Shown here piece by piece: positions 1 to 64,000 of a DNA stretch of 64,000 bases. The stretch is taken from assembly GCF_014133895.1 (NCBI RefSeq), contig NC_050727.1, positions 1,054,001-1,118,000 on the forward strand, in the 5' to 3' direction. This DNA comes from Torulaspora globosa (taxonomy: Eukaryota; Ascomycota; Saccharomycetes; Saccharomycetales; Saccharomycetaceae). A program made the translations under genes and the position numbers. The notes beneath the pieces are model-generated. The model ran no database searches. It saw nothing but the letters and a program-made list of their open reading frames with translations, and was not told where the DNA came from. How positions within the stretch are numbered: the stretch's first letter is position 1; each line of letters starts with the position of its first letter.

Positions 1-215
1 ACGAATGGATTAGCCAGGGCCAGATGCTGCTAAATGCACATACTAGCCTCGTTGGTCAACTGGTTCGCGAGAGAATCGAACTGAGCGGAAAGTTCCGAGC
101 CATAACCTCGGTTATCAACGACCGGGCCGAGGCCCTTAACAGGCAAGGTCAGCTTCTAGACGAGAAATTGAGGAAGATCGAGAATCTAGGGAAGGAGATC
201 TTGGATATCATTTGA
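1..215 (+). CDS. ECM11: C-terminal end of an Ecm11-like meiotic protein (5' truncated by window edge)
   Basis: The window opens inside this reading frame; the first full codon is at position 3. About 70 residues remain, rich in charged and hydrophobic heptad-like spacing (many L, I, E, R, K), which suggests a C-terminal coiled coil, and the frame ends in TGA after a DII tail. The neighbour to the right is RPS17 on the opposite strand, exactly as YDR446W ECM11 faces YDR447C RPS17B in S. cerevisiae. Ecm11 is a meiotic synaptonemal-complex central-element protein that acts with Gmc2 through its C-terminal coiled coil. The assignment rests on synteny and the coiled-coil look rather than on a motif I can verify, so it is moderate. 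The competing sister-segment neighbour of RPS17 (YML023C NSE5) would be in the wrong orientation. Confidence 0.6.
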   Translation, partial: EWISQGQMLLNAHTSLVGQLVRERIELSGKFRAITSVINDRAEALNRQGQLLDEKLRKIENLGKEILDII

Positions 216-338
216 CCAACACAGGTCCCATCAAGCTGCTAGAGTGCAGCGCTTTTGCTAGTATGGATTAATCGATGATTATTTCGTTGTTCGAGGTTAT
301 TTAACTGTACACAAAAAAGAAACACGGTGCAAGAGCGT

Positions 339-953
339 TTAGATTCTTCTTCTGAAACGTCTTTCTCTTTGAGCAGAGACGCTGGTAACAGACAATGGCA
401 ATTTCAAACCCAAGGACTTAACCAAGTCAGCGGTTTGGTTGTCAACGTTCAAGACACCCTTGGAGTGGCTCAAGTCCAAAGCAGAAACGTCTGGCACGTA
501 TTGGTCCTTTCTCTCTCTTTCTTCTTCTTGCAATTTGAAAGAGATACCTCTGACTGGGCCCTTTTGGATTCTCTTCATCAAGTGGGTAGTGTAACCAGCA
601 ATCTTGTTTCTCAATCTCTTGGATTGAATGGTGGCAATCTCATCACACAATCTCTTGTTGGTTTGGAAATCCAAAGTCAACTTTGGATAGTAACGTTCAA
701 TCAAAGCCTTGGAAGCACGCTTGACGGTCTTAGTTCTAACTCTACCCTGTTGGAATGAAATTCATCACGAGAACGCAATGAAGGAACTCGTTAGTAAATT
801 TGTTCTGCAAATGCACATATTAAGCTGATTTCCCCTCTCATATATGTTACACTCCATCATGATATATCCCATTCTTGACGTAGTTTCCAAGTGCCTCATG
901 ACGCTCAAACGAGTAGGAAATCAACCAATTTAATATTGTCATTAACGTACCAT
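339..953 (-). CDS. RPS17: 40S ribosomal protein S17 (eS17), two exons
   Basis: A structural protein of the small cytosolic ribosomal subunit. Exon 1 is only the ATG (951-953). Exon 2 runs 746-339 and begins [20 protein letters not shown], the near-invariant start of yeast eS17; the total is 136 residues. The intron is 204 nt (950-747), with 5' site GTACGT, branch point TACTAAC at 796-790 and acceptor CAG at 749-747. Splitting the gene directly after the ATG is exactly the arrangement of S. cerevisiae RPS17A and RPS17B. The codon choice is strongly biased (TTG, AGA, GGT, AAG), as expected of a highly expressed gene. It is single-copy in this window and sits between ECM11 and ADA2. Two Rap1-like sites lie upstream at 1243-1254 and 1281-1293. 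Confidence 0.95.
747..950 (-). other. Intron of RPS17
   Basis: On the minus strand the intron starts GTACGT, a recognised variant of GTATGT found in some yeast ribosomal-protein introns. It has a perfect TACTAAC at 796-790 and ends AACAG. Joining gives ATG|GGT, which restores the conserved MGRVRTK start. Confidence 0.93.
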
Positions 954-1479
954 TTTGTTTTGCTAGTTTCGACGTTGTTGAATGCAGGAGTTACGATCTA
1001 CTTGGCACACTTGCCTCTTGATCAACAATATCACGGCAAGGTTGTGAAATTGCTACCAGCGCGAGCTGGCATCATTTGGTCAGTCAGCCCGTGGCCGCGA
1101 TGCCCTCTAGCCTAAGCCCGTCCAGCCCTGGGAGGACCAGCGGCAGACCATCGCGGTTGAGCCTGTAAGCCTCTGCCCAGAGGCCTCTAGCTCCAGCCTG
1201 GAGTCCTTCCAGAGGACCGACTCATCGAGTGACGCAGAAAAAAATGTTTGGTGAACAAAAATTTCAATTCGAAATCATACAATGTTTGGGTGTTAAGAAG
1301 TTCAGACAGTCATACAAAATGTTCTATCATTTAACACGAAAGTTGGCGTTTCTTCAATCTCCGTTGACTAATCGTCTAAGGCAGTTAACGAGCTGACTCA
1401 GTATAGGTAGGCTCTCAAGGAGCTAGCTTCAAGGCTAGGGTGCGATTGGTAGCGAGAGTGGCACTGCAGTTTGAGGAGA
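954..1479. promoter_or_regulatory. Divergent intergenic region RPS17-ADA2
   Basis: About 526 bp with no supported gene. It holds two Rap1-like motifs (1243-1254 and 1281-1293, read on the minus strand towards RPS17) and a conspicuous GC-rich block at about 1050-1230. That block contains three short inverted repeats: 1122-1131, 1171-1182 and 1191-1203. The open frame at 891-1115 has no coding character. Confidence 0.7.
1281..1293 (-). promoter_or_regulatory. Rap1-like site upstream of RPS17
   Basis: Reads ACACCCAAACATT on the minus strand, close to the Rap1 consensus ACACCCRNACAYY. A weaker relative, TCACCAAACATT, lies 27 bp away at 1243-1254. Paired Rap1 sites a few hundred bases upstream of the start are the usual architecture of Saccharomycetaceae ribosomal-protein genes. 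This is a motif match only. Confidence 0.6.
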
Positions 1480-2793
1480 ATGTCAAATAAGTTTCACTGT
1501 GATGTTTGCTCCTCGGATTGTACCAACAGAGTGAGAATATCATGTGCGGAATGCCCCGAATACGATCTATGCGTACCCTGTTTCTCGCAAGGCTCTTACA
1601 ATGGTAATCATCGACCATATCATGATTACAGGATCATAGAGACCAAGTCATACCCGATCCTTTGCGAGGATTGGGGGGCGGATGAGGAGTTAGCTCTGGT
1701 TAAGGGAAGCCAAAGCCTGGGGCTGGGCAATTGGCAGGACGTGGCGGACCATGTTGGTAGCAGAGACAAAGAAGAGGTGGCCGAGCACTACTTGAAGTAC
1801 TACGTTTACAGTCAATTTTATCCGATTCCCGATATAACCAAGGATATCAAAGTTGATCAGGAACAGTTTTTGGAGGAGAGACGTGAAAGAATTGAAAGAT
1901 TCAGGGAAAAGCCACTGCAACCCTCAAGGAAACCTATGGCGTCGGTACCTAGTTGTCATGAAGTGCAAGGATTTATGCCAGGAAGACTTGAGTTCGAGAC
2001 TGAATTTGAAAACGAAGCGGAGGGCCCTGTAAAGGACATGGTTTTCGAGCCGGATGACCAGCCATTGGATATAGAACTCAAGTTTGTTATCTTGGATATT
2101 TACAACTCGAGGCTGACGACAAGGGCAGAAAAGAAAAGGTTACTGTTCGAGAACAACCTAATGGAGTACAGAAGATTGCAAAGCATAGATAAAAGAAGAA
2201 GCAAAGAGGCCAAAGAGTTGTTTAATAGGATAAAGCCACTAGCAATGCTTATGACGGCTCAAGATTTTGACGAATTTAGTAAGGATATTCTGGAGGAGCT
2301 TCGTTGCCGATCAAGGATTCGTCAATTACAGGAATGGAGAAGCAATGGAATCACAACATTAGAAGCTGGCTTGAAATACGAGCGTGATAAACAGTTGAGA
2401 ATATCCTCTATTGAACGTCTTGGAACCTCCGCTCAATTGAGCGCTAACGGAAATAGCATCAACGGCAGACATAGAGCCACTTCTGCACATCGAAGCAATG
2501 CTGATTATTCTCAGAATTACAATGAAAGTTTTGGAGGAAGGAAGAAAATTATGACAATGAGTGACATACAGCATGGCGCCGATTTCAATTTGTTGTCGCC
2601 CGATGAGCAACAATTATGCATACAACTCAAGATCCTGCCCAAGCCCTATTTCGCAATAAAGGAGCTCATGTTTCGGGAACTTCTTCGAACGGGTGGTGCC
2701 TTAAAGAAAAAAAACTGTCAAGACCTACTCAACATCGAGCCCGCGAAAGCCAGCAGGATCTATGATTTTTTCGAATCGCAAAATTGGATTTAA
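1480..2793 (+). CDS. ADA2: Transcriptional adaptor Ada2 (SAGA/ADA complexes)
   Basis: Subunit of the SAGA and ADA histone acetyltransferase complexes, which binds Gcn5 and stimulates its activity on nucleosomes. The 437-residue protein (S. cerevisiae 434) has an N-terminal ZZ zinc finger at about residues 5-48 (HCDVC...CAEC...CVPC), a SANT domain at about 65-110 (ADEELALVKG... NWQDVADHVG), a highly conserved central ADA region containing MASVPSCHEVQGFMPGRLEF, and a C-terminal SWIRM domain ending in YDFFESQNWI. I chose the ATG at 1480 because it gives the family start MSNKFHCDVC; the frame is open three codons further upstream but without an ATG. It is convergent with UTP6, with only 18 bp between the stops. 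Same position as YDR448W. Confidence 0.96.
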   Translation: MSNKFHCDVCSSDCTNRVRISCAECPEYDLCVPCFSQGSYNGNHRPYHDYRIIETKSYPILCEDWGADEELALVKGSQSLGLGNWQDVADHVGSRDKEEVAEHYLKYYVYSQFYPIPDITKDIKVDQEQFLEERRERIERFREKPLQPSRKPMASVPSCHEVQGFMPGRLEFETEFENEAEGPVKDMVFEPDDQPLDIELKFVILDIYNSRLTTRAEKKRLLFENNLMEYRRLQSIDKRRSKEAKELFNRIKPLAMLMTAQDFDEFSKDILEELRCRSRIRQLQEWRSNGITTLEAGLKYERDKQLRISSIERLGTSAQLSANGNSINGRHRATSAHRSNADYSQNYNESFGGRKKIMTMSDIQHGADFNLLSPDEQQLCIQLKILPKPYFAIKELMFRELLRTGGALKKKNCQDLLNIEPAKASRIYDFFESQNWI

Positions 2794-2811
2794 TCATTAC
2801 ATAATGCATCT

Positions 2812-4134
2812 CTACAGTTTCTTAATAATGAACATTAAGGTATTATACCTAGGATCGGAATCTTTTTCAACCTTATCCGTGTAGTTTTCTCGCAGAAATT
2901 CGCTGTAGGTTTTCTGGAGGTCCTTTGCCAGCCCACCGTCCATCTTGCTCTTATAGGCGAAATACTTCTTAACTGAAAGCTGTAATTTATCCACCTCTAG
3001 CGACTCGAGCGACATATATCTGATGTTCAGCGTTATGTCATTCATAATCATATTAATGTAAAGCTCGGGTAGTTCATCCTGTAGCGATATTGAGTAATGT
3101 GATTGCTTCCAGTACGCGAGAGCATGGTTTATCAAATACTCTCTTTGTAAATCTTGAAATTGGTCAAATAAGGAAATGAAATCTTTCGAAATATCATAGA
3201 GGTATTTCACTGTTTCCACTGACAAATCTTTGCTCAATCTGGCATCAGTAACGGCAAAATAACCCCGGTTCTTCTTCATATAGCATTCGCCTAGCTTGTC
3301 CATGCAGACATCGAATATGGTTAAAGCAATATCACCCCGAAGAGCTGGATTGGTCTCTTCATTGCCCAACATATTCATGTCAGCTTCAGGTAGTTCATTC
3401 AGTTTATCCTTCATAGCATCACCGGTTGAAGGCGCTGTGATTCCGCCGTCGTCATTGACATCTCTTCCTTTCTCCTGCTCCTTCAACATGTCCATCTGCT
3501 GTTCTCTCTCATTAATAAGCCCCATAACTTTCCTTCTGTTGATTAATTTGGTGATAAAGTTTAATTCAAACTTGACATATTCGTACCATAGTTTGGGCAC
3601 GTCAGGATTAAACGCGAGGCCATTTTGAAATACAACTCTGCAACTCTTGAAGTTGGCATGTACCTCATACTCGTATTTGGCACAGCTTATCCACACTTCG
3701 ACGTTGTTTGGATGCAGTTTCAGCAGCTCGTTGTAGACATTGTGGATCTTTCTGTAAGATGTAGTGTTACCTCGTGTCTTCAGGTAGTTCAGATACATGG
3801 CCCAGAATTTCAGATCTTTCGGAAACTTCTTGCAGCCCCTCTGGTATATAAACGCAATTCTCTGTTGGATTGACCAGTCCGAGATACTATTAGTCTTCGA
3901 GGCCTCCAGTAAACGCTTCACACGCTTCTGACGTAATTTATCCACGCTCTTCTCATAACTGATATATTTCATGTAATCATTGATCGACGAACCTCTGGAG
4001 TTTAAACGATGTTCGAAATCTGTTCTCTTGCTCATTATCGCCGAGACTTCCCTCTTGGTGAAGAGTCCCTTGTCGACCAGATCGTCCACTTCCGGAATAC
4101 ATTGCTCAAGGTAGTATCTAGTCTTGGAGGACAT
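2812..4134 (-). CDS. UTP6: U3 snoRNP component Utp6 (SSU processome)
   Basis: Nucleolar protein of the UTP-B subcomplex, needed for 18S rRNA processing from the 35S precursor. It is 440 residues, the same as S. cerevisiae. The N-terminal U3-associated domain begins [20 protein letters not shown] and is followed by HAT (half-a-TPR) helical repeats, recognisable in the W/Y-rich segments [35 protein letters not shown] and [15 protein letters not shown]. The ATG at 4134 is the first in frame and matches the family start. Convergent with ADA2 and divergent from YML6. Same position as YDR449C. Confidence 0.96.
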
Positions 4135-4358
4135 ACTGGCAACTCAATTGGACTAGCAATGATGCCGACAGCCAAAAACCGATTGGCATCATGATGAGAT
4201 GAGCACTATGCTTTGTTTTGAATATGTCATTTCAAATTTTTCAAAGCGGTGTTACCCTCCTGTGACACTTAGACGAGCAGATCGTTAAAGATTAAAAGAT
4301 GATTTAGCTTGTATTTAATGAGCCATCGAAGGCTAAGGAAGGCCAGCAAGTCCCAGCC

Positions 4359-5224
4359 ATGATTAACCACGCTCGGGTCTGGAGAGTATGTTCACTTGAT
4401 GTTCTTGTATACTGTGCATTTGTCCTTTTACTAACGCTGTTTGCCTATAGTTCGCGCATGCAATTCGTTACCTATCAACAAGAGCTGCCGAGACTGCCCT
4501 ACCCAATGCTGCGGCCCCACCACGTTACACATTAGCTACTGTTAGGGCATTTCCTTCATTAGAACCACTCACATTTGCGCCAGTGCCAGCATCTGTGCTT
4601 GCTGCGCCATTGAGGAGAGATATACTGTGGAGAGCAGTCGTCTACGAGAATGATAACAAACGTGTCGGATCCTCGAACCCACCCGGTCGGAGTGAGAACG
4701 GATACTCCCGCCGTAAATTGCTACCTCAGAAGGGTTCTGGTAGAGCCAGAGCAGGTGATGCCAACTCCCCCACAAGACACAACGGTGCGCGTGCGCTTGC
4801 CAGAACCGCTCCCAACGACTACAGCACAATTTTGCCGTCCAAGATCTATTCGCAGGCCATTACCAACGCACTGAGTCACCAGTACAGAAGCGGGAACTTA
4901 TTCGTTATTGGAGGCGCTAACACGCTTTCACAGACGAATGAACTCGACCTGAACGAACTCGAGATAGTACCTACATCCCCAGACTCACCCAGCGGAGACA
5001 TTGTCTTCGAGAGATTTCTCGAAGAATACGACCTCATAAAGAAGAAGCTACTTTTCATTGTCAGCGAACCGAGAGAGACATTAATGCAGCATACCGAGCG
5101 GTTTAAAGACACCGTAGATATTGTGCAGCAAGAGCTTGTTGATGTGAACGATTTACTAAAGGCCAAGAAGATATTCATAGAATTGGAGGCACTCGAATAC
5201 CTAACGGTAACCCATTCTTTGTGA
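4359..5224 (+). CDS. YML6: Mitochondrial 54S ribosomal protein uL4m, two exons
   Basis: Mitochondrial large-subunit ribosomal protein of the uL4 family. Exon 1 (4359-4385) encodes nine residues; exon 2 (4451-5224) completes a 266-residue protein. The N-terminus (MINHARVWR then [13 protein letters not shown]) is basic and lacks acids, as in a mitochondrial targeting peptide. The uL4 core is visible: [18 protein letters not shown], followed by the glycine/arginine-rich [21 protein letters not shown] loop that lies in the exit tunnel region. S. cerevisiae YML025C also carries a 5' intron. Without splicing, exon 1 is out of frame with the body. It lies between UTP6 and RPS18, consistent with the YML025C-YML026C order. 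Confidence 0.93.
4386..4450 (+). other. 65-nt intron of YML6
   Basis: Starts GTATGT, has TACTAAC at 4429-4435 and ends TATAG at 4450. The branch C to acceptor distance is only 15 nt. All three signals are canonical, and splicing is required to join the targeting-peptide codons to the uL4 frame. Confidence 0.92.
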
Positions 5225-5669
5225 AATGGAGCCCACTAAAGCACCGTCATGTATATATCTGTGTAAAATTGAATACAGAAAAGTCATAAATTCTCTGGAC
5301 TGTTCCTTTGCAACCGTACATCCCCACTTCTTTAAAATCCGTACATCTTTCTGAAAAATTTCCCTTTCCTAGTTATTTTTCATCGCGTGCGTGTGCACAT
5401 CCGGGAGTGGCGGCTAGGCTCGCTCCTTCTACGCTGCCCCGAGCGACACCCTTTTCCTTCCTTCCAGAGTCGAGCGTTGGACAGAGGCAACTCCTTTGGC
5501 GAATGCTGCCGGGCAGGCGGACCTTGCTGGCGCCTGCACCGGAAACACGAATCACCCGTTCCACTGTATCGATTCTGCAAAAATAGGAAGATGGCCTATT
5601 GAAAATACTATTGAAAGCTGCAGGCTTGTTAGTTCAGGTTGAGCATATCCATAGCACACAAGGGTAAAG
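5225..5669 (+). promoter_or_regulatory. RPS18 upstream region
   Basis: 445 bp from the YML6 stop to the RPS18 ATG. It contains two tandem Rap1-like motifs, AACCGTACATCC at 5312-5323 and TCCGTACATC at 5338-5347, followed by a T-rich tract (5350-5380), which is the classical ribosomal-protein promoter layout. A GC-rich block follows at about 5385-5560. Several open frames cross it, but none looks like a protein. Confidence 0.65.
5312..5347 (+). promoter_or_regulatory. Tandem Rap1-like sites of RPS18
   Basis: Two copies of the core CCGTACATC about 25 bp apart on the same strand, matching the Rap1 half-consensus (ACCCRTACAT). Spacing and orientation are as in other yeast ribosomal-protein promoters. 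Motif evidence only. Confidence 0.6.
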
Positions 5670-6290
5670 ATGTCTTTAGTTGTCCAAGAACAAGGTTCCT
5701 TCCAACACATTTTGCGGTATGTTGAGAGTTCACGCCAGAAACGGAATATTGGAGCATTGCAGTACCAGCACAGAAGATGATACGAAATATTGACTGATTG
5801 ATGAAACATTTGCGAACCCGTGGTATCAGCGAGATTGTGAACTGCTCAGTGACTCCAGGTGCATCTGAAATCAAGTTACTAACAAGAGAATTACAGTTTG
5901 TTGAACACTAACGTCGATGGTAACATCAAGGTCGTTTACGCTTTGACCACCATCAAGGGTGTTGGTCGTCGTTACGCCAACTTGGTCTGTAAGAAGGCTG
6001 ATGTCGATTTGCACAAGAGAGCTGGTGAATTAACCCAGGAAGAATTGGAGAGAATTGTTCAAATCATGCAAAACCCAACTCAATACAAGATCCCAGCCTG
6101 GTTCTTGAACCGTCAAAGAGACGTCAACGATGGTAAGGACTACCACACCTTGGCCAACGGTGTCGAATCCAAGTTGAGAGATGACTTGGAAAGATTGAAG
6201 AAGATCAGAGCTCACCGTGGTATCAGACATTTCTGGGGTTTGCGTGTTAGAGGTCAACACACAAAGACTACCGGTAGAAGAAGAGCTTAA
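5670..6290 (+). CDS. RPS18: 40S ribosomal protein S18 (uS13), two exons
   Basis: Small-subunit head protein of the uS13 family. Exon 1 is 5670-5716 (47 nt, [15 protein letters not shown] plus two bases of an Arg codon) and exon 2 is 5897-6290. The product is 146 residues, identical in length to S. cerevisiae Rps18, and exon 1 has the same 47-nt length. The helix-two-turn-helix and basic C-terminal tail ([15 protein letters not shown]) that contacts the decoding centre are intact. The codon bias is extreme (TTG, GGT, AGA, AAG). S. cerevisiae has two copies (YDR450W and YML026C); one is present here. Convergent with YOX1. Confidence 0.97.
5717..5896 (+). other. Intron of RPS18
   Basis: 180 nt, starts GTATGT, perfect TACTAAC at 5877-5883, acceptor TACAG at 5892-5896. 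The intron splits an Arg codon (CG|T), the same phase and place as in the S. cerevisiae genes. Confidence 0.95.
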
Positions 6291-6459
6291 GAAATTAAGG
6301 AATCGTTTATCAAATTTGTACACGTATTTTTTAGTAGCCAAACTACATAGTCTTAATTGTCAAGCAATTATTTAGTCACTTGCGATTGTTTCCTATAAGC
6401 TAGATGAAGAGTTTTATGACGAGTTACAAACTTGTAAATATGCAGGTTTCGTATGCTAA

Positions 6460-7494
6460 TTAGTGGACCAGAGCGTTGATCTTCAGCTCATTCAGAGGGA
6501 TCCGTTCTGTGGGAGATTCAGTTGGCTTAGTTTTGGGTGAATTAGCCGCTGAGCGCGGTCTGTCATCGCTGTCTCTTAAATTCTTTATTCTGCTGTTGGA
6601 CGATGTTCTGACAGGAGTTAGAACTTCATTGTCTGAGGTTAGGTGAAAGGTAAGCGCTTGTTCTTTCCTGCTTACAGAAGGTACCGCTTTGGTTGGCGTT
6701 GTGTCGCCACTGCTAATCTCGGGAGTTGTTTCCTCAACAGGCTGTTTGGACTTTGTATGTTTATCTATCTGAGTTAGCTGTTTCGAAGCCAGAGGTGTTG
6801 AATCAAGTTGAGCGGCTACTAGCGCCTTTTGAGCTGAATTCTTTTGTCTTTTCGTGGCCTGTCTTTTGTTTTGGAACCAGATCTGGATCGCCTTCTCAGA
6901 CATGTTGCAGCGCTCTGCCAACTCCTGTCTTTTGCGCTTATCTGGAGCAGGACATTGATTGAACTCGGCCTGGAGGATATTGAGCTCCTGAGTCGAAGTT
7001 CTCCTTCTTTTCCGGCGAGCCAAAGGTGCATTATCGATCTTGGGCTCTTTTGTGGGAAACGTTTCCTGGGAGTGTGTTATAAAAGCAAAAGCTCTCTTCT
7101 TTTCACTGTTCGAGGGCGTTATTACCGCCCTGGCAGCAGAAAGTGGTGTCAACATTTCGTTTTTCCTGCTAGAAGAGACCAAGCTCTTCCTCTTGACGAC
7201 CGGCGTCGAAGGAGTTGCCACGCTCAACGGTTCGGTCTGCGACACAGTGTGTGAGCTTACTGTCGTGGCTCTAGCAGGCGTACTCGACCCAGCAGACGAC
7301 ATTGGCAGGCTTACAGTATACCTCACAGCGCTTTCGACCGCCCTGGTTCCGCTGATACCGCTGTCGCCCAGAGGTGGCAGACGAATGTATCCCTCTTCTC
7401 CGCTACAGAAGCTTGGTCTCAGATTTGCAATGGCTGGCCTGCTGTCATTCAAAAGCACCGCCAATGATGGTAAGAGACGCTTTTCGCTTGACAT
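6460..7494 (-). CDS. YOX1: Homeodomain repressor, single orthologue of Yox1/Yhp1
   Basis: Homeobox transcriptional repressor; in S. cerevisiae Yox1 and Yhp1 act with Mcm1 at early cell-cycle box genes to confine expression to M/G1. The 344-residue protein has a homeodomain at about residues 160-219 (ARRKRRRTS ... KAIQIWFQNKRQATKRQ), with the recognition helix WFQNKR intact. It is preceded by the conserved KKRAFAFITHSQETFP segment of this subfamily. A C-terminal IPLNELKIN tail resembles the end of Yox1. I chose the ATG at 7494 (MSSEKRLLPSLAVLLN) because a TATATAAA box lies about 80 bp upstream (7577-7584); the frame stays open upstream but would run through that box. One gene stands where S. 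cerevisiae has YDR451C and YML027W. Confidence 0.93.
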   Translation of the reverse strand: MSSEKRLLPSLAVLLNDSRPAIANLRPSFCSGEEGYIRLPPLGDSGISGTRAVESAVRYTVSLPMSSAGSSTPARATTVSSHTVSQTEPLSVATPSTPVVKRKSLVSSSRKNEMLTPLSAARAVITPSNSEKKRAFAFITHSQETFPTKEPKIDNAPLARRKRRRTSTQELNILQAEFNQCPAPDKRKRQELAERCNMSEKAIQIWFQNKRQATKRQKNSAQKALVAAQLDSTPLASKQLTQIDKHTKSKQPVEETTPEISSGDTTPTKAVPSVSRKEQALTFHLTSDNEVLTPVRTSSNSRIKNLRDSDDRPRSAANSPKTKPTESPTERIPLNELKINALVH

Positions 7495-8263
7495 TATGCT
7501 GGTTGATCTTCGGATTTGAAGGCAAGACTGCACTATCATGACTACAAGAAGACCCCAGTATCTGGATCCATGGCGATTTATATACGTAAACAAACCACCA
7601 TTCCAGAGCCCGATCATATGGTATCCTAATTGAGCATTCAAATGATCAAAGTCGCGTTTCTGCAGTTTCACAACTACGTTTTGCAAAGATTCAAGCTGCT
7701 GAATGATGCATATGGGAAAACAACCTCCATCTTGTCCGCGTTCCAGCAATACCATTGACTCGAACAGGATAACAGATTATAGAGACGGCTTCCTCATGTG
7801 CGCATCTGAGTGCCAGCTCTATTGATCTGCTGCACCAAATGGTTCATTTTTCAACACACACTGGTCGCGTTTATACCCAAATTGGACAAAGGCCGAGGGA
7901 ACTACTCTAAAAGAAGCGTCGCGTTCCAATTGAAGGGACTCTCTCCCATGACATTCTCAATGGTTTCTCCTCAAGCATTCAAACAATAAGCGATGGCCCC
8001 AGAAGCATTCGAGTTGGTATATCCATGGTTCTGTGGGTTAAGACGTCACGTGACCTACTTCCCTCAATGCTCACTAGCACGTTGCCCAGGTGAAGTTGCA
8101 GGGTTATTGCAGCGGTTTGGAAGTTTACATATGACGTGTGGGATTTCCTGTTCAATCTTTAGCCTAGCTGGTAAGTTTGGTGGCCAATTGAGATTTCAAG
8201 AATCGAAACTTGCAGCAGGAAGGTTACATAGAAGATTGGCAGAGCCGAGGGCTAGGAGTGTCG
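7495..8263. promoter_or_regulatory. Divergent intergenic region YOX1-PPN1
   Basis: 769 bp. On the YOX1 side are the TATATAAA box (minus strand, 7577-7584) and three copies of GTCGCGTT (7651-7658, 7864-7871, 7918-7925). On the PPN1 side is a CACGTG E-box at 8047-8052. An ATG-started frame at 7993-8280 overlaps the PPN1 start out of frame; I regard it as chance. Confidence 0.7.
8047..8052. promoter_or_regulatory. CACGTG E-box upstream of PPN1
   Basis: A perfect CACGTG palindrome 212 bp before the PPN1 ATG. Pho4 and Cbf1 both bind this core. Because PPN1 acts on polyphosphate, phosphate-responsive Pho4 control is plausible, but the flanking bases alone do not decide between the factors. Confidence 0.5.
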
Positions 8264-10264
8264 ATGAAAGTCACCGATAAGCTGAGGGATCGTTCCTCGG
8301 GAGACCGTCTACGCAGGATGGCGGTCTATGCAGCCTGCAGTTTGGCAATCGTATTCTATCTTTCGATGAGATACAGACCATCAGTGTGTGGAGTTCGCGA
8401 TGGGAGCAAGACGACAATGGAAGTAGTATCGGTAGCTGAAGCCCTGTCGGAAGAAAGAATGGAGTCTTATAGAGCTTTGAAACTGACTCCGACGAAACCT
8501 GTGGTCATTCGGGATGCTGCCACGGGTCAGGAAAGGAAGATTCATGGCAGATTTCTCCACATCACTGACATGCATCCAGATGCATTTTACAAGGAGGGAA
8601 GTTCGATTGAAAGCGTATGTCACCAAGGTAAGCCCAAGAGTAAAAAGGACAGGGCGCCAAGGTTTGGGTATGCGACTGGCGGTTGCGATTCGCCGCCTGA
8701 TCTCGTGGACTACACGCTGGAATGGATCAAGGAGAATTTGAGGGACAAAATTGATTTTGTCATTTGGACAGGCGATAATATTCGTCACGATAACGACCGC
8801 AGGATCCCAAGAACAGAGTTCCAAATTCTGGATATGAACGAAATTCTTTCTGGGAAGGTCCAAAAGCTCTTTTCCAACCCGAACAGTGAAAATCCCCGGG
8901 ATTTCGATGTGTCAGTGGTACCCAGCATTGGGAACAACGATGTTTTCCCCCACAACATGTTTGCTTTAGGACCCACGTTGCAGACAAGAGAATATCACAG
9001 AATCTGGAACAACCTGGTACCGCAGGAGCAACAACGGACCTTTGACAGAAGTGCTAGTTTCGTGACAGAAGTTATTCCTGGCAAGCTTGCAGTCTTATCC
9101 ATCAACACATTGTATCTTTTCAAAGCAAACCCATTGGTAGACAATTGCAGTTCCAAGAAACAACCGGGATACCAAATGCTGCTATGGTTGGGGGCCGTTC
9201 TTGAAGAGCTACGACAAAGAGGGATGAAAGTCTGGCTCTCCGGACACGTTCCCCCAATCGAGAAGAACTTTGCTGAGGGTTGTTTTGACAAATACACTCT
9301 GTGGACCCATGAATACAGGGACATTATAATCGGAGGACTATATGGACATATGAACATGGATCATTTTATACCCGTAGATGGCCAGGCTTCGTGGGAGGCC
9401 ATCAAGGCATCAGAAGAAGGTAACGCTTACGAGAACCAGAAAGAAGGAGATGATGATTTGGATATGACAGCGCATGCTGTGGCAGGACGCGAAGCCCATC
9501 TGATGGGTGCCAAGCCAGTTGGTAAGGAAGCTTATATGAATCGGATCCGGGAAAAGATATACGAACAAGTCCACCAAAAGATTCAGAAGTCAAAGCCGCT
9601 GGATGCCGAGAGTGATGATTATGAGGGGAAACGTAAATCCTTAAAGAGCTTTGAGGAAGTTTGTGAGGATTACTCAATCGTATCAATTTCCGGTTCAGTT
9701 ATACCTACTTTCAATCCGAGCCTCCGCATTTGGGAATACAACATCACAGACCTGGACACACAAACACAGACATGGCAGAGTAACTCTTGGGATCGATTTT
9801 ACGAGACCTTGGAGAGCATCATGGAACGGGATTCATCGAACATCGAGAACGAACACTTGGATGGACTTGAAGAAGGTTTTGAGACTCAAAGAAGGAAGAA
9901 GAAGCGTGGAAAGAAGCCAAAGGAGGATAAGACCGTACCGAGGAAAAAACCAAAGACTTTACCAGCTGGCCCAGCATACACACCTCAGCTGTTTTCACCG
10001 ACCAGGTTCGTGCAGTTTTACGCTGACTTGAAACAGATAAACAAGAAATATTATTCATTTTTGGAAGCCGGAAAGACACCTGAGGAAGCGGCAAGCCAGG
10101 CTTTCAAGTATGAAGTCGAATACGTGTCGGAAGATGGACCGTACCCAATGAAGGGCCTTCTGGTCAAAGACTTCGTCTTGCTGGCCTCCGAATTAGCCAC
10201 GGAGAAGAAGAGCTGGGCCAAGTTCATGGAACGGGCATTCATGTCGACAGGCTACACGGACTAA
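8264..10264 (+). CDS. PPN1: Vacuolar endopolyphosphatase Ppn1
   Basis: Metallophosphoesterase that cleaves long inorganic polyphosphate chains in the vacuole; also has exopolyphosphatase activity in S. cerevisiae. The 666-residue protein (674 in yeast) is a type II membrane protein with one N-terminal membrane segment at about residues 20-37 (VYAACSLAIVFYLSM). It has calcineurin-like metal-binding motifs: HGRFLHITDMHPD, FVIWTGDNIRHDND, PSIGNNDVFPHNMF and VWLSGHVPP. A lysine-rich tract (RKKKRGKKPK) lies before the C-terminal domain. I chose the ATG at 8264 as the first in frame. Same place as YDR452W; convergent with TSA1. Confidence 0.96.
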   Translation: MKVTDKLRDRSSGDRLRRMAVYAACSLAIVFYLSMRYRPSVCGVRDGSKTTMEVVSVAEALSEERMESYRALKLTPTKPVVIRDAATGQERKIHGRFLHITDMHPDAFYKEGSSIESVCHQGKPKSKKDRAPRFGYATGGCDSPPDLVDYTLEWIKENLRDKIDFVIWTGDNIRHDNDRRIPRTEFQILDMNEILSGKVQKLFSNPNSENPRDFDVSVVPSIGNNDVFPHNMFALGPTLQTREYHRIWNNLVPQEQQRTFDRSASFVTEVIPGKLAVLSINTLYLFKANPLVDNCSSKKQPGYQMLLWLGAVLEELRQRGMKVWLSGHVPPIEKNFAEGCFDKYTLWTHEYRDIIIGGLYGHMNMDHFIPVDGQASWEAIKASEEGNAYENQKEGDDDLDMTAHAVAGREAHLMGAKPVGKEAYMNRIREKIYEQVHQKIQKSKPLDAESDDYEGKRKSLKSFEEVCEDYSIVSISGSVIPTFNPSLRIWEYNITDLDTQTQTWQSNSWDRFYETLESIMERDSSNIENEHLDGLEEGFETQRRKKKRGKKPKEDKTVPRKKPKTLPAGPAYTPQLFSPTRFVQFYADLKQINKKYYSFLEAGKTPEEAASQAFKYEVEYVSEDGPYPMKGLLVKDFVLLASELATEKKSWAKFMERAFMSTGYTD

Positions 10265-10376
10265 TCCCCCATGCCTTGGCAAAAACGGCCGGAGAAGAGT
10301 GTCATGATCATGATTTACTATATTTTCACGTTGATAGAATTTTAAGCAGCCTAGCTCATTATCTCTATACAGCTTT

Positions 10377-10967
10377 CTATTTGTTAGCAGCGGCAAAGTA
10401 CTCCTTGGAGGACTCGACATCTGGCTTGATGGTGGCTGCACCTGGTGTCCAGTTGCATGGCAAGACAGTACCGTTCTTGTCAGTCCACTGGAAGCCCTCG
10501 ACCAACCTCAAAGCTTCCTCAACGTTTCTACCGACTGGCAAGTCGTTGATGGTAATGTGTCTGACGACACCCTTTGGATCGATGATGAACAAACCTCTTA
10601 GAGCAATACCGGCCTCTTCGATCAAAACACCGTAGTCTCTGGACAAAGAGTGGTTGGTGTCGGCAACCAATGGGATGTCAACCTTGCCTAGACCACCGTC
10701 CTTTCTGTCAACGTTGGTCCATGCCAACAAGGAGTATTCAGAGTCGGTGGAAGCAAACAGCACTTGAGCACCAATGTCGGTGAATCTCTTGGCTGCCTCT
10801 GAGAAAGCAATGATTTCAGTTGGGCAGACGAAAGTGAACGCCAATGGGATGAACGCCAACACAACGTACTTGCCAGCGTATTTTTCCAAGGAAACTTCGT
10901 CAAAGACACCGTCAATGACTGCAGTCTTGTTGAATTTTGGAGCTTGCTTTTGAACTTGAGCGACCAT
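10377..10967 (-). CDS. TSA1: Cytosolic 2-Cys peroxiredoxin (thioredoxin peroxidase)
   Basis: Typical 2-Cys peroxiredoxin that reduces hydrogen peroxide and organic hydroperoxides with electrons from thioredoxin; hyperoxidised forms also act as chaperones. At 196 residues it is exactly the family length. The peroxidatic cysteine is C48 in FTFVCPTEI and the resolving cysteine is C171 in VLPCNWTPG. The GGLG and C-terminal YF (KEYFAAANK) motifs that make eukaryotic Prx sensitive to hyperoxidation are present. Codon bias is very strong. It is the single counterpart of YDR453C TSA2 and YML028W TSA1. A TATAAAAGGGG promoter element lies upstream (11044-11054). Confidence 0.97.
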
Positions 10968-11043
10968 CTCTGGATAAATCTATCTGTTCGATTGACTTGC
11001 TACGACATATACCAGTTCACTAGATCATCTAGTCTTAATTGGT

Positions 11044-11054
11044 CCCCTTTTATA
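11044..11054 (-). promoter_or_regulatory. TATA box fused to a stress-response element, TSA1 promoter
   Basis: On the minus strand the sequence reads TATAAAAGGGG, a TATA box directly abutting AGGGG, the Msn2/Msn4 stress-response core. It lies about 80 bp upstream of the TSA1 ATG. Confidence 0.6.
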
Positions 11055-11078
11055 CCTTTATTAGACGGCCTCTTGTCA

Positions 11079-11086
11079 TTACCCGG
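11079..11086. promoter_or_regulatory. Reb1-like site upstream of TSA1
   Basis: TTACCCGG is a perfect match to the core of the Reb1 general regulatory factor site. It lies about 112 bp before the TSA1 ATG and downstream of the USA1 terminator side. Confidence 0.55.
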
Positions 11087-11231
11087 AAGGTAGCTGATTT
11101 GTCATATTGAATAGAGAGTCTCGAACTCAATGCTCATCGAGCTCATCGGGCCGGGCAGGGCCTTCGAGACGTGTAATAAGAGGCCATTGAGCTTAGTTAA
11201 GCTTGGCAACGGATTCTACGTAGTGTATTTA

Positions 11232-13715
11232 CTAATCCTGGGCTTGCTCCGGGTGCAATTGGAGGCCTGACGCTCCAGCAGGCTGGTCCGGCACCGGCTC
11301 GGGCTCGGGCTGCACCGCGGGCTCTAGATCGCGCAAGGACGTTTCTTGATGGGCTCGACGGTTGGAGCGCTGTTGTAGAACGATGTCCACATGGCTCTTG
11401 GTCTGTGGGAACAGGATGCAGACGAACAGTAACAGGTTCTTGACGACAGCGAGGAAAAAGTTGTCCGTTGCCGGGTCGGGGACGATCCGCTCGAAGATCT
11501 TGGTAGCCAGCTGACGGCGTCTGAATCTACGCAGTTGACTCGAAGTGACGCGGACGAACTTCTTGTACCAAGGCAGGTCGTGTAGAGCGCGGGTTCGGTC
11601 CTGGTCTCTGTGGGCAAGCAGCAGCAGCTCTTTGAAGGAGTCCAGGTAGGAGGAGGGTGTGGTGTCTCTGTTGGTCTCGTAAAGGTCCAGGCAGTTGACA
11701 AGGAAGGCGTCCATGGGTTGCTTGTTGAGTTCGCGCGCGTGCACTCTTTCGAAGAGGCTCGTGAGGGCACCGTTGCCCTGCTCGACAGCATTTGGAATGC
11801 TGTAAGCGTCGTACAGGTCAGACCTCAGCTCGCGCAGGTTCGACGCCATGAGAATGTCGATAACTGCCGGGTGATTTCTGCAATCGCCGTAAAATTCGCT
11901 GGAAAGCGAGCCTGAGCTGATATAGTCTTTGATTTCGCGGTAGTTGGTCTCGTTCACAACATTACTGTTCATGTAACTTGTCCACATATCCCAGATTTCA
12001 CGGGTACTCCATATTGCGCGGAGAATGTATAGTACTGCAATCAATATGATGTACTTCCTGGGAAGCAGCTCCGATAACCTCATGAGAAAGAAGAGTGGGA
12101 TGATGGAGTAATTTCCGATCAGATACAGGGTTCTCACCAACAGTAGAACGATCGGGAAGCCATTCCGCAGAGAAGAGACGATCCTAAACGCGCGTTGACC
12201 TCGTCCAGATTCAGTGGAGAAATTTCCCATATTTCCTCCGTTACTAGGGTTCAGTTCCTGTGCTATGAATATATCTTTGAGGATGCTCGTACCTAGTCGC
12301 GATTCTAGTCTCGCTATCAAATTCGGCGACAGCTTAATTAGTCCATTCTCTACGATGCAGTCCGCTGAAGAAGCGCTGATTGAATGCTCCCCTGCTTCTA
12401 GCTTGAAGGTGATGGGATCCAGCTCCTGAGCTGGAACGTACACCTCTTTACCGTCAACCGTGCATCTGATATAGCTCTCGTGACTTGAGTGTACAATTAG
12501 TCCAGATCTTGTCACATAACGGTATCTGCGGTTTTCGGTTCTTTGTATTGAGGCGGGCATTTCATTAGCTGGCAAGGAAGCTGCCTGTGATCGTGCCGAT
12601 GTTGAGTGCATCATTGGCTGTGAAGTGACTTCCTCGGTTTGGTTTCTCCGATGAATAAAATCAAAGGCTTCGGGGCTGTTAAACAATTCGCTCCAAAAGC
12701 CCGGACCCGGTTCATTAAAATCCTGATTGATCTGGACGTGAATCTTCGCACTACCGGGTTCATTGATGTACTCCATTATCTTCGATGCGTTGCCTGCGAA
12801 ATCTGCTACGTGAACTAACTGCCCTTTGTATATCAGCTTAATATCATTCGTTGATAAGCTCAGGGAATGGGTATAAACGGAACAGATGAACTCCTTCACT
12901 TCCTCCACAGTAGTATCAGGCGTTACTCTCATCTCGTTAGCCGAGAGTGTGGCATCTGAGACAAACTCAAGCTTCAAGCTGTCCTCGCCATCAACACTGT
13001 CGAGATTATGCCGTACTTTGAACATAACGGTAAAATGGCTTCCATTCTCTGGAGCAAAATCATAGCCCAGCACTTCTGACAATGTCATATCATTGTAAAG
13101 TTCTAAACTATTAGGCGCATCCAACTGGATCGGTGTCTGCTTACCCTTGAAGATAAATCCCACCAAGTCAGACGGCGAATGCCGATCTTTTAAACCACAA
13201 AGATTCTTCTTATCCTGAACTTCGTATTCATGAAGCCGCTGAACGGCCAGCTTCTCTAATCTGGCCATAGTCATCCCCATTGAGACCCTAGGCTCGTAAA
13301 CTGACATTATCTTATCCACCGACAATACATTCACGTTCAACTGAAGGTTTGTCGTGGCAAACTCATAATCCAGATCGTAATCAAGGTTCTGAGCACTTCC
13401 GCTATTGGATTTCTTCCTCTCGAATCGCACTCTGATAAAGCCCTGGCCATGCATCGGCTCCACATCTTGCAGGTAAGTATCCAATGACAGCTCTTGATGC
13501 TTATAGTGAAAGTAGTACTCGGATACGTGGGCAAGTCTGGACATAGCATCATCCCCGCTAGCATTTAACTCTGCAGACAGCCGGGAGTGCACATACTGCA
13601 GTAGCCTTGCCACCTTTGCCTTAGGGTGAGCGTTGACGAACAGGTTAGTCCGAATCAAGCTGAAATCAGAAGACCAAACGGTAAACTTCAGAGGTGCCAA
13701 TGCCAAGCATTCCAT
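11232..13715 (-). CDS. USA1: ERAD scaffold protein Usa1 (HRD1 ubiquitin-ligase complex)
   Basis: ER membrane scaffold of the Hrd1 ligase complex; it promotes Hrd1 oligomerisation and recruits Der1 for degradation of misfolded luminal proteins. The protein is 827 residues (838 in S. cerevisiae). The N-terminus (CLALAPLKFTVWSSDFSLIR) and an internal ubiquitin-like domain around residues 245-335 (LEFVSDATLSANEMRVTPDTTVEEV ... DIKLIYKGQLV, described in parts) match Usa1. Two hydrophobic membrane segments lie at about 525-585. The C-terminal third is cytosolic and ends in a proline/glutamate-rich tail. The ATG at 13715 is the first in frame. Same position as YML029W, between TSA1 and RCF1 in the same order. 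Confidence 0.93.
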   Translation of the reverse strand: MECLALAPLKFTVWSSDFSLIRTNLFVNAHPKAKVARLLQYVHSRLSAELNASGDDAMSRLAHVSEYYFHYKHQELSLDTYLQDVEPMHGQGFIRVRFERKKSNSGSAQNLDYDLDYEFATTNLQLNVNVLSVDKIMSVYEPRVSMGMTMARLEKLAVQRLHEYEVQDKKNLCGLKDRHSPSDLVGFIFKGKQTPIQLDAPNSLELYNDMTLSEVLGYDFAPENGSHFTVMFKVRHNLDSVDGEDSLKLEFVSDATLSANEMRVTPDTTVEEVKEFICSVYTHSLSLSTNDIKLIYKGQLVHVADFAGNASKIMEYINEPGSAKIHVQINQDFNEPGPGFWSELFNSPEAFDFIHRRNQTEEVTSQPMMHSTSARSQAASLPANEMPASIQRTENRRYRYVTRSGLIVHSSHESYIRCTVDGKEVYVPAQELDPITFKLEAGEHSISASSADCIVENGLIKLSPNLIARLESRLGTSILKDIFIAQELNPSNGGNMGNFSTESGRGQRAFRIVSSLRNGFPIVLLLVRTLYLIGNYSIIPLFFLMRLSELLPRKYIILIAVLYILRAIWSTREIWDMWTSYMNSNVVNETNYREIKDYISSGSLSSEFYGDCRNHPAVIDILMASNLRELRSDLYDAYSIPNAVEQGNGALTSLFERVHARELNKQPMDAFLVNCLDLYETNRDTTPSSYLDSFKELLLLAHRDQDRTRALHDLPWYKKFVRVTSSQLRRFRRRQLATKIFERIVPDPATDNFFLAVVKNLLLFVCILFPQTKSHVDIVLQQRSNRRAHQETSLRDLEPAVQPEPEPVPDQPAGASGLQLHPEQAQD

Positions 13716-13832
13716 TATTCCGCTCCTAAACTTGATAGAGACCCAGTAGAGGTAGCGGCGTCATAAGAGCCTGGCTTAACTGCTTAGCAGTACGTTAACC
13801 TTTAGCTTCCATCATTGCAAACGGTTGTTCAT

Positions 13833-13840
13833 TATATATA
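13833..13840 (-). promoter_or_regulatory. TATA box of USA1
   Basis: TATATATA about 118 bp upstream of the USA1 ATG in a short AT-rich stretch; the placement fits a yeast TATA element. Confidence 0.45.
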
Positions 13841-13848
13841 CAAGTTAC

Positions 13849-13950
13849 TTAAGCAAAGCACACAGTTCCTATCTTGGCGCATTTCTGGTGCATCATAAGC
13901 TCTTTGAGCCTAATCTCTTCCATTGCCCCTGCATCCGGCTTTCTTACCAT
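13849..13950 (-). CDS. Possible 33-residue small ORF between RCF1 and USA1
   Basis: An ATG-started frame of 33 codons ending in TAA lies in the 270-bp gap between the RCF1 stop and the USA1 TATA box, on the same strand as both. The peptide has an amphipathic central part (MEEIRLKELMMH) followed by two cysteines (KCAKIGTVCF). I do not recognise it. It could be a real small protein, an upstream frame in the USA1 leader, or chance; only conservation can tell. Confidence 0.2.
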   Translation of the reverse strand: MVRKPDAGAMEEIRLKELMMHQKCAKIGTVCFA

Positions 13951-13985
13951 GATTTCGCGATTCGAACGGGGCAATTGCGATGCGA

Positions 13986-14471
13986 TTAGTCGGTTTTACC
14001 TCTAATTTGGAACTCCAGGTCCTTCAACTCCTTCTGCAATCTCTCAATGGCTTCCTCATCCTTCTGGGTCCTCAATCGAGCCAACTCAGCCCTTTTCTTC
14101 CTGTATTTGGTCTCCTGGTCTCTTCTCTCAAGCTCCTGAATCCACAGCTGCTCCCTGATCTTGGCCTTCTCCCTCATCTGCTCCTCTTTGGCCTTCTGCT
14201 CCTTCACGCTCGTGCCGTAGATGTAAGATCCTGCTACCAAAGCGACCAAAGTCGCCGCTTGCAGGCCAACACGCCATCTGAAGTACACCTGAGCCTTCAC
14301 CTTGTTACCACTTCTAACGTTCTTGGCAGCCAATATCACAGCTCCAGTGGTGAGCAAAGCTCCTAACGGAACCAATGGCTGTTGCTTGCAGTGGAAGACG
14401 ATCTTATCCAAGAACGGCATTTCGTCCAGTTCTTGCTCCCTCACATCGAAACTTGAGGGCATACGCGACAT
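13986..14471 (-). CDS. RCF1: Respiratory supercomplex factor Rcf1 (HIG1 domain)
   Basis: Mitochondrial inner-membrane protein of the hypoxia-induced gene 1 family that supports assembly of cytochrome c oxidase and the III-IV supercomplexes. It is 161 residues (159 in S. cerevisiae). The N-terminus [18 protein letters not shown] and the HIG1 core are clear: [16 protein letters not shown], then [22 protein letters not shown], which form two membrane helices linked by the QRRQ-like loop [11 protein letters not shown] long charged C-terminal coiled coil ([20 protein letters not shown] onward) completes it. The ATG at 14471 matches the family start. Counterpart of YML030W. Confidence 0.96.
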
Positions 14472-14690
14472 TGTATGGCGGGACGGGGTTCCAGGTCTCC
14501 TGATCTCGACGACAACTGGTCTAGTTCTAGCTGCTTCTTGCTCAAAGTTGCTTGTAGATGCTTGTATTGTTACTTCGCGTTATCGGGGATAACACTATAA
14601 GGTCTCAGAAGACAGCAAGATCGCTAATGCTCGCTTCATGAGCCATTGAGGCGGATTAGAGAGGTATGTAGGCTATCTAGGCAGCGACAA

Positions 14691-15251
14691 TCATTCCTCG
14701 AAGATGAACTCCTTTAGTTCCTTGTAAGCTCTGTCGAGGTCGTCGTTGACAAGGATTCTGTCATGAGCGCCGGTCTCAGCGTATTCCATCTCTGCCTTGG
14801 CCGCAGCGAGCCTCTTGGAGATCGACTCAGCAGTCTCGGTGCCTCTGCCGGTCAGTCTTTTCTCCAGGTCCTCCAACGAAGGTGGTGCGACGAACAGGAA
14901 CCTGGCGTCGAGATCGGTCTTGTACTTGACGGACTTCACTCCCTGCATGTCGATGTCCAGGATACAAGTCTTTCCAGACTCGATCACTTTCTTGACAGAT
15001 GCCACTGTGGTGCCGTAGTAGTTTCCAGAGAACTGCGCCCATTCGACAAATTTGTCCTCCGAGATCATGGTCTTGAACGTCTCGACGCTGACAAAGTTGT
15101 AGTCCCTCCCGTTGACCTCACCGGGTCTTGGGGATCTGGTGGTCGAAGACACACTGAACCCAAACTTGTTTGGGAACTCGGCGAAAAGTCTCTTCAACAA
15201 GGTGGACTTTCCCGCACCACTGGGACCAGACAGAACGATAGGACGTGGCAT
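14691..15251 (-). CDS. GUK1: Guanylate kinase
   Basis: Converts GMP to GDP with ATP; an essential step in guanine nucleotide recycling and GDP-mannose metabolism. At 186 residues it is within one residue of the yeast enzyme. The P-loop is GPSGAGKST (residues 9-17). The GMP-binding segment [20 protein letters not shown] and the LID and adenine region ([16 protein letters not shown]) are complete. The ATG at 15251 is the natural start. Same position as YDR454C, divergent from NHX1. Confidence 0.97.
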
Positions 15252-15767
15252 TTAGAGAGCTTGACCAATGCAGAAACAGAGCAACCGGGTCTAGGATGGT
15301 TTGTTGGTTTTACCTGTTTTTTTTATACGTCATATTTTTCACTGCTCGAGCCTTGATCTCATCGCGACGCTTTATAGAGAGAAACGCCCATAGCCCAACC
15401 GAAGAGCATCGCCTGGCCTCTCTGATGGCCATTGGCGTCGGTACTCAGGCGTCCTTGTTCAACTGAGGGTCGCGAAGGTCCCTCCAATCAAAGTGGTCGA
15501 AAAACAGCCGTTTTAGCGTGGCCAGCGACTCAATGCTTCTGCCGTGCGTTTCTGGCTGAGTTGGCGACCGACTGCCCCAGTGTAGCGGCCTGGAGGGCTG
15601 GATATCAACCGCTACAGCCTGCTCATCGCATTTCATAAGAGCGATATATCGCTCTGGACGAAGAAGTGGTTAGACGTCTAGCCCATGAAAGGGGCATATA
15701 ATCCAAGGTTCTAGCTGTTGTGAGGGAGACCGTGGAAGTTTCTGGGAGGCTGGGTAGATGGATCAGG
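15252..15767. promoter_or_regulatory. Divergent intergenic region GUK1-NHX1
   Basis: 516 bp. A T8 tract and TACGTCA (15326-15332) lie near GUK1. An 18-bp perfect palindrome (15638-15655) and an AT-rich CATATAAT (15694-15701) lie near NHX1. No gene supported. Confidence 0.6.
15638..15655. repeat. 18-bp perfect palindrome upstream of NHX1
   Basis: AGAGCGATATATCGCTCT reads the same on both strands with no spacer, about 115 bp before the NHX1 ATG. I do not recognise it as a known yeast factor site. Confidence 0.85.
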
Positions 15768-17642
15768 ATGGTGTTCGCGAGATCGCTACTGATTTTGGCT
15801 TTCAGGCTGGCGTGGTGTGTTGCTAGAGGGACTGGCGGCGACGATGATGAGTTGTTGCCGATGCCGGATTCGCCCGGGAAGAGCGGTGGCATTGCCGATG
15901 ATCCGGTCAGTGATGTGAATCCCGTTACCGAGGAGATGTTTTCGTCATGGGCTTTGTGCATTTTACTGTTTTTGTTGATTTCTGCCCTGTGGTCGAGTTA
16001 CTATCTAACGCAGAGACGAATCACTGCGGTACACGAGACGGTGCTGTCGATTTTTTACGGTATGATTGTGGGACTGATTATCAGGTTATCACCAGGCCAT
16101 TACATTCAAGATGCTGTGACGTTCGACTCATCGTACTTCTTTAACGTATTGCTACCGCCGATTATCTTGAACTCCGGATACGAGTTGAACCAGGTGAATT
16201 TTTTCAATAACATGTTCTCGATTCTGACGTTTGCGATTCCAGGAACGTTTATCTCGGCTGTTGTGCTGGGAATCATCATCTTTATCTGGACCGCCCTGGG
16301 GCTGGAAGGGATTAACATATCGTTCGTGGATGCTCTGTCAGTGGGTGCCACGCTGTCAGCCACTGATCCGGTGACTATCTTGTCGATATTCAATGCTTAC
16401 AAAGTTGATCCCAAACTGTATACCATAATTTTCGGCGAGTCACTGCTGAATGATGCCATCTCGATTGTTATGTTCGAGACATGTCAGAAGTTTCACGGCT
16501 CTCCAGCCAAGATTTCTTCTCTTTTCGAAGGTATAGGTCTGTTTCTGATGACTTTTATGGTCTCGTTGCTGATAGGTTTGTTCACTGGGGTATTGGTGGC
16601 GTTGATACTGAAACACAGCCATATCAGGAGGTATCCGCAGATCGAGAGTTGCATCGTCTTGTTGATCGCTTACGAGACCTATTTCTTCTCGAATGGCTGC
16701 CACATGTCGGGAATAGTGTCACTGCTTTTCTGCGGGATCACCTTGAAACATTATGCCTACTATAATATGTCCCGAAGAACGCAGATTACGATCAAGTTCA
16801 TATTCCAATTGCTGGCCAGACTATCAGAAAACTTCATATTCATTTACCTGGGATTGGAACTTTTCACGGAGGTGGAGCTCGTGTACAAGCCTGTCTTGAT
16901 CATAGTTACCGCAATTTCAATCTGTGTAGCGCGGTGGTGTTCCGTTTTCCCTCTTTCGAGATTCATCAACTGGCTATACCGCATGAAAACCGTCAGATCG
17001 ATGAGAGGATCTGTTGGTAACAGCATTTCCATCCCAGATGAGATTCCTTATAACTATCAGGCTATGACGTTTTGGGCTGGTCTGCGAGGCGCCGTCGGAG
17101 TGGCCCTGGCTATGGGTTTGCAGGGAGAATTCAAGTTTACTTTATTGGCGACTGTCCTGGTCGTGGTTGTTCTCACAGTCATCATATTTGGTGGCACCAC
17201 TGCTGGTATGCTGGAGGTTCTGAATATTAAGACCGGCTGCATCGATGAAAATGACAACAGCGATGATGAGTTTGATATCGAGGCCCCTAGGCCATCCGCT
17301 CCGGTTGCTGGTTTCGACAGCATGCTACAGCCTTACTCCGATGATGATTCCCGTGCGCATACATCGATAGCTCTAAAAGCTCCGGTTACAAGTGCCAATA
17401 TATTATCAGATTTCCAGCCGCCCACGCCAAGCCCGATTAATCCTAACGCATCGCGCGTTTCACTGGATACCCAGCAATTGAGGGAGACTTTTGGAAATAT
17501 TTTCTTCAACGCTGATTCTCAATGGTTTCAAAATTTTGATGAGCAGGTATTAAAGCCTGTCTTCTTGGACAGCAATCTCCGACCACTCAAGGAAGATGGT
17601 AATCAATCTCAGACGACCTTTGATCCTAGCAGTGGTCAGTAA
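15768..17642 (+). CDS. NHX1: Endosomal Na+(K+)/H+ exchanger Nhx1
   Basis: Late-endosomal monovalent cation/proton antiporter of the NHE/CPA1 family, which sets endosomal pH and supports vacuolar protein sorting and salt tolerance. The 624-residue protein (633 in yeast) begins with a hydrophobic, signal-like segment (MVFARSLLILAFRLAWCVA), then has about a dozen membrane helices. The amiloride-related motif FFNVLLPPIIL, the ion-binding core SVGATLSATDPVTILSIF, FGESLLNDAISIVMF and GLRGAVGVALAMG are all present. The cytosolic tail is acidic (NDNSDDEFDIEAPRP) and ends near WFQNFDEQVLKPVFLD, conserved in yeast Nhx1. I chose the ATG at 15768 as the first in frame. Same place as YDR456W; convergent with NDC1. 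Confidence 0.96.
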   Translation: MVFARSLLILAFRLAWCVARGTGGDDDELLPMPDSPGKSGGIADDPVSDVNPVTEEMFSSWALCILLFLLISALWSSYYLTQRRITAVHETVLSIFYGMIVGLIIRLSPGHYIQDAVTFDSSYFFNVLLPPIILNSGYELNQVNFFNNMFSILTFAIPGTFISAVVLGIIIFIWTALGLEGINISFVDALSVGATLSATDPVTILSIFNAYKVDPKLYTIIFGESLLNDAISIVMFETCQKFHGSPAKISSLFEGIGLFLMTFMVSLLIGLFTGVLVALILKHSHIRRYPQIESCIVLLIAYETYFFSNGCHMSGIVSLLFCGITLKHYAYYNMSRRTQITIKFIFQLLARLSENFIFIYLGLELFTEVELVYKPVLIIVTAISICVARWCSVFPLSRFINWLYRMKTVRSMRGSVGNSISIPDEIPYNYQAMTFWAGLRGAVGVALAMGLQGEFKFTLLATVLVVVVLTVIIFGGTTAGMLEVLNIKTGCIDENDNSDDEFDIEAPRPSAPVAGFDSMLQPYSDDDSRAHTSIALKAPVTSANILSDFQPPTPSPINPNASRVSLDTQQLRETFGNIFFNADSQWFQNFDEQVLKPVFLDSNLRPLKEDGNQSQTTFDPSSGQ

Positions 17643-17781
17643 ATGACGGTGATGATTTGCGATTCGTTCCCGAGGACGAAATGCAGTAGACTGTACATAT
17701 CTCTAGTTATACAGACAAATGCTGACATGAGGTCGGGGAGGGTGAAAGATGCATATTCCTGTGGCAGAGAAGCAGTAGGGT

Positions 17782-19623
17782 CTAATTTCTGCACATATCT
17801 AGTACCCATTTGCTTAGTTTCACGACGTCCTCATCAAGATATAATTCGTCAAGAAGAATGTTATACTTCAGCACTATCTCCAGAAAGGCACTGACGGATA
17901 AGTCGTAAAGAATTGAAACGACGTCTGGCATATCTTCATCCTCGTCGTCCGTTTTTCTGTTACTTTCAGGGCTCCAATCAGCAAACCTACCTAGCGCGCC
18001 AACCGATCTTTCAAGGCACTTTAGCACTTCTCCTACAGATGAGACGACTCCGCCTTTGGGATCCTCCTCTATGGCGTTTATCAAAAGACCCATCAAGGAA
18101 ATGATGCATTCAGCATGACAAACAGGCTGCGGCACCAACTTCTCTGCTTGTCTTCTCTTGGAGATGCACCAGGCTTCAATAATAGAGACCTGTGGTTGAT
18201 CCTGTTGGGAAGATATGGCCGATGGAAAGAAAAATAGATTGATGTAATTTCTTACTGTGCGCAACAGCATGCCAGCTAGCTTCAACAGGGTAGTTTCATG
18301 TGTAATGATAGGTTCGTCGTATGCATGCTCAGCACCGAGAGGGCTCTTGATGCCAAAAGGAAACTGCCTTCTATCGTTGCTTTGAAATTTTTTCCTAATT
18401 AATACATCATCATCCTTGAGAGTGATTCTGCGATTTTGGGCTTCATGAGATGTCACAGGAGGAGAACCCGGAAACCTCAGCTGCGAAGAAGAAAACGCAG
18501 CTGGCTCCTCGGCAACTTGGTTACCGAACAGCTTCTCTTTGTCGTTCTCATAAAAGTTCTTGGTTCTCTTGTTTGACCTGTCTTGTAACTTCAAATTCTC
18601 GAGGGATTTCAAATAGCCTGTAACGCTTTCATTTGTGTTTTGGATAGTAACCAGGCATTCCCGCAGTATCACCGGCCATATATGCGTGTTTCTGTAACGC
18701 GTATGGTAAATTGGAAGTCGCAGAGAACTATCCGACGAGGTTGCCCTATAAGAAAGTTCTTGGAATGCGGTTAGCTTTGTGAATGGTTTATGAGAACTCA
18801 ACCCAGTAACCAAAGTTTCAATTGGTGTCGATGACAGCGATGATATGGGCTTCCCCTTGTGTAGACATCCGATAGACATGTTCGCGTTGAACGCAACGTT
18901 GATGAACTCCAGATTAATAAACACAACGAACGATAGCAGCGCCAGCCGCAAATTACTGACTAATCCAATCCACCAGCGCGACACAGCAAGGGCAAAGAAG
19001 AACGGCGAGACAAAAGTGACCGACAGAGTCATTATTGCACATTTAACAATGATTCTTCTCCAACCGGCAGAGATATACCGTTGTGGAGGTTGAAAATGGG
19101 TATCGAAGCTGAAAGAAAGTCTATCCAAGTCGAAAAGACAATGCTGCAACGTGTATATTGTGGGAATCAACACCCAAACGTAAGACATGTAGCATTGTTT
19201 GAACACGGCTGAGGAACCGGCACCCTCAGATCCCAAAAGTCCACTATAAGCCAGCGAGACGACGAAGCTGCAGGCAAAATGTATCACTTCATAAACGACA
19301 AACCTCACACAGAACAGTTGTCCAAAAACTAGTTTCCACAAGTTCGAATATCCTCTGTATTGCACATGTAGGTAATTCTTTCTAGTCACGATAACGAGCA
19401 GCGACGACAGATACAACAGTAAAAATCGCAGTGGCACCAGCAATGCACTCTCTAGATATGAGCCGGACCCACCAGACACCAAAGCCAAAGCAATTGCCTG
19501 GAATATAGTGAATGTAGAGCACATTCGCGTCGCTAAATGGTTAAACCTTGTCTTGCATATGTCGCTAAAGATCGTGTGATAGCTATATCTTGAACTCAAT
19601 GGAATCGGCGCATCCAACATCAT
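17782..19623 (-). CDS. NDC1: Nuclear pore and spindle pole body membrane protein Ndc1
   Basis: Integral nuclear-envelope protein that anchors nuclear pore complexes and inserts the spindle pole body. The 613-residue protein (655 in yeast) begins near RYSYHTIFSDICKTRFNHLATR, which is conserved in Ndc1. It has about six N-terminal membrane segments (to about residue 250), including LLLYLSSLLVIVTRKNYLHV, followed by the signature EFINVAFNANMSIGCLHKGK and a long soluble C-terminal region. Two adjacent ATGs (19623 and 19620) are possible starts. Same position as YML031W; divergent from RAD52, with 240 bp between starts. Confidence 0.94.
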   Translation of the reverse strand: MMLDAPIPLSSRYSYHTIFSDICKTRFNHLATRMCSTFTIFQAIALALVSGGSGSYLESALLVPLRFLLLYLSSLLVIVTRKNYLHVQYRGYSNLWKLVFGQLFCVRFVVYEVIHFACSFVVSLAYSGLLGSEGAGSSAVFKQCYMSYVWVLIPTIYTLQHCLFDLDRLSFSFDTHFQPPQRYISAGWRRIIVKCAIMTLSVTFVSPFFFALAVSRWWIGLVSNLRLALLSFVVFINLEFINVAFNANMSIGCLHKGKPISSLSSTPIETLVTGLSSHKPFTKLTAFQELSYRATSSDSSLRLPIYHTRYRNTHIWPVILRECLVTIQNTNESVTGYLKSLENLKLQDRSNKRTKNFYENDKEKLFGNQVAEEPAAFSSSQLRFPGSPPVTSHEAQNRRITLKDDDVLIRKKFQSNDRRQFPFGIKSPLGAEHAYDEPIITHETTLLKLAGMLLRTVRNYINLFFFPSAISSQQDQPQVSIIEAWCISKRRQAEKLVPQPVCHAECIISLMGLLINAIEEDPKGGVVSSVGEVLKCLERSVGALGRFADWSPESNRKTDDEDEDMPDVVSILYDLSVSAFLEIVLKYNILLDELYLDEDVVKLSKWVLDMCRN

Positions 19624-19863
19624 CAACGATTAGATCGATCGAACAAACCAAAGCCCTCTTATATACGGTTCTGATGATGTGTTTAGATGACGTTTTTTAA
19701 AGCCCATTTTCAATTTTCTCTAAGGCACCAAAACATGCGATTCTAGGCTAACTTTGATGAATTTGCCACTAAAAGAGCTATAAATCTCACGATGAGAGAG
19801 GTATTTGAGCGCCAAGAAGAGTTGCGAACGCTGACACAAGTCTATTAGCCATCTGGGGAAGGG

Positions 19864-21159
19864 ATGGGGGAGAAGAACGCGTTTCGTGCGAAGACAAACG
19901 ATGATATCCAGGCCAAGCTGGACAAGAAGCTGGGACCGGAGTATATCTCTAAGAGAGTAGGGTTTGGTAGCAGCAGAGTTGCATATATTGAAGGCTGGAG
20001 AGCCATTAACCTTGCCAACCAGATTTTTGGGTACAACGGCTGGTCGACAGAGGTCAAGAGCGTGACTGTGGACTTTTTGGATGAACGACAGGGGAAATAC
20101 AGCATAGGTTGCACTGCGATTGTTCGTGTAACGCTGCAAAATGGTACGTATAGGGAAGACATAGGGTATGGGACAGTGGAAAACGAACGAAGGAAAGCAG
20201 CGGCGTTCGAGAGGGCAAAGAAATCTGCCGTCACGGACGCTTTGAAGAGGTCTCTAAGAGGTTTCGGGAATGCTCTCGGTAACTGTCTGTATGATAAGGA
20301 TTTCCTAGCGAGAATCGATAAAGTTCAGTTTGATCCTCCCGACTTCGACGAGGGGAATTTGTTTCGTCCATCAGACGAGATAAGCGAAATCTCCAGATCG
20401 AATACGCTGGATCATCAACTCGATGGGAGTTGCAAGAGGAGGCGTGTGACGCGACCGGGTCCAGCGCCAGGGAAGGGTTCGGATTCCAACGGAATGCATA
20501 ATCAGCAGCAGAGTTTAGCGCGGCCCGTGGAGCAAAGAAGGGCTCAACATCCTGAGAATCCGCCAGATCAAGCGGCAGAAGCTCCCGCAGAACACGACGA
20601 ACTGTTGGACGACTCACTTATGTTTAGCGACGACTTCCAAGATGACGATCTGATAAACATGGGAAAGCAGCAGGCGGAGATCGCGGTGCCGGAGCAGAAA
20701 GTAGCAGAATTAGCCACCGAGCCCATCACATTCGTTACCGCAAAGGCAGCGTCTTCAGTGCAGAACAAAAGGCCAGTCACGCGGGACAACGTCTTCGATC
20801 CCAAATATCAGGCTCAGTCGATCAAACACACCGTTGACCAAACAACTTCCATGCATATACCGGCGAGTCTGCTGAAGGAAAAGGGAATCGATGACTCTAG
20901 AGAATCTGCGTACCACAAGTTTGCACCCAAGGGCAAGCAAATCGGAGTGGATACGTCCGTATCACAGCCCAGCAACGACAACCGCACTTCTAATAGCACT
21001 TCTCAGCCCGTCGCGGCAGCCTCTTCTCGCTTCGCTCCTCCAAACACGGTAGTGCATCCTAACTCGTCCTCAGCAATCCCTCAGCCGGCGAAAGCTACAA
21101 GAAGGGAAGTTGGCAGGCCCAAAATCAATCCTTCCATGCAGCGCAAATTGAGCCCGTAA
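19864..21159 (+). CDS. RAD52: Recombination mediator Rad52
   Basis: Central factor of homologous recombination: it anneals complementary single strands and loads Rad51 onto RPA-coated DNA. The protein is 431 residues (471 in S. cerevisiae from its usual start). The N-terminal ring-forming annealing domain (about residues 15-185) is nearly invariant: KLDKKLGPEYISKRVGFG, YIEGWRAINLANQIFGYNGW, DIGYGTVENERRKAAAFERA, KRSLRGFGNALGNCLYDKDF. The acidic RPA-binding motif LLDDSLMFSDDFQDDDLINM is present at about residue 240, and the Rad51-binding region and basic C-terminus (TRREVGRPKINPS) follow. ATG at 19864. Counterpart of YML032C. Confidence 0.97.
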   Translation: MGEKNAFRAKTNDDIQAKLDKKLGPEYISKRVGFGSSRVAYIEGWRAINLANQIFGYNGWSTEVKSVTVDFLDERQGKYSIGCTAIVRVTLQNGTYREDIGYGTVENERRKAAAFERAKKSAVTDALKRSLRGFGNALGNCLYDKDFLARIDKVQFDPPDFDEGNLFRPSDEISEISRSNTLDHQLDGSCKRRRVTRPGPAPGKGSDSNGMHNQQQSLARPVEQRRAQHPENPPDQAAEAPAEHDELLDDSLMFSDDFQDDDLINMGKQQAEIAVPEQKVAELATEPITFVTAKAASSVQNKRPVTRDNVFDPKYQAQSIKHTVDQTTSMHIPASLLKEKGIDDSRESAYHKFAPKGKQIGVDTSVSQPSNDNRTSNSTSQPVAAASSRFAPPNTVVHPNSSSAIPQPAKATRREVGRPKINPSMQRKLSP

Positions 21160-21488
21160 GGTTGCTAATTTGATCAATGGTCCTGCTATCGTCCGCATCA
21201 TTATTAATGCATTTCGAGGCGCCACTGGACCAAATGAGCGCCCAGTGACGCTCTATACCTAAATATTTAAGTACTAGTAAGTCATCGAGTAGTATTGAAG
21301 CCCGTTACCCGGCCTCGAAGTTGGGTATTACGATTTGTGCTATACAAGAGTGATGAGAAGGGATCCTCATAGGAGAACACACGAAGAAACGACCGGGAAA
21401 CGATAGACTAATCCTTCCTTGGAGCGAATTATAGCTCTTTCCTGGTTGTTTGGTGCTATTCGTTGGTTTGCTGGATCGAAATTTCGGT
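21160..21488 (+). promoter_or_regulatory. TOM1 upstream region
   Basis: 329 bp between tandem genes. It holds a short inverted-repeat-like GGCGCCACTGG/CCAAATGAGCGCC segment, an AT-rich TAAATATTTAA at about 21261-21271 and a Reb1-like TTACCCGG at 21305-21312. No RNA gene seen. Confidence 0.5.
21305..21312. promoter_or_regulatory. Reb1-like site upstream of TOM1
   Basis: TTACCCGG, matching the Reb1 core, about 180 bp before the TOM1 ATG; it could also insulate TOM1 from RAD52 read-through. Confidence 0.5.
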
Positions 21489-24400
21489 ATGGTGAGGTTG
21501 AGCAGATACGAAAAACTGCAAAAGGTGCAAAATGCTGAAACTTACAAACCACTGCTGGACGATCTGACTCAGTGTAATGAAGCGGATTTTTTAGAGAAGC
21601 TGAGAAATATTCAAGAATGGGATAGGTCCAGAGATGACCTTTTTGTGTGGACTCCGGTCCTAAACAGGATGGATGATATGATGTCTGAGATTGTGAAGAA
21701 ATACTCGTACAAGACTTCGGATTTTAAGAAGTATCCAGTCAAGTTAGTCGAAATGTCAAAGGAGGACGAAGCTACGTGTGTCGATTTGATGGAATTTACC
21801 GCGCGGCTGCTATGTAATACGGAAAACAGGTACATTTATTCGTCGATGGACAACATGGATAGCCTGCTGAACTGTCCCAATTTTAAGGTGAAATTATGTG
21901 CAGTGAAAGTACTGGCTATAATGGGAGAAAGATATATCATAGCCCGTGAGAGAATACAATCGGACAATATCCTCGGGGATTCTTACCTCAAGAAAAAAGC
22001 TTTAAAGCTGGCATTATGTTTGCCATCGTCAACGATGGATGATGACGGAGACCATTTCTCGTTGGTAGATTTATATTTTGGCAAGAAAACATACCCAAGT
22101 AAGTGGTCAAAATTAAAGTACACGTATTACACACCAGTAACGTCGCCCGGAAAAGCAGCGAATTCTGGAACCAAGGATGTGGCAGGGCTATCGTCACCAA
22201 TGAAAAAGTTTAGTCTTTCAAAGGATGAATTGCGCAGCCATTCTTTACAACAGTTATTCGATAAGGGCATGGAGATATTGCCAGCGGAGGATTGGTTTGA
22301 ATATTCTTTGCGAGTCACTATATCTAAGGCGTTCAGTGATGATACTTATGAAAGTAAAGAATTGAGGAATATAATTCTGAGAACCAAATTCAATGCCATG
22401 GCTCTGGTTAATACAATTTTCATACCACCGCAAGTCAGTTCCAAGATGTTTGAGCTGGATCCATATGCATTCAATAGTTTAACGGATTTCATTTCTCTTT
22501 CTGAAACTAAAGTACCTAAAGAGCTGAGGCTGGACTGTTTATTTGCCCTGGAATGTGTCTCTCTGAAGCATGTCTGGTGTTCAGATATTGTCAGAAATAT
22601 GGGTGGTAATATGTCTCATGGTTTGCTTTCTCAAATTCTACGTTACATTGGTAAAATATTGCGGGAAAACTCCCCAGAGGTCGATGAAGAATATAACGTT
22701 CGGTTTTTCTATCTAATCTCAAATTTAGCCGATGTCAAGACATTACATGAGAGCCTTGTATCTGCAGGTTTAATATCAAGTCTCCTGGATATCATATCTG
22801 TGAAGCGATCAAATTATAGACGGACCTTGGCTTCCGCAACGCATCTTTTGGAGGCTGTTATCAACGACGGCGATTCGACGGCAGAGTTCATAAATAACAA
22901 TGGGTTCAATATACTGATCAACTCCTTCACGGACGAGGTAAACTTCGCTTTGGAGAATCCAGACTACGGTAGCCCTCCCAAGTACTCATTAGTCTACTAC
23001 TCAGTCTCTTTCAGGCAGCTAGCCTATATCAGAAGCCTGTCGAAGCTGGTTTTGAAACTTCTAAAGACTGATTCCGGTGATAGGATAAGAAATCTCATCG
23101 ACTCCCCAATCCTTGTTTCTTTGAGAAAAATTTTAGAAAATAGACCAGTATTTGGTTACACCCTAATAACCTACGTTTTGGATATCATTCAGAGAGTTAT
23201 AAACAGTGAGCCAACTATCTATCCAATATTAGTCGAAGCGGGGATCGTTCCATATATCATAAATCATTTTTCAGAGTTTATGGGACCATATTCTGGTCTG
23301 ATCTCCATACTTCCAGATGTGATCTCCGCCCTATGCTTGAACACTGACGGTCTGAAACAAGTGAAAGAAAAAAACATGATCTCATTTTTATTCGAAGCTG
23401 TGACAAAGCCCGAATATGCGAGAATCTTGTCCTGGAAGGAAGAGGCTACTGATCTAGGTGCCTCTGTTGATGAACTGGCAAGGCACTACCCTGAATTGCG
23501 GTCTAGTATTTTAGATTGTTTCGTTGAGATTGTAAACAAGCTTCCTCGCCAAGTTGAGTTCAATCAGCCTTACCTTTATACCTCTGCAAACGGTGGAGAA
23601 CTTTTCTATCAAAGTAAGGATGAACCTGTAATAGAATATGAGGAGAATGCCGAGGAATTGGCTTTTTGGGACGTTCAAAAATCGACTCCTATCGTTGATT
23701 GCTTTGCCGATATTTTCTATGGAATGACGCTCGAAAACTCAACACTAGAGGGATTCGTAGAGAAGATAGATTTCGAAAGTTTGCTCTCCATTATTGTAAT
23801 GGAGAGACCTCCTTTCGATTACACCACTTCTCAGGCATTACTAAATTTTACCGATGTTCTCCAGTTATTCGACGAACAGCAGAGCGAATTTGCATTTCCT
23901 GCGATAATGAAGGTTCTGGATGAAGACCTACAATCAGTCAGATCATTTTTGACCTCCAATAATGAAACCAGTTTCTTGTTGCAGACCAAGGCCGATAGAG
24001 ATAACACAGACATAGAAGAATTGTTGGCGAAGCTTCACCGTTTGTCCACTCTCCTTTACATAGTGACGGACGCTTATGTCAGCATAACGTCGCTGTCCGA
24101 AAAGCGCATTTTGCAAATCATGCATTATCTCCAAAAGGCCGGTTTTGGTCTCATTGAGAACTTAGGATTGCTCTTCCAAAAGTGCGCTCTAGAAGAAATG
24201 TATTTGACGAGGCAGATGCCTGACCAGGCCATCACACTCACTCAGCCATCTCCAATCGGTAATGTCCCACCTGTTCAGATTCATGTGACAAAGCCTACAA
24301 CACGCGAGTATAAGGACAACTACACATCAGCTAAGCTGAAAAACTCCCTGGAGGTAAGAGCTGTTCTAAATAAAGCTCAAAGCTGTACTGCTATGCTATT

Positions 24401-27400
24401 CAGGTGCTTGCTGAGGTTAAGCCATGCCAAGAATATTGAGCTAGAGAGCTCCGACAGGGCGCTTGAGGTACATATCTTTGATGAGACAACCAAACAGATT
24501 GTTAGCATGATGCAGGCCGTTCAGCTCGAGAATAACATTCCATATTTCTTAGTGCTCGCAGATTTCAATAACCATATTTTTACATTCCCAAGGACAACAG
24601 TCGCCGGGATGGGGATGATACAAACAGTTCCTGCGTATTTATTTTACCAAAACGGGGGCTATAAAGTCTATTTCGAAGCATTAAAGGTACTTTTTGACAA
24701 GGTGTCGAAGTTCACGGATATGTCCGCAGTTGAGGAGGTGGATTACTTGAAAAACTCAGAGGACATACTGACACTCAGTTGCCTGCTGAACATGCTCAAC
24801 TTCTTTAATAAGTCCATGCAATTCGATTCGATGGAGAATATCAGCAGCGTTGAGTCATTTTATCCCCATATGCTCGATGACTACAATCTTACCAAGGCGC
24901 TCATGGTACTTGTTAAAATTTTGGCGCTAGGACTGATTTTTGAATTGAGTGAATCCGGCTTAATTTTCAATCGGCAGAGACGCTCAGTACCTTACGCTGC
25001 ATGCAAGCAAGTTCTTACGTTATTGAAGAATATATTTTCTGATACGAACGAAGAAGATGAAGAGTTCTTTGAACTGCGCTGGGACCTGATACCGCCTTCA
25101 AGACGAAAAATCCAGCTTTTAAAGGCGTGCGGCATGTCCGAAGACGCAGCAAGTGTATATCTGCTCGATAATGATGATGAGCTTCCATCGCATGAGAAGC
25201 CTGCCGCTTTCAATGAAGATCAATGGTTAAAATATCAGTCTATTCTGAAGAATGATACTTGGCAGCTCCATCCACTTCCCTTGGAACCCCAGTATGAGCA
25301 GAAAAGCTCTAAAGATGATTTTGATACAATGCGAAATGATTCTTTTACCGGCGACTTGGTTCAGAAAGTTTTTGATGTATTGCCGAACTATCCAAAGCTC
25401 GTTAATGCGTTTGCCAGGACACTCCTACAGATGCTCGAAAATTACGATAAACCATGTGAGAAGTTTGCAGCAAAGGTGCTGGATAAAGTATTGGAAACGG
25501 ATCTGCATCAATGCACATCGCTCTCCTCTTTAATACATCTTTTTGGTATTTTTCTGAACGAGAAGTATGTTTACGAAAACTCTGAAGACCAGATCCATCG
25601 CTTTTTGGCGTACCTGCAGCAGTCATTGAATCCTGAGCACATCAACAGTCCATGGTTCTCGAAAGCTTTGTACGTTTACGAGATTATACTGGCTAAATCG
25701 GAAGTTCCTGCGGTCGACCCTATCCCTCCCGATGTTAACATCCGCTATAGATTGCCCCCAATGACACCAGTATACCGAATCTCTCCGGATGCTAAAAAAT
25801 CGATTTTCGACGCTTTAATAAGAGCAGGGGAAATATCAAGCTTTTATTCTGCTCTCGCTACTTGTCGTATCTTGATCTTTTATGCCAGAGATGAGATCTA
25901 TGCAGGAGAGATCGCACGCTCTGGTATATTATCAAGGCTTCTTAAAGTTATTGGTGTCTTTCAGAAGTCCGAGAAAATCAACTACTTGGAGTCCTCTTTT
26001 TTATTGCTTGCAAGGCGTTGCTTTGAAACATCTCAGGTTGTGGAACTGCTAATCCGCTATGAGCTAAACAGGAGCTTTACGACAAGAATAATAGGCGATC
26101 ATAAAGAAAAAGAGCGCGATTTGACAGGCATTGTTGAGGAAAAGCCTCACGTTGTATTGAGAAACCCTGATACTTTTGTGGATATTATATGTGAGCGCGC
26201 CCGCTTTCAATCTTTCAATGACGACGGTAAACTAACTGAATATAACCTTCTCAGAAGCCCTAACACAGAAGAAACAGAAGAAAGCGAAAGCAAAAACCAT
26301 CATTCGCCAACAGCAAGCGTCTCTGATAGGACCGGCATTGTTCATTTGCTATTAACGCAACTCATAGCAGCTTCCAAGAAAGATTGGACATCTGAGCCTG
26401 CATCAACGGATGGAGAAAAATTTGAGAGGAAGAATGACAAGGTGTATCCCGCTAGGAATCCAGTTTGCGCTTATATGATGTTTTTATTGAAGGTTTTGGT
26501 TGAGTTGGTAAGCAGCTATAAGCAAAGCAAATTCGAGTTTTTGACTTTCGATAGGCGGAACTCCTACAATGAGTTTCCTAAGCCTAGATCAACAGCACTC
26601 AACTTTTTCCTGTATCAATTACTTGATAAATCGACAGGTGTAGAGCAGAACAAGCATGAGGCGAAGAGGAGAGAAGTCATCAGCATGTTGGCTAGATCTG
26701 TTATAGTGGGCTTCGTAGCAACAGTACAGGACGACAAGAGTAAGAAGAGTGATCTAAAGAGTATTGATCCTGATATGACATTCATACGAAAATTCACGAT
26801 AGAGTCGATTGTTAAAGCGTTGAAAAATGCTACGACATCAACGAAACTGTTGGAAGCTAACGTCAGTAAACTAGATACATGGTTCAAGATCATTTCTTCG
26901 ATGGTGTTCGTGCAAGCTCCATATCTGCGGCTCATCTTGGACACAAACAAAATCGATGCCGACCAGTATCAAATCTGTAAGCTCATGATTGAGATGAACG
27001 TGCCGACTGCTATCACTGACTGCATGGCTTTACTTGATTTAAATTATCCATTTTGCAAAAAGCTCATGAGCAACGCTGTCGATCCATTAAACTCTATCAA
27101 CTCTGTGAGAAACAGTTATGCTGAACTTTTTAAAGTGGAAGGTAATGATGATGAAGTGGAGGTTGAAGAGGATTCAGACAAAGAGAATCCTTCTGATATG
27201 TTTAGAAATTCGGCTTTGGGAATGTATGATGTTGCTGACATTGAGGAGGATGAAGATGATGAAGACTCGTTGATCGGCGATGATGAAGACATTGCCTTTG
27301 TCGACGCAGATGACGACGAATTTGAAGTTGTGTTTAGTGACGAGAATGGAGCTGAGGATATTAATGCTAGCCATTCAGAGTACGAGACTGATAGCGATGA

Positions 27401-30400
27401 AAGTATGGACTCTGAAAATGAAGGAAGCTCATCAGAAAGAGCTGAAATATCTCATGATGAAGATGGTTCTGATGGTTCGTCGAGCGGGGCTGACACTAGT
27501 TACGATGAGAGTGATGACATAGAGCTGATTAGTCTCGAAGGAGGCGATTACGGGGAGGAACTAGAGATCGATCTTGCTGACTACGGGATAGAGGAATCCG
27601 ATTGGGAATCCGGGCTCTCTGAACTTTCCGCTTCAGATGAGGATGGTGAGGATATTGAAGGTGGAACGAATGACGATTATGGTCATGGAGTAATAAGGCG
27701 TAGATGGATGACAACCGACGGTTTTGATGTCATTGAAGACGCATCCGATGAAGAAGAAGCGACCGGGACATTTCAGGGCATTGAGCATGTCTTCCATAGT
27801 GAGGCACAACCGTTATTCAGGGTACAGGATGGCCGGAGCCATGGACGTCATCACCAACGTTCATTTCGCGGACATGGGCATCAATCTCTTGGTCTACCGT
27901 CTCTCACCTTGCTAAACGGTGATCGCAGGCACCAGAGCAACCTGGTCAACCCACTAGGGCCATCAAGCTTGGAAGAAGTTGAGAATGGACTATCGGATCA
28001 GTTAGTCAACGTGGGTTCGGGCTCTCGCTACAGGTCACAGAATACACATTTTGCTGGTGTATTGTTCTCCGGTGAGTTCTTCGATGAGAGAGCTCCCGAT
28101 GGTATTGTCCTGAAACCAACAGTCTCGAGATGGAAGGATATTTTTGATATGTTCTATGATAGTAAAAGCTATGCAGCTTATGTTGTGCCGACAATCATAT
28201 CAAGGCTGTACAAACCGAGTCTGGAGGCGTACCGAGAAGCAAGACGTAGGGAAGAAGAAGAGAAGGAGCGCACCAAGATGAAAAGCCCTGCTGTCAAACC
28301 AAAAAATCAAAGTACGTCATCAACAGAAGAGCATAATGCTCTGTCCGTTGAAATGGAAGAAGAGCATGCTGATCATGAGCCTGTTTATGTGATTATAGAT
28401 GGTGCCGAAGTTGACATTGGCGGGACTGACATAGACGCGGAATTCTTAAATGCTCTCCCAGAGGATATTAGAGCGGAAGTTTTCGCACAACATGTTAGGG
28501 AACGGAGAGCAGAAGCCATGCAAAATGAAATACACTCGAGAGAAATTGATTCAGATTTCTTGGATGCTATTCCGGAAAATCTCAGAGAGGAAATTTTGGG
28601 CCAAGAGGCAGCAGAATCCAGATTCTCAACTATTGTTCGAACCATGCATGAGCACGAAAATGAAGAAATGGACGAGGAGATGATTAGTGGCGATGAAGGC
28701 ACCAATGGTCCAGGAACCGCTACCACGGATCGTGGTAATGAGACGGAGAAAAAGAAGTCTGGTCGTGTTTATTTCTCCCCGCTTGTCGATCGCGTGGGCA
28801 TCGCTGCAATTATGAGATCTATCTTCATATCCCAGCCTTATGTCCACCGTGAAATTTACCACGAACTGTTGTATCGTTTGTGTTCCAGCAAACAAAACCG
28901 AAGTGACATCATCAATATATTGCTGATTATTTTGACAGAAGGAGTGGTCGATCAGCATTCGTTGGAAAAGGTTTATAATTTGATCTGCTCCCGAGCTCAT
29001 GGAGCTAATAAAGCTCAAGCGGGCGGTACTACACGGCTGCTGCCCGCTGATTGCACTCCTCTGGTTGTTGCAAATCAAGCCATTGAAGTGTTGCAAAGCT
29101 TAATTGATGCTGATAACCGTCTCAAATACTTCTTTATTACAGAGCATGACAATTTGATGGTCAACAAAGCACCCATCAAGAATAAGAGGGATGTATTCAA
29201 TAAAAACTTGAAATGGCCGGTCAAATATTTATTTGCTCTGTTAGATCTGAAGATTATCACGGATGAAAGCGTTTTGATGGATTTATTGACAAGAATACTT
29301 CAGGTTTGCACGAAGCCCATTGGAGCAATAGCCAAGAATTCGGACGATGGGAATTCAAAGCGCAAGTTTCCTATCCCATTTTTTGATGATGGCGACTTCG
29401 AGAAACTCGTTTCCATCATAAAGTTAGAAAGTTGTAATACAAGAGTATTCCAGCAGACGTTGAACATCATGCAGAATCTTTCAATTTTGAATGGTGCCGT
29501 TGGTGTTTTCACGAAAGAGCTAATTTCTATGGCTCTTGAAACTGTTAAGACCCTCATTCCTGATTTGGAGGCCTTCACTCTTGAAGGTGCCTCTGCGGCA
29601 ACCGGTAACGAGATTAATTCAGAGCTTGTCCAAAAGTTCACTGTCCCTAGTTCTGATCAGGCGAGATTGCTTAAGGTCTTGACGGCTGTTGATTATATAC
29701 ACAGTCAAAAGAAGACGATGTCGGAGGGAGATGTGAGCAAACTGATGGTAGTTTACGAGAAAATGAATCTTGGGGAAGTTTGGTCCTCTTTAAGTAAGTG
29801 TCTCTTTGAATTTGAGAGGCAAGAAAACTTGAGTACTTCGGCAACCGTGCTTCTACCTCTTATTGAGTCTCTCATGGTGGTTTTCAAGCACGGTAAAGCA
29901 CCTCAAAATAAGGCTGTCACTTTGAAATATGAGGACGAGAAGAAGCTTCAAATTGCGCAGCTGCCTGTCGACCAATTGTTCTTTCATTTCACCGAAGCCC
30001 ACAAGAAACTGTTAAACCAGATGATTCGGTCGAATCCAAAGTTGATGAGCGGGCCTTTTGCATTATTGGTCAAGAATCCCAAAGTTTTGGATTTTGATAA
30101 CAAACGTTATTTCTTCATTGCGAAGTTGGGCACGGAAACCCATGACAGGCCTAAATTGAGCATTACGGTGCGTCGTGAACAAGTATTCTTGGATTCTTAC
30201 AGAGCTTTGTTTTTCAAATCTAACGATGATATCAAGAAATCCAAGCTTGAGATCACCTTCAAGGGTGAAAGCGGTGTGGATGCGGGTGGGCTAACCAGAG
30301 AATGGTATCAAGTTCTATCGAGGCAGATGTTTAACCCTGATTATGCTTTATTCTTACCCGTGGAGTCAGACAAAACGACTTTCAGGCCAAATCGAACATC

Positions 30401-31232
30401 TGGAATCAATCCGGAGCACTTATCATTTTTCAAGTTTATTGGTATGATCATTGGTAAAGCTATTCGCGATCAGTGCTTCCTGGACTGCCACTTCAGTCGG
30501 GAGGTTTACAAGAACATCCTTGGCAGACCAGTGTCATTGAAAGACATGGAATCTCTAGACCTAGACTACTACAAATCATTAGTGTGGATTCTCGAGAATG
30601 ATATTACAGACGTCATAGAAGAAACTTTCTCAGTTGAAACCGATGATTATGGTGAGCATAAAATCATCGAACTAGTCGAGAATGGTAAAAATGTTCCTGT
30701 TACTGAGGCAAACAAACAAGATTATGTTAAGAAGATTGTTGAGTACAAACTGCATGCCTCAGTGAAAGAGCAGATGGATAACTTTCTGCAAGGGTTCTAT
30801 GCTTTAATACCAATCGAGCTTATCTCCATCTTTGATGAGCAGGAGCTGGAGCTTCTGGTCAGTGGTTTACCAGACATCGACGTGGATGATTGGAAAAATA
30901 ATACAACTTACGTTAACTACACTGCAAACTGTAAGCAGATCAACTATTTCTGGAGAGCAGTGAGATCATTTGACGCAGAAGAACGCGCCAAGCTACTGCA
31001 ATTCGTCACCGGTACCAGCAAAGTTCCGTTGAACGGTTTCAAGGAACTAACAGGTGTCACTGGAGTTTGCAAATTCTCTATTCATAGGGACTATGGATCT
31101 ACTGATAGATTGCCGTCGTCTCATACTTGCTTCAATCAACTAAACCTCCCAGCCTACAGCTCATACGAGACGCTTCGCGGATCTCTGTTGCTCTCTATCA
31201 ACGAAGGCCATGAAGGATTCGGCATTGCTTAA
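21489..31232 (+). CDS. TOM1: Giant HECT E3 ubiquitin ligase Tom1
   Basis: HUWE1-family HECT ubiquitin ligase of the nucleus; in S. cerevisiae it degrades excess histones, unassembled ribosomal proteins and Cdc6 among others. The 3247-residue protein (3268 in yeast) has the armadillo-like N-terminal DUF908/DUF913 regions. A long, very acidic stretch lies at about 1880-2080 (27130-27760), rich in D, E and S. Two ubiquitin-binding-motif-like helices follow at about 2318 (FLNALPEDIRAEVF) and 2356 (FLDAIPENLREEIL), then the HECT domain from about 2887 to the end. The catalytic cysteine is C3214 in SSHTCFNQLNLP, and the terminal FGIA resembles the conserved HECT tail. I chose the ATG at 21489 (MVRLSRYEKLQ) as the first in frame. 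Counterpart of YDR457W. Confidence 0.97.
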   Translation: MVRLSRYEKLQKVQNAETYKPLLDDLTQCNEADFLEKLRNIQEWDRSRDDLFVWTPVLNRMDDMMSEIVKKYSYKTSDFKKYPVKLVEMSKEDEATCVDLMEFTARLLCNTENRYIYSSMDNMDSLLNCPNFKVKLCAVKVLAIMGERYIIARERIQSDNILGDSYLKKKALKLALCLPSSTMDDDGDHFSLVDLYFGKKTYPSKWSKLKYTYYTPVTSPGKAANSGTKDVAGLSSPMKKFSLSKDELRSHSLQQLFDKGMEILPAEDWFEYSLRVTISKAFSDDTYESKELRNIILRTKFNAMALVNTIFIPPQVSSKMFELDPYAFNSLTDFISLSETKVPKELRLDCLFALECVSLKHVWCSDIVRNMGGNMSHGLLSQILRYIGKILRENSPEVDEEYNVRFFYLISNLADVKTLHESLVSAGLISSLLDIISVKRSNYRRTLASATHLLEAVINDGDSTAEFINNNGFNILINSFTDEVNFALENPDYGSPPKYSLVYYSVSFRQLAYIRSLSKLVLKLLKTDSGDRIRNLIDSPILVSLRKILENRPVFGYTLITYVLDIIQRVINSEPTIYPILVEAGIVPYIINHFSEFMGPYSGLISILPDVISALCLNTDGLKQVKEKNMISFLFEAVTKPEYARILSWKEEATDLGASVDELARHYPELRSSILDCFVEIVNKLPRQVEFNQPYLYTSANGGELFYQSKDEPVIEYEENAEELAFWDVQKSTPIVDCFADIFYGMTLENSTLEGFVEKIDFESLLSIIVMERPPFDYTTSQALLNFTDVLQLFDEQQSEFAFPAIMKVLDEDLQSVRSFLTSNNETSFLLQTKADRDNTDIEELLAKLHRLSTLLYIVTDAYVSITSLSEKRILQIMHYLQKAGFGLIENLGLLFQKCALEEMYLTRQMPDQAITLTQPSPIGNVPPVQIHVTKPTTREYKDNYTSAKLKNSLEVRAVLNKAQSCTAMLFRCLLRLSHAKNIELESSDRALEVHIFDETTKQIVSMMQAVQLENNIPYFLVLADFNNHIFTFPRTTVAGMGMIQTVPAYLFYQNGGYKVYFEALKVLFDKVSKFTDMSAVEEVDYLKNSEDILTLSCLLNMLNFFNKSMQFDSMENISSVESFYPHMLDDYNLTKALMVLVKILALGLIFELSESGLIFNRQRRSVPYAACKQVLTLLKNIFSDTNEEDEEFFELRWDLIPPSRRKIQLLKACGMSEDAASVYLLDNDDELPSHEKPAAFNEDQWLKYQSILKNDTWQLHPLPLEPQYEQKSSKDDFDTMRNDSFTGDLVQKVFDVLPNYPKLVNAFARTLLQMLENYDKPCEKFAAKVLDKVLETDLHQCTSLSSLIHLFGIFLNEKYVYENSEDQIHRFLAYLQQSLNPEHINSPWFSKALYVYEIILAKSEVPAVDPIPPDVNIRYRLPPMTPVYRISPDAKKSIFDALIRAGEISSFYSALATCRILIFYARDEIYAGEIARSGILSRLLKVIGVFQKSEKINYLESSFLLLARRCFETSQVVELLIRYELNRSFTTRIIGDHKEKERDLTGIVEEKPHVVLRNPDTFVDIICERARFQSFNDDGKLTEYNLLRSPNTEETEESESKNHHSPTASVSDRTGIVHLLLTQLIAASKKDWTSEPASTDGEKFERKNDKVYPARNPVCAYMMFLLKVLVELVSSYKQSKFEFLTFDRRNSYNEFPKPRSTALNFFLYQLLDKSTGVEQNKHEAKRREVISMLARSVIVGFVATVQDDKSKKSDLKSIDPDMTFIRKFTIESIVKALKNATTSTKLLEANVSKLDTWFKIISSMVFVQAPYLRLILDTNKIDADQYQICKLMIEMNVPTAITDCMALLDLNYPFCKKLMSNAVDPLNSINSVRNSYAELFKVEGNDDEVEVEEDSDKENPSDMFRNSALGMYDVADIEEDEDDEDSLIGDDEDIAFVDADDDEFEVVFSDENGAEDINASHSEYETDSDESMDSENEGSSSERAEISHDEDGSDGSSSGADTSYDESDDIELISLEGGDYGEELEIDLADYGIEESDWESGLSELSASDEDGEDIEGGTNDDYGHGVIRRRWMTTDGFDVIEDASDEEEATGTFQGIEHVFHSEAQPLFRVQDGRSHGRHHQRSFRGHGHQSLGLPSLTLLNGDRRHQSNLVNPLGPSSLEEVENGLSDQLVNVGSGSRYRSQNTHFAGVLFSGEFFDERAPDGIVLKPTVSRWKDIFDMFYDSKSYAAYVVPTIISRLYKPSLEAYREARRREEEEKERTKMKSPAVKPKNQSTSSTEEHNALSVEMEEEHADHEPVYVIIDGAEVDIGGTDIDAEFLNALPEDIRAEVFAQHVRERRAEAMQNEIHSREIDSDFLDAIPENLREEILGQEAAESRFSTIVRTMHEHENEEMDEEMISGDEGTNGPGTATTDRGNETEKKKSGRVYFSPLVDRVGIAAIMRSIFISQPYVHREIYHELLYRLCSSKQNRSDIINILLIILTEGVVDQHSLEKVYNLICSRAHGANKAQAGGTTRLLPADCTPLVVANQAIEVLQSLIDADNRLKYFFITEHDNLMVNKAPIKNKRDVFNKNLKWPVKYLFALLDLKIITDESVLMDLLTRILQVCTKPIGAIAKNSDDGNSKRKFPIPFFDDGDFEKLVSIIKLESCNTRVFQQTLNIMQNLSILNGAVGVFTKELISMALETVKTLIPDLEAFTLEGASAATGNEINSELVQKFTVPSSDQARLLKVLTAVDYIHSQKKTMSEGDVSKLMVVYEKMNLGEVWSSLSKCLFEFERQENLSTSATVLLPLIESLMVVFKHGKAPQNKAVTLKYEDEKKLQIAQLPVDQLFFHFTEAHKKLLNQMIRSNPKLMSGPFALLVKNPKVLDFDNKRYFFIAKLGTETHDRPKLSITVRREQVFLDSYRALFFKSNDDIKKSKLEITFKGESGVDAGGLTREWYQVLSRQMFNPDYALFLPVESDKTTFRPNRTSGINPEHLSFFKFIGMIIGKAIRDQCFLDCHFSREVYKNILGRPVSLKDMESLDLDYYKSLVWILENDITDVIEETFSVETDDYGEHKIIELVENGKNVPVTEANKQDYVKKIVEYKLHASVKEQMDNFLQGFYALIPIELISIFDEQELELLVSGLPDIDVDDWKNNTTYVNYTANCKQINYFWRAVRSFDAEERAKLLQFVTGTSKVPLNGFKELTGVTGVCKFSIHRDYGSTDRLPSSHTCFNQLNLPAYSSYETLRGSLLLSINEGHEGFGIA

Positions 31233-31716
31233 GACATAAGGCGGTTGATTCTTCATCGTATATACCTTTGTGCATTATTCTATTCATAGGCAATGCTATT
31301 TTGTCGACTATGTAATTATTAGTTATGGGTAAACCTACTGAAATGTGTTCAATTCCTTTACTAAACATAAAAAGGCTAAACAGAGCAGATGTCACATACA
31401 GTCATGATCACCTTGTTAAGCTGCCAGGGAGATAGACTGCTAAACCTGATATGCCAGTTTAATTTATGTGGCTACTATAAAGCTACTTACATTTTTCTTA
31501 GTTAAGGCCTTGAGGTGACTATTAGTGTTGTTCGACAATAATAGCGCCATTATGCTAGTTCAGCGCAGCAGAAAAGATGTCGTATATGTCGCTGACCGAA
31601 GATGGAAGCTTTTGGATGAATGATTTCATCCAGCAACTGTAGACGGAATCCAATATTCAATTAAAATTATAAAAATGATAATTATGCTACATAGTTGGTT
31701 ACTCCTTTCGATGCTG
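31233..31716. other. Convergent intergenic region TOM1-HEH
   Basis: 484 bp between two 3' ends, AT-rich, with a run of A/T at about 31660-31690. It contains one 21-codon ATG frame (31577-31642) that I do not credit. No tRNA or snoRNA signature was found; an AT-rich convergent gap of this size could hold a replication origin, but no confident consensus match is visible. Confidence 0.5.
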
Positions 31717-34152
31717 CTATTGTTGACTATCATGAGTATTACTGTCAAGTGGTCCAATCCATTCCCAACATTTCATTATTTCGCCGTGAATTTCCATGAG
31801 GGTGGAGCGAACATTGGTATTATTCCTTTCTAGAGTCTTTGCTACAGCTTGCCACAATTTGTTCTTATAACTGAGATCGGTGATGTCAGCAAGCAGTACA
31901 TCTCTCAACTGAACCACACTTAAAAAATCAGGCACTTGGTCCTGTTTCTTGACAGCCTTCAGTTTACTCACGACCTTCTTACTCAATTCCTCTATAACCT
32001 CACGCTGTTTATAGAATTTCCTGATCCTGTATGAAGTGTATTTTACCAGAATGACGAGAATGACGGTTGACCAAATCAAATAGGCGTACTTGTTGTAAGT
32101 TTGATAGATCTCCCTTTCGAATCTACATCTAAGCCCGACGTACTTCTTGGATGTCGAGCGAAGAATCCTCGTCTTTTTCCCTCTGTCTGTCTCTGAAAAA
32201 TGTCCTGTCTTTGCCGGAACACCATCGATTGTAAGCTGGTCGTTGGTGCTGTCAATGGCTGAAGGTTTACTGTTTGGTAACTGAACCCACTTCTCTTGAT
32301 TGTTAGTAATAATGATTTTTGAATTACTTGATGAAAAAAAGTCATTACTCACTTGCCTCCAAGTTATTTCAGGTTCCTTAATCAGGTCTGAGACGGCCTG
32401 AGACCACAGCTCATCGAATTCATCGTCGTTGATCCAGGGAGCCCGTGATTCATAAAATATTTGATATAATTCCTTTTCCGTCATTCCACTCTTGGAGTAA
32501 TCATTAGACGCTCCACAAGAGTACTGAGCATTCTTCATCCTTAGAAACTCCAGAGATTTCTTAACGACCTCGGAGACTAATTTTTCTCTTTTCGTGTCTT
32601 TAACGCAACTATCACTAAGTGGAAGCAAATGATGTAAGCTCCACCTATTTCTATGCAGTGCGTATTCAGGTTGGCACTTCATCTGCATTAATGGGTAGCA
32701 AATGGCATGATCCGGACAAGGCAAACAATTTGGCTTTTGACTCTCCAGAAATTCATCAATTTTGGAAAGTGCTGTTATTTTGCTATCAAACAGTTTGCCT
32801 GTTTCTGTCTCATGCCCACAATAACCTATCAAAATTCTTTGTTCACGATACCAAAGACCATAAATGATAGGCATGACAATTATAAGGAAAAGTGAGATAT
32901 CCCGCAGCATTCTTCCAAGCGACTTGAAAAATGTTTTAGCCGGCCAAGCCCTCGTACGAAGGTTATGCTCTTTCTCTGTGACTTGCTCGATATAATCGTG
33001 CGTCCCCACAAGATCGACCTCCGCAGGCAGTTGAGATGTATTTATCATCGAGGGTTGCTCGACGTTGATGTCTCCATGGTGACTGACATCTTTCTCAGTG
33101 TCGAGCTGACATTCCCTGTTATCATCTGATGATTCAGACTTAGCAGTTGAAGTCAAATCTCCATGGGGTACGTTAGTTGACGCTTCAGTGGATGTCTCCT
33201 TTCCTACGCTTATTTCTGCCGGGCCGGATATGTAGTTCATTTCCAGTTCGGAATGCGACTCCGGCCGAGCAAGAACGGGGACGGAGTTATCCTTATAGGC
33301 CACCTTTAGTTCATCCGCAAAAGCAGGCGAAACGTTCAGGCTATTGAGATCAGGCACAAGCGTTTTCCGCTCAAAACTGAAATCATTCTTGATAGTATCC
33401 CGATCGTCGGATCTCTCGGTTCCAGCATGACCCCGGCGAGATACATTAAGGATCGAAGACTCATTGAAAGAAGATTCCGAAGATGAAGAAGATTCGAACT
33501 TATCGATAGTCAAGGACTTGTGTGGTGATTTATTAGGTGACTTCTGAGCCACCTTTTCCGTAATAGGAGTATGTTCACCTTCGCCAATCTTGCGTCTCCT
33601 CTTCTTATCCAAGGCTCCGCCATGCGATTGATCTTCCACACCGACTCCCATATCCAAGAGCCCCTCTCGATCCTCATTCCCTTCCTTCTCTACTATCTTT
33701 CTCTTCCTAGCTTTTCTCTTGGCAGCACCGCCTTGCTGAAACTCGTTAACGTCACTAAACGCTGTGCTGGCGATGAGATCCACCGCGCGATCAGATTTGG
33801 CGCTAGCGCCGCTGTTGCTATCAGCCTCGTGGTTCTCTGATCCGGATAAAGCTGCAGATTCTGCACTGCTAATCTTACCCTTTTTCTTCTTCTGCTTCTC
33901 TCTCTTTTTGACTTTCTTACTGCTGTTCACTGCCACTTTCACAATCCCCTTATCACTGGGCAACAAATTGTCGTATCTGCTCCTCAACTTAGGTATCTCA
34001 GGCTTCACACGCGCTTCAAACAGCCCTACCAACGTACTCTTCTTCGACTGCGGTGAGAACTCGACTCCATTTTCCATCAAAATCCTTCTCAGTTGCGCCA
34101 CTTTCAGGCTATTCGGATCAAAGCCAGGTTTCAGGTACTCCAAATCCATCAT
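31717..34152 (-). CDS. HEH1: Inner nuclear membrane LEM/MSC protein, single orthologue of Heh1(Src1)/Heh2, alternatively spliced
   Basis: Inner nuclear membrane protein of the Man1/Heh family, linked to rDNA tethering, nuclear-pore quality control and chromosome segregation. The genomic frame is open over 811 codons, but a conserved intron lies near the 3' end. Long isoform: exons 34152-32353 and 32280-31717, 787 residues, with the N-terminal HEH (LEM-like) helix-extension-helix (FDPNSLKVAQLRRILMENGV), a basic NLS-rich stretch (KKREKQKKKKGK), a first membrane segment (SLFLIIVMPIIYGLWY), the luminal MSC domain (GYCGHE... CLPCPDHAICYP), a second membrane segment (LIWSTVILVILVKY) and an end in EIMKCWEWIGP. 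Short isoform: splicing 4 nt earlier shifts the frame and stops at 32076, giving 666 residues without the second membrane segment. Matches YDR458C HEH2 by order and YML034W SRC1 by splicing. Confidence 0.93.
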   Translation of the reverse strand: MMDLEYLKPGFDPNSLKVAQLRRILMENGVEFSPQSKKSTLVGLFEARVKPEIPKLRSRYDNLLPSDKGIVKVAVNSSKKVKKREKQKKKKGKISSAESAALSGSENHEADSNSGASAKSDRAVDLIASTAFSDVNEFQQGGAAKRKARKRKIVEKEGNEDREGLLDMGVGVEDQSHGGALDKKRRRKIGEGEHTPITEKVAQKSPNKSPHKSLTIDKFESSSSSESSFNESSILNVSRRGHAGTERSDDRDTIKNDFSFERKTLVPDLNSLNVSPAFADELKVAYKDNSVPVLARPESHSELEMNYISGPAEISVGKETSTEASTNVPHGDLTSTAKSESSDDNRECQLDTEKDVSHHGDINVEQPSMINTSQLPAEVDLVGTHDYIEQVTEKEHNLRTRAWPAKTFFKSLGRMLRDISLFLIIVMPIIYGLWYREQRILIGYCGHETETGKLFDSKITALSKIDEFLESQKPNCLPCPDHAICYPLMQMKCQPEYALHRNRWSLHHLLPLSDSCVKDTKREKLVSEVVKKSLEFLRMKNAQYSCGASNDYSKSGMTEKELYQIFYESRAPWINDDEFDELWSQAVSDLIKEPEITWRQVSNDFFSSSNSKIIITNNQEKWVQLPNSKPSAIDSTNDQLTIDGVPAKTGHFSETDRGKKTRILRSTSKKYVGLRCRFEREIYQTYNKYAYLIWSTVILVILVKYTSYRIRKFYKQREVIEELSKKVVSKLKAVKKQDQVPDFLSVVQLRDVLLADITDLSYKNKLWQAVAKTLERNNTNVRSTLMEIHGEIMKCWEWIGPLDSNTHDSQQ
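32281..32356 (-). other. Alternatively spliced intron of HEH with overlapping 5' sites
   Basis: On the minus strand the donor region reads GCAAGTGAGT (32356-32347), which contains two overlapping 5' sites: GCAAGT (from 32356) and GTGAGT (from 32352). A perfect TACTAAC is at 32308-32302 and the first YAG is CAG at 32283-32281. The GTGAGT intron is 72 nt and in frame; the GCAAGT intron is 76 nt and shifts the frame. The unspliced sequence is also open. S. cerevisiae SRC1 is known to use the same kind of overlapping donor pair 4 nt apart. Confidence 0.85.
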
Positions 34153-34263
34153 AGCAGATACAATCTGGCCTCACCAACGCCTTAAGTGGCCTCTCCTGAA
34201 CCCTGGAGTTCATAGTGATGATTAGTTGTTTACAAGGGCCGCAAAGACCTTAAGTAAGCTGTC

Positions 34264-34276
34264 ATCACTTTTAACG
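34264..34276 (+). promoter_or_regulatory. Abf1-like site between HEH and AMD1
   Basis: ATCACTTTTAACG fits the Abf1 consensus RTCRYNNNNNACG. It lies in the 224-bp divergent gap, about 100 bp from each start, where a shared general factor would be expected. Confidence 0.5.
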
Positions 34277-34376
34277 ACATAGTTAAGCAAGGTAATAAGC
34301 CTTTGATCTGATACTATACACAAGATACCACTGTTATAATGCTCTTAAAGACGACTAGAATAGGTTTCCGTGCTCG

Positions 34377-36686
34377 ATGGATATGAAAATTGAAGAGAGC
34401 GCTAAGGAATTGACCGATTTATCGTTGGAGCCAGCTCCATCCAATGATTTTGGAGCGTTTGATCAGGACGGCGAAGAAGCTAATGAGAAAGTTGCCATTG
34501 AAGACGATGAGTCGCCAATGAAGGATGCCCACTTCTCATATCATGAGAGCAAGCAGCTGTTTGATAATGAGTCGAAACGGATTGCGCTGGATGACAAATC
34601 AGCTCCTTCACCGCTCGTGGATCAACCGTCGTTTAAGAATGGTAAGGGCACCCCTTCTAGCTCAGTGGTGTTGCAAAAAGATAGCTCTCTGTCTTCAGGA
34701 GCTCAGAATACGGTTCCTTATCCTCCTAGCGGTGAAATGTGGGACTCGAAAGAGAAGCAGGACACGACGGCTGCTTATAAGATGGGGATGCTTGCGGATG
34801 ACGCGGCTCAGCAGTTCTTGGATGAACCTTCACCAGAGCTGGTTGGGCTTTACAAGAATGTTGCGGAGTGCCGCGCTTTGAGAGCCAAGTATCAGGATTC
34901 GTCCTTGCAAAGATCAGACCAGAATCCTAAGAATAAGCCCGGCTGGAAAATCTACCCTCCACCACCTAAACCTACTTACGATGCGGTAACCAAGACAGTG
35001 GTCAAGGTAGCGAACCCGCCGGACTCAGTGGTGTTTGAATTTGCTCAATGTGAGATACCTGGTGAAGACACGGAATGGGATTTTATGTCAAACGATGACG
35101 ATTCCTATGTGGTTCATCGCGTGGGAAATAAGAAAGACCTGATTTCTGACGTCCCGAGCTTGAGAGATTACTACTTGGATCTAGAAAAGTTGGTGTCGAT
35201 TTCTTCTGATGGACCAGCGAAGTCGTTCGCCTTCCGAAGATTACAATACTTGGAGGCTCGTTGGAACTTATACTATTTGTTGAATGAATACCAAGAGACC
35301 AGCGTCTCCAAAAGAAACCCACATAGAGATTTCTACAATGTCAGAAAGGTGGACACTCACGTTCACCACTCGGCTTGCATGAATCAAAAACACCTGTTGC
35401 GTTTCATCAAACATAAGTTGAAGCATTGCAGCGATGAAAAGGTCATCTTCAGGGATGATAAGGTTTTGACTTTGGACGAGGTATTCAAGTCGCTACAATT
35501 GTCTGGTTATGATTTATCCATCGATACGCTGGATATGCATGCCCACAAGGACACTTTTCACAGATTCGATAAGTTTAATCTAAAGTACAATCCCATTGGT
35601 GAATCTCGTTTGAGAGAAATTTTCCTAAAAACAGATAACTACATCAGGGGTTCGTATTTAGCTGAGATTACGAAACAAGTCATCTCAGATCTAGAGAACT
35701 CCAAGTATCAAAATTGTGAGTATAGAATATCGATTTATGGCCGTTCCATTGACGAGTGGGATAAGCTAGCCAGTTGGGTTGTGGACAATAAAGTCTTTTC
35801 ACACAACGTGCGTTGGTTAGTCCAAATTCCTCGCCTCTATGATATTTACAAAAAGACAGGCGCGATAAATACTTTCCAGGAAATCATTACAAATCTATTC
35901 AGACCACTTTTTGAGGTGACCAAAAACCCTCAGTCTCACCCAAAGCTACATGTCTTTTTGCAAAGAGTCATTGGTTTCGATTCAGTTGACGATGAATCCA
36001 AGGTTGACCGCCGTTTTCACAGGAAATACCCCAAGCCTTCCTTATGGGAGTCTTCTCAAAATCCTCCTTACTCCTACTACCTGTACTACCTTTACTCAAG
36101 CTTGGCCTCTTTGAATCAATGGAGAAGCAAACGTGGCTTTAATACGTTAGTACTAAGGCCACATTGTGGTGAAGCCGGTGACCCAGAGCATTTGGTATCG
36201 GCGTATCTGCTTGCCCAAAGTATCTCTCACGGTATTCTGCTGAGGAAGGTTCCATTCGTCCAATACTTATACTACCTTGACCAAATTGGTATCGCGATGT
36301 CTCCTCTGTCGAACAATGCGCTGTTTTTGACTTATGATAAGAATCCATTTCCTAGGTACTTCAAAAGAGGCTTGAACGTTTCCTTATCGACAGATGACCC
36401 ATTGCAGTTTTCTTACACCAGAGAACCTTTGATTGAAGAGTACTCCGTTGCTGCACAAATTTACAAGCTGTCAAATGTTGACATGTGCGAGTTAGCAAAG
36501 AACTCGGTCCTGCAAAGTGGTTGGGAAGCTTCGATCAAAGCACACTGGATTGGTAAGAACTTTGAAAAGGATGGTGTTCAAGGCAACGATGTGGGAAAGA
36601 CTAACGTACCGAACATCAGAGTTAATTATAGATGGGACACGCTTTCGACAGAGCTGGAGCTTGTCGAGCACTTTGCCAAATTTTAG
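34377..36686 (+). CDS. AMD1: AMP deaminase
   Basis: Converts AMP to IMP and ammonia in purine interconversion and energy-charge control. The 769-residue protein (810 in S. cerevisiae) has a poorly conserved acidic N-terminal region of about 150 residues and then the catalytic barrel of the adenosine/AMP deaminase superfamily. Zinc-site histidines are H328 and H330 in [10 protein letters not shown]. The substrate loop [17 protein letters not shown] and the metal/catalytic acid motif [10 protein letters not shown] (D673, D674) are intact. Codon use is biased towards preferred codons in the catalytic half. The ATG at 34377 is the first in frame. Counterpart of YML035C, placed between HEH and PFA5. 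Confidence 0.96.
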
Positions 36687-36745
36687 AGCCGCAGAATATT
36701 TCATAAAGAGTCTAGAACTGAGCCTAGGACAACCACAATGGATTT

Positions 36746-37828
36746 TTAATTAATTAGATGGTACCTATCCCCATAAGCATAGAATTTTGTAACATATTGA
36801 TTTTCTGCGATCTTCTTTTCTATCATTTCTTTGCCCTCGTCACCGTATGATTCGTAGTAGCGACCCAAAATCGTCGGCAGAGTTGGATAACCATCATTAT
36901 TTGCCTCCAGCTCCCGATGCTTTGAGTTTGGAAAGCCTATAGGTATAAACCAAAATAGCACATTGGGGCCCAAAAAGTCACTGAAATTACGCCATAGTGG
37001 TCTTTTACGCCACAAGTCACTGCTTTCATCCCTTTCTAACTGTACAACATAGCGGCAGCCATCTTTAACGTTATAGTAGCAGCAATAGCTGAGTTTACTA
37101 TGAGCTTTTCTTCGAGCCATAACCTCGACTGTCGTCCTATTCTTCATGATGCACAAAATATGAGTAGAAAGCATTGCTGCGCTCATCACGTATCCCCAAA
37201 TTGTAATTGCTAGGATAGCTATCAAGTTGTCGTCCAGATCCTTACGAATCTGCCTGAGAAACACACATATGGAGACCACTACGATAACGGCCAAAAGAGC
37301 CATGTACATCACAAATTGCAGAAACAGACGATAGTTATCTTTCCCAATAACGGCACACAGCAGGACACATCTGTGGTCGAACCGTGGAACGCAATAGTTC
37401 AAATCCGTAGAGTGATGTGCCCTATCGGTTTTGACACTTGCACAATCATTGCACCAGATTGGCTGCCCATTGGGCCCTGATTGATAGCACAAAGGCGGTA
37501 TCAGCGACGGAATCATTGTCGTTGTCTCACTGCTTCGATAATCAACCGAGTCTTCTGGAAGTATCATGTAAGGCGGTACCTTAGGCAGTCTACCTGGCCC
37601 TATAATTTTGATTTGACACCATAGAACTACCAATAAAGCATCTAGAAATGTAACAACGCAAATGAGACCAATGGCAACTGATTGGCGACCTAGCTTCTTG
37701 AATAGCTGATCATAACACAGCCTATGCGCAAAACCCCAGGTGCAATATGTAATCAGAGCTAGCAACATGAAAGGCGCAGAATACTTAACCCACGATGGGG
37801 GCTGCCATCGTGGAACATAGAACCCCAT
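36746..37828 (-). CDS. PFA5: DHHC-type palmitoyltransferase Pfa5 with a DHRC signature
   Basis: Membrane S-acyltransferase of the zf-DHHC family. The 360-residue protein has two N-terminal membrane segments (FMLLALITYCTWGF and AIGLICVVTFLDALLVVLWC), the cysteine-rich domain at about residues 118-150, and two further membrane segments (FVMYMALLAVIVVVSICVFL; LIAILAITIWGYVMSAAML). The conserved end VTKFYAYGDRYHLIN matches S. cerevisiae Pfa5. The core motif reads DHRC rather than DHHC: the catalytic cysteine is kept but the second histidine is arginine, and the zinc-binding cysteines are reduced (CASVKTDRAHHS). S. cerevisiae Pfa5 is itself atypical, with DHYC as far as I recall. ATG at 37828. Counterpart of YDR459C. 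Confidence 0.93.
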   Translation of the reverse strand: MGFYVPRWQPPSWVKYSAPFMLLALITYCTWGFAHRLCYDQLFKKLGRQSVAIGLICVVTFLDALLVVLWCQIKIIGPGRLPKVPPYMILPEDSVDYRSSETTTMIPSLIPPLCYQSGPNGQPIWCNDCASVKTDRAHHSTDLNYCVPRFDHRCVLLCAVIGKDNYRLFLQFVMYMALLAVIVVVSICVFLRQIRKDLDDNLIAILAITIWGYVMSAAMLSTHILCIMKNRTTVEVMARRKAHSKLSYCCYYNVKDGCRYVVQLERDESSDLWRKRPLWRNFSDFLGPNVLFWFIPIGFPNSKHRELEANNDGYPTLPTILGRYYESYGDEGKEMIEKKIAENQYVTKFYAYGDRYHLIN

Positions 37829-38054
37829 ATTTTACCAGTTTCCAGACCAGTGCTGCCATTTAAACCTTCATCTTGTGTTGTTCACTTAGTTGTATATCAT
37901 CTTACAAAGGTTCTTGCAGTGTGGAAAATTACTAATGACTTGAACAGAACTATAAAAGCCTGCAAAGGACCTCAGGGAGTATCTCTGAGACTGCTAAAGA
38001 GTGAGTATCAACGGCTATTAACTCAAGAAGGTTGCGCAAGCATTTTCACTAACG

Positions 38055-39023
38055 ATGAGCTGTTCAGTGGACGATTACTATGACAATAAGGATATGTGCC
38101 CGATCTGCAAGACAGACCGATATCTGTCGCCAGATGTGAAGTTTCTAGTGAATCCCGAATGCTACCACAGGATTTGTGAGTCATGTGTGGATCGTATATT
38201 CAGTCTTGGACCTGCACAATGCCCCTACAAGAATTGTGATAAGATTCTGAGGAAGAATAAGTTTAAGACGCAGATCTTTGATGATGTGGCGGTGGAGAAA
38301 GAGGTCGATATTCGTAAACGGGTGTTTTCTGTGTTCAATAAGAAGCTGGATGATTTTGGGGACAACTTAGAGGAGTATAACAAGTACTTGGAGGAAATAG
38401 AGGAGATAGTTTACAATCTGGACAATGGGGTTGACGTTGCCACGACAGAAGAGAAACTGCGGGCGTATGAGGAGCTCAATAGGCAGCTGATCATGACCAA
38501 TATAGAGCGTAACAAGCAAGACTTGGAGAGTTTCGAACAGAGACAGCAGTTCGAGAAGGAAATGAAGATGAAGAAGCGGATGTTGCTCAAGCAAATTGAA
38601 GAGGAAGACAGGATGAATAAAGAATGGGCCAAGAAAGAAATCGTGAATAGGCTATCGAGCGCAGAAGATGTCGATGATGTTATAGAAGGCGTTAAGAATA
38701 CAGTTAAGTTGAAAAAATCGTCAGCCAGAAGGAAGTTGGAGGAGCTGAATAGGGTTATGATGAATAACCCATATCTAGCGGCCAACAGTGGTGGACCCAG
38801 AAAGGACACCGTCCCCTTCACGCCCTTCAATGGTGACAGAGATGTCTCGAAACGATACACACTAGAGGAGTCGCTCTACAGCGACCCATTCATCAAAGAT
38901 CTGCAAGAGAGAAAAGATTTCGTCGCCTCGGGCTTCAGGGTAGATTATGTTTACGAGCGAATGCTTACTGAGGCGTTCATGGGTCTCGGATGTGTCATTA
39001 GCGAAGAACTACAAACCTCTTAA
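38055..39023 (+). CDS. TFB3: TFIIH/CAK assembly subunit Tfb3 (MAT1 homologue)
   Basis: RING-finger subunit that tethers the Kin28-Ccl1 kinase to core TFIIH, acting in RNA polymerase II initiation and nucleotide excision repair. It is 322 residues (321 in yeast). The C3HC4 RING lies at about residues 14-60 (MCPICKTDRYLS ... CYHRICESCVDRIF ... CPYKNCDKIL). A long central coiled coil (about 110-200) and the conserved C-terminal Kin28/cyclin-binding region (FIKDLQERKDFVASGF ... EAFMGLGCVISEEL) follow. The ATG at 38055 is the first in frame. Divergent from PFA5. Its last 15 bases overlap the last exon of CGI121 on the other strand. Counterpart of YDR460W. Confidence 0.97.
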   Translation: MSCSVDDYYDNKDMCPICKTDRYLSPDVKFLVNPECYHRICESCVDRIFSLGPAQCPYKNCDKILRKNKFKTQIFDDVAVEKEVDIRKRVFSVFNKKLDDFGDNLEEYNKYLEEIEEIVYNLDNGVDVATTEEKLRAYEELNRQLIMTNIERNKQDLESFEQRQQFEKEMKMKKRMLLKQIEEEDRMNKEWAKKEIVNRLSSAEDVDDVIEGVKNTVKLKKSSARRKLEELNRVMMNNPYLAANSGGPRKDTVPFTPFNGDRDVSKRYTLEESLYSDPFIKDLQERKDFVASGFRVDYVYERMLTEAFMGLGCVISEELQTS

Positions 39024-39618
39024 CTGAATAGCATTGACCAGGGCTCTTGACAGGCCTTCCACGGTTTTCGGTTGAAATCCCTGATCTAATTTGTAAACCT
39101 GCATATCGTCAATAGAAGTTAGTATATCCCCACACAGAACAAATCTAACGTTGATGACCACATACCTTCCTTATAAAGGTCTCGTCGCAGTGTTGTTGAA
39201 GTGTTTGATCAAGCAACTCGACCTCCCGACCATGGATCTCTTCGCCAAGCCTCTCTACTGCATTTTGGTCATTTGGCCCCAGTATTTGGACAGCAATCAG
39301 TGTCTTGCAGTCATCCTTCAGCCCAAAATTCTTGAATGCTTCGCCAATGTTCGATGACGGTGACAGACACAGCAGACACTCTGAATGTAAGCTTTTTGTT
39401 CTCCTCTTGTTATAGGAAACCTCAACAAGTGCTCGATAGATTGCTGAGAGCAATTGTTCTCTCGAGCATATAGCCCTAGCATCGATCAAAGCGAATGGCA
39501 GCTCAGCAACTTTTGATCGAAGCTCCTGAGCGTTAGACACATCCTCAAACAGCGAAATCGACACTGTGTAATCTGGGAACTGTGGCAAAACGGTGTAACA
39601 CCTATTGATCGACGACAT
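39009..39618 (-). CDS. CGI121: KEOPS complex subunit Cgi121, two exons
   Basis: Subunit of the KEOPS/EKC complex that makes N6-threonylcarbamoyladenosine on tRNAs decoding ANN codons and affects telomere upkeep; it binds Bud32 and tRNA. Exon 1 is 39618-39166 (151 codons) and exon 2 is 39098-39009; the product is 180 residues (181 in yeast). Exon 2 encodes VYKLDQGFQPKTVEGLSRAL then VNAIQLRGL, closely matching the C-terminus of S. cerevisiae Cgi121. Without splicing the frame reads only six more codons and stops. I chose the ATG at 39618 (MSSINRCYTV); the frame is open further upstream. S. cerevisiae YML036W also has a 3'-proximal intron. Convergent and overlapping with TFB3. Confidence 0.94.
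39099..39165 (-). other. 67-nt intron of CGI121
   Basis: Starts GTATGT, has a perfect TACTAAC at 39124-39118 and ends ATGCAG at 39099. Splicing restores the conserved C-terminal helix (GLSRALVNAIQLRG). Confidence 0.93.
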
Positions 39619-39783
39619 GGTCCGATTGGCTATACTAATCAATGTTCTGTTAGAAGTTGGTCAACTTTGACAAAAAAGTGTCAGTTCTATAGCTTCCGCT
39701 CTGTGACGACTTTTCAAGAAGACTGCTGAAATGCGGCCTCGCAGCACTCTAGACCATTCTAAGCGCCTTCAAGTGATCTGAAG

Positions 39784-40671
39784 ATGATGCAAGCTGACGA
39801 GGAGTCTGCCTCAAGCCCGGAGAGACGAGAAATAGACCAACAATTAGATGCACTTCTCCCGTTGAGCCAAATTACCGATGCGGAATCAGAACAGCCAAGA
39901 ATACTTTATGAATTACTAGACGAGGTACCGCATGGCAGGAAACTGATGAATCATTTGCTCTCCTCAGCGAGTGACCTGCAATTGAATGAGCAAGATCTCT
40001 GTCATGGCCATCTGCACAAAGCCGCGTCAGCTACAGCTGATAGATGGTATGAAGAGGAGAGGAGGGCCAGCACCCAGGCCCTGCCAGCGGCGCTGCAACT
40101 TGATGCTCCTGTCATATTTTCGTGGAGTAAGAAAGCTGCCGCGGCAAAGACGAGTCCTCAGAAGAGTAAACCGCATGCTGCGGCCCGAGAAACCACCAAT
40201 CAAACGCTATTCAAGTCTATATCTGCCAGGCTAACCGAGATTGCGAGGCAGAGAGAGACACTGCAGCATGGACCCATGGATGAAAACGGCTCCAGAAGAT
40301 CCGAGAGCAGCGCAAGCAAGCACCAATGGGCCAGTTCAGAATTCCATGTGGATCCGCTGCAGGAATTCGTAGCCAGGGCATTACCTAGAGCTTCCAAGAA
40401 GGAGCACAGCGAGAAGAAAAAGGTTAAAAGACGTAGTCTGCTGAATTTCTGGGGCGGAGGTACCCACAAGAGGAAGGAGGATCGCAAGGCCACCCAGGAA
40501 GCCGAGCCCAACCAAGGTCGCTACTCGACCGAGCAATCACATCACATCGAAGCCAGCAGCATAGCTGAAGAGGCAGAGCCCGGCCGGCCGGCGCTGGAAA
40601 ACCACACACAGCTGCCCGACACTGCCTTGAACTTGAATTCGTTCATTCCCTTACAACCTAAAAAGAAGTGA
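39784..40671 (+). CDS. YML037C-like protein of unknown function
   Basis: 295 residues with no membrane segment and no enzyme motif that I can see. Its place between CGI121 (YML036W) and YMD8 (YML038C) makes it the positional counterpart of YML037C, whose S. cerevisiae product is uncharacterised and has been reported with clathrin-coated vesicles. Visible features are an N-terminal acidic/leucine-rich part (LDALLPLSQITDAESEQPRI), a lysine-rich basic patch followed by an aromatic motif (KKKVKRRSLLNFWGGGTHKR) at about 213-232, and a basic hydrophobic tail (LNSFIPLQPKKK). Short motifs of the LLNFWG and SFIPL kind could be adaptor-binding, but that is inference. Two adjacent ATGs (39784, 39787) are possible starts. 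Confidence 0.7.
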   Translation: MMQADEESASSPERREIDQQLDALLPLSQITDAESEQPRILYELLDEVPHGRKLMNHLLSSASDLQLNEQDLCHGHLHKAASATADRWYEEERRASTQALPAALQLDAPVIFSWSKKAAAAKTSPQKSKPHAAARETTNQTLFKSISARLTEIARQRETLQHGPMDENGSRRSESSASKHQWASSEFHVDPLQEFVARALPRASKKEHSEKKKVKRRSLLNFWGGGTHKRKEDRKATQEAEPNQGRYSTEQSHHIEASSIAEEAEPGRPALENHTQLPDTALNLNSFIPLQPKKK

Positions 40672-40702
40672 GCACTAGCGCTACCATTATACAATTTGCA
40701 TA

Positions 40703-40897
40703 CTAATCCGACGACTCTTTTTTGGAGACATGATAAGTCAACTTCTGGCCTCCTGGAAACCCTCTCTTACTGTTCACCCTGGGGGTGTGGCTGTAACCAC
40801 GCTGAGCATCCCTGGCAGCAGCGTCCTGTCTCATAGTTTCCTCGTAAGAAGGCGGATTTCCAATGCCACGGTCCTGTTTCCCATCCTTGCCAGACAT
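40703..40897 (-). CDS. Small PPSY-motif protein, probable YDR461C-A counterpart
   Basis: A 64-residue ORF (MSGKDGKQDRGIGNPPSYEE...) on the minus strand between the YML037C-like gene and MRPL28. In S. cerevisiae a minus-strand small ORF, YDR461C-A, lies between MFA1 and MRPL28, so the position fits. The PPSYEE segment is a PPxY motif of the type bound by WW domains of the Rsp5 ubiquitin ligase. The remainder is basic and hydrophilic, with no membrane segment. The frame is open further upstream, but the ATG at 40897 places the PPSY motif near the start. I do not know a function. Confidence 0.55.
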   Translation of the reverse strand: MSGKDGKQDRGIGNPPSYEETMRQDAAARDAQRGYSHTPRVNSKRGFPGGQKLTYHVSKKESSD

Positions 40898-41394
40898 CAG
40901 TTCCGTACGAAGCAGCTCTGGCTCTCTGGCTTCACTTACTCCCAAGGGCCAGCAACATTTTCGTGCTGGAAGCAACACATCTTGTAGAAGTTGCAAGAAG
41001 CGGGCTGTTTCGCGAGCTGCCAAAACAGCAGAGTAGCGGTTATAGAAGTGTCAGGGCTGGCTCAGGTCCCCATTCGCAGCCTTAAGGTCTGGAATCTTGC
41101 GACGCTCGTCGCTGTCGCTTGCAACGCCAGGTGGGGCCGTCACTGGGCTCTAAACGATGCGAGAAGCTAGAGTAGCATACAGTGGATGCAATTGACCTCA
41201 TGAAAGGGCCTTCAGGCGCGCTTAGAGGCACCAAGAGCTGGCTACTTGCTGTCTTATGGTTGTTAATTAGGCTAGTCGTTCTCAATGATTTTTCATTTTT
41301 CACTTCAAGTTCACCAACTTTAAGCTGGGAAGCTTCTGCATAAGTATTGCCGATAGGTGTCTCTAGCAACCGGTAGATTCCCTGGTCGCTTTAA
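40898..41394. other. Intergenic region upstream of MRPL28 lacking MFA1
   Basis: About 497 bp. In S. cerevisiae the a-factor gene MFA1 lies between TFB3 and MRPL28; I see no short frame ending in a CaaX box (such as CVIA) on either strand here. The minus-strand frame at 41082-41369 has no ATG start and no recognisable content. An AT-rich stretch at 41260-41310 may be the MRPL28 promoter. Confidence 0.5.
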
Positions 41395-41829
41395 ATGCTA
41401 TCTCATCATGCTATGCGCAGCCAGCTTGCGCAACCTGTCACTGTTCTCATCCGAGGCGTGAGAACAAAGAGTAAAGGCGGTCTCCCACCGGCAGCACAGA
41501 GAGTCGTCACTCAATTGAGTGTCATGTCTGCCAGCAGAAAGCAGCCCAGACTTTTGAAGCTTTCCCGCGAGGATCTGATAAAACACCAGACCATACAGCG
41601 ATGCTGGTCGACGTATCAGGCAGATCTGCGTGCCAAACGCAACGAGCAGCTGAAACTGCAATACAAGAGCACTCAGAAAGCCATGGATATACTCGAGGAG
41701 CTGAGCCCCGAGCTCTTTCAAGCAGCAAACGCCCCAGAGCACGCAAAACGGTTTCCAATGGAGCTGAAAGTGCCCACCGAGTTTCCCCCCAGAAAAATAT
41801 GGCACTACGACTACAAGAAGAAGGACTAG
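41395..41829 (+). CDS. MRPL28: Mitochondrial 54S ribosomal protein mL40
   Basis: Large-subunit mitochondrial ribosomal protein of the mL40 (Mrpl28) family. The 144-residue protein (147 in S. cerevisiae) starts with a basic, hydroxylated targeting peptide ([28 protein letters not shown]). The helical body contains [20 protein letters not shown] and ends in the conserved [23 protein letters not shown] at 41395. Tandem with YMD8 downstream. Same position as YDR462W. Confidence 0.94.
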
Positions 41830-42096
41830 CAAAGTAGAGGCGCCGCAGCGGCCCAAACCGGGCAACCGTGCAACCATTGAGACCCTCCTGTATATATATG
41901 ACGTTAACTAGCGGTCCAGATTAGTGCTTCATAGTCATTCTGAACGGGTCTTCGCAGTATATAGATTCAGCGAAACTCATCATCACTGCCAAGAGACTCG
42001 ACTTGAGCCTGCTGATGGCCTTTGCTCAGTCCAATTGATCTTCAGGTGGGTGCTCCGCCTTCTTTCCGTTTCAATCGCTTTTCTGGCCCTGTTCAG

Positions 42097-43275
42097 ATGC
42101 ATAACCTGGCCATTTTGATACTGGGATGGTATTTCTGCTCCATAACGCTGTCTCTTTACAATAAATGGATGTTTGATCCCATAAAGGGTTTGAAAATCGC
42201 TTCCCCTATTCTGGTCACTTCGTTCCACCAATGGGTTCTTTGGTTTCTGTCATTCTTGTACATCAAATATTTAAGATTGAACGAGGGCAGTCGATCAACC
42301 ACCATCAGGCACAAATTGCCGAGCCTGAAGTTCTATCTGAAGTATCTCATTCCAACTGCGATTGCTGCAGCGGGCGACATCGGGTTTGGGAGCCTTTCTT
42401 TCAAGTATATCAGTTTGACAGTGTACACCATAATAAAGTCCGCTAGTATCGCCTTCGTATTACTGTTTGGTTGCCTCTTTGGACTGGAGAAATTTCACTG
42501 GAAACTGGCTCTTATAGTGCTAATCATGTTTGCCGGCGTGGTTATGATGATCTTTGCGCCGTCAAACGAAACGGAACAAGTCAAAGACCGGTCTACGTTG
42601 GTGCTGGGGTCTTGCTTAGTCCTGGTAAGCAGCTGCCTGTCGGGCCTGAGATGGGTTTATACACAATTGACACTGAAAAAGCAGGATCACTACGATGGCG
42701 TGGCATCTACGGAACCTGCGGTCCCAGATCTCAGGACTAGAGCAGCTTCGGGTACGAAACCACACCCAATTCACACAATCTATCAACTGGCGCCTATTAT
42801 GGGCCTTGCACTCTTCATCACGTCCCTAATAGTCGACAAACCCTTCCCCAGCATTTTCCAATCTAATCTTTTTAGTACCGGTGATGAAGTGAGAGTGGTT
42901 ACTGTCAAATCTGTAATGAAAGGACTGTTGCTGTTAGTGATTCCTGGAATTGAAGTCTTTTTTATGACAATTTGCGAATTTGGAATACTTCAAACAGCTC
43001 ATGTGCTTACTCTATCGATCGCTGGAATCGTAAAAGAACTGCTTACAATCGTATGTGGCATGCTGTTGTTAGGCGAAAGGCTCAAAGGGATTCATAACTG
43101 GGCTGGTATGTGCATCATTTTACTTGATGTTGCATATTACAACTACTTTAGATTTCAGCAAGACCATAAGGAGAATTCCTTCATGGAAAAAGATGGAGAA
43201 GAATCCGTACCGTACTCAGTCACTACAGATTCGATGATGCAGGAGTATGAGCTGGATATCATTGTCTCTAGATAA
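42097..43275 (+). CDS. YMD8: Putative nucleotide-sugar/drug-metabolite transporter Ymd8
   Basis: Multipass membrane protein of the triose-phosphate/nucleotide-sugar translocator superfamily, COPI-vesicle/Golgi-linked in S. cerevisiae; substrate unknown. The 392-residue protein has about ten hydrophobic helices, starting with LAILILGWYFCSITLSLYNK, and the family signatures KYISLTVYTIIKSASIAFVL and ELLTIVCGMLLLGERL. The C-terminus (QEYELDIIVSR) resembles that of yeast Ymd8. I chose the ATG at 42097, which gives a start equivalent to the S. cerevisiae protein; no in-frame ATG lies upstream. Convergent with RAD4, 33 bp apart. Counterpart of YML038C and the last gene of the left synteny block. Confidence 0.93.
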   Translation: MHNLAILILGWYFCSITLSLYNKWMFDPIKGLKIASPILVTSFHQWVLWFLSFLYIKYLRLNEGSRSTTIRHKLPSLKFYLKYLIPTAIAAAGDIGFGSLSFKYISLTVYTIIKSASIAFVLLFGCLFGLEKFHWKLALIVLIMFAGVVMMIFAPSNETEQVKDRSTLVLGSCLVLVSSCLSGLRWVYTQLTLKKQDHYDGVASTEPAVPDLRTRAASGTKPHPIHTIYQLAPIMGLALFITSLIVDKPFPSIFQSNLFSTGDEVRVVTVKSVMKGLLLLVIPGIEVFFMTICEFGILQTAHVLTLSIAGIVKELLTIVCGMLLLGERLKGIHNWAGMCIILLDVAYYNYFRFQQDHKENSFMEKDGEESVPYSVTTDSMMQEYELDIIVSR

Positions 43276-43308
43276 TAGCAATTTATAATAGATATGCGGT
43301 AATTCGTT

Positions 43309-45687
43309 TCAACTGTCTTGATCAGAGAAATCAAGCTCTTCCATAAACTGCTCGTAGCTACCATCCGTTTCTTCATCCGCTTCTGATTTCTCATCGAGAT
43401 CCAGACTTTTTTGGCTCTTTGCTGCACAAGTTCCTTCAGTTCTGTCATGTTTGACTGAAGTCAACTTGCTCTCACTCGCAGCAACAACAAAACCTCCTTC
43501 TTCCTGAGGTTCTAACTTTTCATGTTCATCAGAATCGGTCATTGTGGGTTGCGCCGCTTCAGTATCAGCATTAGGAACTGGTAAAAACCCACCGGCTGGC
43601 GCCTCGAAATCAGAGTCATCCGCAGAGGAATCATTTATATCATCTTTGTTGGTTGCAGTTCCATGTTCCTGGATTTGGCCATAAGTAGCATTCAAATTGC
43701 TCTTGATTCTAATTTTCAGCAGCAGCACATTCCAATCTTCCAGTGCTTTGAGTTCCTGCTTCTGTCTTTCATCTACTTCAAGTGAATATTCAATGCCATC
43801 TATAGCACTAACGACAGCTTCGACAAACCACTTTGCCACAACAACACCACCAATGATGGGCTTGGAAGAATTGCCTCTCTCAAACTTAAACCCACAAACA
43901 GCCCGAGCATATTCGACTTCAAGAAACTTAGCTGCTTTGATTGCATTAGGGCTCTCAATCAGGCAACAGTTGGCAGGAATCATGGATGGAACAAACACTT
44001 CGATGTTACCATATGCGTTCTTTTCAATCTTTCCATCGGGGCTACTTGCTAGTGGCGCATGATACAGCTCTGTATCGTCAATACTGTATAATCTTTCCTC
44101 CTCGACTTCTCCGTCGATGCCAGTCATCGATCTCATTCTTCCTTTTGATTTTTTTATCGTTTTCCTAACTCGACTACCTACTTTCAAAATCCTGCCCTCC
44201 ATGTACCACTGTTTCGCACTCTTTAGATCTATCAGGTCTTTTCTATCAAAAACTTTAAGAACTTGCCTTCCGTGATTGACATTTAGGTACCCGCATTCTT
44301 TACTGTTCGGCTTTAAAACCTGATTGATCCTTATATCCTTCTCTAGAACAAATTTCGGATGATTCTTCAGGTCCTGTAGGTTATCGGGCATACCTTCATC
44401 TTCATCTCTTTGATTGAAGTATTCTTCTTCATAATCATCTATCCTAGTTCTTTTCCTTCTATGTAAGGCGCAGATTACTTTATCATACCATTCAGACCCC
44501 GGTGCGCTGTTGGTGATTCGTCTCTTTCGGCATTTGGAATTGAACCAAGAGGCGTAACGCCTGGTGATATCCTTACAGCCATTTTTCCTGTCTAACCCTA
44601 TCACATACCTCATCATATTTCTTCGGCAGGCCGAAACCCCTCGAGGCTCCAACTTCGAACCATTCCTAACTTGTTCAATGGTCTTCAGGTTGGTGGGATC
44701 AATCGTTATCCATTTCTTGGTGAACTTATCCCATACTTCGCACCAAAAGATTGGATACTTAAATGAATTTGAATACGTATCCGCCCTGCTTGTTGGTGAT
44801 TCCTGCTCCTTTAAATTGGTAAAATCTGGCGGTTGACATGACATAACTAATCTTGCATTCACGTTGCAGGATCTGAGAAGTGCAACAAAGCCTTGAGTTG
44901 CAAGATCACAATTGCCATGGCCTTTTAAAACCCGTCGTACAAATTCATTCTCCGTCAACGTTTTCTTCAAATCGATCGGTCCGTCAGTCTCTTGCCAGCT
45001 CCGCATGTAATACTCCAAACCAGAGTACCTTTTCTTCACCTTCCAATGTTTCTGCCACAGCTCCATGCACTTCTTTAATCCATCAAGGAGCTTTCTAGTA
45101 CTCCGTAGGGGCATCTGATCATCTTTCTCAGGATGCAATAAATTAAACAGATTCTCATCGATCAGTTTGCTCAGCTTCCGCAGCAGTTTGGAGTTGTTGA
45201 TCCAGTCATTAACTATTGCTCCATGTACCATCAAACATAGTAAGTAAGCCATGTGGTAGTATCTTCTTCTTTGACGTTCTTCATTAGAACAAATGTTTCT
45301 CGCCTTTGCTCCAGATCCTTTCTTTGTTTCCTGCTTGGGAGCTATGGTGACCGACAAAACTCCAGCTGCATCGAAAGTGACGGGTTCTGTGACGTCCTCA
45401 AATTCATCGCTGTCGTCATAATCTTCCGACCCTTCGTCCTCATATGTTTCTTCTTTCCCAGCATCCGAAGCCGATTGTAAATCAACAACTTCGGGTTTAT
45501 CTTCAACTCTTGAGTCTGAATCGGAGGAATCTATAGATATGGTAACCTTGGGCTCAGGATCTTTCGTGCTGTTTTCATGGACTTTTCGCCTTTTCCTTTT
45601 TAATGGTCTGTCTTGCTCTTTTCGTGAGGTTTCCCGTAAAACCTTCCTTATCAGTTGGAAATGTTCCGGCGACAGGTTATTATCCAT
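43309..45687 (-). CDS. RAD4: Nucleotide excision repair damage-recognition factor Rad4 (XPC)
   Basis: XPC orthologue that with Rad23 recognises helix-distorting lesions and starts nucleotide excision repair. The 792-residue protein (754 in yeast) has a basic/acidic N-terminal region, a transglutaminase-like domain (RSTRKLLDGLKKCMELWQKH ... CNVNARLVMSCQPPDF ... YPIFWCEVWDKFTKKWITID), then the BHD1-BHD3 hairpin domains (NHPKFVLEKDIRINQVL ... FGNIEVF-like YGNIEVFVPSMIPANCCLIE). An acidic tail ends GSYEQFMEELDFSDQDS, close to the Rad4 end and unlike the shorter paralogue Rad34. I chose the ATG at 45687 as the first in frame. In S. cerevisiae RAD4 is YER162C, on a different chromosome from its neighbours here. 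Confidence 0.95.
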   Translation of the reverse strand: MDNNLSPEHFQLIRKVLRETSRKEQDRPLKRKRRKVHENSTKDPEPKVTISIDSSDSDSRVEDKPEVVDLQSASDAGKEETYEDEGSEDYDDSDEFEDVTEPVTFDAAGVLSVTIAPKQETKKGSGAKARNICSNEERQRRRYYHMAYLLCLMVHGAIVNDWINNSKLLRKLSKLIDENLFNLLHPEKDDQMPLRSTRKLLDGLKKCMELWQKHWKVKKRYSGLEYYMRSWQETDGPIDLKKTLTENEFVRRVLKGHGNCDLATQGFVALLRSCNVNARLVMSCQPPDFTNLKEQESPTSRADTYSNSFKYPIFWCEVWDKFTKKWITIDPTNLKTIEQVRNGSKLEPRGVSACRRNMMRYVIGLDRKNGCKDITRRYASWFNSKCRKRRITNSAPGSEWYDKVICALHRRKRTRIDDYEEEYFNQRDEDEGMPDNLQDLKNHPKFVLEKDIRINQVLKPNSKECGYLNVNHGRQVLKVFDRKDLIDLKSAKQWYMEGRILKVGSRVRKTIKKSKGRMRSMTGIDGEVEEERLYSIDDTELYHAPLASSPDGKIEKNAYGNIEVFVPSMIPANCCLIESPNAIKAAKFLEVEYARAVCGFKFERGNSSKPIIGGVVVAKWFVEAVVSAIDGIEYSLEVDERQKQELKALEDWNVLLLKIRIKSNLNATYGQIQEHGTATNKDDINDSSADDSDFEAPAGGFLPVPNADTEAAQPTMTDSDEHEKLEPQEEGGFVVAASESKLTSVKHDRTEGTCAAKSQKSLDLDEKSEADEETDGSYEQFMEELDFSDQDS

Positions 45688-45970
45688 CCATGTATTACCC
45701 CTGTGACTCTTCAAGCTTTACCAACCAAGCTATTGGTCCTGGTCAAACTTTTAAGCGCCCTTCATTCAATGACTAATACCTTTACGGCGTTGACTGGAGC
45801 GCGCGGCATGTGACATTTCGACCATTATCGACTTTCTCATGCAGGGCATATAGGCATCGGAAAATCAACGCGAGCAAAAGTAGTGCCAGCTATAAAAATG
45901 AAGAAAAACCTGGAAATCAGTAGTTTTTCCAGTTACGTTTCGACACCGATCCATATTAGAGCAGCTTTGA

Positions 45971-46735
45971 ATGATATCAGAAGGAGCAGCCACAGCGTTA
46001 GCAACTGTTGCAACCGTATGCTGGTGCATCCAACTGATTCCCCAAATATGGTACAACTGGAGACGTAAAGACTGCACGGGCTTGCCGCCCTTGATGATGT
46101 TCCTTTGGGTCGTGTCGGCCATCCCGTTTGCCATCTACTTCTGCGTCAGCGAAGGCAATATAACCTTGCAAGTGCAACCTCACCTATTCATGTTCTTCTG
46201 TGCCATAAGTTTCGTACAGTCTTGCTACTATCCGCCTGTCAGGATGGCCAGGAAGAAAATAGCGGCAATCCTGCTGGCTTTTTCAGTCTGTTGCGTCGGG
46301 ATGGAGGTGGGATTCATACTGTGGCTACGCCCGCTGTACCGTAAAGGTATCCACTGGCCCGCATTGATCTTCGGCATCCTTGCTTCCGTCTTACTAGCGG
46401 TTGGTCTTTTACCGCCATACTTTGAGCTGGCTAAGAGACAGGGAAGAGTCGTGGGGATTAACTTTCTTTTCCTATTTGTGGATTCACTAGGCGCATGGCT
46501 ATCCATTGTCAGCGTAATTCTGGGCAATATGGACGTGATGGGCATTGCCTTGTACTGCGTGGTTGCCGCCTTGGAGCTCGGAATATTTATCTCCCATTTT
46601 ATATGGTGTTGCAGGTTCAAGTGGTTCAGAACAGCTCCCCAGGAGGAGTCAGAAGTTGATATCGAGAAGATTGATGAGCAGACACAGGCCAAAAGCTTTC
46701 CAGACTCTACGGAAGACCAACCGATTGACCCGTAA
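45971..46735 (+). CDS. PQ-loop repeat membrane protein of a fungal family not recognised in S. cerevisiae
   Basis: 254 residues with about seven hydrophobic helices. The first PQ-loop is CIQLIPQIWYNWRRKDCTGL (proline-glutamine at residues 24-25). The second has PP instead of PQ (LLPPYFELAKRQGRVVGI, P148-P149). PQ-loop proteins include lysosomal/vacuolar amino-acid exporters, SWEET sugar transporters and KDEL receptors. The layout and the RxGRVVGI motif look like a PQ-loop family common in filamentous ascomycetes, and unlike the S. cerevisiae Ypq1-3 vacuolar transporters, which are longer and have different loops. A TATAAAA lies upstream at 45892-45898; an out-of-frame ATG at 45898 precedes the chosen start. 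Substrate unknown. Confidence 0.8.
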   Translation: MISEGAATALATVATVCWCIQLIPQIWYNWRRKDCTGLPPLMMFLWVVSAIPFAIYFCVSEGNITLQVQPHLFMFFCAISFVQSCYYPPVRMARKKIAAILLAFSVCCVGMEVGFILWLRPLYRKGIHWPALIFGILASVLLAVGLLPPYFELAKRQGRVVGINFLFLFVDSLGAWLSIVSVILGNMDVMGIALYCVVAALELGIFISHFIWCCRFKWFRTAPQEESEVDIEKIDEQTQAKSFPDSTEDQPIDP

Positions 46736-47102
46736 GGAACTAGCGAATTTTTATGATGGTATCCTGGGCGGCTAAAATTCCTGTTTACCCGCACTAAGCC
46801 ACAAAGACGGAATTACAAATAAAGCCGGGTAACCAATAACGGATATAGGCGATAATGAGATTTGCTCCGAAAGAGAACTCGTGGTTTTCAATTTTTTTTT
46901 TTTTCTTGGGTGCTCGGGTGAAAGTTTTCAGACAGCAAGGTTATAATATCTCGTACCACAGATAAAATTCCAGGAGAAAGTCTGATATTCGAGCGGTCAA
47001 GTTCGCTAGTGACGATAAGTATCAAACAGGGAGTATTGTATGTCAATCTATTAACGCTAGTATCGTTGCTTAATCTAGAAAGGTTATATTATTCTCGCTA
47101 GG
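46736..47102 (+). promoter_or_regulatory. STP upstream region
   Basis: 367 bp between tandem genes. It contains a Reb1-like CCGGGTAA (46825-46832), a CCAAT nearby, a T14 tract at about 46891-46904, and AT-rich sequence close to the STP start. No gene supported. Confidence 0.5.
46825..46832. promoter_or_regulatory. Reb1-like site upstream of STP
   Basis: CCGGGTAA followed by CCAAT; the Reb1 core is perfect. A poly-T tract about 60 bp downstream is typical of a nucleosome-depleted promoter. Confidence 0.55.
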
Positions 47103-48590
47103 ATGCCCAGCATTTCGTTCTTAAGTTTTGGAAGCATTTCGGTAAAGGATTTTACTGCTCGTATCGTTCAGTTATTCAAGCAAGTGGTGGAGTCGGTTGT
47201 TGTAAGCGAGCCAGTGAGTTTAGGAGACGAAAATGATGTGGAAGACGTTAAAAAAGTGAGTCTGTTCCCCGAAAAGCATAATTTGGATACGTCAGTTTTT
47301 ACAAATTCTTCGGTTATACCATGTTCGTTGGATATCACGGGTTCCGAGAACCCAATGACGGTGTCAGTGGGTAGCGATGGGAAAGTGAGCTGCAAGCTTG
47401 CCGAGGACATGACAGGGTCAAGTGCGGTGGTTCCTATAACACCGGAGAGTAACAAAGCAAAGACTCCGACAAGTGATGCGACTTCCGGGAGTGAGGTTGA
47501 AGAAGAGAAGGAGATCTTTGTTTGTCACTACTGTGACGCAAAATTCAGAATTAGAGGTTACTTGACCCGTCACATCAAGAAGCACGCGATTCAAAAAGCA
47601 TATCACTGTCCCTTCTTCAATGCATCAGCTCCGTCGGAGCTACGTTGTCATAATTCCGGTGGCTTTAGTCGTAGAGACACATACAAGACGCATTTGAGAG
47701 CCAGACACTTTGTTTATCCAAAGGGCGTGAAACCACAGAATCGCAGCAAGTCCTCGGGCCATTGCAGTCAGTGCGGCCAGTTTTTCGAGAATACTGACAA
47801 ATGGGTCGAGCAACATATTGAAAACGGGGAATGCAAGGGCCTGCCAGACGGCTATTTCAAGAACATCAAGAGTGAGAGGAAGTCGGGGAAGTTGAGGATG
47901 ATCAAAGTATCCACGGGCCATTCTCGTTTTATCTCCACGGCCCAGAGCGTTGTAGAACCCAAAGTGTTGTTGAACAAAGACGCGTTAGAGGCAATGGCAA
48001 TAGTCGCTCAGGACACCAACAGAAGCGATCTTTTATCGAAATACGGTAATAACAAGATAATGATGAGCTCGACAAACTTTTCTGGTGTAAAGTCGAAGAG
48101 ACGAGCGAGGGACAAGAGTCCTCCACAACTGAGAAAAGAGAACGAGGATGATTCTTCACAACGTCCAGCGCAAGACTTTACTCCATTAGAGTCTACAGTA
48201 TCGGATTTCATGGATGATGAAACCGCCCTCAACGAAATTTCCTCTTCGATAAAGTTGTCGCCTCATGACCATCATGCCCTAGAACCAATACCCTCAGCAT
48301 CATCTCAATCCTCCCACGAAGATCAAATTTTGGCCACTAAAGGCATCCAGCCCGTTATTTTCAATGATCCCTTCAGCATCCCACTAGACATGGAACAATG
48401 CTCTCTCGCTAACGGCACATGTATAGCAGATTTTTCGAACAGCAGAAGGGACACGAAACAAGAAGTTCCATCCCCTATAAACAATCTATTGGAAGCAGAA
48501 ATGGATGCAGTTTTCCTGGGTCAAAAAATGCTCAGGGACAACGAACAATTTACGAATTTCTACAATTGCGCGTTTGGCTCTAATCTTTGA
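47103..48590 (+). CDS. STP1: Latent amino-acid-responsive transcription factor, single orthologue of Stp1/Stp2
   Basis: Zinc-finger activator of amino-acid permease genes, held outside the nucleus as a precursor and cleaved by Ssy5 when the Ssy1-Ptr3-Ssy5 sensor detects amino acids. The 495-residue protein has the N-terminal regulatory parts: a conserved first helix (about 12-36) and region II at about 54-80 (LFPEKHNLDTSVF ... VIPCSLDI). Three zinc fingers follow at about 139-245: CHYCDAKFRIRGYLTRHIKKH, an irregular CPFFN...H finger with GGFSRRDTYKTHLRARH, and CSQCGQFF...H..C. The C-terminal NFYNCAFGS resembles the Stp1/2 end. Spliced counterpart not needed; ATG at 47103. One gene for YDR463W STP1 and YHR006W STP2. 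Confidence 0.94.
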   Translation: MPSISFLSFGSISVKDFTARIVQLFKQVVESVVVSEPVSLGDENDVEDVKKVSLFPEKHNLDTSVFTNSSVIPCSLDITGSENPMTVSVGSDGKVSCKLAEDMTGSSAVVPITPESNKAKTPTSDATSGSEVEEEKEIFVCHYCDAKFRIRGYLTRHIKKHAIQKAYHCPFFNASAPSELRCHNSGGFSRRDTYKTHLRARHFVYPKGVKPQNRSKSSGHCSQCGQFFENTDKWVEQHIENGECKGLPDGYFKNIKSERKSGKLRMIKVSTGHSRFISTAQSVVEPKVLLNKDALEAMAIVAQDTNRSDLLSKYGNNKIMMSSTNFSGVKSKRRARDKSPPQLRKENEDDSSQRPAQDFTPLESTVSDFMDDETALNEISSSIKLSPHDHHALEPIPSASSQSSHEDQILATKGIQPVIFNDPFSIPLDMEQCSLANGTCIADFSNSRRDTKQEVPSPINNLLEAEMDAVFLGQKMLRDNEQFTNFYNCAFGSNL

Positions 48591-48745
48591 TTCAGGCAGT
48601 TGGTTAGGTGTAGAAGGATAATCGGAGTTCATTAGGAAATATTGCTGGTCATTATTATTCAATTCAAATATCATTTTAATGTAATGAAGCTAATCTGTTA
48701 GTCCTAACACGCATATAGCACAATCTCACGACGCCATGAACAAGG

Positions 48746-48753
48746 CCGGGTAA
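48746..48753. promoter_or_regulatory. Reb1-like site upstream of SPP41
   Basis: CCGGGTAA within the 274-bp STP-SPP41 gap, about 112 bp before the SPP41 ATG. Confidence 0.5.
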
Positions 48754-48864
48754 CGGGTATCTTACGGACATCTAAGTAAAAGTCATCGCATAAACTGGTA
48801 CTACTAATTAGAACCATGTAGAAGAAGCTAGGCTATCTCATCCTGGGGGTCTTCACCGGTAGGT

Positions 48865-51800
48865 ATGTCGGAGGATCATGCTGATGAGATAAATTTCAAT
48901 GAGCTTGTCGGGAACTTGCTCAGTTCTCACAACGCTAGCGAACAACATGTCGATGAGAATGTGGATGCTGGCGAAGTAGTTACGAGTTTCGACCATCATC
49001 AACAGGATGCAGATCATACAGGTGAAGATAGCGAGCAACAACATCTGGGGGAGGAATTACCTGAGTTTGGTGACGGAGAAGGAGACGATGCGCTAGCTGC
49101 TGTAGTTGCCAGCGCTATACAAAGCATGGATCATGAAGAGCAGAACGAGGAGGGAGAAGCAGATAGAGTACCGAGAGAGGATACCTCACGAATGGATCGG
49201 GAAAATGAAGAACATCAGCAGGATCGTCCCTGGGCTAACATGCTTCAACAAAGCGTTTCGCAAGGGACTGAAGCAGGAAAGAGTCATACTGAGGATCAGC
49301 TGGACCAGGATGACGAGACCTTACGACAAGCTATCTTGGAGTCTCTTAGCGAACTCAATAATGTGGAGAAGGAAGCTAACGAGCATGTGAAAGAGGTAAA
49401 GGAAAGGCCCAAGAAGAGTTCAAAGAAGAAGAAGAACAAAGATAAAGAGCGTGCCAAGGACAAGCATAATTCAGCAAAGAAAAAAAAGCATCACAATAAA
49501 GAAAAAGAGGTGGAAGGTGGTGAGGATAATTTGCTGGACTTCGAAGATGTTATAAAGGGATTCATGCGTCAAGGTAACGAGCAGGCAAATACTGGAGTAA
49601 GCCCAAAGCCACAGCCAGAGGTTATCGGCGATGCAGAGACTCAAGCGCTAGTGGAGGCTACACTGAGAGCTTTTGAACGTGAGTTATTGGGTTCTCAGAC
49701 AAGTGCAACTTCATCGCAGATTCCCAAAGTTCGCTCCAATGAAAAATCAGTGACAAAGGCGATTTTGGGTCCGAGAAATGCAGATTACGGAAAGATTAAT
49801 CTAGAAACTGGCTTAGCCACTAGCATGGTAGCGGAAGACTACTCCAAAAGTGAAGTATCGTCGACAGAATCGAAGAAAAAGAAGAAGAAGAAGAAAAAGC
49901 AGAAGGACAAGAAGAGAAAGCAGCGAAAAGCCGCAGAAAAGGATGAGAAAGGTTCAGATGAAGATGAGTTCTCCAAAGCGTTGGCGGCAATGGTTAATGA
50001 TGTGGTCAATGCTTCATTGGCTGATTCTGCCGCTCTTGCGCATGAATTGCCTCCACCAGAGACACGCCCAGATGCAGCTGCACCTACTGTAGAGCAAACC
50101 ATCGAAGATAAGCAGAGCGAGCCGGAAGAGGAGACATTTGATTTGAATCAAATCATGCAAAAGGCTATGTCTATGGCATTTCAGGATCAGAGTCACGAAG
50201 CTTTTGATAGTTCAGCTATGGAAGAATTCAACCGTGGATTAGGATATCTCTCTGTGTCGGACCTTTTAAGTGGTAGCTCATCCCTTCTCAAAAAGAAATC
50301 CTTGTCCAAAACTTTCCCTTCTGAATCAAGTTCTAAGAGATCTAAAGCAGTTCGCAGCAAGGCTAGTGCGGGAACTGAGAACGAAGAGGTGATGCAAAAA
50401 AGAAAGACCAGTTCCAAACCATCTTTATCACCTGAGGAGGCTCTTCGGAAAAGGTACTCTCAAGCTGCCACGGCGGCAGCAGCAGCAGCTCGAAAGCGGG
50501 CGGCTGCGAGAAGCAAGGCGGAGAGATTGCAACTGAGGACTGAGCGTAAGAAAGCTCGTGAAGAGAAGAAGCTGCAGAAGAAACAAGCGAAAGAGCAGCT
50601 GGAGATTGAAAGAAAAGAGCTGGAAGAAATTGTTGCAAGAGGTCCCCCATATCCTTCTGATCTGAGACTGACGAAGAGCGGTAAGCCGAAGAAGCCTTAC
50701 AGAAGGTGGACACAGGAGGAAATGGAAAAGAGGGCTTCAATGCCGCCAGAGGAACTCGAAAAGCCAAAGAGGGTGAAGAAGGAAAGAAAGAAGAAGTCAA
50801 AGAAACTGAAAAAAATACCGCTTTCAACCTTGAAGAAGATTCCGTTATTCAATTTTGCGAGAGATGGCATACCGGCGGACGTGAAGACCAAGTTGAACGG
50901 CATTGACGAGACCCTAAAGAAAATACCACTTCAATCGTATCAACCAGAACTCTCGAAGCTTGCTCCACCGGAGACCATTGCTCCGAGCAGCTGGGAGAGG
51001 CTGGAGCCTGAGGAGGAGGGCGCAGGAATTGATAGGGCAAGAAAGATGACATCTTTTGCGTTCGATGCAAGGCGTAAAACGGTCGTTCGCAGGGAAAAGA
51101 TTCCGTTTCATCCACCTTGGGCTTTACCGACTCAAGTTCCTTATGCCTTGCCATTAGCAAGAAGAAAGAGGAAAGAAAAGCCCAGAGATTTTCCATTCTC
51201 TACCAGCGGCCGTCAAAAAATAAGCGGCAGAGCCGAAAGACCATCTTTCTCTCCTGGCATCAGAAATAAAATTATTCCAGCCGTCTTACGCCCCATTATT
51301 AGTACTCTGAAAGCAGCAGCTAGGGCCAAAGTTGCTTCTGGAGCTTCTCCTGAAGAAACTAATAAGCTTTTGATGACCATCATAAGACATACGAAGAAAT
51401 CGATTGCAGAGTCTTTGAGCTTAGCAAGAAGACAAGCTGCTAGGAACTATTCTGCCATAAAAACTGAGAACGATCTTGACCATTGGAATGAGATAAAGAG
51501 TAGGAAAGCTGCCAGAATACCGATATTTCGTCTGTCGAAAATCAAGCAGCTTGATACTAGTGAAGATACTTCGGTCAAATCTGCAACCACGAGTATTCTG
51601 CCAATTCCAATAGTGAAAATCGAGGAAACAGCTGACATCACACCTTCGAGACTTGAGACTGCTTCAGTAACATCATGGGATTGGAAGAGTAGAGATAATG
51701 TCGGGACCCCAGTTGCAACCGATGGCATTACAACAACAACTCAATTGCCTTCTGACTCCATCAAAGGCTCAGTTGGCGAGCACAAGGAACGGCTTTTCAG

Positions 51801-53286
51801 TCAAGAAGTGGCTTCAGAGGAAGATCAAGGCGGGAAGCAGCTGATCAAGGATCAAGGTGAGATTTTGGGAAAAATCGAAATTCGAGCGGAGGAGGGCATG
51901 AAGGCTGAGATAAAGGAAGCCAGAGAAAGCACCAAGCAGTCCAAATTGTCCTCATGCGTTAGTAAGAGCGTCGCTGGCGTGGAAGACGTTAATAACAGGA
52001 CTGAGAGCCAAAATGTGGAATATAAGCGGCCTCCTGTTGAAACCCATGGTTTAATCACCTCTTCAGAAATAAACTTTCTCTTATCAGAACGAAACTGGAA
52101 GCTGTCTCAGAGCAGCAAGCAACTTACAGCTCTCAAAGCAGCGGTTACTGGTGGCTCTAGCGTCACGAAAGATTCACTTCAATCTTTGAAAGATGTAGTT
52201 AATAAAGACAGTGGCGGCGAGGAGCAGAGAATCCATGAAGTCTTGGATGATCTTGTAAAAGAACACTTCACACAATCGAAGAATGACCCAATTGAGTTGA
52301 CAGATGATGTTCGTCACATTATATCGGAAACGATTGAAGAGTTAATTCCAGTAATGGATGTCCACCAACAAGAACGTGAAGAGAGACCTAAGCGTCAAAG
52401 AAAAGGGCCTCCACCTGTGTTAAACTTGGATGGTCTTGTGCCTCCCAACAATCTTCGAGTGATACCGAAGATCGAGAGCTCACCGAGCCCGTCGGTCGGT
52501 AAAAAAGTCGCACCTAAAGTTAGGAAGGAGCGTAAGAAAGCAGATCAACCGGCGCTTCTTTATACCTTCAATGTTCCGAACTTCAAGAACCTGCAAGGGA
52601 GAAGAACAATGCTTCTAAAGAGAACAAAGGAATACTTGAACGAAGAAGAAATGACCATATTGAAGAAAGAAATAAACAAGGAACGTAAGAGAAAGTGGAG
52701 AGAGGCTAATGTTGAAAAAAACTGGGAAAATGATCTGCGTGCCAGATTAAGGAAGCGTGCTAATGCTAAGTTTGGTGATCACGAATCTATTGAGAAGACA
52801 AAGTGGTACGACGATCAGCTTTCAAAGAGTTTATCTGAGAGAGAAGTGAAACAGGAAGGGAACTACAACTTGGATGACAACGCACCTGATAAGAAAGCGG
52901 GTGGTTCCACGAATTTAAGTGATAATGAGGTATTAAACATGATCGCAACGACTTTAAATAAGCTTGAAGTCGCTCGGATTCTGGAGCGAGAGCTTAACGA
53001 GGAAGCAGCCGGATATCAAGAACAGAGACAAAACAAAAAATGCAGCATGAGCACTCCAGCGGAAATTGCCGTGGAGCATACTGACCAGACCAAACAATTG
53101 AATTTACAGAGCCAAGCAGCATCCTACGATGAGCGTGTGTCATATGATGGGCAGGAACCTCATACTGATAACGAAGAGGTTTTAGAGGAGCCAAGTAGCA
53201 CAAAGAGACCATATCCGGACGATTTACCGGTAACAGTTCCTTTTGTAAAGAGGCCGAAGTACGTAAGCACACAAGACGATAAATAG
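48865..53286 (+). CDS. SPP41: Spp41, large nuclear protein linked to splicing-factor gene expression
   Basis: 1473 residues (1435 in S. cerevisiae). Known genetically as a negative regulator of PRP3 and PRP4 expression; biochemical role unclear. The N-terminus DEINFNELVGNLLSSH matches Spp41. The protein is highly charged: two lysine-rich blocks near residues 180-215 and 335-360, an alanine/arginine helical stretch (SQAATAAAAAARKRAAARSKAERLQ, given in part) near 530, and coiled-coil segments. A hexapeptide LKKIPL recurs at residues 648, 656 and 684. Conserved patches later include RPPIVSTL-like RPIISTLKAAARAKV and the C-terminal WREANVEKNWENDLRARLRKRANAKFG (described in part). ATG at 48865. 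Counterpart of YDR464W; convergent with ERG11. Confidence 0.92.
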   Translation: MSEDHADEINFNELVGNLLSSHNASEQHVDENVDAGEVVTSFDHHQQDADHTGEDSEQQHLGEELPEFGDGEGDDALAAVVASAIQSMDHEEQNEEGEADRVPREDTSRMDRENEEHQQDRPWANMLQQSVSQGTEAGKSHTEDQLDQDDETLRQAILESLSELNNVEKEANEHVKEVKERPKKSSKKKKNKDKERAKDKHNSAKKKKHHNKEKEVEGGEDNLLDFEDVIKGFMRQGNEQANTGVSPKPQPEVIGDAETQALVEATLRAFERELLGSQTSATSSQIPKVRSNEKSVTKAILGPRNADYGKINLETGLATSMVAEDYSKSEVSSTESKKKKKKKKKQKDKKRKQRKAAEKDEKGSDEDEFSKALAAMVNDVVNASLADSAALAHELPPPETRPDAAAPTVEQTIEDKQSEPEEETFDLNQIMQKAMSMAFQDQSHEAFDSSAMEEFNRGLGYLSVSDLLSGSSSLLKKKSLSKTFPSESSSKRSKAVRSKASAGTENEEVMQKRKTSSKPSLSPEEALRKRYSQAATAAAAAARKRAAARSKAERLQLRTERKKAREEKKLQKKQAKEQLEIERKELEEIVARGPPYPSDLRLTKSGKPKKPYRRWTQEEMEKRASMPPEELEKPKRVKKERKKKSKKLKKIPLSTLKKIPLFNFARDGIPADVKTKLNGIDETLKKIPLQSYQPELSKLAPPETIAPSSWERLEPEEEGAGIDRARKMTSFAFDARRKTVVRREKIPFHPPWALPTQVPYALPLARRKRKEKPRDFPFSTSGRQKISGRAERPSFSPGIRNKIIPAVLRPIISTLKAAARAKVASGASPEETNKLLMTIIRHTKKSIAESLSLARRQAARNYSAIKTENDLDHWNEIKSRKAARIPIFRLSKIKQLDTSEDTSVKSATTSILPIPIVKIEETADITPSRLETASVTSWDWKSRDNVGTPVATDGITTTTQLPSDSIKGSVGEHKERLFSQEVASEEDQGGKQLIKDQGEILGKIEIRAEEGMKAEIKEARESTKQSKLSSCVSKSVAGVEDVNNRTESQNVEYKRPPVETHGLITSSEINFLLSERNWKLSQSSKQLTALKAAVTGGSSVTKDSLQSLKDVVNKDSGGEEQRIHEVLDDLVKEHFTQSKNDPIELTDDVRHIISETIEELIPVMDVHQQEREERPKRQRKGPPPVLNLDGLVPPNNLRVIPKIESSPSPSVGKKVAPKVRKERKKADQPALLYTFNVPNFKNLQGRRTMLLKRTKEYLNEEEMTILKKEINKERKRKWREANVEKNWENDLRARLRKRANAKFGDHESIEKTKWYDDQLSKSLSEREVKQEGNYNLDDNAPDKKAGGSTNLSDNEVLNMIATTLNKLEVARILERELNEEAAGYQEQRQNKKCSMSTPAEIAVEHTDQTKQLNLQSQAASYDERVSYDGQEPHTDNEEVLEEPSSTKRPYPDDLPVTVPFVKRPKYVSTQDDK

Positions 53287-53448
53287 ACAATATATAATCA
53301 ATTGTAACATTAATGATCAAATTCACGTCTGCTTACTGAGGAGTGATGTCAAGCCGAAAAAATCCTCCCATGGATACCCAACAATAAAATAGCATATTTA
53401 GTTTATCATGACGAATAATATAGAGAAAGTGCTACGCTTGGGACCTCA

Positions 53449-55062
<1,614 letters not shown>

Positions 55063-55099
55063 TCAACGATACTACTCCTACCTTGCCCAAGCAATTGCT

Positions 55100-55110
55100 C
55101 ACCTTATATA
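55100..55110 (-). promoter_or_regulatory. TATA box of ERG11
   Basis: TATATAAGG on the minus strand, about 60 bp before the ERG11 ATG. Confidence 0.5.
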
Positions 55111-55189
55111 TCCTGAATTGAACTGAACAGTAATGCTAATCTCTTCGAGATGGCTGATTTTTTTTTCTGTATAGGCAATTATCGTCATT

Positions 55190-55260
55190 TCGTATAGCAC
55201 ACTCCTCGTATAGGTTAAACGAGATATAGAAAAAGTATAATAGAAGAGGGATCTATACGA
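55190..55260. promoter_or_regulatory. Cluster of sterol response elements in the ERG11 promoter
   Basis: Three copies of the Upc2/Ecm22 core TCGTATA: 55190-55196 and 55206-55212 on the plus strand and 55254-55260 on the minus strand, plus a variant TCGTTTA at 55222-55216 (minus). All lie within 71 bp and 150-220 bp upstream of the ERG11 ATG. Upc2 and Ecm22 activate ERG genes through this core when sterols fall. Confidence 0.75.
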
Positions 55261-55325
55261 GAGATGAGATAGATATTAGTAAAAGGACTGAGACGTATCG
55301 GTTTTAGCAGCTGGTGATCAGCAGG

Positions 55326-56474
55326 CTAGCGGAACCGGATCTGAGGATGGTAGTAGTAGTCGCAGTTGAAGTAGGACCGCTTGACCGCGTGCCACTGCTG
55401 GTCGGTCGGAACGGAGATGGTCGTATACTGGCACTGTAGCCCGTAGTCTTGGAGGTCGAGCGACACTATCTTGTTGTAGACGTCGTAGCAGAGGGGTCTA
55501 TCGGCGCCGAGGCCATTGAAGAAGGAGAAGACGCCATCTGGCTTCAGGAGACCGACGACCACGTCGTAGAGGTCGAGCATGTCTTGGTAGTGTTCGCTGA
55601 AGGTGTCGTAGTATATTCCGTCGAAGAAGAGCGAGCCCTGGTCGAGGAGGGCGTTTAGGGAGTCCTGCCATCTGCCCTCGAGGACGACGACGTTGGGACG
55701 GTCGTACCAGCCGTCGGCTCGCATCTTTGCGAGCACGTCGGGGTGCGCCTCGCAGATGTAGTGTTTGTGCGGGGAGTGGGAGGCTATGAAGTTGTCTATG
55801 ATGCCCATGCCGAAGCCGATGTTCAGCACGGTCAGCTCGGCGGCGTCTTTGCGGCAGATTGTGTTGGCGGCGAGCTCCATGATGTGTGTTTCCCAGTCCA
55901 TCATGACGCCGTCTCTGTTTTCCCTGGTGACCAGCGCGTTCTCATTGTACTCCAGCTTGGTGCTGAGGTAGACCTGTTGGTTGTCGGCGGTGCTGTCGGC
56001 TTCCTGTTGCTGCTGCTCCTCTGCGTGTTGCGGGTCTTCGAGGAACTCGATCTCTCCGCCATTGAGCTTCCTCAGCAGAAGCTCCGCGCTTACTCCTGCG
56101 TCTACCACTCTCTGGTACAGAGCCCCGGTCTTCTTCTGGCCTCTCTCCACTAGAAGATCCCCAACGGTCTTGTCCTCGTAGTCGATAAAGTTCCAGCCGG
56201 CACCGTACTCGAATAGAGTGTCCATCAGCGACAGCACGACGCTGGTCTCGTCTTCTGAGAGGTCGAGCGGCAGCGACCTCGCCAGGATGTGCAACGGGGT
56301 CGTGTTGGAGGCCGATTCGCTCATCTCATCTGTGCCGTTCTTCTCGAAAGCAGCGACCTGCTCTAGCGTGTAAGTGGCCGGTATGCCGCTTGCCAGCAGC
56401 TTCCGCACGCTCGTAACATAGTCTCCAGTGACTGGCCTACTCGGAAACGTCAATAGATGGTGCAATTGAGACAT
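55326..56474 (-). CDS. RMT2: Protein arginine N5-methyltransferase Rmt2
   Basis: S-adenosylmethionine-dependent enzyme that methylates the delta nitrogen of an arginine in ribosomal protein Rpl12. The 382-residue protein (412 in yeast) has an ankyrin-like N-terminal half (NTTPLHILARSLP ... LFEYGAGWNFIDYEDKTVGDLL) and a C-terminal methyltransferase fold: SAM motif VLNIGFGMGIID, acidic loop HYICEAHPDVL, FDGIYYDTFSEHYQDMLDLYD and FSFFNGLGAD. A glutamine/glutamate run (EEQQQQEAD) sits in the linker. I chose the ATG at 56474 (MSQLHHLLTFPSRP), which matches the family start. The frame is open upstream into the SOD2 3' end, but this is not homologous. Counterpart of YDR465C. Confidence 0.95.
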   Translation of the reverse strand: MSQLHHLLTFPSRPVTGDYVTSVRKLLASGIPATYTLEQVAAFEKNGTDEMSESASNTTPLHILARSLPLDLSEDETSVVLSLMDTLFEYGAGWNFIDYEDKTVGDLLVERGQKKTGALYQRVVDAGVSAELLLRKLNGGEIEFLEDPQHAEEQQQQEADSTADNQQVYLSTKLEYNENALVTRENRDGVMMDWETHIMELAANTICRKDAAELTVLNIGFGMGIIDNFIASHSPHKHYICEAHPDVLAKMRADGWYDRPNVVVLEGRWQDSLNALLDQGSLFFDGIYYDTFSEHYQDMLDLYDVVVGLLKPDGVFSFFNGLGADRPLCYDVYNKIVSLDLQDYGLQCQYTTISVPTDQQWHAVKRSYFNCDYYYHPQIRFR

Positions 56475-56596
56475 CCTGGGGGTCCTGTGCGGCCTTCTTG
56501 TGCGATGAGATGGCCAACTTTTCACTTTTTCCAAGTATACACATAGTGAATGAAAATTACGGCTAAAGAATATAAATGAGAGAAGAGAAGAGTCGA

Positions 56597-57295
56597 TTAT
56601 TTGATCTCGCAGGTCTCGAATCTGCGAGCAGCCTCCTTCCAGTTGACGACGTTCCAGATCGCGCCGAAATACTCTGCCTTTCTGTTTTCGTACTGTAGGT
56701 AGTAAGCGTGTTCCCAGGCGTCGATGGCTAGCACTGGGATCAGCGAACCAGTAACGGTGTCCTGGTTGTACCTCTGAACCACCTCCAGCTTGCCGCCGTT
56801 GTCCAAGTCCTTGACCAGGAACGCCCATCCGGAGCCCTGGATTCCGGCCAACTTCGTGTTGGTCAACTTGATCAAGTTGTCCAAGCTGCCGAACTGGCTC
56901 TCGATCTGTTCGGCCAACGCGCCCTTCGGTGGCTCACCGCCGCCCTGCGACTCGGGAGCCAGGTTCTTCCAGAACAAACAGTGGTTCGTGTAACCACCGC
57001 CGTGGAACTTCAAATTTTGCTGCACGCCTAAGATCTTCCTGGCGACCGAAGGCGACGGTTCCTTGGCCAATTGCGACGACAGGTCCTCCAACTGCTCCAC
57101 CGCGGTGTTAAACCCGTTCACGTACGTCTGGTGGTGCTTGCTGTAATGCAATTCGTTGATCTTACCAGAGATGTGGGGCTCCAAGGCGTTGAAATCCCAG
57201 TCCAGCTCGGGCAACGTCACCTTGGTTCTTCTCGCCATAAAGGAAGCCCCCAAACCGGCCCTACGCACTGTACCGACGCAATTCTTGGCAAACAT
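56597..57295 (-). CDS. SOD2: Mitochondrial manganese superoxide dismutase
   Basis: Matrix Mn-SOD that converts superoxide to hydrogen peroxide and oxygen. It is 232 residues (233 in yeast). The first about 24 residues (MFAKNCVGTVRRAGLGASFM) form a basic targeting peptide, followed by TKVTLPELDWDFNALEPHIS. The metal ligands are in the usual motifs: INELHYSKHHQTYVNGF, GGGYTNHCLFW, and the DXWEHAYY box AIDAWEHAYYLQYENRK. GC-rich preferred codons indicate good expression. ATG at 57295. The promoter carries a TATA joined to AGGGG at 57367-57378. Counterpart of YHR008C. Confidence 0.97.
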   Translation of the reverse strand: MFAKNCVGTVRRAGLGASFMARRTKVTLPELDWDFNALEPHISGKINELHYSKHHQTYVNGFNTAVEQLEDLSSQLAKEPSPSVARKILGVQQNLKFHGGGYTNHCLFWKNLAPESQGGGEPPKGALAEQIESQFGSLDNLIKLTNTKLAGIQGSGWAFLVKDLDNGGKLEVVQRYNQDTVTGSLIPVLAIDAWEHAYYLQYENRKAEYFGAIWNVVNWKEAARRFETCEIK

Positions 57296-57366
57296 CCTGA
57301 TTCCGATTCCTTCTAGCTGCTTTGGCTATGTGGCTGTTGCGATAGAACCCATAAAGCTGCTCAAGT

Positions 57367-57378
57367 CCCCTTTATATA
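57367..57378 (-). promoter_or_regulatory. TATA box fused to a stress-response element, SOD2 promoter
   Basis: Reads TATATAAAGGGG on the minus strand: a TATA element abutting the AGGGG Msn2/Msn4 core, about 75 bp before the SOD2 ATG, the same composition as in the TSA1 promoter. Confidence 0.6.
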
Positions 57379-57413
57379 CTGAACTTCACCTAAGGGACTC
57401 TAATTACCGCAAC

Positions 57414-57421
57414 CCGGGTAA
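57414..57421. promoter_or_regulatory. Reb1-like site in SOD2-PKH3 gap
   Basis: CCGGGTAA, a perfect Reb1 core, about 120 bp upstream of the SOD2 ATG. Confidence 0.55.
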
Positions 57422-57847
57422 CGCTGCCCGACCACTTTGCTGTGATAGCTAGTCATACCGTCTGCCCAGAAGAACGTGCCCTTGGACGTCTTGGAGTCCA
57501 GCAAAGTGGTGATCGCAGTGCGGCTTAAGCCAAGAGGTGCTACGAGGCGACAAAACTCGGTTCCGATGCCGGAATTTCAGACAGCTGAAGCATTGCACAG
57601 TCTCTAGACCCGGTAGAGCGCTAGGAACCAGCAGCGGACGCGCCAGTCGCCTGTTAGCGTGTTCTTTCATGTTGAAAGCTTCTTGAGCATCGATTTTATA
57701 TAGGTGAAAAAAATGACGTATGAAACGACCGGTTTCTGGTAACGCATACCGATTGACCCTTGAAGTTCTGCGAAGATGGCCATTGTTGAGCAATTGTGGA
57801 GCGTAGGAGGCCAATTGGAGGTTCAGTTTGGCAGCTTGTAATGATCG

Positions 57848-59929
57848 ATGTGCTCGCTACCGACTTGCAAACGGTCACCGCAGGATTTTGTGTTTAAGCA
57901 GGAGCTGGGCCGTGGTTCTTACTCAACGGTGTTCAAGGCGATCGATAGGAGCGATGCGGGACGGGTATACGCTATCAAGGTTTGCTCGAAGCAGCATATC
58001 ATCAAGGAGGGCAAAGTGAAGTATGTGACGATCGAGAAGAACACGCTGAGTTTGCTCAAGAGAGCTAGACATCCCGGCATAGTGAAATTGCATTCTACAT
58101 TCCATGACGAGAAGAATCTTTACTTCGTGCTGGAGTATGCGGCTGGCGGCGAACTGCTGTCGCTGTTGCATAGGATGGGGACGTTTAGCGAGGCTTGGGC
58201 TCGACATTTCATCTGTCAATTGATCGACGCGGTGGAGTTTATTCATTCGCAGGGAGTGATCCACCGAGACTTGAAGCCGGAGAACCTGCTGCTGAGCAGC
58301 GAGGGAAGATTGATGATAACGGATTTTGGCACTGCTACGACGGCAGGCGGTTCGGAGTGCTCTTCGTTTGTCGGGACCGCCGAATACGTGTGCCCGGAGC
58401 TGCTGCTGCAGAACCGGTGCGATTTCTCGTCAGATGTCTGGGCATTGGGCTGTATGATTTATCAATTTGTACAGGGGAAGCCGCCCTTCAGGGGCGACAA
58501 TGAGCTACAGACGTTTGAAAAAACGGTGGCCTTGGATTATCCGTGGAACCACCCCAGTACAACCCCCAAGACTGTCAATCCGTTGATTGTAAGGCTCACT
58601 AGGCGGATACTTGTGGTAGACCCAGCGTCGCGACCTAGTCTGCCGGAGATAAAGCTGGACAAATGGCTTGAGACGGTCGATTGGGACAACAAGGAGCTGC
58701 TTTGGAGGGGCATATGGCAAATTCAACAGCCTGTCTCAAGGCCCAACCGCCAGATGGTGCTCTGCAACAGACAGTTGCATGTTATCGACACTCCACTGCG
58801 AAATATACCTGTCACGAAGCAAAAGAAGAAAAAGCCAGCAAAGATTTCCAACACAACAAGCAGCATTGTGGAATGGAGGAAGAGGCTAGGAATTTCAGTG
58901 AGCGACTCCCTGGTGCAGCCAGAAATTACCCCACCGTCACAACCAGTTGCAGCTAGCCGGGCTTCATCACCAGCATTTGGAAAACCAACGCCGTCGCTGC
59001 CGCGGGTTAATACTCGTAATGCTAACGGTACAACTAAAGGTAAAATTTCCACGCCTCCCAGCAGTGCATCGCCGATAGATATGCCAGATAATAGCATCGG
59101 CGATGAGATTTTGGCACAAGATTCTTTAGTCTTGAAAAAAGGATGCGTGAACATCTTCGAAATTCCGTACCGATTGGATGGACCGGACATGTCACTTAAA
59201 ACCTATAGCAAGGTAGATAATGAACTGATTACACAGCTGGTTCTGCGACACGAATTGGAGCTAAAATCTCGAGCTCCAAGCTTCTTAACCCTTTTCAAAG
59301 ATGGCACCCTATCCTACAGATCAGATAGCAGCTCAAAGCATATAATCAACATTGGTGATCCCAACTTATCGATGTACGATTTCGATTTCAACGAAAAGGA
59401 GCGTACAGGCTTCTTAATCCTAGAGAAATATAAAGTCAAAATATGGTTTATTTCGATTCCAGATCGACCTGCCTCTATGGCCCCAGGCACTAGTAAAAAT
59501 AGCGACGAAGAGTGGGTTGCATGTTTCTTCCGAGCAAGGCAATTGATGGAAGAACAAAAGGCACTGAATGACAAGTTCAGGGAAGTTAGCATAGGCAAGA
59601 AAGCCGGCCAAACACAACCATCGCGTCCCTCAGGTTCTGAGAGGCCCGCCAAGCCGAGAGTTGCTCGTTCGCCAAGAGTGGCCTCTTCACCAGCGTTTGG
59701 TTCTTCAGCTTCAACCCAAAGGAAAGCAAGTGTGACACGATCTCCAATAACTTCACCAACCCTTGGCCATTCTCCAACGATGAAGAAATACGCTGCACCG
59801 CAAAACATGGTCATAAGTAGTAGTCGATATGAAGTGCTAAACTCGCTAAGGGTCAGCACCGCCAAGGACGACGCCAGTAGCGGTGCAAGCGCAGCATTTA
59901 AAAGTTTACAAAAGAAGTCATTTGAGTAG
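57848..59929 (+). CDS. PKH3: PDK1-like protein kinase Pkh3
   Basis: AGC-family serine/threonine kinase related to mammalian PDK1, linked to cell-wall/sphingolipid signalling with Pkh1 and Pkh2. The 693-residue protein is shorter than S. cerevisiae Pkh3 (898). The kinase domain spans about residues 14-270: glycine loop GRGSYSTV (21-28), lysine K44 in YAIKVCSKQH, HRDLKPEN (D141) and DFGTA (159-163). The activation loop CSSFVGTAEYVCPELLL has the PDK1-like SFVGTAEYV. A C-terminal PH-like region (about 430-570) follows the conserved linker KISNTTSSIVEWRKRLGIS; the tail is serine/proline-rich. ATG at 57848. Counterpart of YDR466W. Confidence 0.94.
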   Translation: MCSLPTCKRSPQDFVFKQELGRGSYSTVFKAIDRSDAGRVYAIKVCSKQHIIKEGKVKYVTIEKNTLSLLKRARHPGIVKLHSTFHDEKNLYFVLEYAAGGELLSLLHRMGTFSEAWARHFICQLIDAVEFIHSQGVIHRDLKPENLLLSSEGRLMITDFGTATTAGGSECSSFVGTAEYVCPELLLQNRCDFSSDVWALGCMIYQFVQGKPPFRGDNELQTFEKTVALDYPWNHPSTTPKTVNPLIVRLTRRILVVDPASRPSLPEIKLDKWLETVDWDNKELLWRGIWQIQQPVSRPNRQMVLCNRQLHVIDTPLRNIPVTKQKKKKPAKISNTTSSIVEWRKRLGISVSDSLVQPEITPPSQPVAASRASSPAFGKPTPSLPRVNTRNANGTTKGKISTPPSSASPIDMPDNSIGDEILAQDSLVLKKGCVNIFEIPYRLDGPDMSLKTYSKVDNELITQLVLRHELELKSRAPSFLTLFKDGTLSYRSDSSSKHIINIGDPNLSMYDFDFNEKERTGFLILEKYKVKIWFISIPDRPASMAPGTSKNSDEEWVACFFRARQLMEEQKALNDKFREVSIGKKAGQTQPSRPSGSERPAKPRVARSPRVASSPAFGSSASTQRKASVTRSPITSPTLGHSPTMKKYAAPQNMVISSSRYEVLNSLRVSTAKDDASSGASAAFKSLQKKSFE

Positions 59930-60068
59930 TTAAGCTATTTCTTCCCCTTTTATCTTGATATAAGCAAATAATATGTATACGTATTAGAATCTTAACGCCT
60001 TTTCACGTTGTGCGGATGGCCAGACATATGTCTATGGTTACAGTGACTTCTCTAAATTTTGTCAGTGA

Positions 60069-61715
60069 TTAATCAACAATGCTTGCATCGAAGTAGAGAC
60101 CGGGATTCAAAGCAGATATGTCAGCAGATTTCGCTTCCCCTTCAAGTAGGAGCTCAGCCATGATCTTACCAGTAGCAGGGGCATTATTGATACCCCAACA
60201 AGAATGACCGCTTGCCACGTACAACCCGTCGACATTAGTTTCACCAACGAGAGGGCCTGAACTTGTTGGAACGTTCAGAACCGGTAAATAACAGGCTTGT
60301 CTCTTTAATATGTGACCGTTCGATAGATTCTTGGAAAGTTTTGAAACGTAATGGTACAGCTCATCACATTTTTCTCTGACGACTTCAACGGCGTCGGAGG
60401 TCTCTGGTAAGTCCACTAACGTGTCGCCTTCGCCGCAAACATAAACTTCATCTTTCCGGGCATACATCTCTGGTGAGAAATATTTGTTGTTATCGATTTT
60501 TAATTCGGTAAAGATCGCGTACGGCGAGACCGTACCGGTGCTTGGTTTAATGGTGATTGAGTGAGCTCTCAAACCAGAGATGGGACAATCCGGCAAAATC
60601 TTGGAGGTCCATGGTCCCATCGCTAGGACAACTTGTTGTGCATCAGTAATCTTTACCGTCTTCTCATGACCTGCGTTCGAGGGAAAGTCGCCTTCAATCG
60701 TTGGCACATATGAAATGCCACAGCAAGCGCCTTCGTCATTGAAATGAATCTGATTGACTTTCCCCAGTATCAAATCGACTGCACCGGATTCTACCGCCTT
60801 GGATAGTAAGAAGTGAGTGAACTTATAGGGGTGAACTTGGGCAGTGGAATCGGTCCCACCTAGCGAGGACCAGTCCTTAACCAAATGCTTTTTAATCCAG
60901 GTTAAATCTCCCGGAAGCGGCACAGCAGGACCTGACCCTTCTTCCGCGCCGTCATCGAAGGGGTTTACACTGCCCATGTAGTCAGCAGTCAACACTGGAT
61001 TCCCAATCATGTGTTCGCCTATCAGCTGTTTTGCGGCAATACCATCATTTGCACGGTCATTAGTTTCGTTTTTCAATGTCTTGTCATTACTGTTGGAGCC
61101 CATGTTCAAGCTCTTAAGATTTGTATCACTATGGAAGAAAGAACTCGACCTCCCATCACCCTCGTCATCCCCCTCTGCCTCTGCATCGTAATCGCTTAAG
61201 CCATTACTTTCACCTGAAGTGGCACCACTCTTCTTCCTGGGTGTTGGCACTGCCAGGTCATACGCCTTCTGCGAGCTGGAGGAGCTCGACGAGCACGACG
61301 AAGAGCAAGACGACGAGCAGGAAGAAGAACCGCTATCGTCGTTCGATCCGTTCAAATGCTCCAAGTCTGCCTCCAACGAAACAGTGGTCAGCCTCCTGTA
61401 ATCCCACACGTTCTCGCCATCGTACTCGTCACTCAGCTCCTGATGCAAGCGGAAACTCAACGGAACGATCTGCTGTGGAAACGCCCAGGAGGCAAGCAAC
61501 CCACCAGCCTTCCCGGAGGCACCGCCCGCGACTCTTTTCGACTCCAGGATTGTTATATGATGCGTCGAAGGATGAAAATCAGGATGCTTTGTAAGATAGT
61601 ACGCCGTACACACCCCTATGATCCCTGCCCCAACGATGACAATGTGGTGTTTCTCCTGGCCCTTGCCAGAGGGATGCGATAGGAACGTCAACTTATCTAT
61701 GAAATCAGTAGACAT
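60069..61715 (-). CDS. TDA3: FAD-dependent oxidoreductase Tda3
   Basis: DAAO-family flavoprotein; in S. cerevisiae it resides at the cytosol/late endosome and affects retrograde traffic from endosomes to the Golgi. The 548-residue protein (523 in yeast) has an N-terminal Rossmann dinucleotide-binding motif IVIVGAGIIGVCTAYYLT (about 25-42), followed by GGASGKAGGLLASWAFPQQI. Further conserved blocks are DWSSLGGTDSTAQVHPYKF and the C-terminal GLYVASGHSCWGINNAPATGK. A low-complexity Ser/Cys insert sits at residues 128-148. I chose the ATG at 61715 (MSTDFIDKL). Counterpart of YHR009C, nested between YDR466W and YDR468C counterparts. Confidence 0.93.
   Translation of the reverse strand: MSTDFIDKLTFLSHPSGKGQEKHHIVIVGAGIIGVCTAYYLTKHPDFHPSTHHITILESKRVAGGASGKAGGLLASWAFPQQIVPLSFRLHQELSDEYDGENVWDYRRLTTVSLEADLEHLNGSNDDSGSSSCSSSCSSSCSSSSSSSQKAYDLAVPTPRKKSGATSGESNGLSDYDAEAEGDDEGDGRSSSFFHSDTNLKSLNMGSNSNDKTLKNETNDRANDGIAAKQLIGEHMIGNPVLTADYMGSVNPFDDGAEEGSGPAVPLPGDLTWIKKHLVKDWSSLGGTDSTAQVHPYKFTHFLLSKAVESGAVDLILGKVNQIHFNDEGACCGISYVPTIEGDFPSNAGHEKTVKITDAQQVVLAMGPWTSKILPDCPISGLRAHSITIKPSTGTVSPYAIFTELKIDNNKYFSPEMYARKDEVYVCGEGDTLVDLPETSDAVEVVREKCDELYHYVSKLSKNLSNGHILKRQACYLPVLNVPTSSGPLVGETNVDGLYVASGHSCWGINNAPATGKIMAELLLEGEAKSADISALNPGLYFDASIVD
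61272..61334 (-). repeat. Ser/Cys microsatellite in TDA3
   Basis: Imperfect short-period coding repeat giving three SSSC units followed by a serine run. It lies in the variable loop between the FAD-binding core and the next conserved block, so it is probably tolerated and length-variable. Confidence 0.8.
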
Positions 61716-62278
61716 CGACAATGAAAACGGGTGCTTCTCCACTAGATTCTAGCTTTATTCAATAACTTTTGCTTTGACGAAGAGTAGTTCTTAGTTACTC
61801 AAAAATGATTCTCCAGAGTACAGGAACAATTCCTTCCAGTGAAAAAAAAGTAGCTTTGTGACAAAAGCGGCCTCCAGACTACGGCAAATGCAATGAAACT
61901 AATTGTCGCCGTCAATCCCAACTTCCGGTGCTCCTGGAGACTGGGCTATGAAGAAGTTGGAAGCTTTTTTTTTTTGTCTCCCTCTTGTCCAGCTTCTGCT
62001 TCTTCAAAAATGCAGAAAACCTTTGCGAAGACAGTATTGGCCGAGTGGTCAAAGTAGCACAAGGTTAGCTCGCAGAAACGGATTTTCCCGGAATTCTTGG
62101 ACAGATGGCCTGTAGTCGTACTAGGCAGTAAATGAACAGATATGGCTTCCCTGCCGGCAGCGACAAGTGGTTCGATCTCTTTTTCTTTTCGCCTGCAGGA
62201 TATGGCCCTATGAAGAGGCACTGACCGCTGCCTATACGAGCCGTGTTGCACGAGCCAGCTGGAAGGCCGGATAGATGT
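61716..62278. other. Intergenic region between TDA3 and TLG1
   Basis: 563 bp upstream of TDA3 and downstream of TLG1. It has a T11 tract near 61967-61977, a tRNA-type A-box sequence TGGCCGAGTGGTC at 62038-62050 and a B-box-like GGTTCGATCTC at 62169-62179 followed by T5. No intact tRNA folds from these. The small open frames here are not convincing. Confidence 0.5.
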
Positions 62279-62890
62279 CTAGGCGACAAATGCCAGGACT
62301 AGAAGCACAATCAGTGCTGCAATCAACAGCACGATGCAACAGTCGTTGTAGCGTTCGCTATTCTTTTGGTATATCCATTCGAGCTGGCGGCGACCTCTTG
62401 CCAACTTGCCTCCCAACGAGTCCATGTTGGAGTCCATCTCATCGAGCAACTGTCCTTGGTCTTCGAGCTCGTTGCCCATCGTCTGCGCCTGTAGATGTAG
62501 GTTGGCCATTGTGTGATGGATAGAGTCCAAATGGGTGTCCTGTTCTCTCAGTAGCTGCTCTTGCATAGCGTTCTCGAACGGGTTCTCGTTGGCTGTTGCG
62601 GCAGGAGCCTCTTCGACATCTGCTGGTAGAGGTCTCTGGTCCTTCAGAAGCTGTAACGCCCGTTCGAGACCGCGAACGTCAGCTTCCCGGGCTCTAGTGT
62701 CCTGGCCGTTCCTCGTCATGACTACCAGACTCTTGTTGAGATCCTCGATCGTCTCTGCCACATCTTGTATGATCTCAGCCACCTCGTCGCCACGCTGGTA
62801 CCCATTGCCGCTCAGGTAATGGGAAAGTCTGTCGATCTGCTCTCTGGTGTCCTTGACCACTTGCTCAAAGGGATCCTGTTCGATGCTCAT
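62279..62890 (-). CDS. TLG1: Endosomal/TGN t-SNARE Tlg1
   Basis: Qc-SNARE (syntaxin-6 family) for fusion of endosome-derived vesicles with the trans-Golgi network, acting with Tlg2, Vti1 and Snc1. The 203-residue protein (224 in yeast) has an N-terminal three-helix domain beginning DPFEQVVKDTREQIDRLSHYL and a SNARE motif at about 115-170 (REQDTHLDSIHHTMANLHLQ ... GQLLDEMDSNMDSLGGKL; the central layer glutamine falls in this block). It ends in a tail-anchor membrane helix (CCIVLLIAALIVLLVLAFVA) at the very C-terminus. ATG at 62890. Divergent from SDC1. Counterpart of YDR468C. Confidence 0.95.
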   Translation of the reverse strand: MSIEQDPFEQVVKDTREQIDRLSHYLSGNGYQRGDEVAEIIQDVAETIEDLNKSLVVMTRNGQDTRAREADVRGLERALQLLKDQRPLPADVEEAPAATANENPFENAMQEQLLREQDTHLDSIHHTMANLHLQAQTMGNELEDQGQLLDEMDSNMDSLGGKLARGRRQLEWIYQKNSERYNDCCIVLLIAALIVLLVLAFVA

Positions 62891-63023
62891 GCTGCTAACG
62901 GGGCTATTTTGTCTCTATCGCTTGTCGCTGCAGTGGTTGTAACGTCTTTAAAGGGCACCTTTCCTTTCTCGCTCAGCTTACTATCACTATTGTTAACTAT
63001 ACAGCCTCCAGATAAAAGACCAG

Positions 63024-63242
63024 ATGAACGACCAGCAGGAGCCCCGTTACCACGAGGATCTGGACTTGGTAAACTTGCCAGAGACGGTGGGTGGCTCGGA
63101 GACGAGGCGGTATCTGAACCAGCACGTCGTACCCGAGCTGCTCAAGGGCATGAGACTGATAGCGACTGAGAAGCCTCGAGATCCGCTGCGAGTGCTGGGC
63201 GAGTATCTGGTGAAGAAGAGCGAGCAGTCTTCGAAGGACTGA
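63024..63242 (+). CDS. SDC1: COMPASS subunit Sdc1 (Dpy-30 motif), short form
   Basis: Subunit of the Set1/COMPASS histone H3K4 methyltransferase complex that dimerises through a Dpy-30 helical pair and binds Bre2. This ORF encodes only 72 residues against about 175 in S. cerevisiae. The Dpy-30 motif is complete: TRRYLNQHVVPELLKGMRLI followed by ATEKPRDPLRVLGEYLVKKS. The long, unconserved N-terminal region of the S. cerevisiae protein is absent; no intron signals are visible upstream that would add one. ATG at 63024. Counterpart of YDR469W. Confidence 0.9.
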   Translation: MNDQQEPRYHEDLDLVNLPETVGGSETRRYLNQHVVPELLKGMRLIATEKPRDPLRVLGEYLVKKSEQSSKD

Positions 63243-63295
63243 ATTGGATATTTACATAGTAGTGTGCAGATGTGTCTATGTGTCTAAATTTGGCG

Positions 63296-64000
63296 TCAGA
63301 ACTTTTCCTGTTCCAGGTCTACAGAGTCGGTGTTCATTATCTCGAATCCGTAGCCGCAGAACAGACTCATCAACCCGACTCTCCAGCCGTTCCAGAGCCC
63401 TGCAGAGTATCTCTTGTTCCTGATTGAGCGCCACACTCCGGGGTAGCCTACGGGCGTCACTATCAGATCTTCGCTCTCGATGGCCCAAGGATTGCGCTTG
63501 TTGTTGACGAGGTAGTTCACCTGGGAGCGGCGCAGCAGGTTCTCTAGCGGCAGTTTGATAAATAGCTCGACTGTTTGGGAAGCAAATGTTAGAGAATGGT
63601 ACCACCTGGCCTGTGAATGCCTCTCGACGTTCCACTGGTGGTATATGAGCACCTCAAACGCCTTGTTGAACGTCAAAGTGACCAGTGACTGCAGAGTGGT
63701 CAGCACCCACATGTCAAGTGGAATGCTCACGGCATCGGAACGCCAGGACCAGCGGCGTATCAGCCTTCTCAGAGACCTGATGGGCTTGCTGCCCCTTTGT
63801 AGCGACGTAACGATGAACCGCGTTCTTATGATATCTAGCGGCAGCAGCACCATCTTGGTTAGCGCATTCGCCGCGAAAGTTAGAAGGATCGAGGATTTCA
63901 CATCTGGCGAATGGATTATGTCCATGAAGTATGGATCTGGAATCCCTAGGAACGGCGATATTAGCCCTGTAAACCACGCATCCAGCGTTACTGAAAGGAA
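63296..64000 (-). CDS. UGO1: Mitochondrial outer-membrane fusion protein Ugo1, C-terminal part (truncated by window edge)
   Basis: Modified carrier-family protein of the outer mitochondrial membrane that links Fzo1 and Mgm1 in mitochondrial fusion. The last 234 residues are present and the frame runs in from beyond position 64000 (visible start FLSVTLDAWFTGLISPFLGIP), so the ATG at 63925 is internal, not the start. A carrier-like P-x-D element is seen in LLPLDIIRTRFIVTSL, with further hydrophobic helices and the conserved end RVGLMSLFCGYGFEIMN. S. cerevisiae Ugo1 has about 500 residues, so about half is outside the window. Convergent with SDC1. Counterpart of YDR470C. Confidence 0.92.
   Translation of the reverse strand, partial: FLSVTLDAWFTGLISPFLGIPDPYFMDIIHSPDVKSSILLTFAANALTKMVLLPLDIIRTRFIVTSLQRGSKPIRSLRRLIRRWSWRSDAVSIPLDMWVLTTLQSLVTLTFNKAFEVLIYHQWNVERHSQARWYHSLTFASQTVELFIKLPLENLLRRSQVNYLVNNKRNPWAIESEDLIVTPVGYPGVWRSIRNKRYSAGLWNGWRVGLMSLFCGYGFEIMNTDSVDLEQEKF

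Follow-up and report, generated by a model that had tools for sequence, protein, structure and literature searches.

Overlapping 5' splice sites in the single HEH1/SRC1-type gene of Torulaspora globosa, and evidence suggesting selection on its predicted short form

The gene and its genomic setting

The gene described here occupies positions 31717..34152 on the reverse strand of the window (the whole stretch of Torulaspora globosa DNA that was analyzed, 64 kb), and its unspliced frame has 811 codons. It begins with a tandem ATG ATG (34147-34152, reverse strand); the public protein of this locus, P0001, starts at the second of the two. The gene product matches two Pfam families above their curated cut-offs, HeH (PF12949, 45.1 bits; 34015-34116, reverse strand) and MSC, the Man1-Src1 C-terminal domain (PF09402, 367.6 bits; 31750-32886, reverse strand). 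The best named relative is a Torulaspora globosa protein with 83% identity, while S. cerevisiae Src1p shows 36% identity across 84% of the query. The public record of the Zygosaccharomyces parabailii orthologue is named for HEH2 as well as SRC1. A PDB sequence search with the unspliced frame gave nothing at E <= 0.01.

There is only one PF09402 match in the genome (9.28 Mb, 8 contigs). One HeH match reaches 49.8 bits, above the cut-off of 28.9, and another lies far under it at 15.4 bits. The initial annotation had supposed a single HEH gene and had named a second paralogue as the finding that would overturn its reading; such a paralogue was sought genome-wide and none was found. The gene and its neighbors run as follows: an Ndc1-type protein, Rad52, a 3247-residue HECT protein, the HEH1/SRC1-type gene, AMP deaminase, a DHHC protein and a MAT1/RING protein. 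In the S. cerevisiae maps, SRC1 lies in the series NDC1, RAD52, SRC1, AMD1 and HEH2 in the series TOM1, HEH2, PFA5, TFB3; the window neighbors interleave the two, as would be expected of a gene order that predates the yeast genome duplication. The gene is the single HEH1/SRC1-type orthologue (an inner nuclear membrane protein of the Man1-Src1 family) of this Torulaspora-type yeast.

The genome also encodes a Hub1 homologue (78% identity) and a SART-1/Snu66-type protein (L006:1492-3057, contig C8) with one HIND motif; S. cerevisiae Snu66 is described with two in PMC4141198. With both proteins encoded, the regulator described in S. cerevisiae is available.

Splice signals and predicted products

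All features of the intron lie on the reverse strand. The donor region, GCAAGTGAGT (32356-32347), contains two overlapping 5' splice sites 4 nt apart, and is found once within the 64-kb window (both strands), at the HEH1/SRC1 donor. We take the donor letters of S. cerevisiae SRC1 to be the same. The upstream site, GCAAGT (32351..32356), would define a 76-nt intron and a short form, as predicted from sequence only, and the downstream site, GTGAGT (32347..32352), a 72-nt in-frame intron and a predicted long form. A branch site, TACTAAC (32302..32308), and a 3' splice site, CAG (32281..32283), follow. The 72-nt intron (32281..32352) amounts to 24 codons and contains no stop in the long frame. Elsewhere in the window, donor-like hexamers with TACTAAC and YAG downstream at intron-compatible distances occur at 4386 (+), 5717 (+), 52127 (-), 39165 (-), 36609 (-) and 950 (-), and these are candidate introns.

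Read in this way, splicing at GTGAGT gives 787 residues, splicing at GCAAGT gives 666, and the unspliced frame gives 811. Long-form exon 2 spans 31717..32280, ending with a TAG stop at 31717-31719, and the short-form frame occupies 32076..32280 of the same exon, ending with a TGA stop at 32076-32078 (all reverse strand). The short, frame-shifted reading contributes 67 codons past the junction codon. The initial annotation had given the same three protein lengths, intron sizes of 72 and 76 nt, a short stop ending at 32076 and 67 alternative-frame codons, and all of these hold, the last when counted after the junction codon. By hydropathy, the long and unspliced forms have two membrane segments each and the short form has one. 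The first (long-form residues 415-433; 32854..32910, reverse strand) is present in all three, and the second (residues 666-684; 32029..32085, reverse strand) is absent from the short form. Use of GCAAGT would thus shift the frame and drop both the second membrane segment and the winged helix, leaving a tail that is basic, with 11 K/R vs 4 D/E among its 67 residues.

The short frame and its similarity to the Saccharomyces tail

Openness of the short frame on its own is only mildly unusual, and near chance. When exon 2 was recoded synonymously 20,000 times, a frame this long stayed open in 3.3% of cases (P = 0.033), and of 12,590 codon starts taken from 20 other genes of the window, 3.2% give an open frame of at least that length. 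The initial annotation had regarded the alternative frame as open in the way expected if it is used; it is open, but at P about 0.03 this is weak when taken alone, and the length of the open frame was dropped as strong evidence.

Two public proteins, by similarity from one Saccharomyces species, correspond to the two predicted forms, P0041 (862 aa) to the spliced long form and P0023 (707 aa) to the short form. They are compatible with a single DNA sequence across 50 codons, with no conflict. The short tails of the window and P0023 align without gaps over 48 residues with a score of 111. Either the window exon or the Saccharomyces exon was recoded synonymously under three codon usages (six sets of 20,000); whether stops ended or masked the frame in scoring, the highest chance score was 97. 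Over the 48 codons of this alignment, the window and Saccharomyces share 21 residues in the short frame and 17 in the long frame. At 12 of these 17 long-frame residues the codon is identical as well (expected 5.4, P = 7e-4), two of the 12 having been picked by the analyst between two options. When recodings preserve third positions as often as observed, the tail score is unexceptional (P 0.20; 0.04 under looser and 0.87 under stricter conditioning). The similarity therefore shows conserved DNA and not, by itself, a conserved short-frame protein, and it was dropped as proof of coding. With this third-position reservation, the comparison points to homology between the short-form tail of the window and the Saccharomyces short form.

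Searched against public proteins, the window short tail (short-form residues 590-666) gave 51 candidates, none with E <= 10, and no relative was confirmed at the DNA level when alignment A1 was searched against genome_contigs and viral_contigs. The Naumovozyma dairenensis protein P0021 (NDAI_0C00790) is annotated through the intron and into a stretch resembling the short tail after RQVS, which scores 50 against the window tail and 67 against the Saccharomyces tail, scores that stand without a control. It then resumes an apparent long frame, which would fit a fusion of both frames through an indel or an annotation join.

Codon-position bias in the overlap

Within the overlap, position 1 of each long-frame codon is position 3 (the wobble position) of the short frame, and the resulting test uses proteins alone. 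If the short protein is selected, residue changes in the long frame should prefer position 1 and shun positions 2 and 3. This is the pattern found. Six independent pairs have changes at codon positions 1:2:3 of 37:14:0 in the overlap, vs 233:230:65 in exon 1 and 47:49:12 downstream, a count that excludes 13 multi-step or ambiguous overlap changes. The corresponding P values are 0.002 (position 1 v 2) and 1e-4 (1 v 2+3); these and the P values that follow for codon position are approximate, with changes treated as independent. The same pairs have no indels in 296 aligned overlap residues, while exon 1 has 72 gap positions and 3,557 aligned ones.

Parsimony on a tree of 21 yeast proteins gives 131:51:5 for the first 44 overlap codons vs 1,072:951:288 elsewhere (P = 8e-7 for 1 v 2 and 4e-10 for 1 v 2+3), with 64 multi-step or ambiguous overlap changes excluded and codons 45-56 left out of both sides. 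Among 241 sliding windows along the protein, five reach the overlap value, each of them overlapping it, and none lying wholly outside does. In a residue-matched control (without P0018), 124 of 175 changes fall at position 1 where 80.5 are expected, a value reached in 0 of 20,000 draws. The excess is seen in the ZT group (Torulaspora, Zygotorulaspora and Zygosaccharomyces relatives, P0001-16) at 100:36:3, in a Torulaspora-like set at 45:16:2 and in Zygosaccharomyces at 24:6:0; it is non-significant in P0008-11 (15:11:1) and in the four Saccharomyces alone (15:9:0).

These counts are good evidence that the predicted short tail is a selected protein sequence, most clearly in the ZT group, and the tail is probably a dual-coded domain of ancient origin. 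In T. globosa the dual-frame stretch with codon-position evidence for the short frame comprises exon-2 codons 1-50 (32131..32280, reverse strand).

It could be argued that conservation of the overlap acts on the DNA or RNA, for example through a splicing element, and not on the short-form protein, and the short-frame score, which is not unusual once third-position conservation is allowed for, agrees with this. A frame-blind element, however, predicts something other than long-frame changes that favor position 1 and avoid positions 2 and 3. In the ZT group, moreover, the bias stops near codon 50, with no excess left in codons 51-68 (8:17:1), and the Saccharomyces short frame ends at about the same place; such an element is an improbable explanation. 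A chance origin, in which only GTGAGT matters, the GCAAGT match is incidental and the short frame happens to be open, is very unlikely: it would accommodate the P of about 0.03 for openness alone, and the statement by Marshall 2013 that, of the S. cerevisiae isoforms, only the longer one had been shown functional at that time (PMC3597508), but it is opposed by the tail similarity, by the frame-specific codon-position bias and by later reviews that assign the short form a role (PMC8393842, PMC10216172).

The readable intron in related yeasts

At the intron site, RQV is present in 36 of the 55 proteins compared, and 29 of the 36 have RQVS; protein alignments show this motif and not whether its Arg codon ends in G, and the GC donor itself is not visible in them. 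The seven proteins with RQV and without S are P0027, P0035, P0039, P0040, P0046, P0049 and P0051; P0046 comes from a Maudiozyma record, and P0027 and P0039, at least, belong to more distant yeasts. Four proteins of more distant yeasts (P0027, P0039, P0040, P0049) keep RQV, and not the S, at the same place, which means that the intron position may predate the overlapping donor pair.

Sixteen of the 29 RQVS proteins belong to the ZT group, 15 by tree and P0017 by similarity only. The unspliced frame is open through the intron in 15 of the 16, P0017 having a stop, and the open introns are 72, 75, 78, 81 or 84 nt long, all multiples of three. Outside the ZT group only two of 13 introns are open (P0021, P0043), and the Saccharomyces ORF P0024, unlike the stop-free 72/76-nt intron of T. 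globosa, stops two residues past RQVS. In Kazachstania africana CBS 2517, one paralogue (P0043) keeps RQVS and an open intron-like segment and the other (P0028) has no RQV there, as if one copy had lost the intron after duplication.

In the 15 read-through introns of the ZT group the donor codons V-S are kept in 15/15 and the branch codons T-N in 14/15, the acceptor Q and T-N or T-D-N having been built into the intron search pattern, and the remainder of the segment varies. Since donor and branch codons are kept in otherwise variable introns, splicing seems to be maintained. This argues against the unspliced 811-residue form being the main long protein of the ZT group, with the intron mostly retained, a highly doubtful proposal that draws on the stop-free, 3n introns of 15 of the 16 ORFs and on four NCBI-sourced records that leave the intron in (P0002, P0011, P0012, P0016), against which P0013 (Z. 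parabailii) is annotated as spliced. An intron of this length and composition is open by chance with a probability of 0.17, and the species share ancestry and are not independent. For these two reasons the third, unspliced product of 811 residues is only possible: the frame proposed for it earlier is indeed open, here and in most of the ZT group, and the product itself remains a candidate.

Comparison with known systems

The closest parallel is S. cerevisiae SRC1/HEH1, whose tandem overlapping 5' splice sites give a two-pass form of 834 residues and a shorter form (Src1-L/Src1-S, also Heh1-L/Heh1-S) without the second membrane segment and the MSC domain (PMC8431670). T. globosa resembles it in the spacing of the overlapping donors (4 nt) and in the frame shift (PMC3983031, PMC8431670), and its predicted short form loses the same two parts; the earlier statement that S. 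cerevisiae uses this arrangement agrees with both sources. Because S. cerevisiae SRC1 already has the overlapping-donor switch, the arrangement in T. globosa is not new in kind. The two S. cerevisiae forms are given as ∼60:40 S:L, and neither seems to be targeted by NMD. Without Hub1 the short form falls threefold (PMC3983031), and the effect of Hub1 has been described as apparently restricted to the SRC1 transcript (PMC4141198). The winged helix of the long form recruits Chm7 (PMC6461442), and reviews citing a 2020 paper state that the short form has 49 residues of its own and restrains this recruitment (PMC8393842, PMC10216172). The private tail thus differs in length, 49 residues in S. cerevisiae (PMC8393842) vs 67 in T. 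globosa after the junction codon.

A further difference from S. cerevisiae SRC1 is that the T. globosa genome has one MSC gene, and that use of two forms is here predicted from sequence. The initial annotation had given weight to this setting, in which one locus could supply both forms, but SRC1 of S. cerevisiae alone makes both (PMC3983031), so the single-gene setting adds less than had been held. HEH2 was considered as the one-pass half of a split gene and ruled out by the architecture described for Heh2, which is similar to that of Heh1, winged helix included (PMC6461442); given this likeness, the paralogue is no substitute for the short form.

The other parallels are partial. The intron of PTC7 in Saccharomycetaceae is stop-free, of 3n length and kept across species (PMC3597508), as the one described here may also be in the ZT group; PTC7 offers a choice between splicing and retention, without overlapping donors, and both its products have been shown in S. 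cerevisiae, whereas retention here is only a possibility. SKI7/HBS1 of Lachancea kluyveri is likewise one unduplicated, alternatively spliced gene whose post-duplication copies differ (PMC3597508). There, each of the two isoforms has a counterpart among the post-duplication genes, whereas SRC1 has kept both forms and HEH2 does not correspond to the short one. Dictyostelium also has a two-pass Src1-L and a one-pass Src1-S from one gene, but its Src1-S is attributed to intron retention and not to overlapping donors (PMC11816917).

Interpretation

The locus is very probably a single HEH1/SRC1-type gene with one intron spliced from two 5' sites 4 nt apart. Choice of GTGAGT would keep the frame and yield a two-pass inner nuclear membrane protein with a C-terminal winged-helix (MSC) domain, while choice of GCAAGT would yield a one-pass protein without the second membrane segment and the winged helix, whose basic tail would, by topology, lie in the lumen of the nuclear envelope. 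Both donors are predicted to be used in T. globosa. By analogy with S. cerevisiae, Hub1 acting through Snu66 may promote the GCAAGT site, and the short form may restrain recruitment of the ESCRT protein Chm7 by the long form, as reported for that species. The gene anatomy, the one MSC gene, the dual-frame pair in Saccharomyces and the codon-position constraint on the short frame in relatives together support the two-isoform reading. The overlapping donors of the earlier proposal accordingly stand as the best reading, with comparative support, and the part of its interpretation that leaned on the single gene does not.

A bolder extension, which we consider rather unlikely as a whole, is that three nuclear-envelope proteins under selection come from the ZT-group locus. 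Besides a two-pass form, these would be a one-pass form whose dual-coded lumenal domain predates the yeast genome duplication, and a second two-pass form carrying a lumenal insert of 24-28 residues translated from the retained intron, the length of which varies only in steps of three among the open relatives.

Significance

Alternative splicing that yields two working proteins is rare in budding yeasts. What this analysis adds to the known switch is evidence that suggests selection on the short form, and hence that the short protein may be functional and of long standing, and not splicing noise. In the full-text literature covered, a body that excludes the likeliest primary papers (Grund 2008, Mishra 2011, Capella 2020), neither the short tail nor the readable intron was seen reported as conserved in one-HEH yeasts, and the observation is not claimed to be unpublished. 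If a selected private tail is indeed present in one-HEH yeasts, it would date the switch to before the genome duplication, and would point to conserved residues of the S-specific domain for mutation. The exon would then offer a compact example of dual-frame coding for two proteins. Such selection would also help to explain the retention of Hub1, the effect of which is apparently restricted to the SRC1 transcript in S. cerevisiae (PMC4141198).
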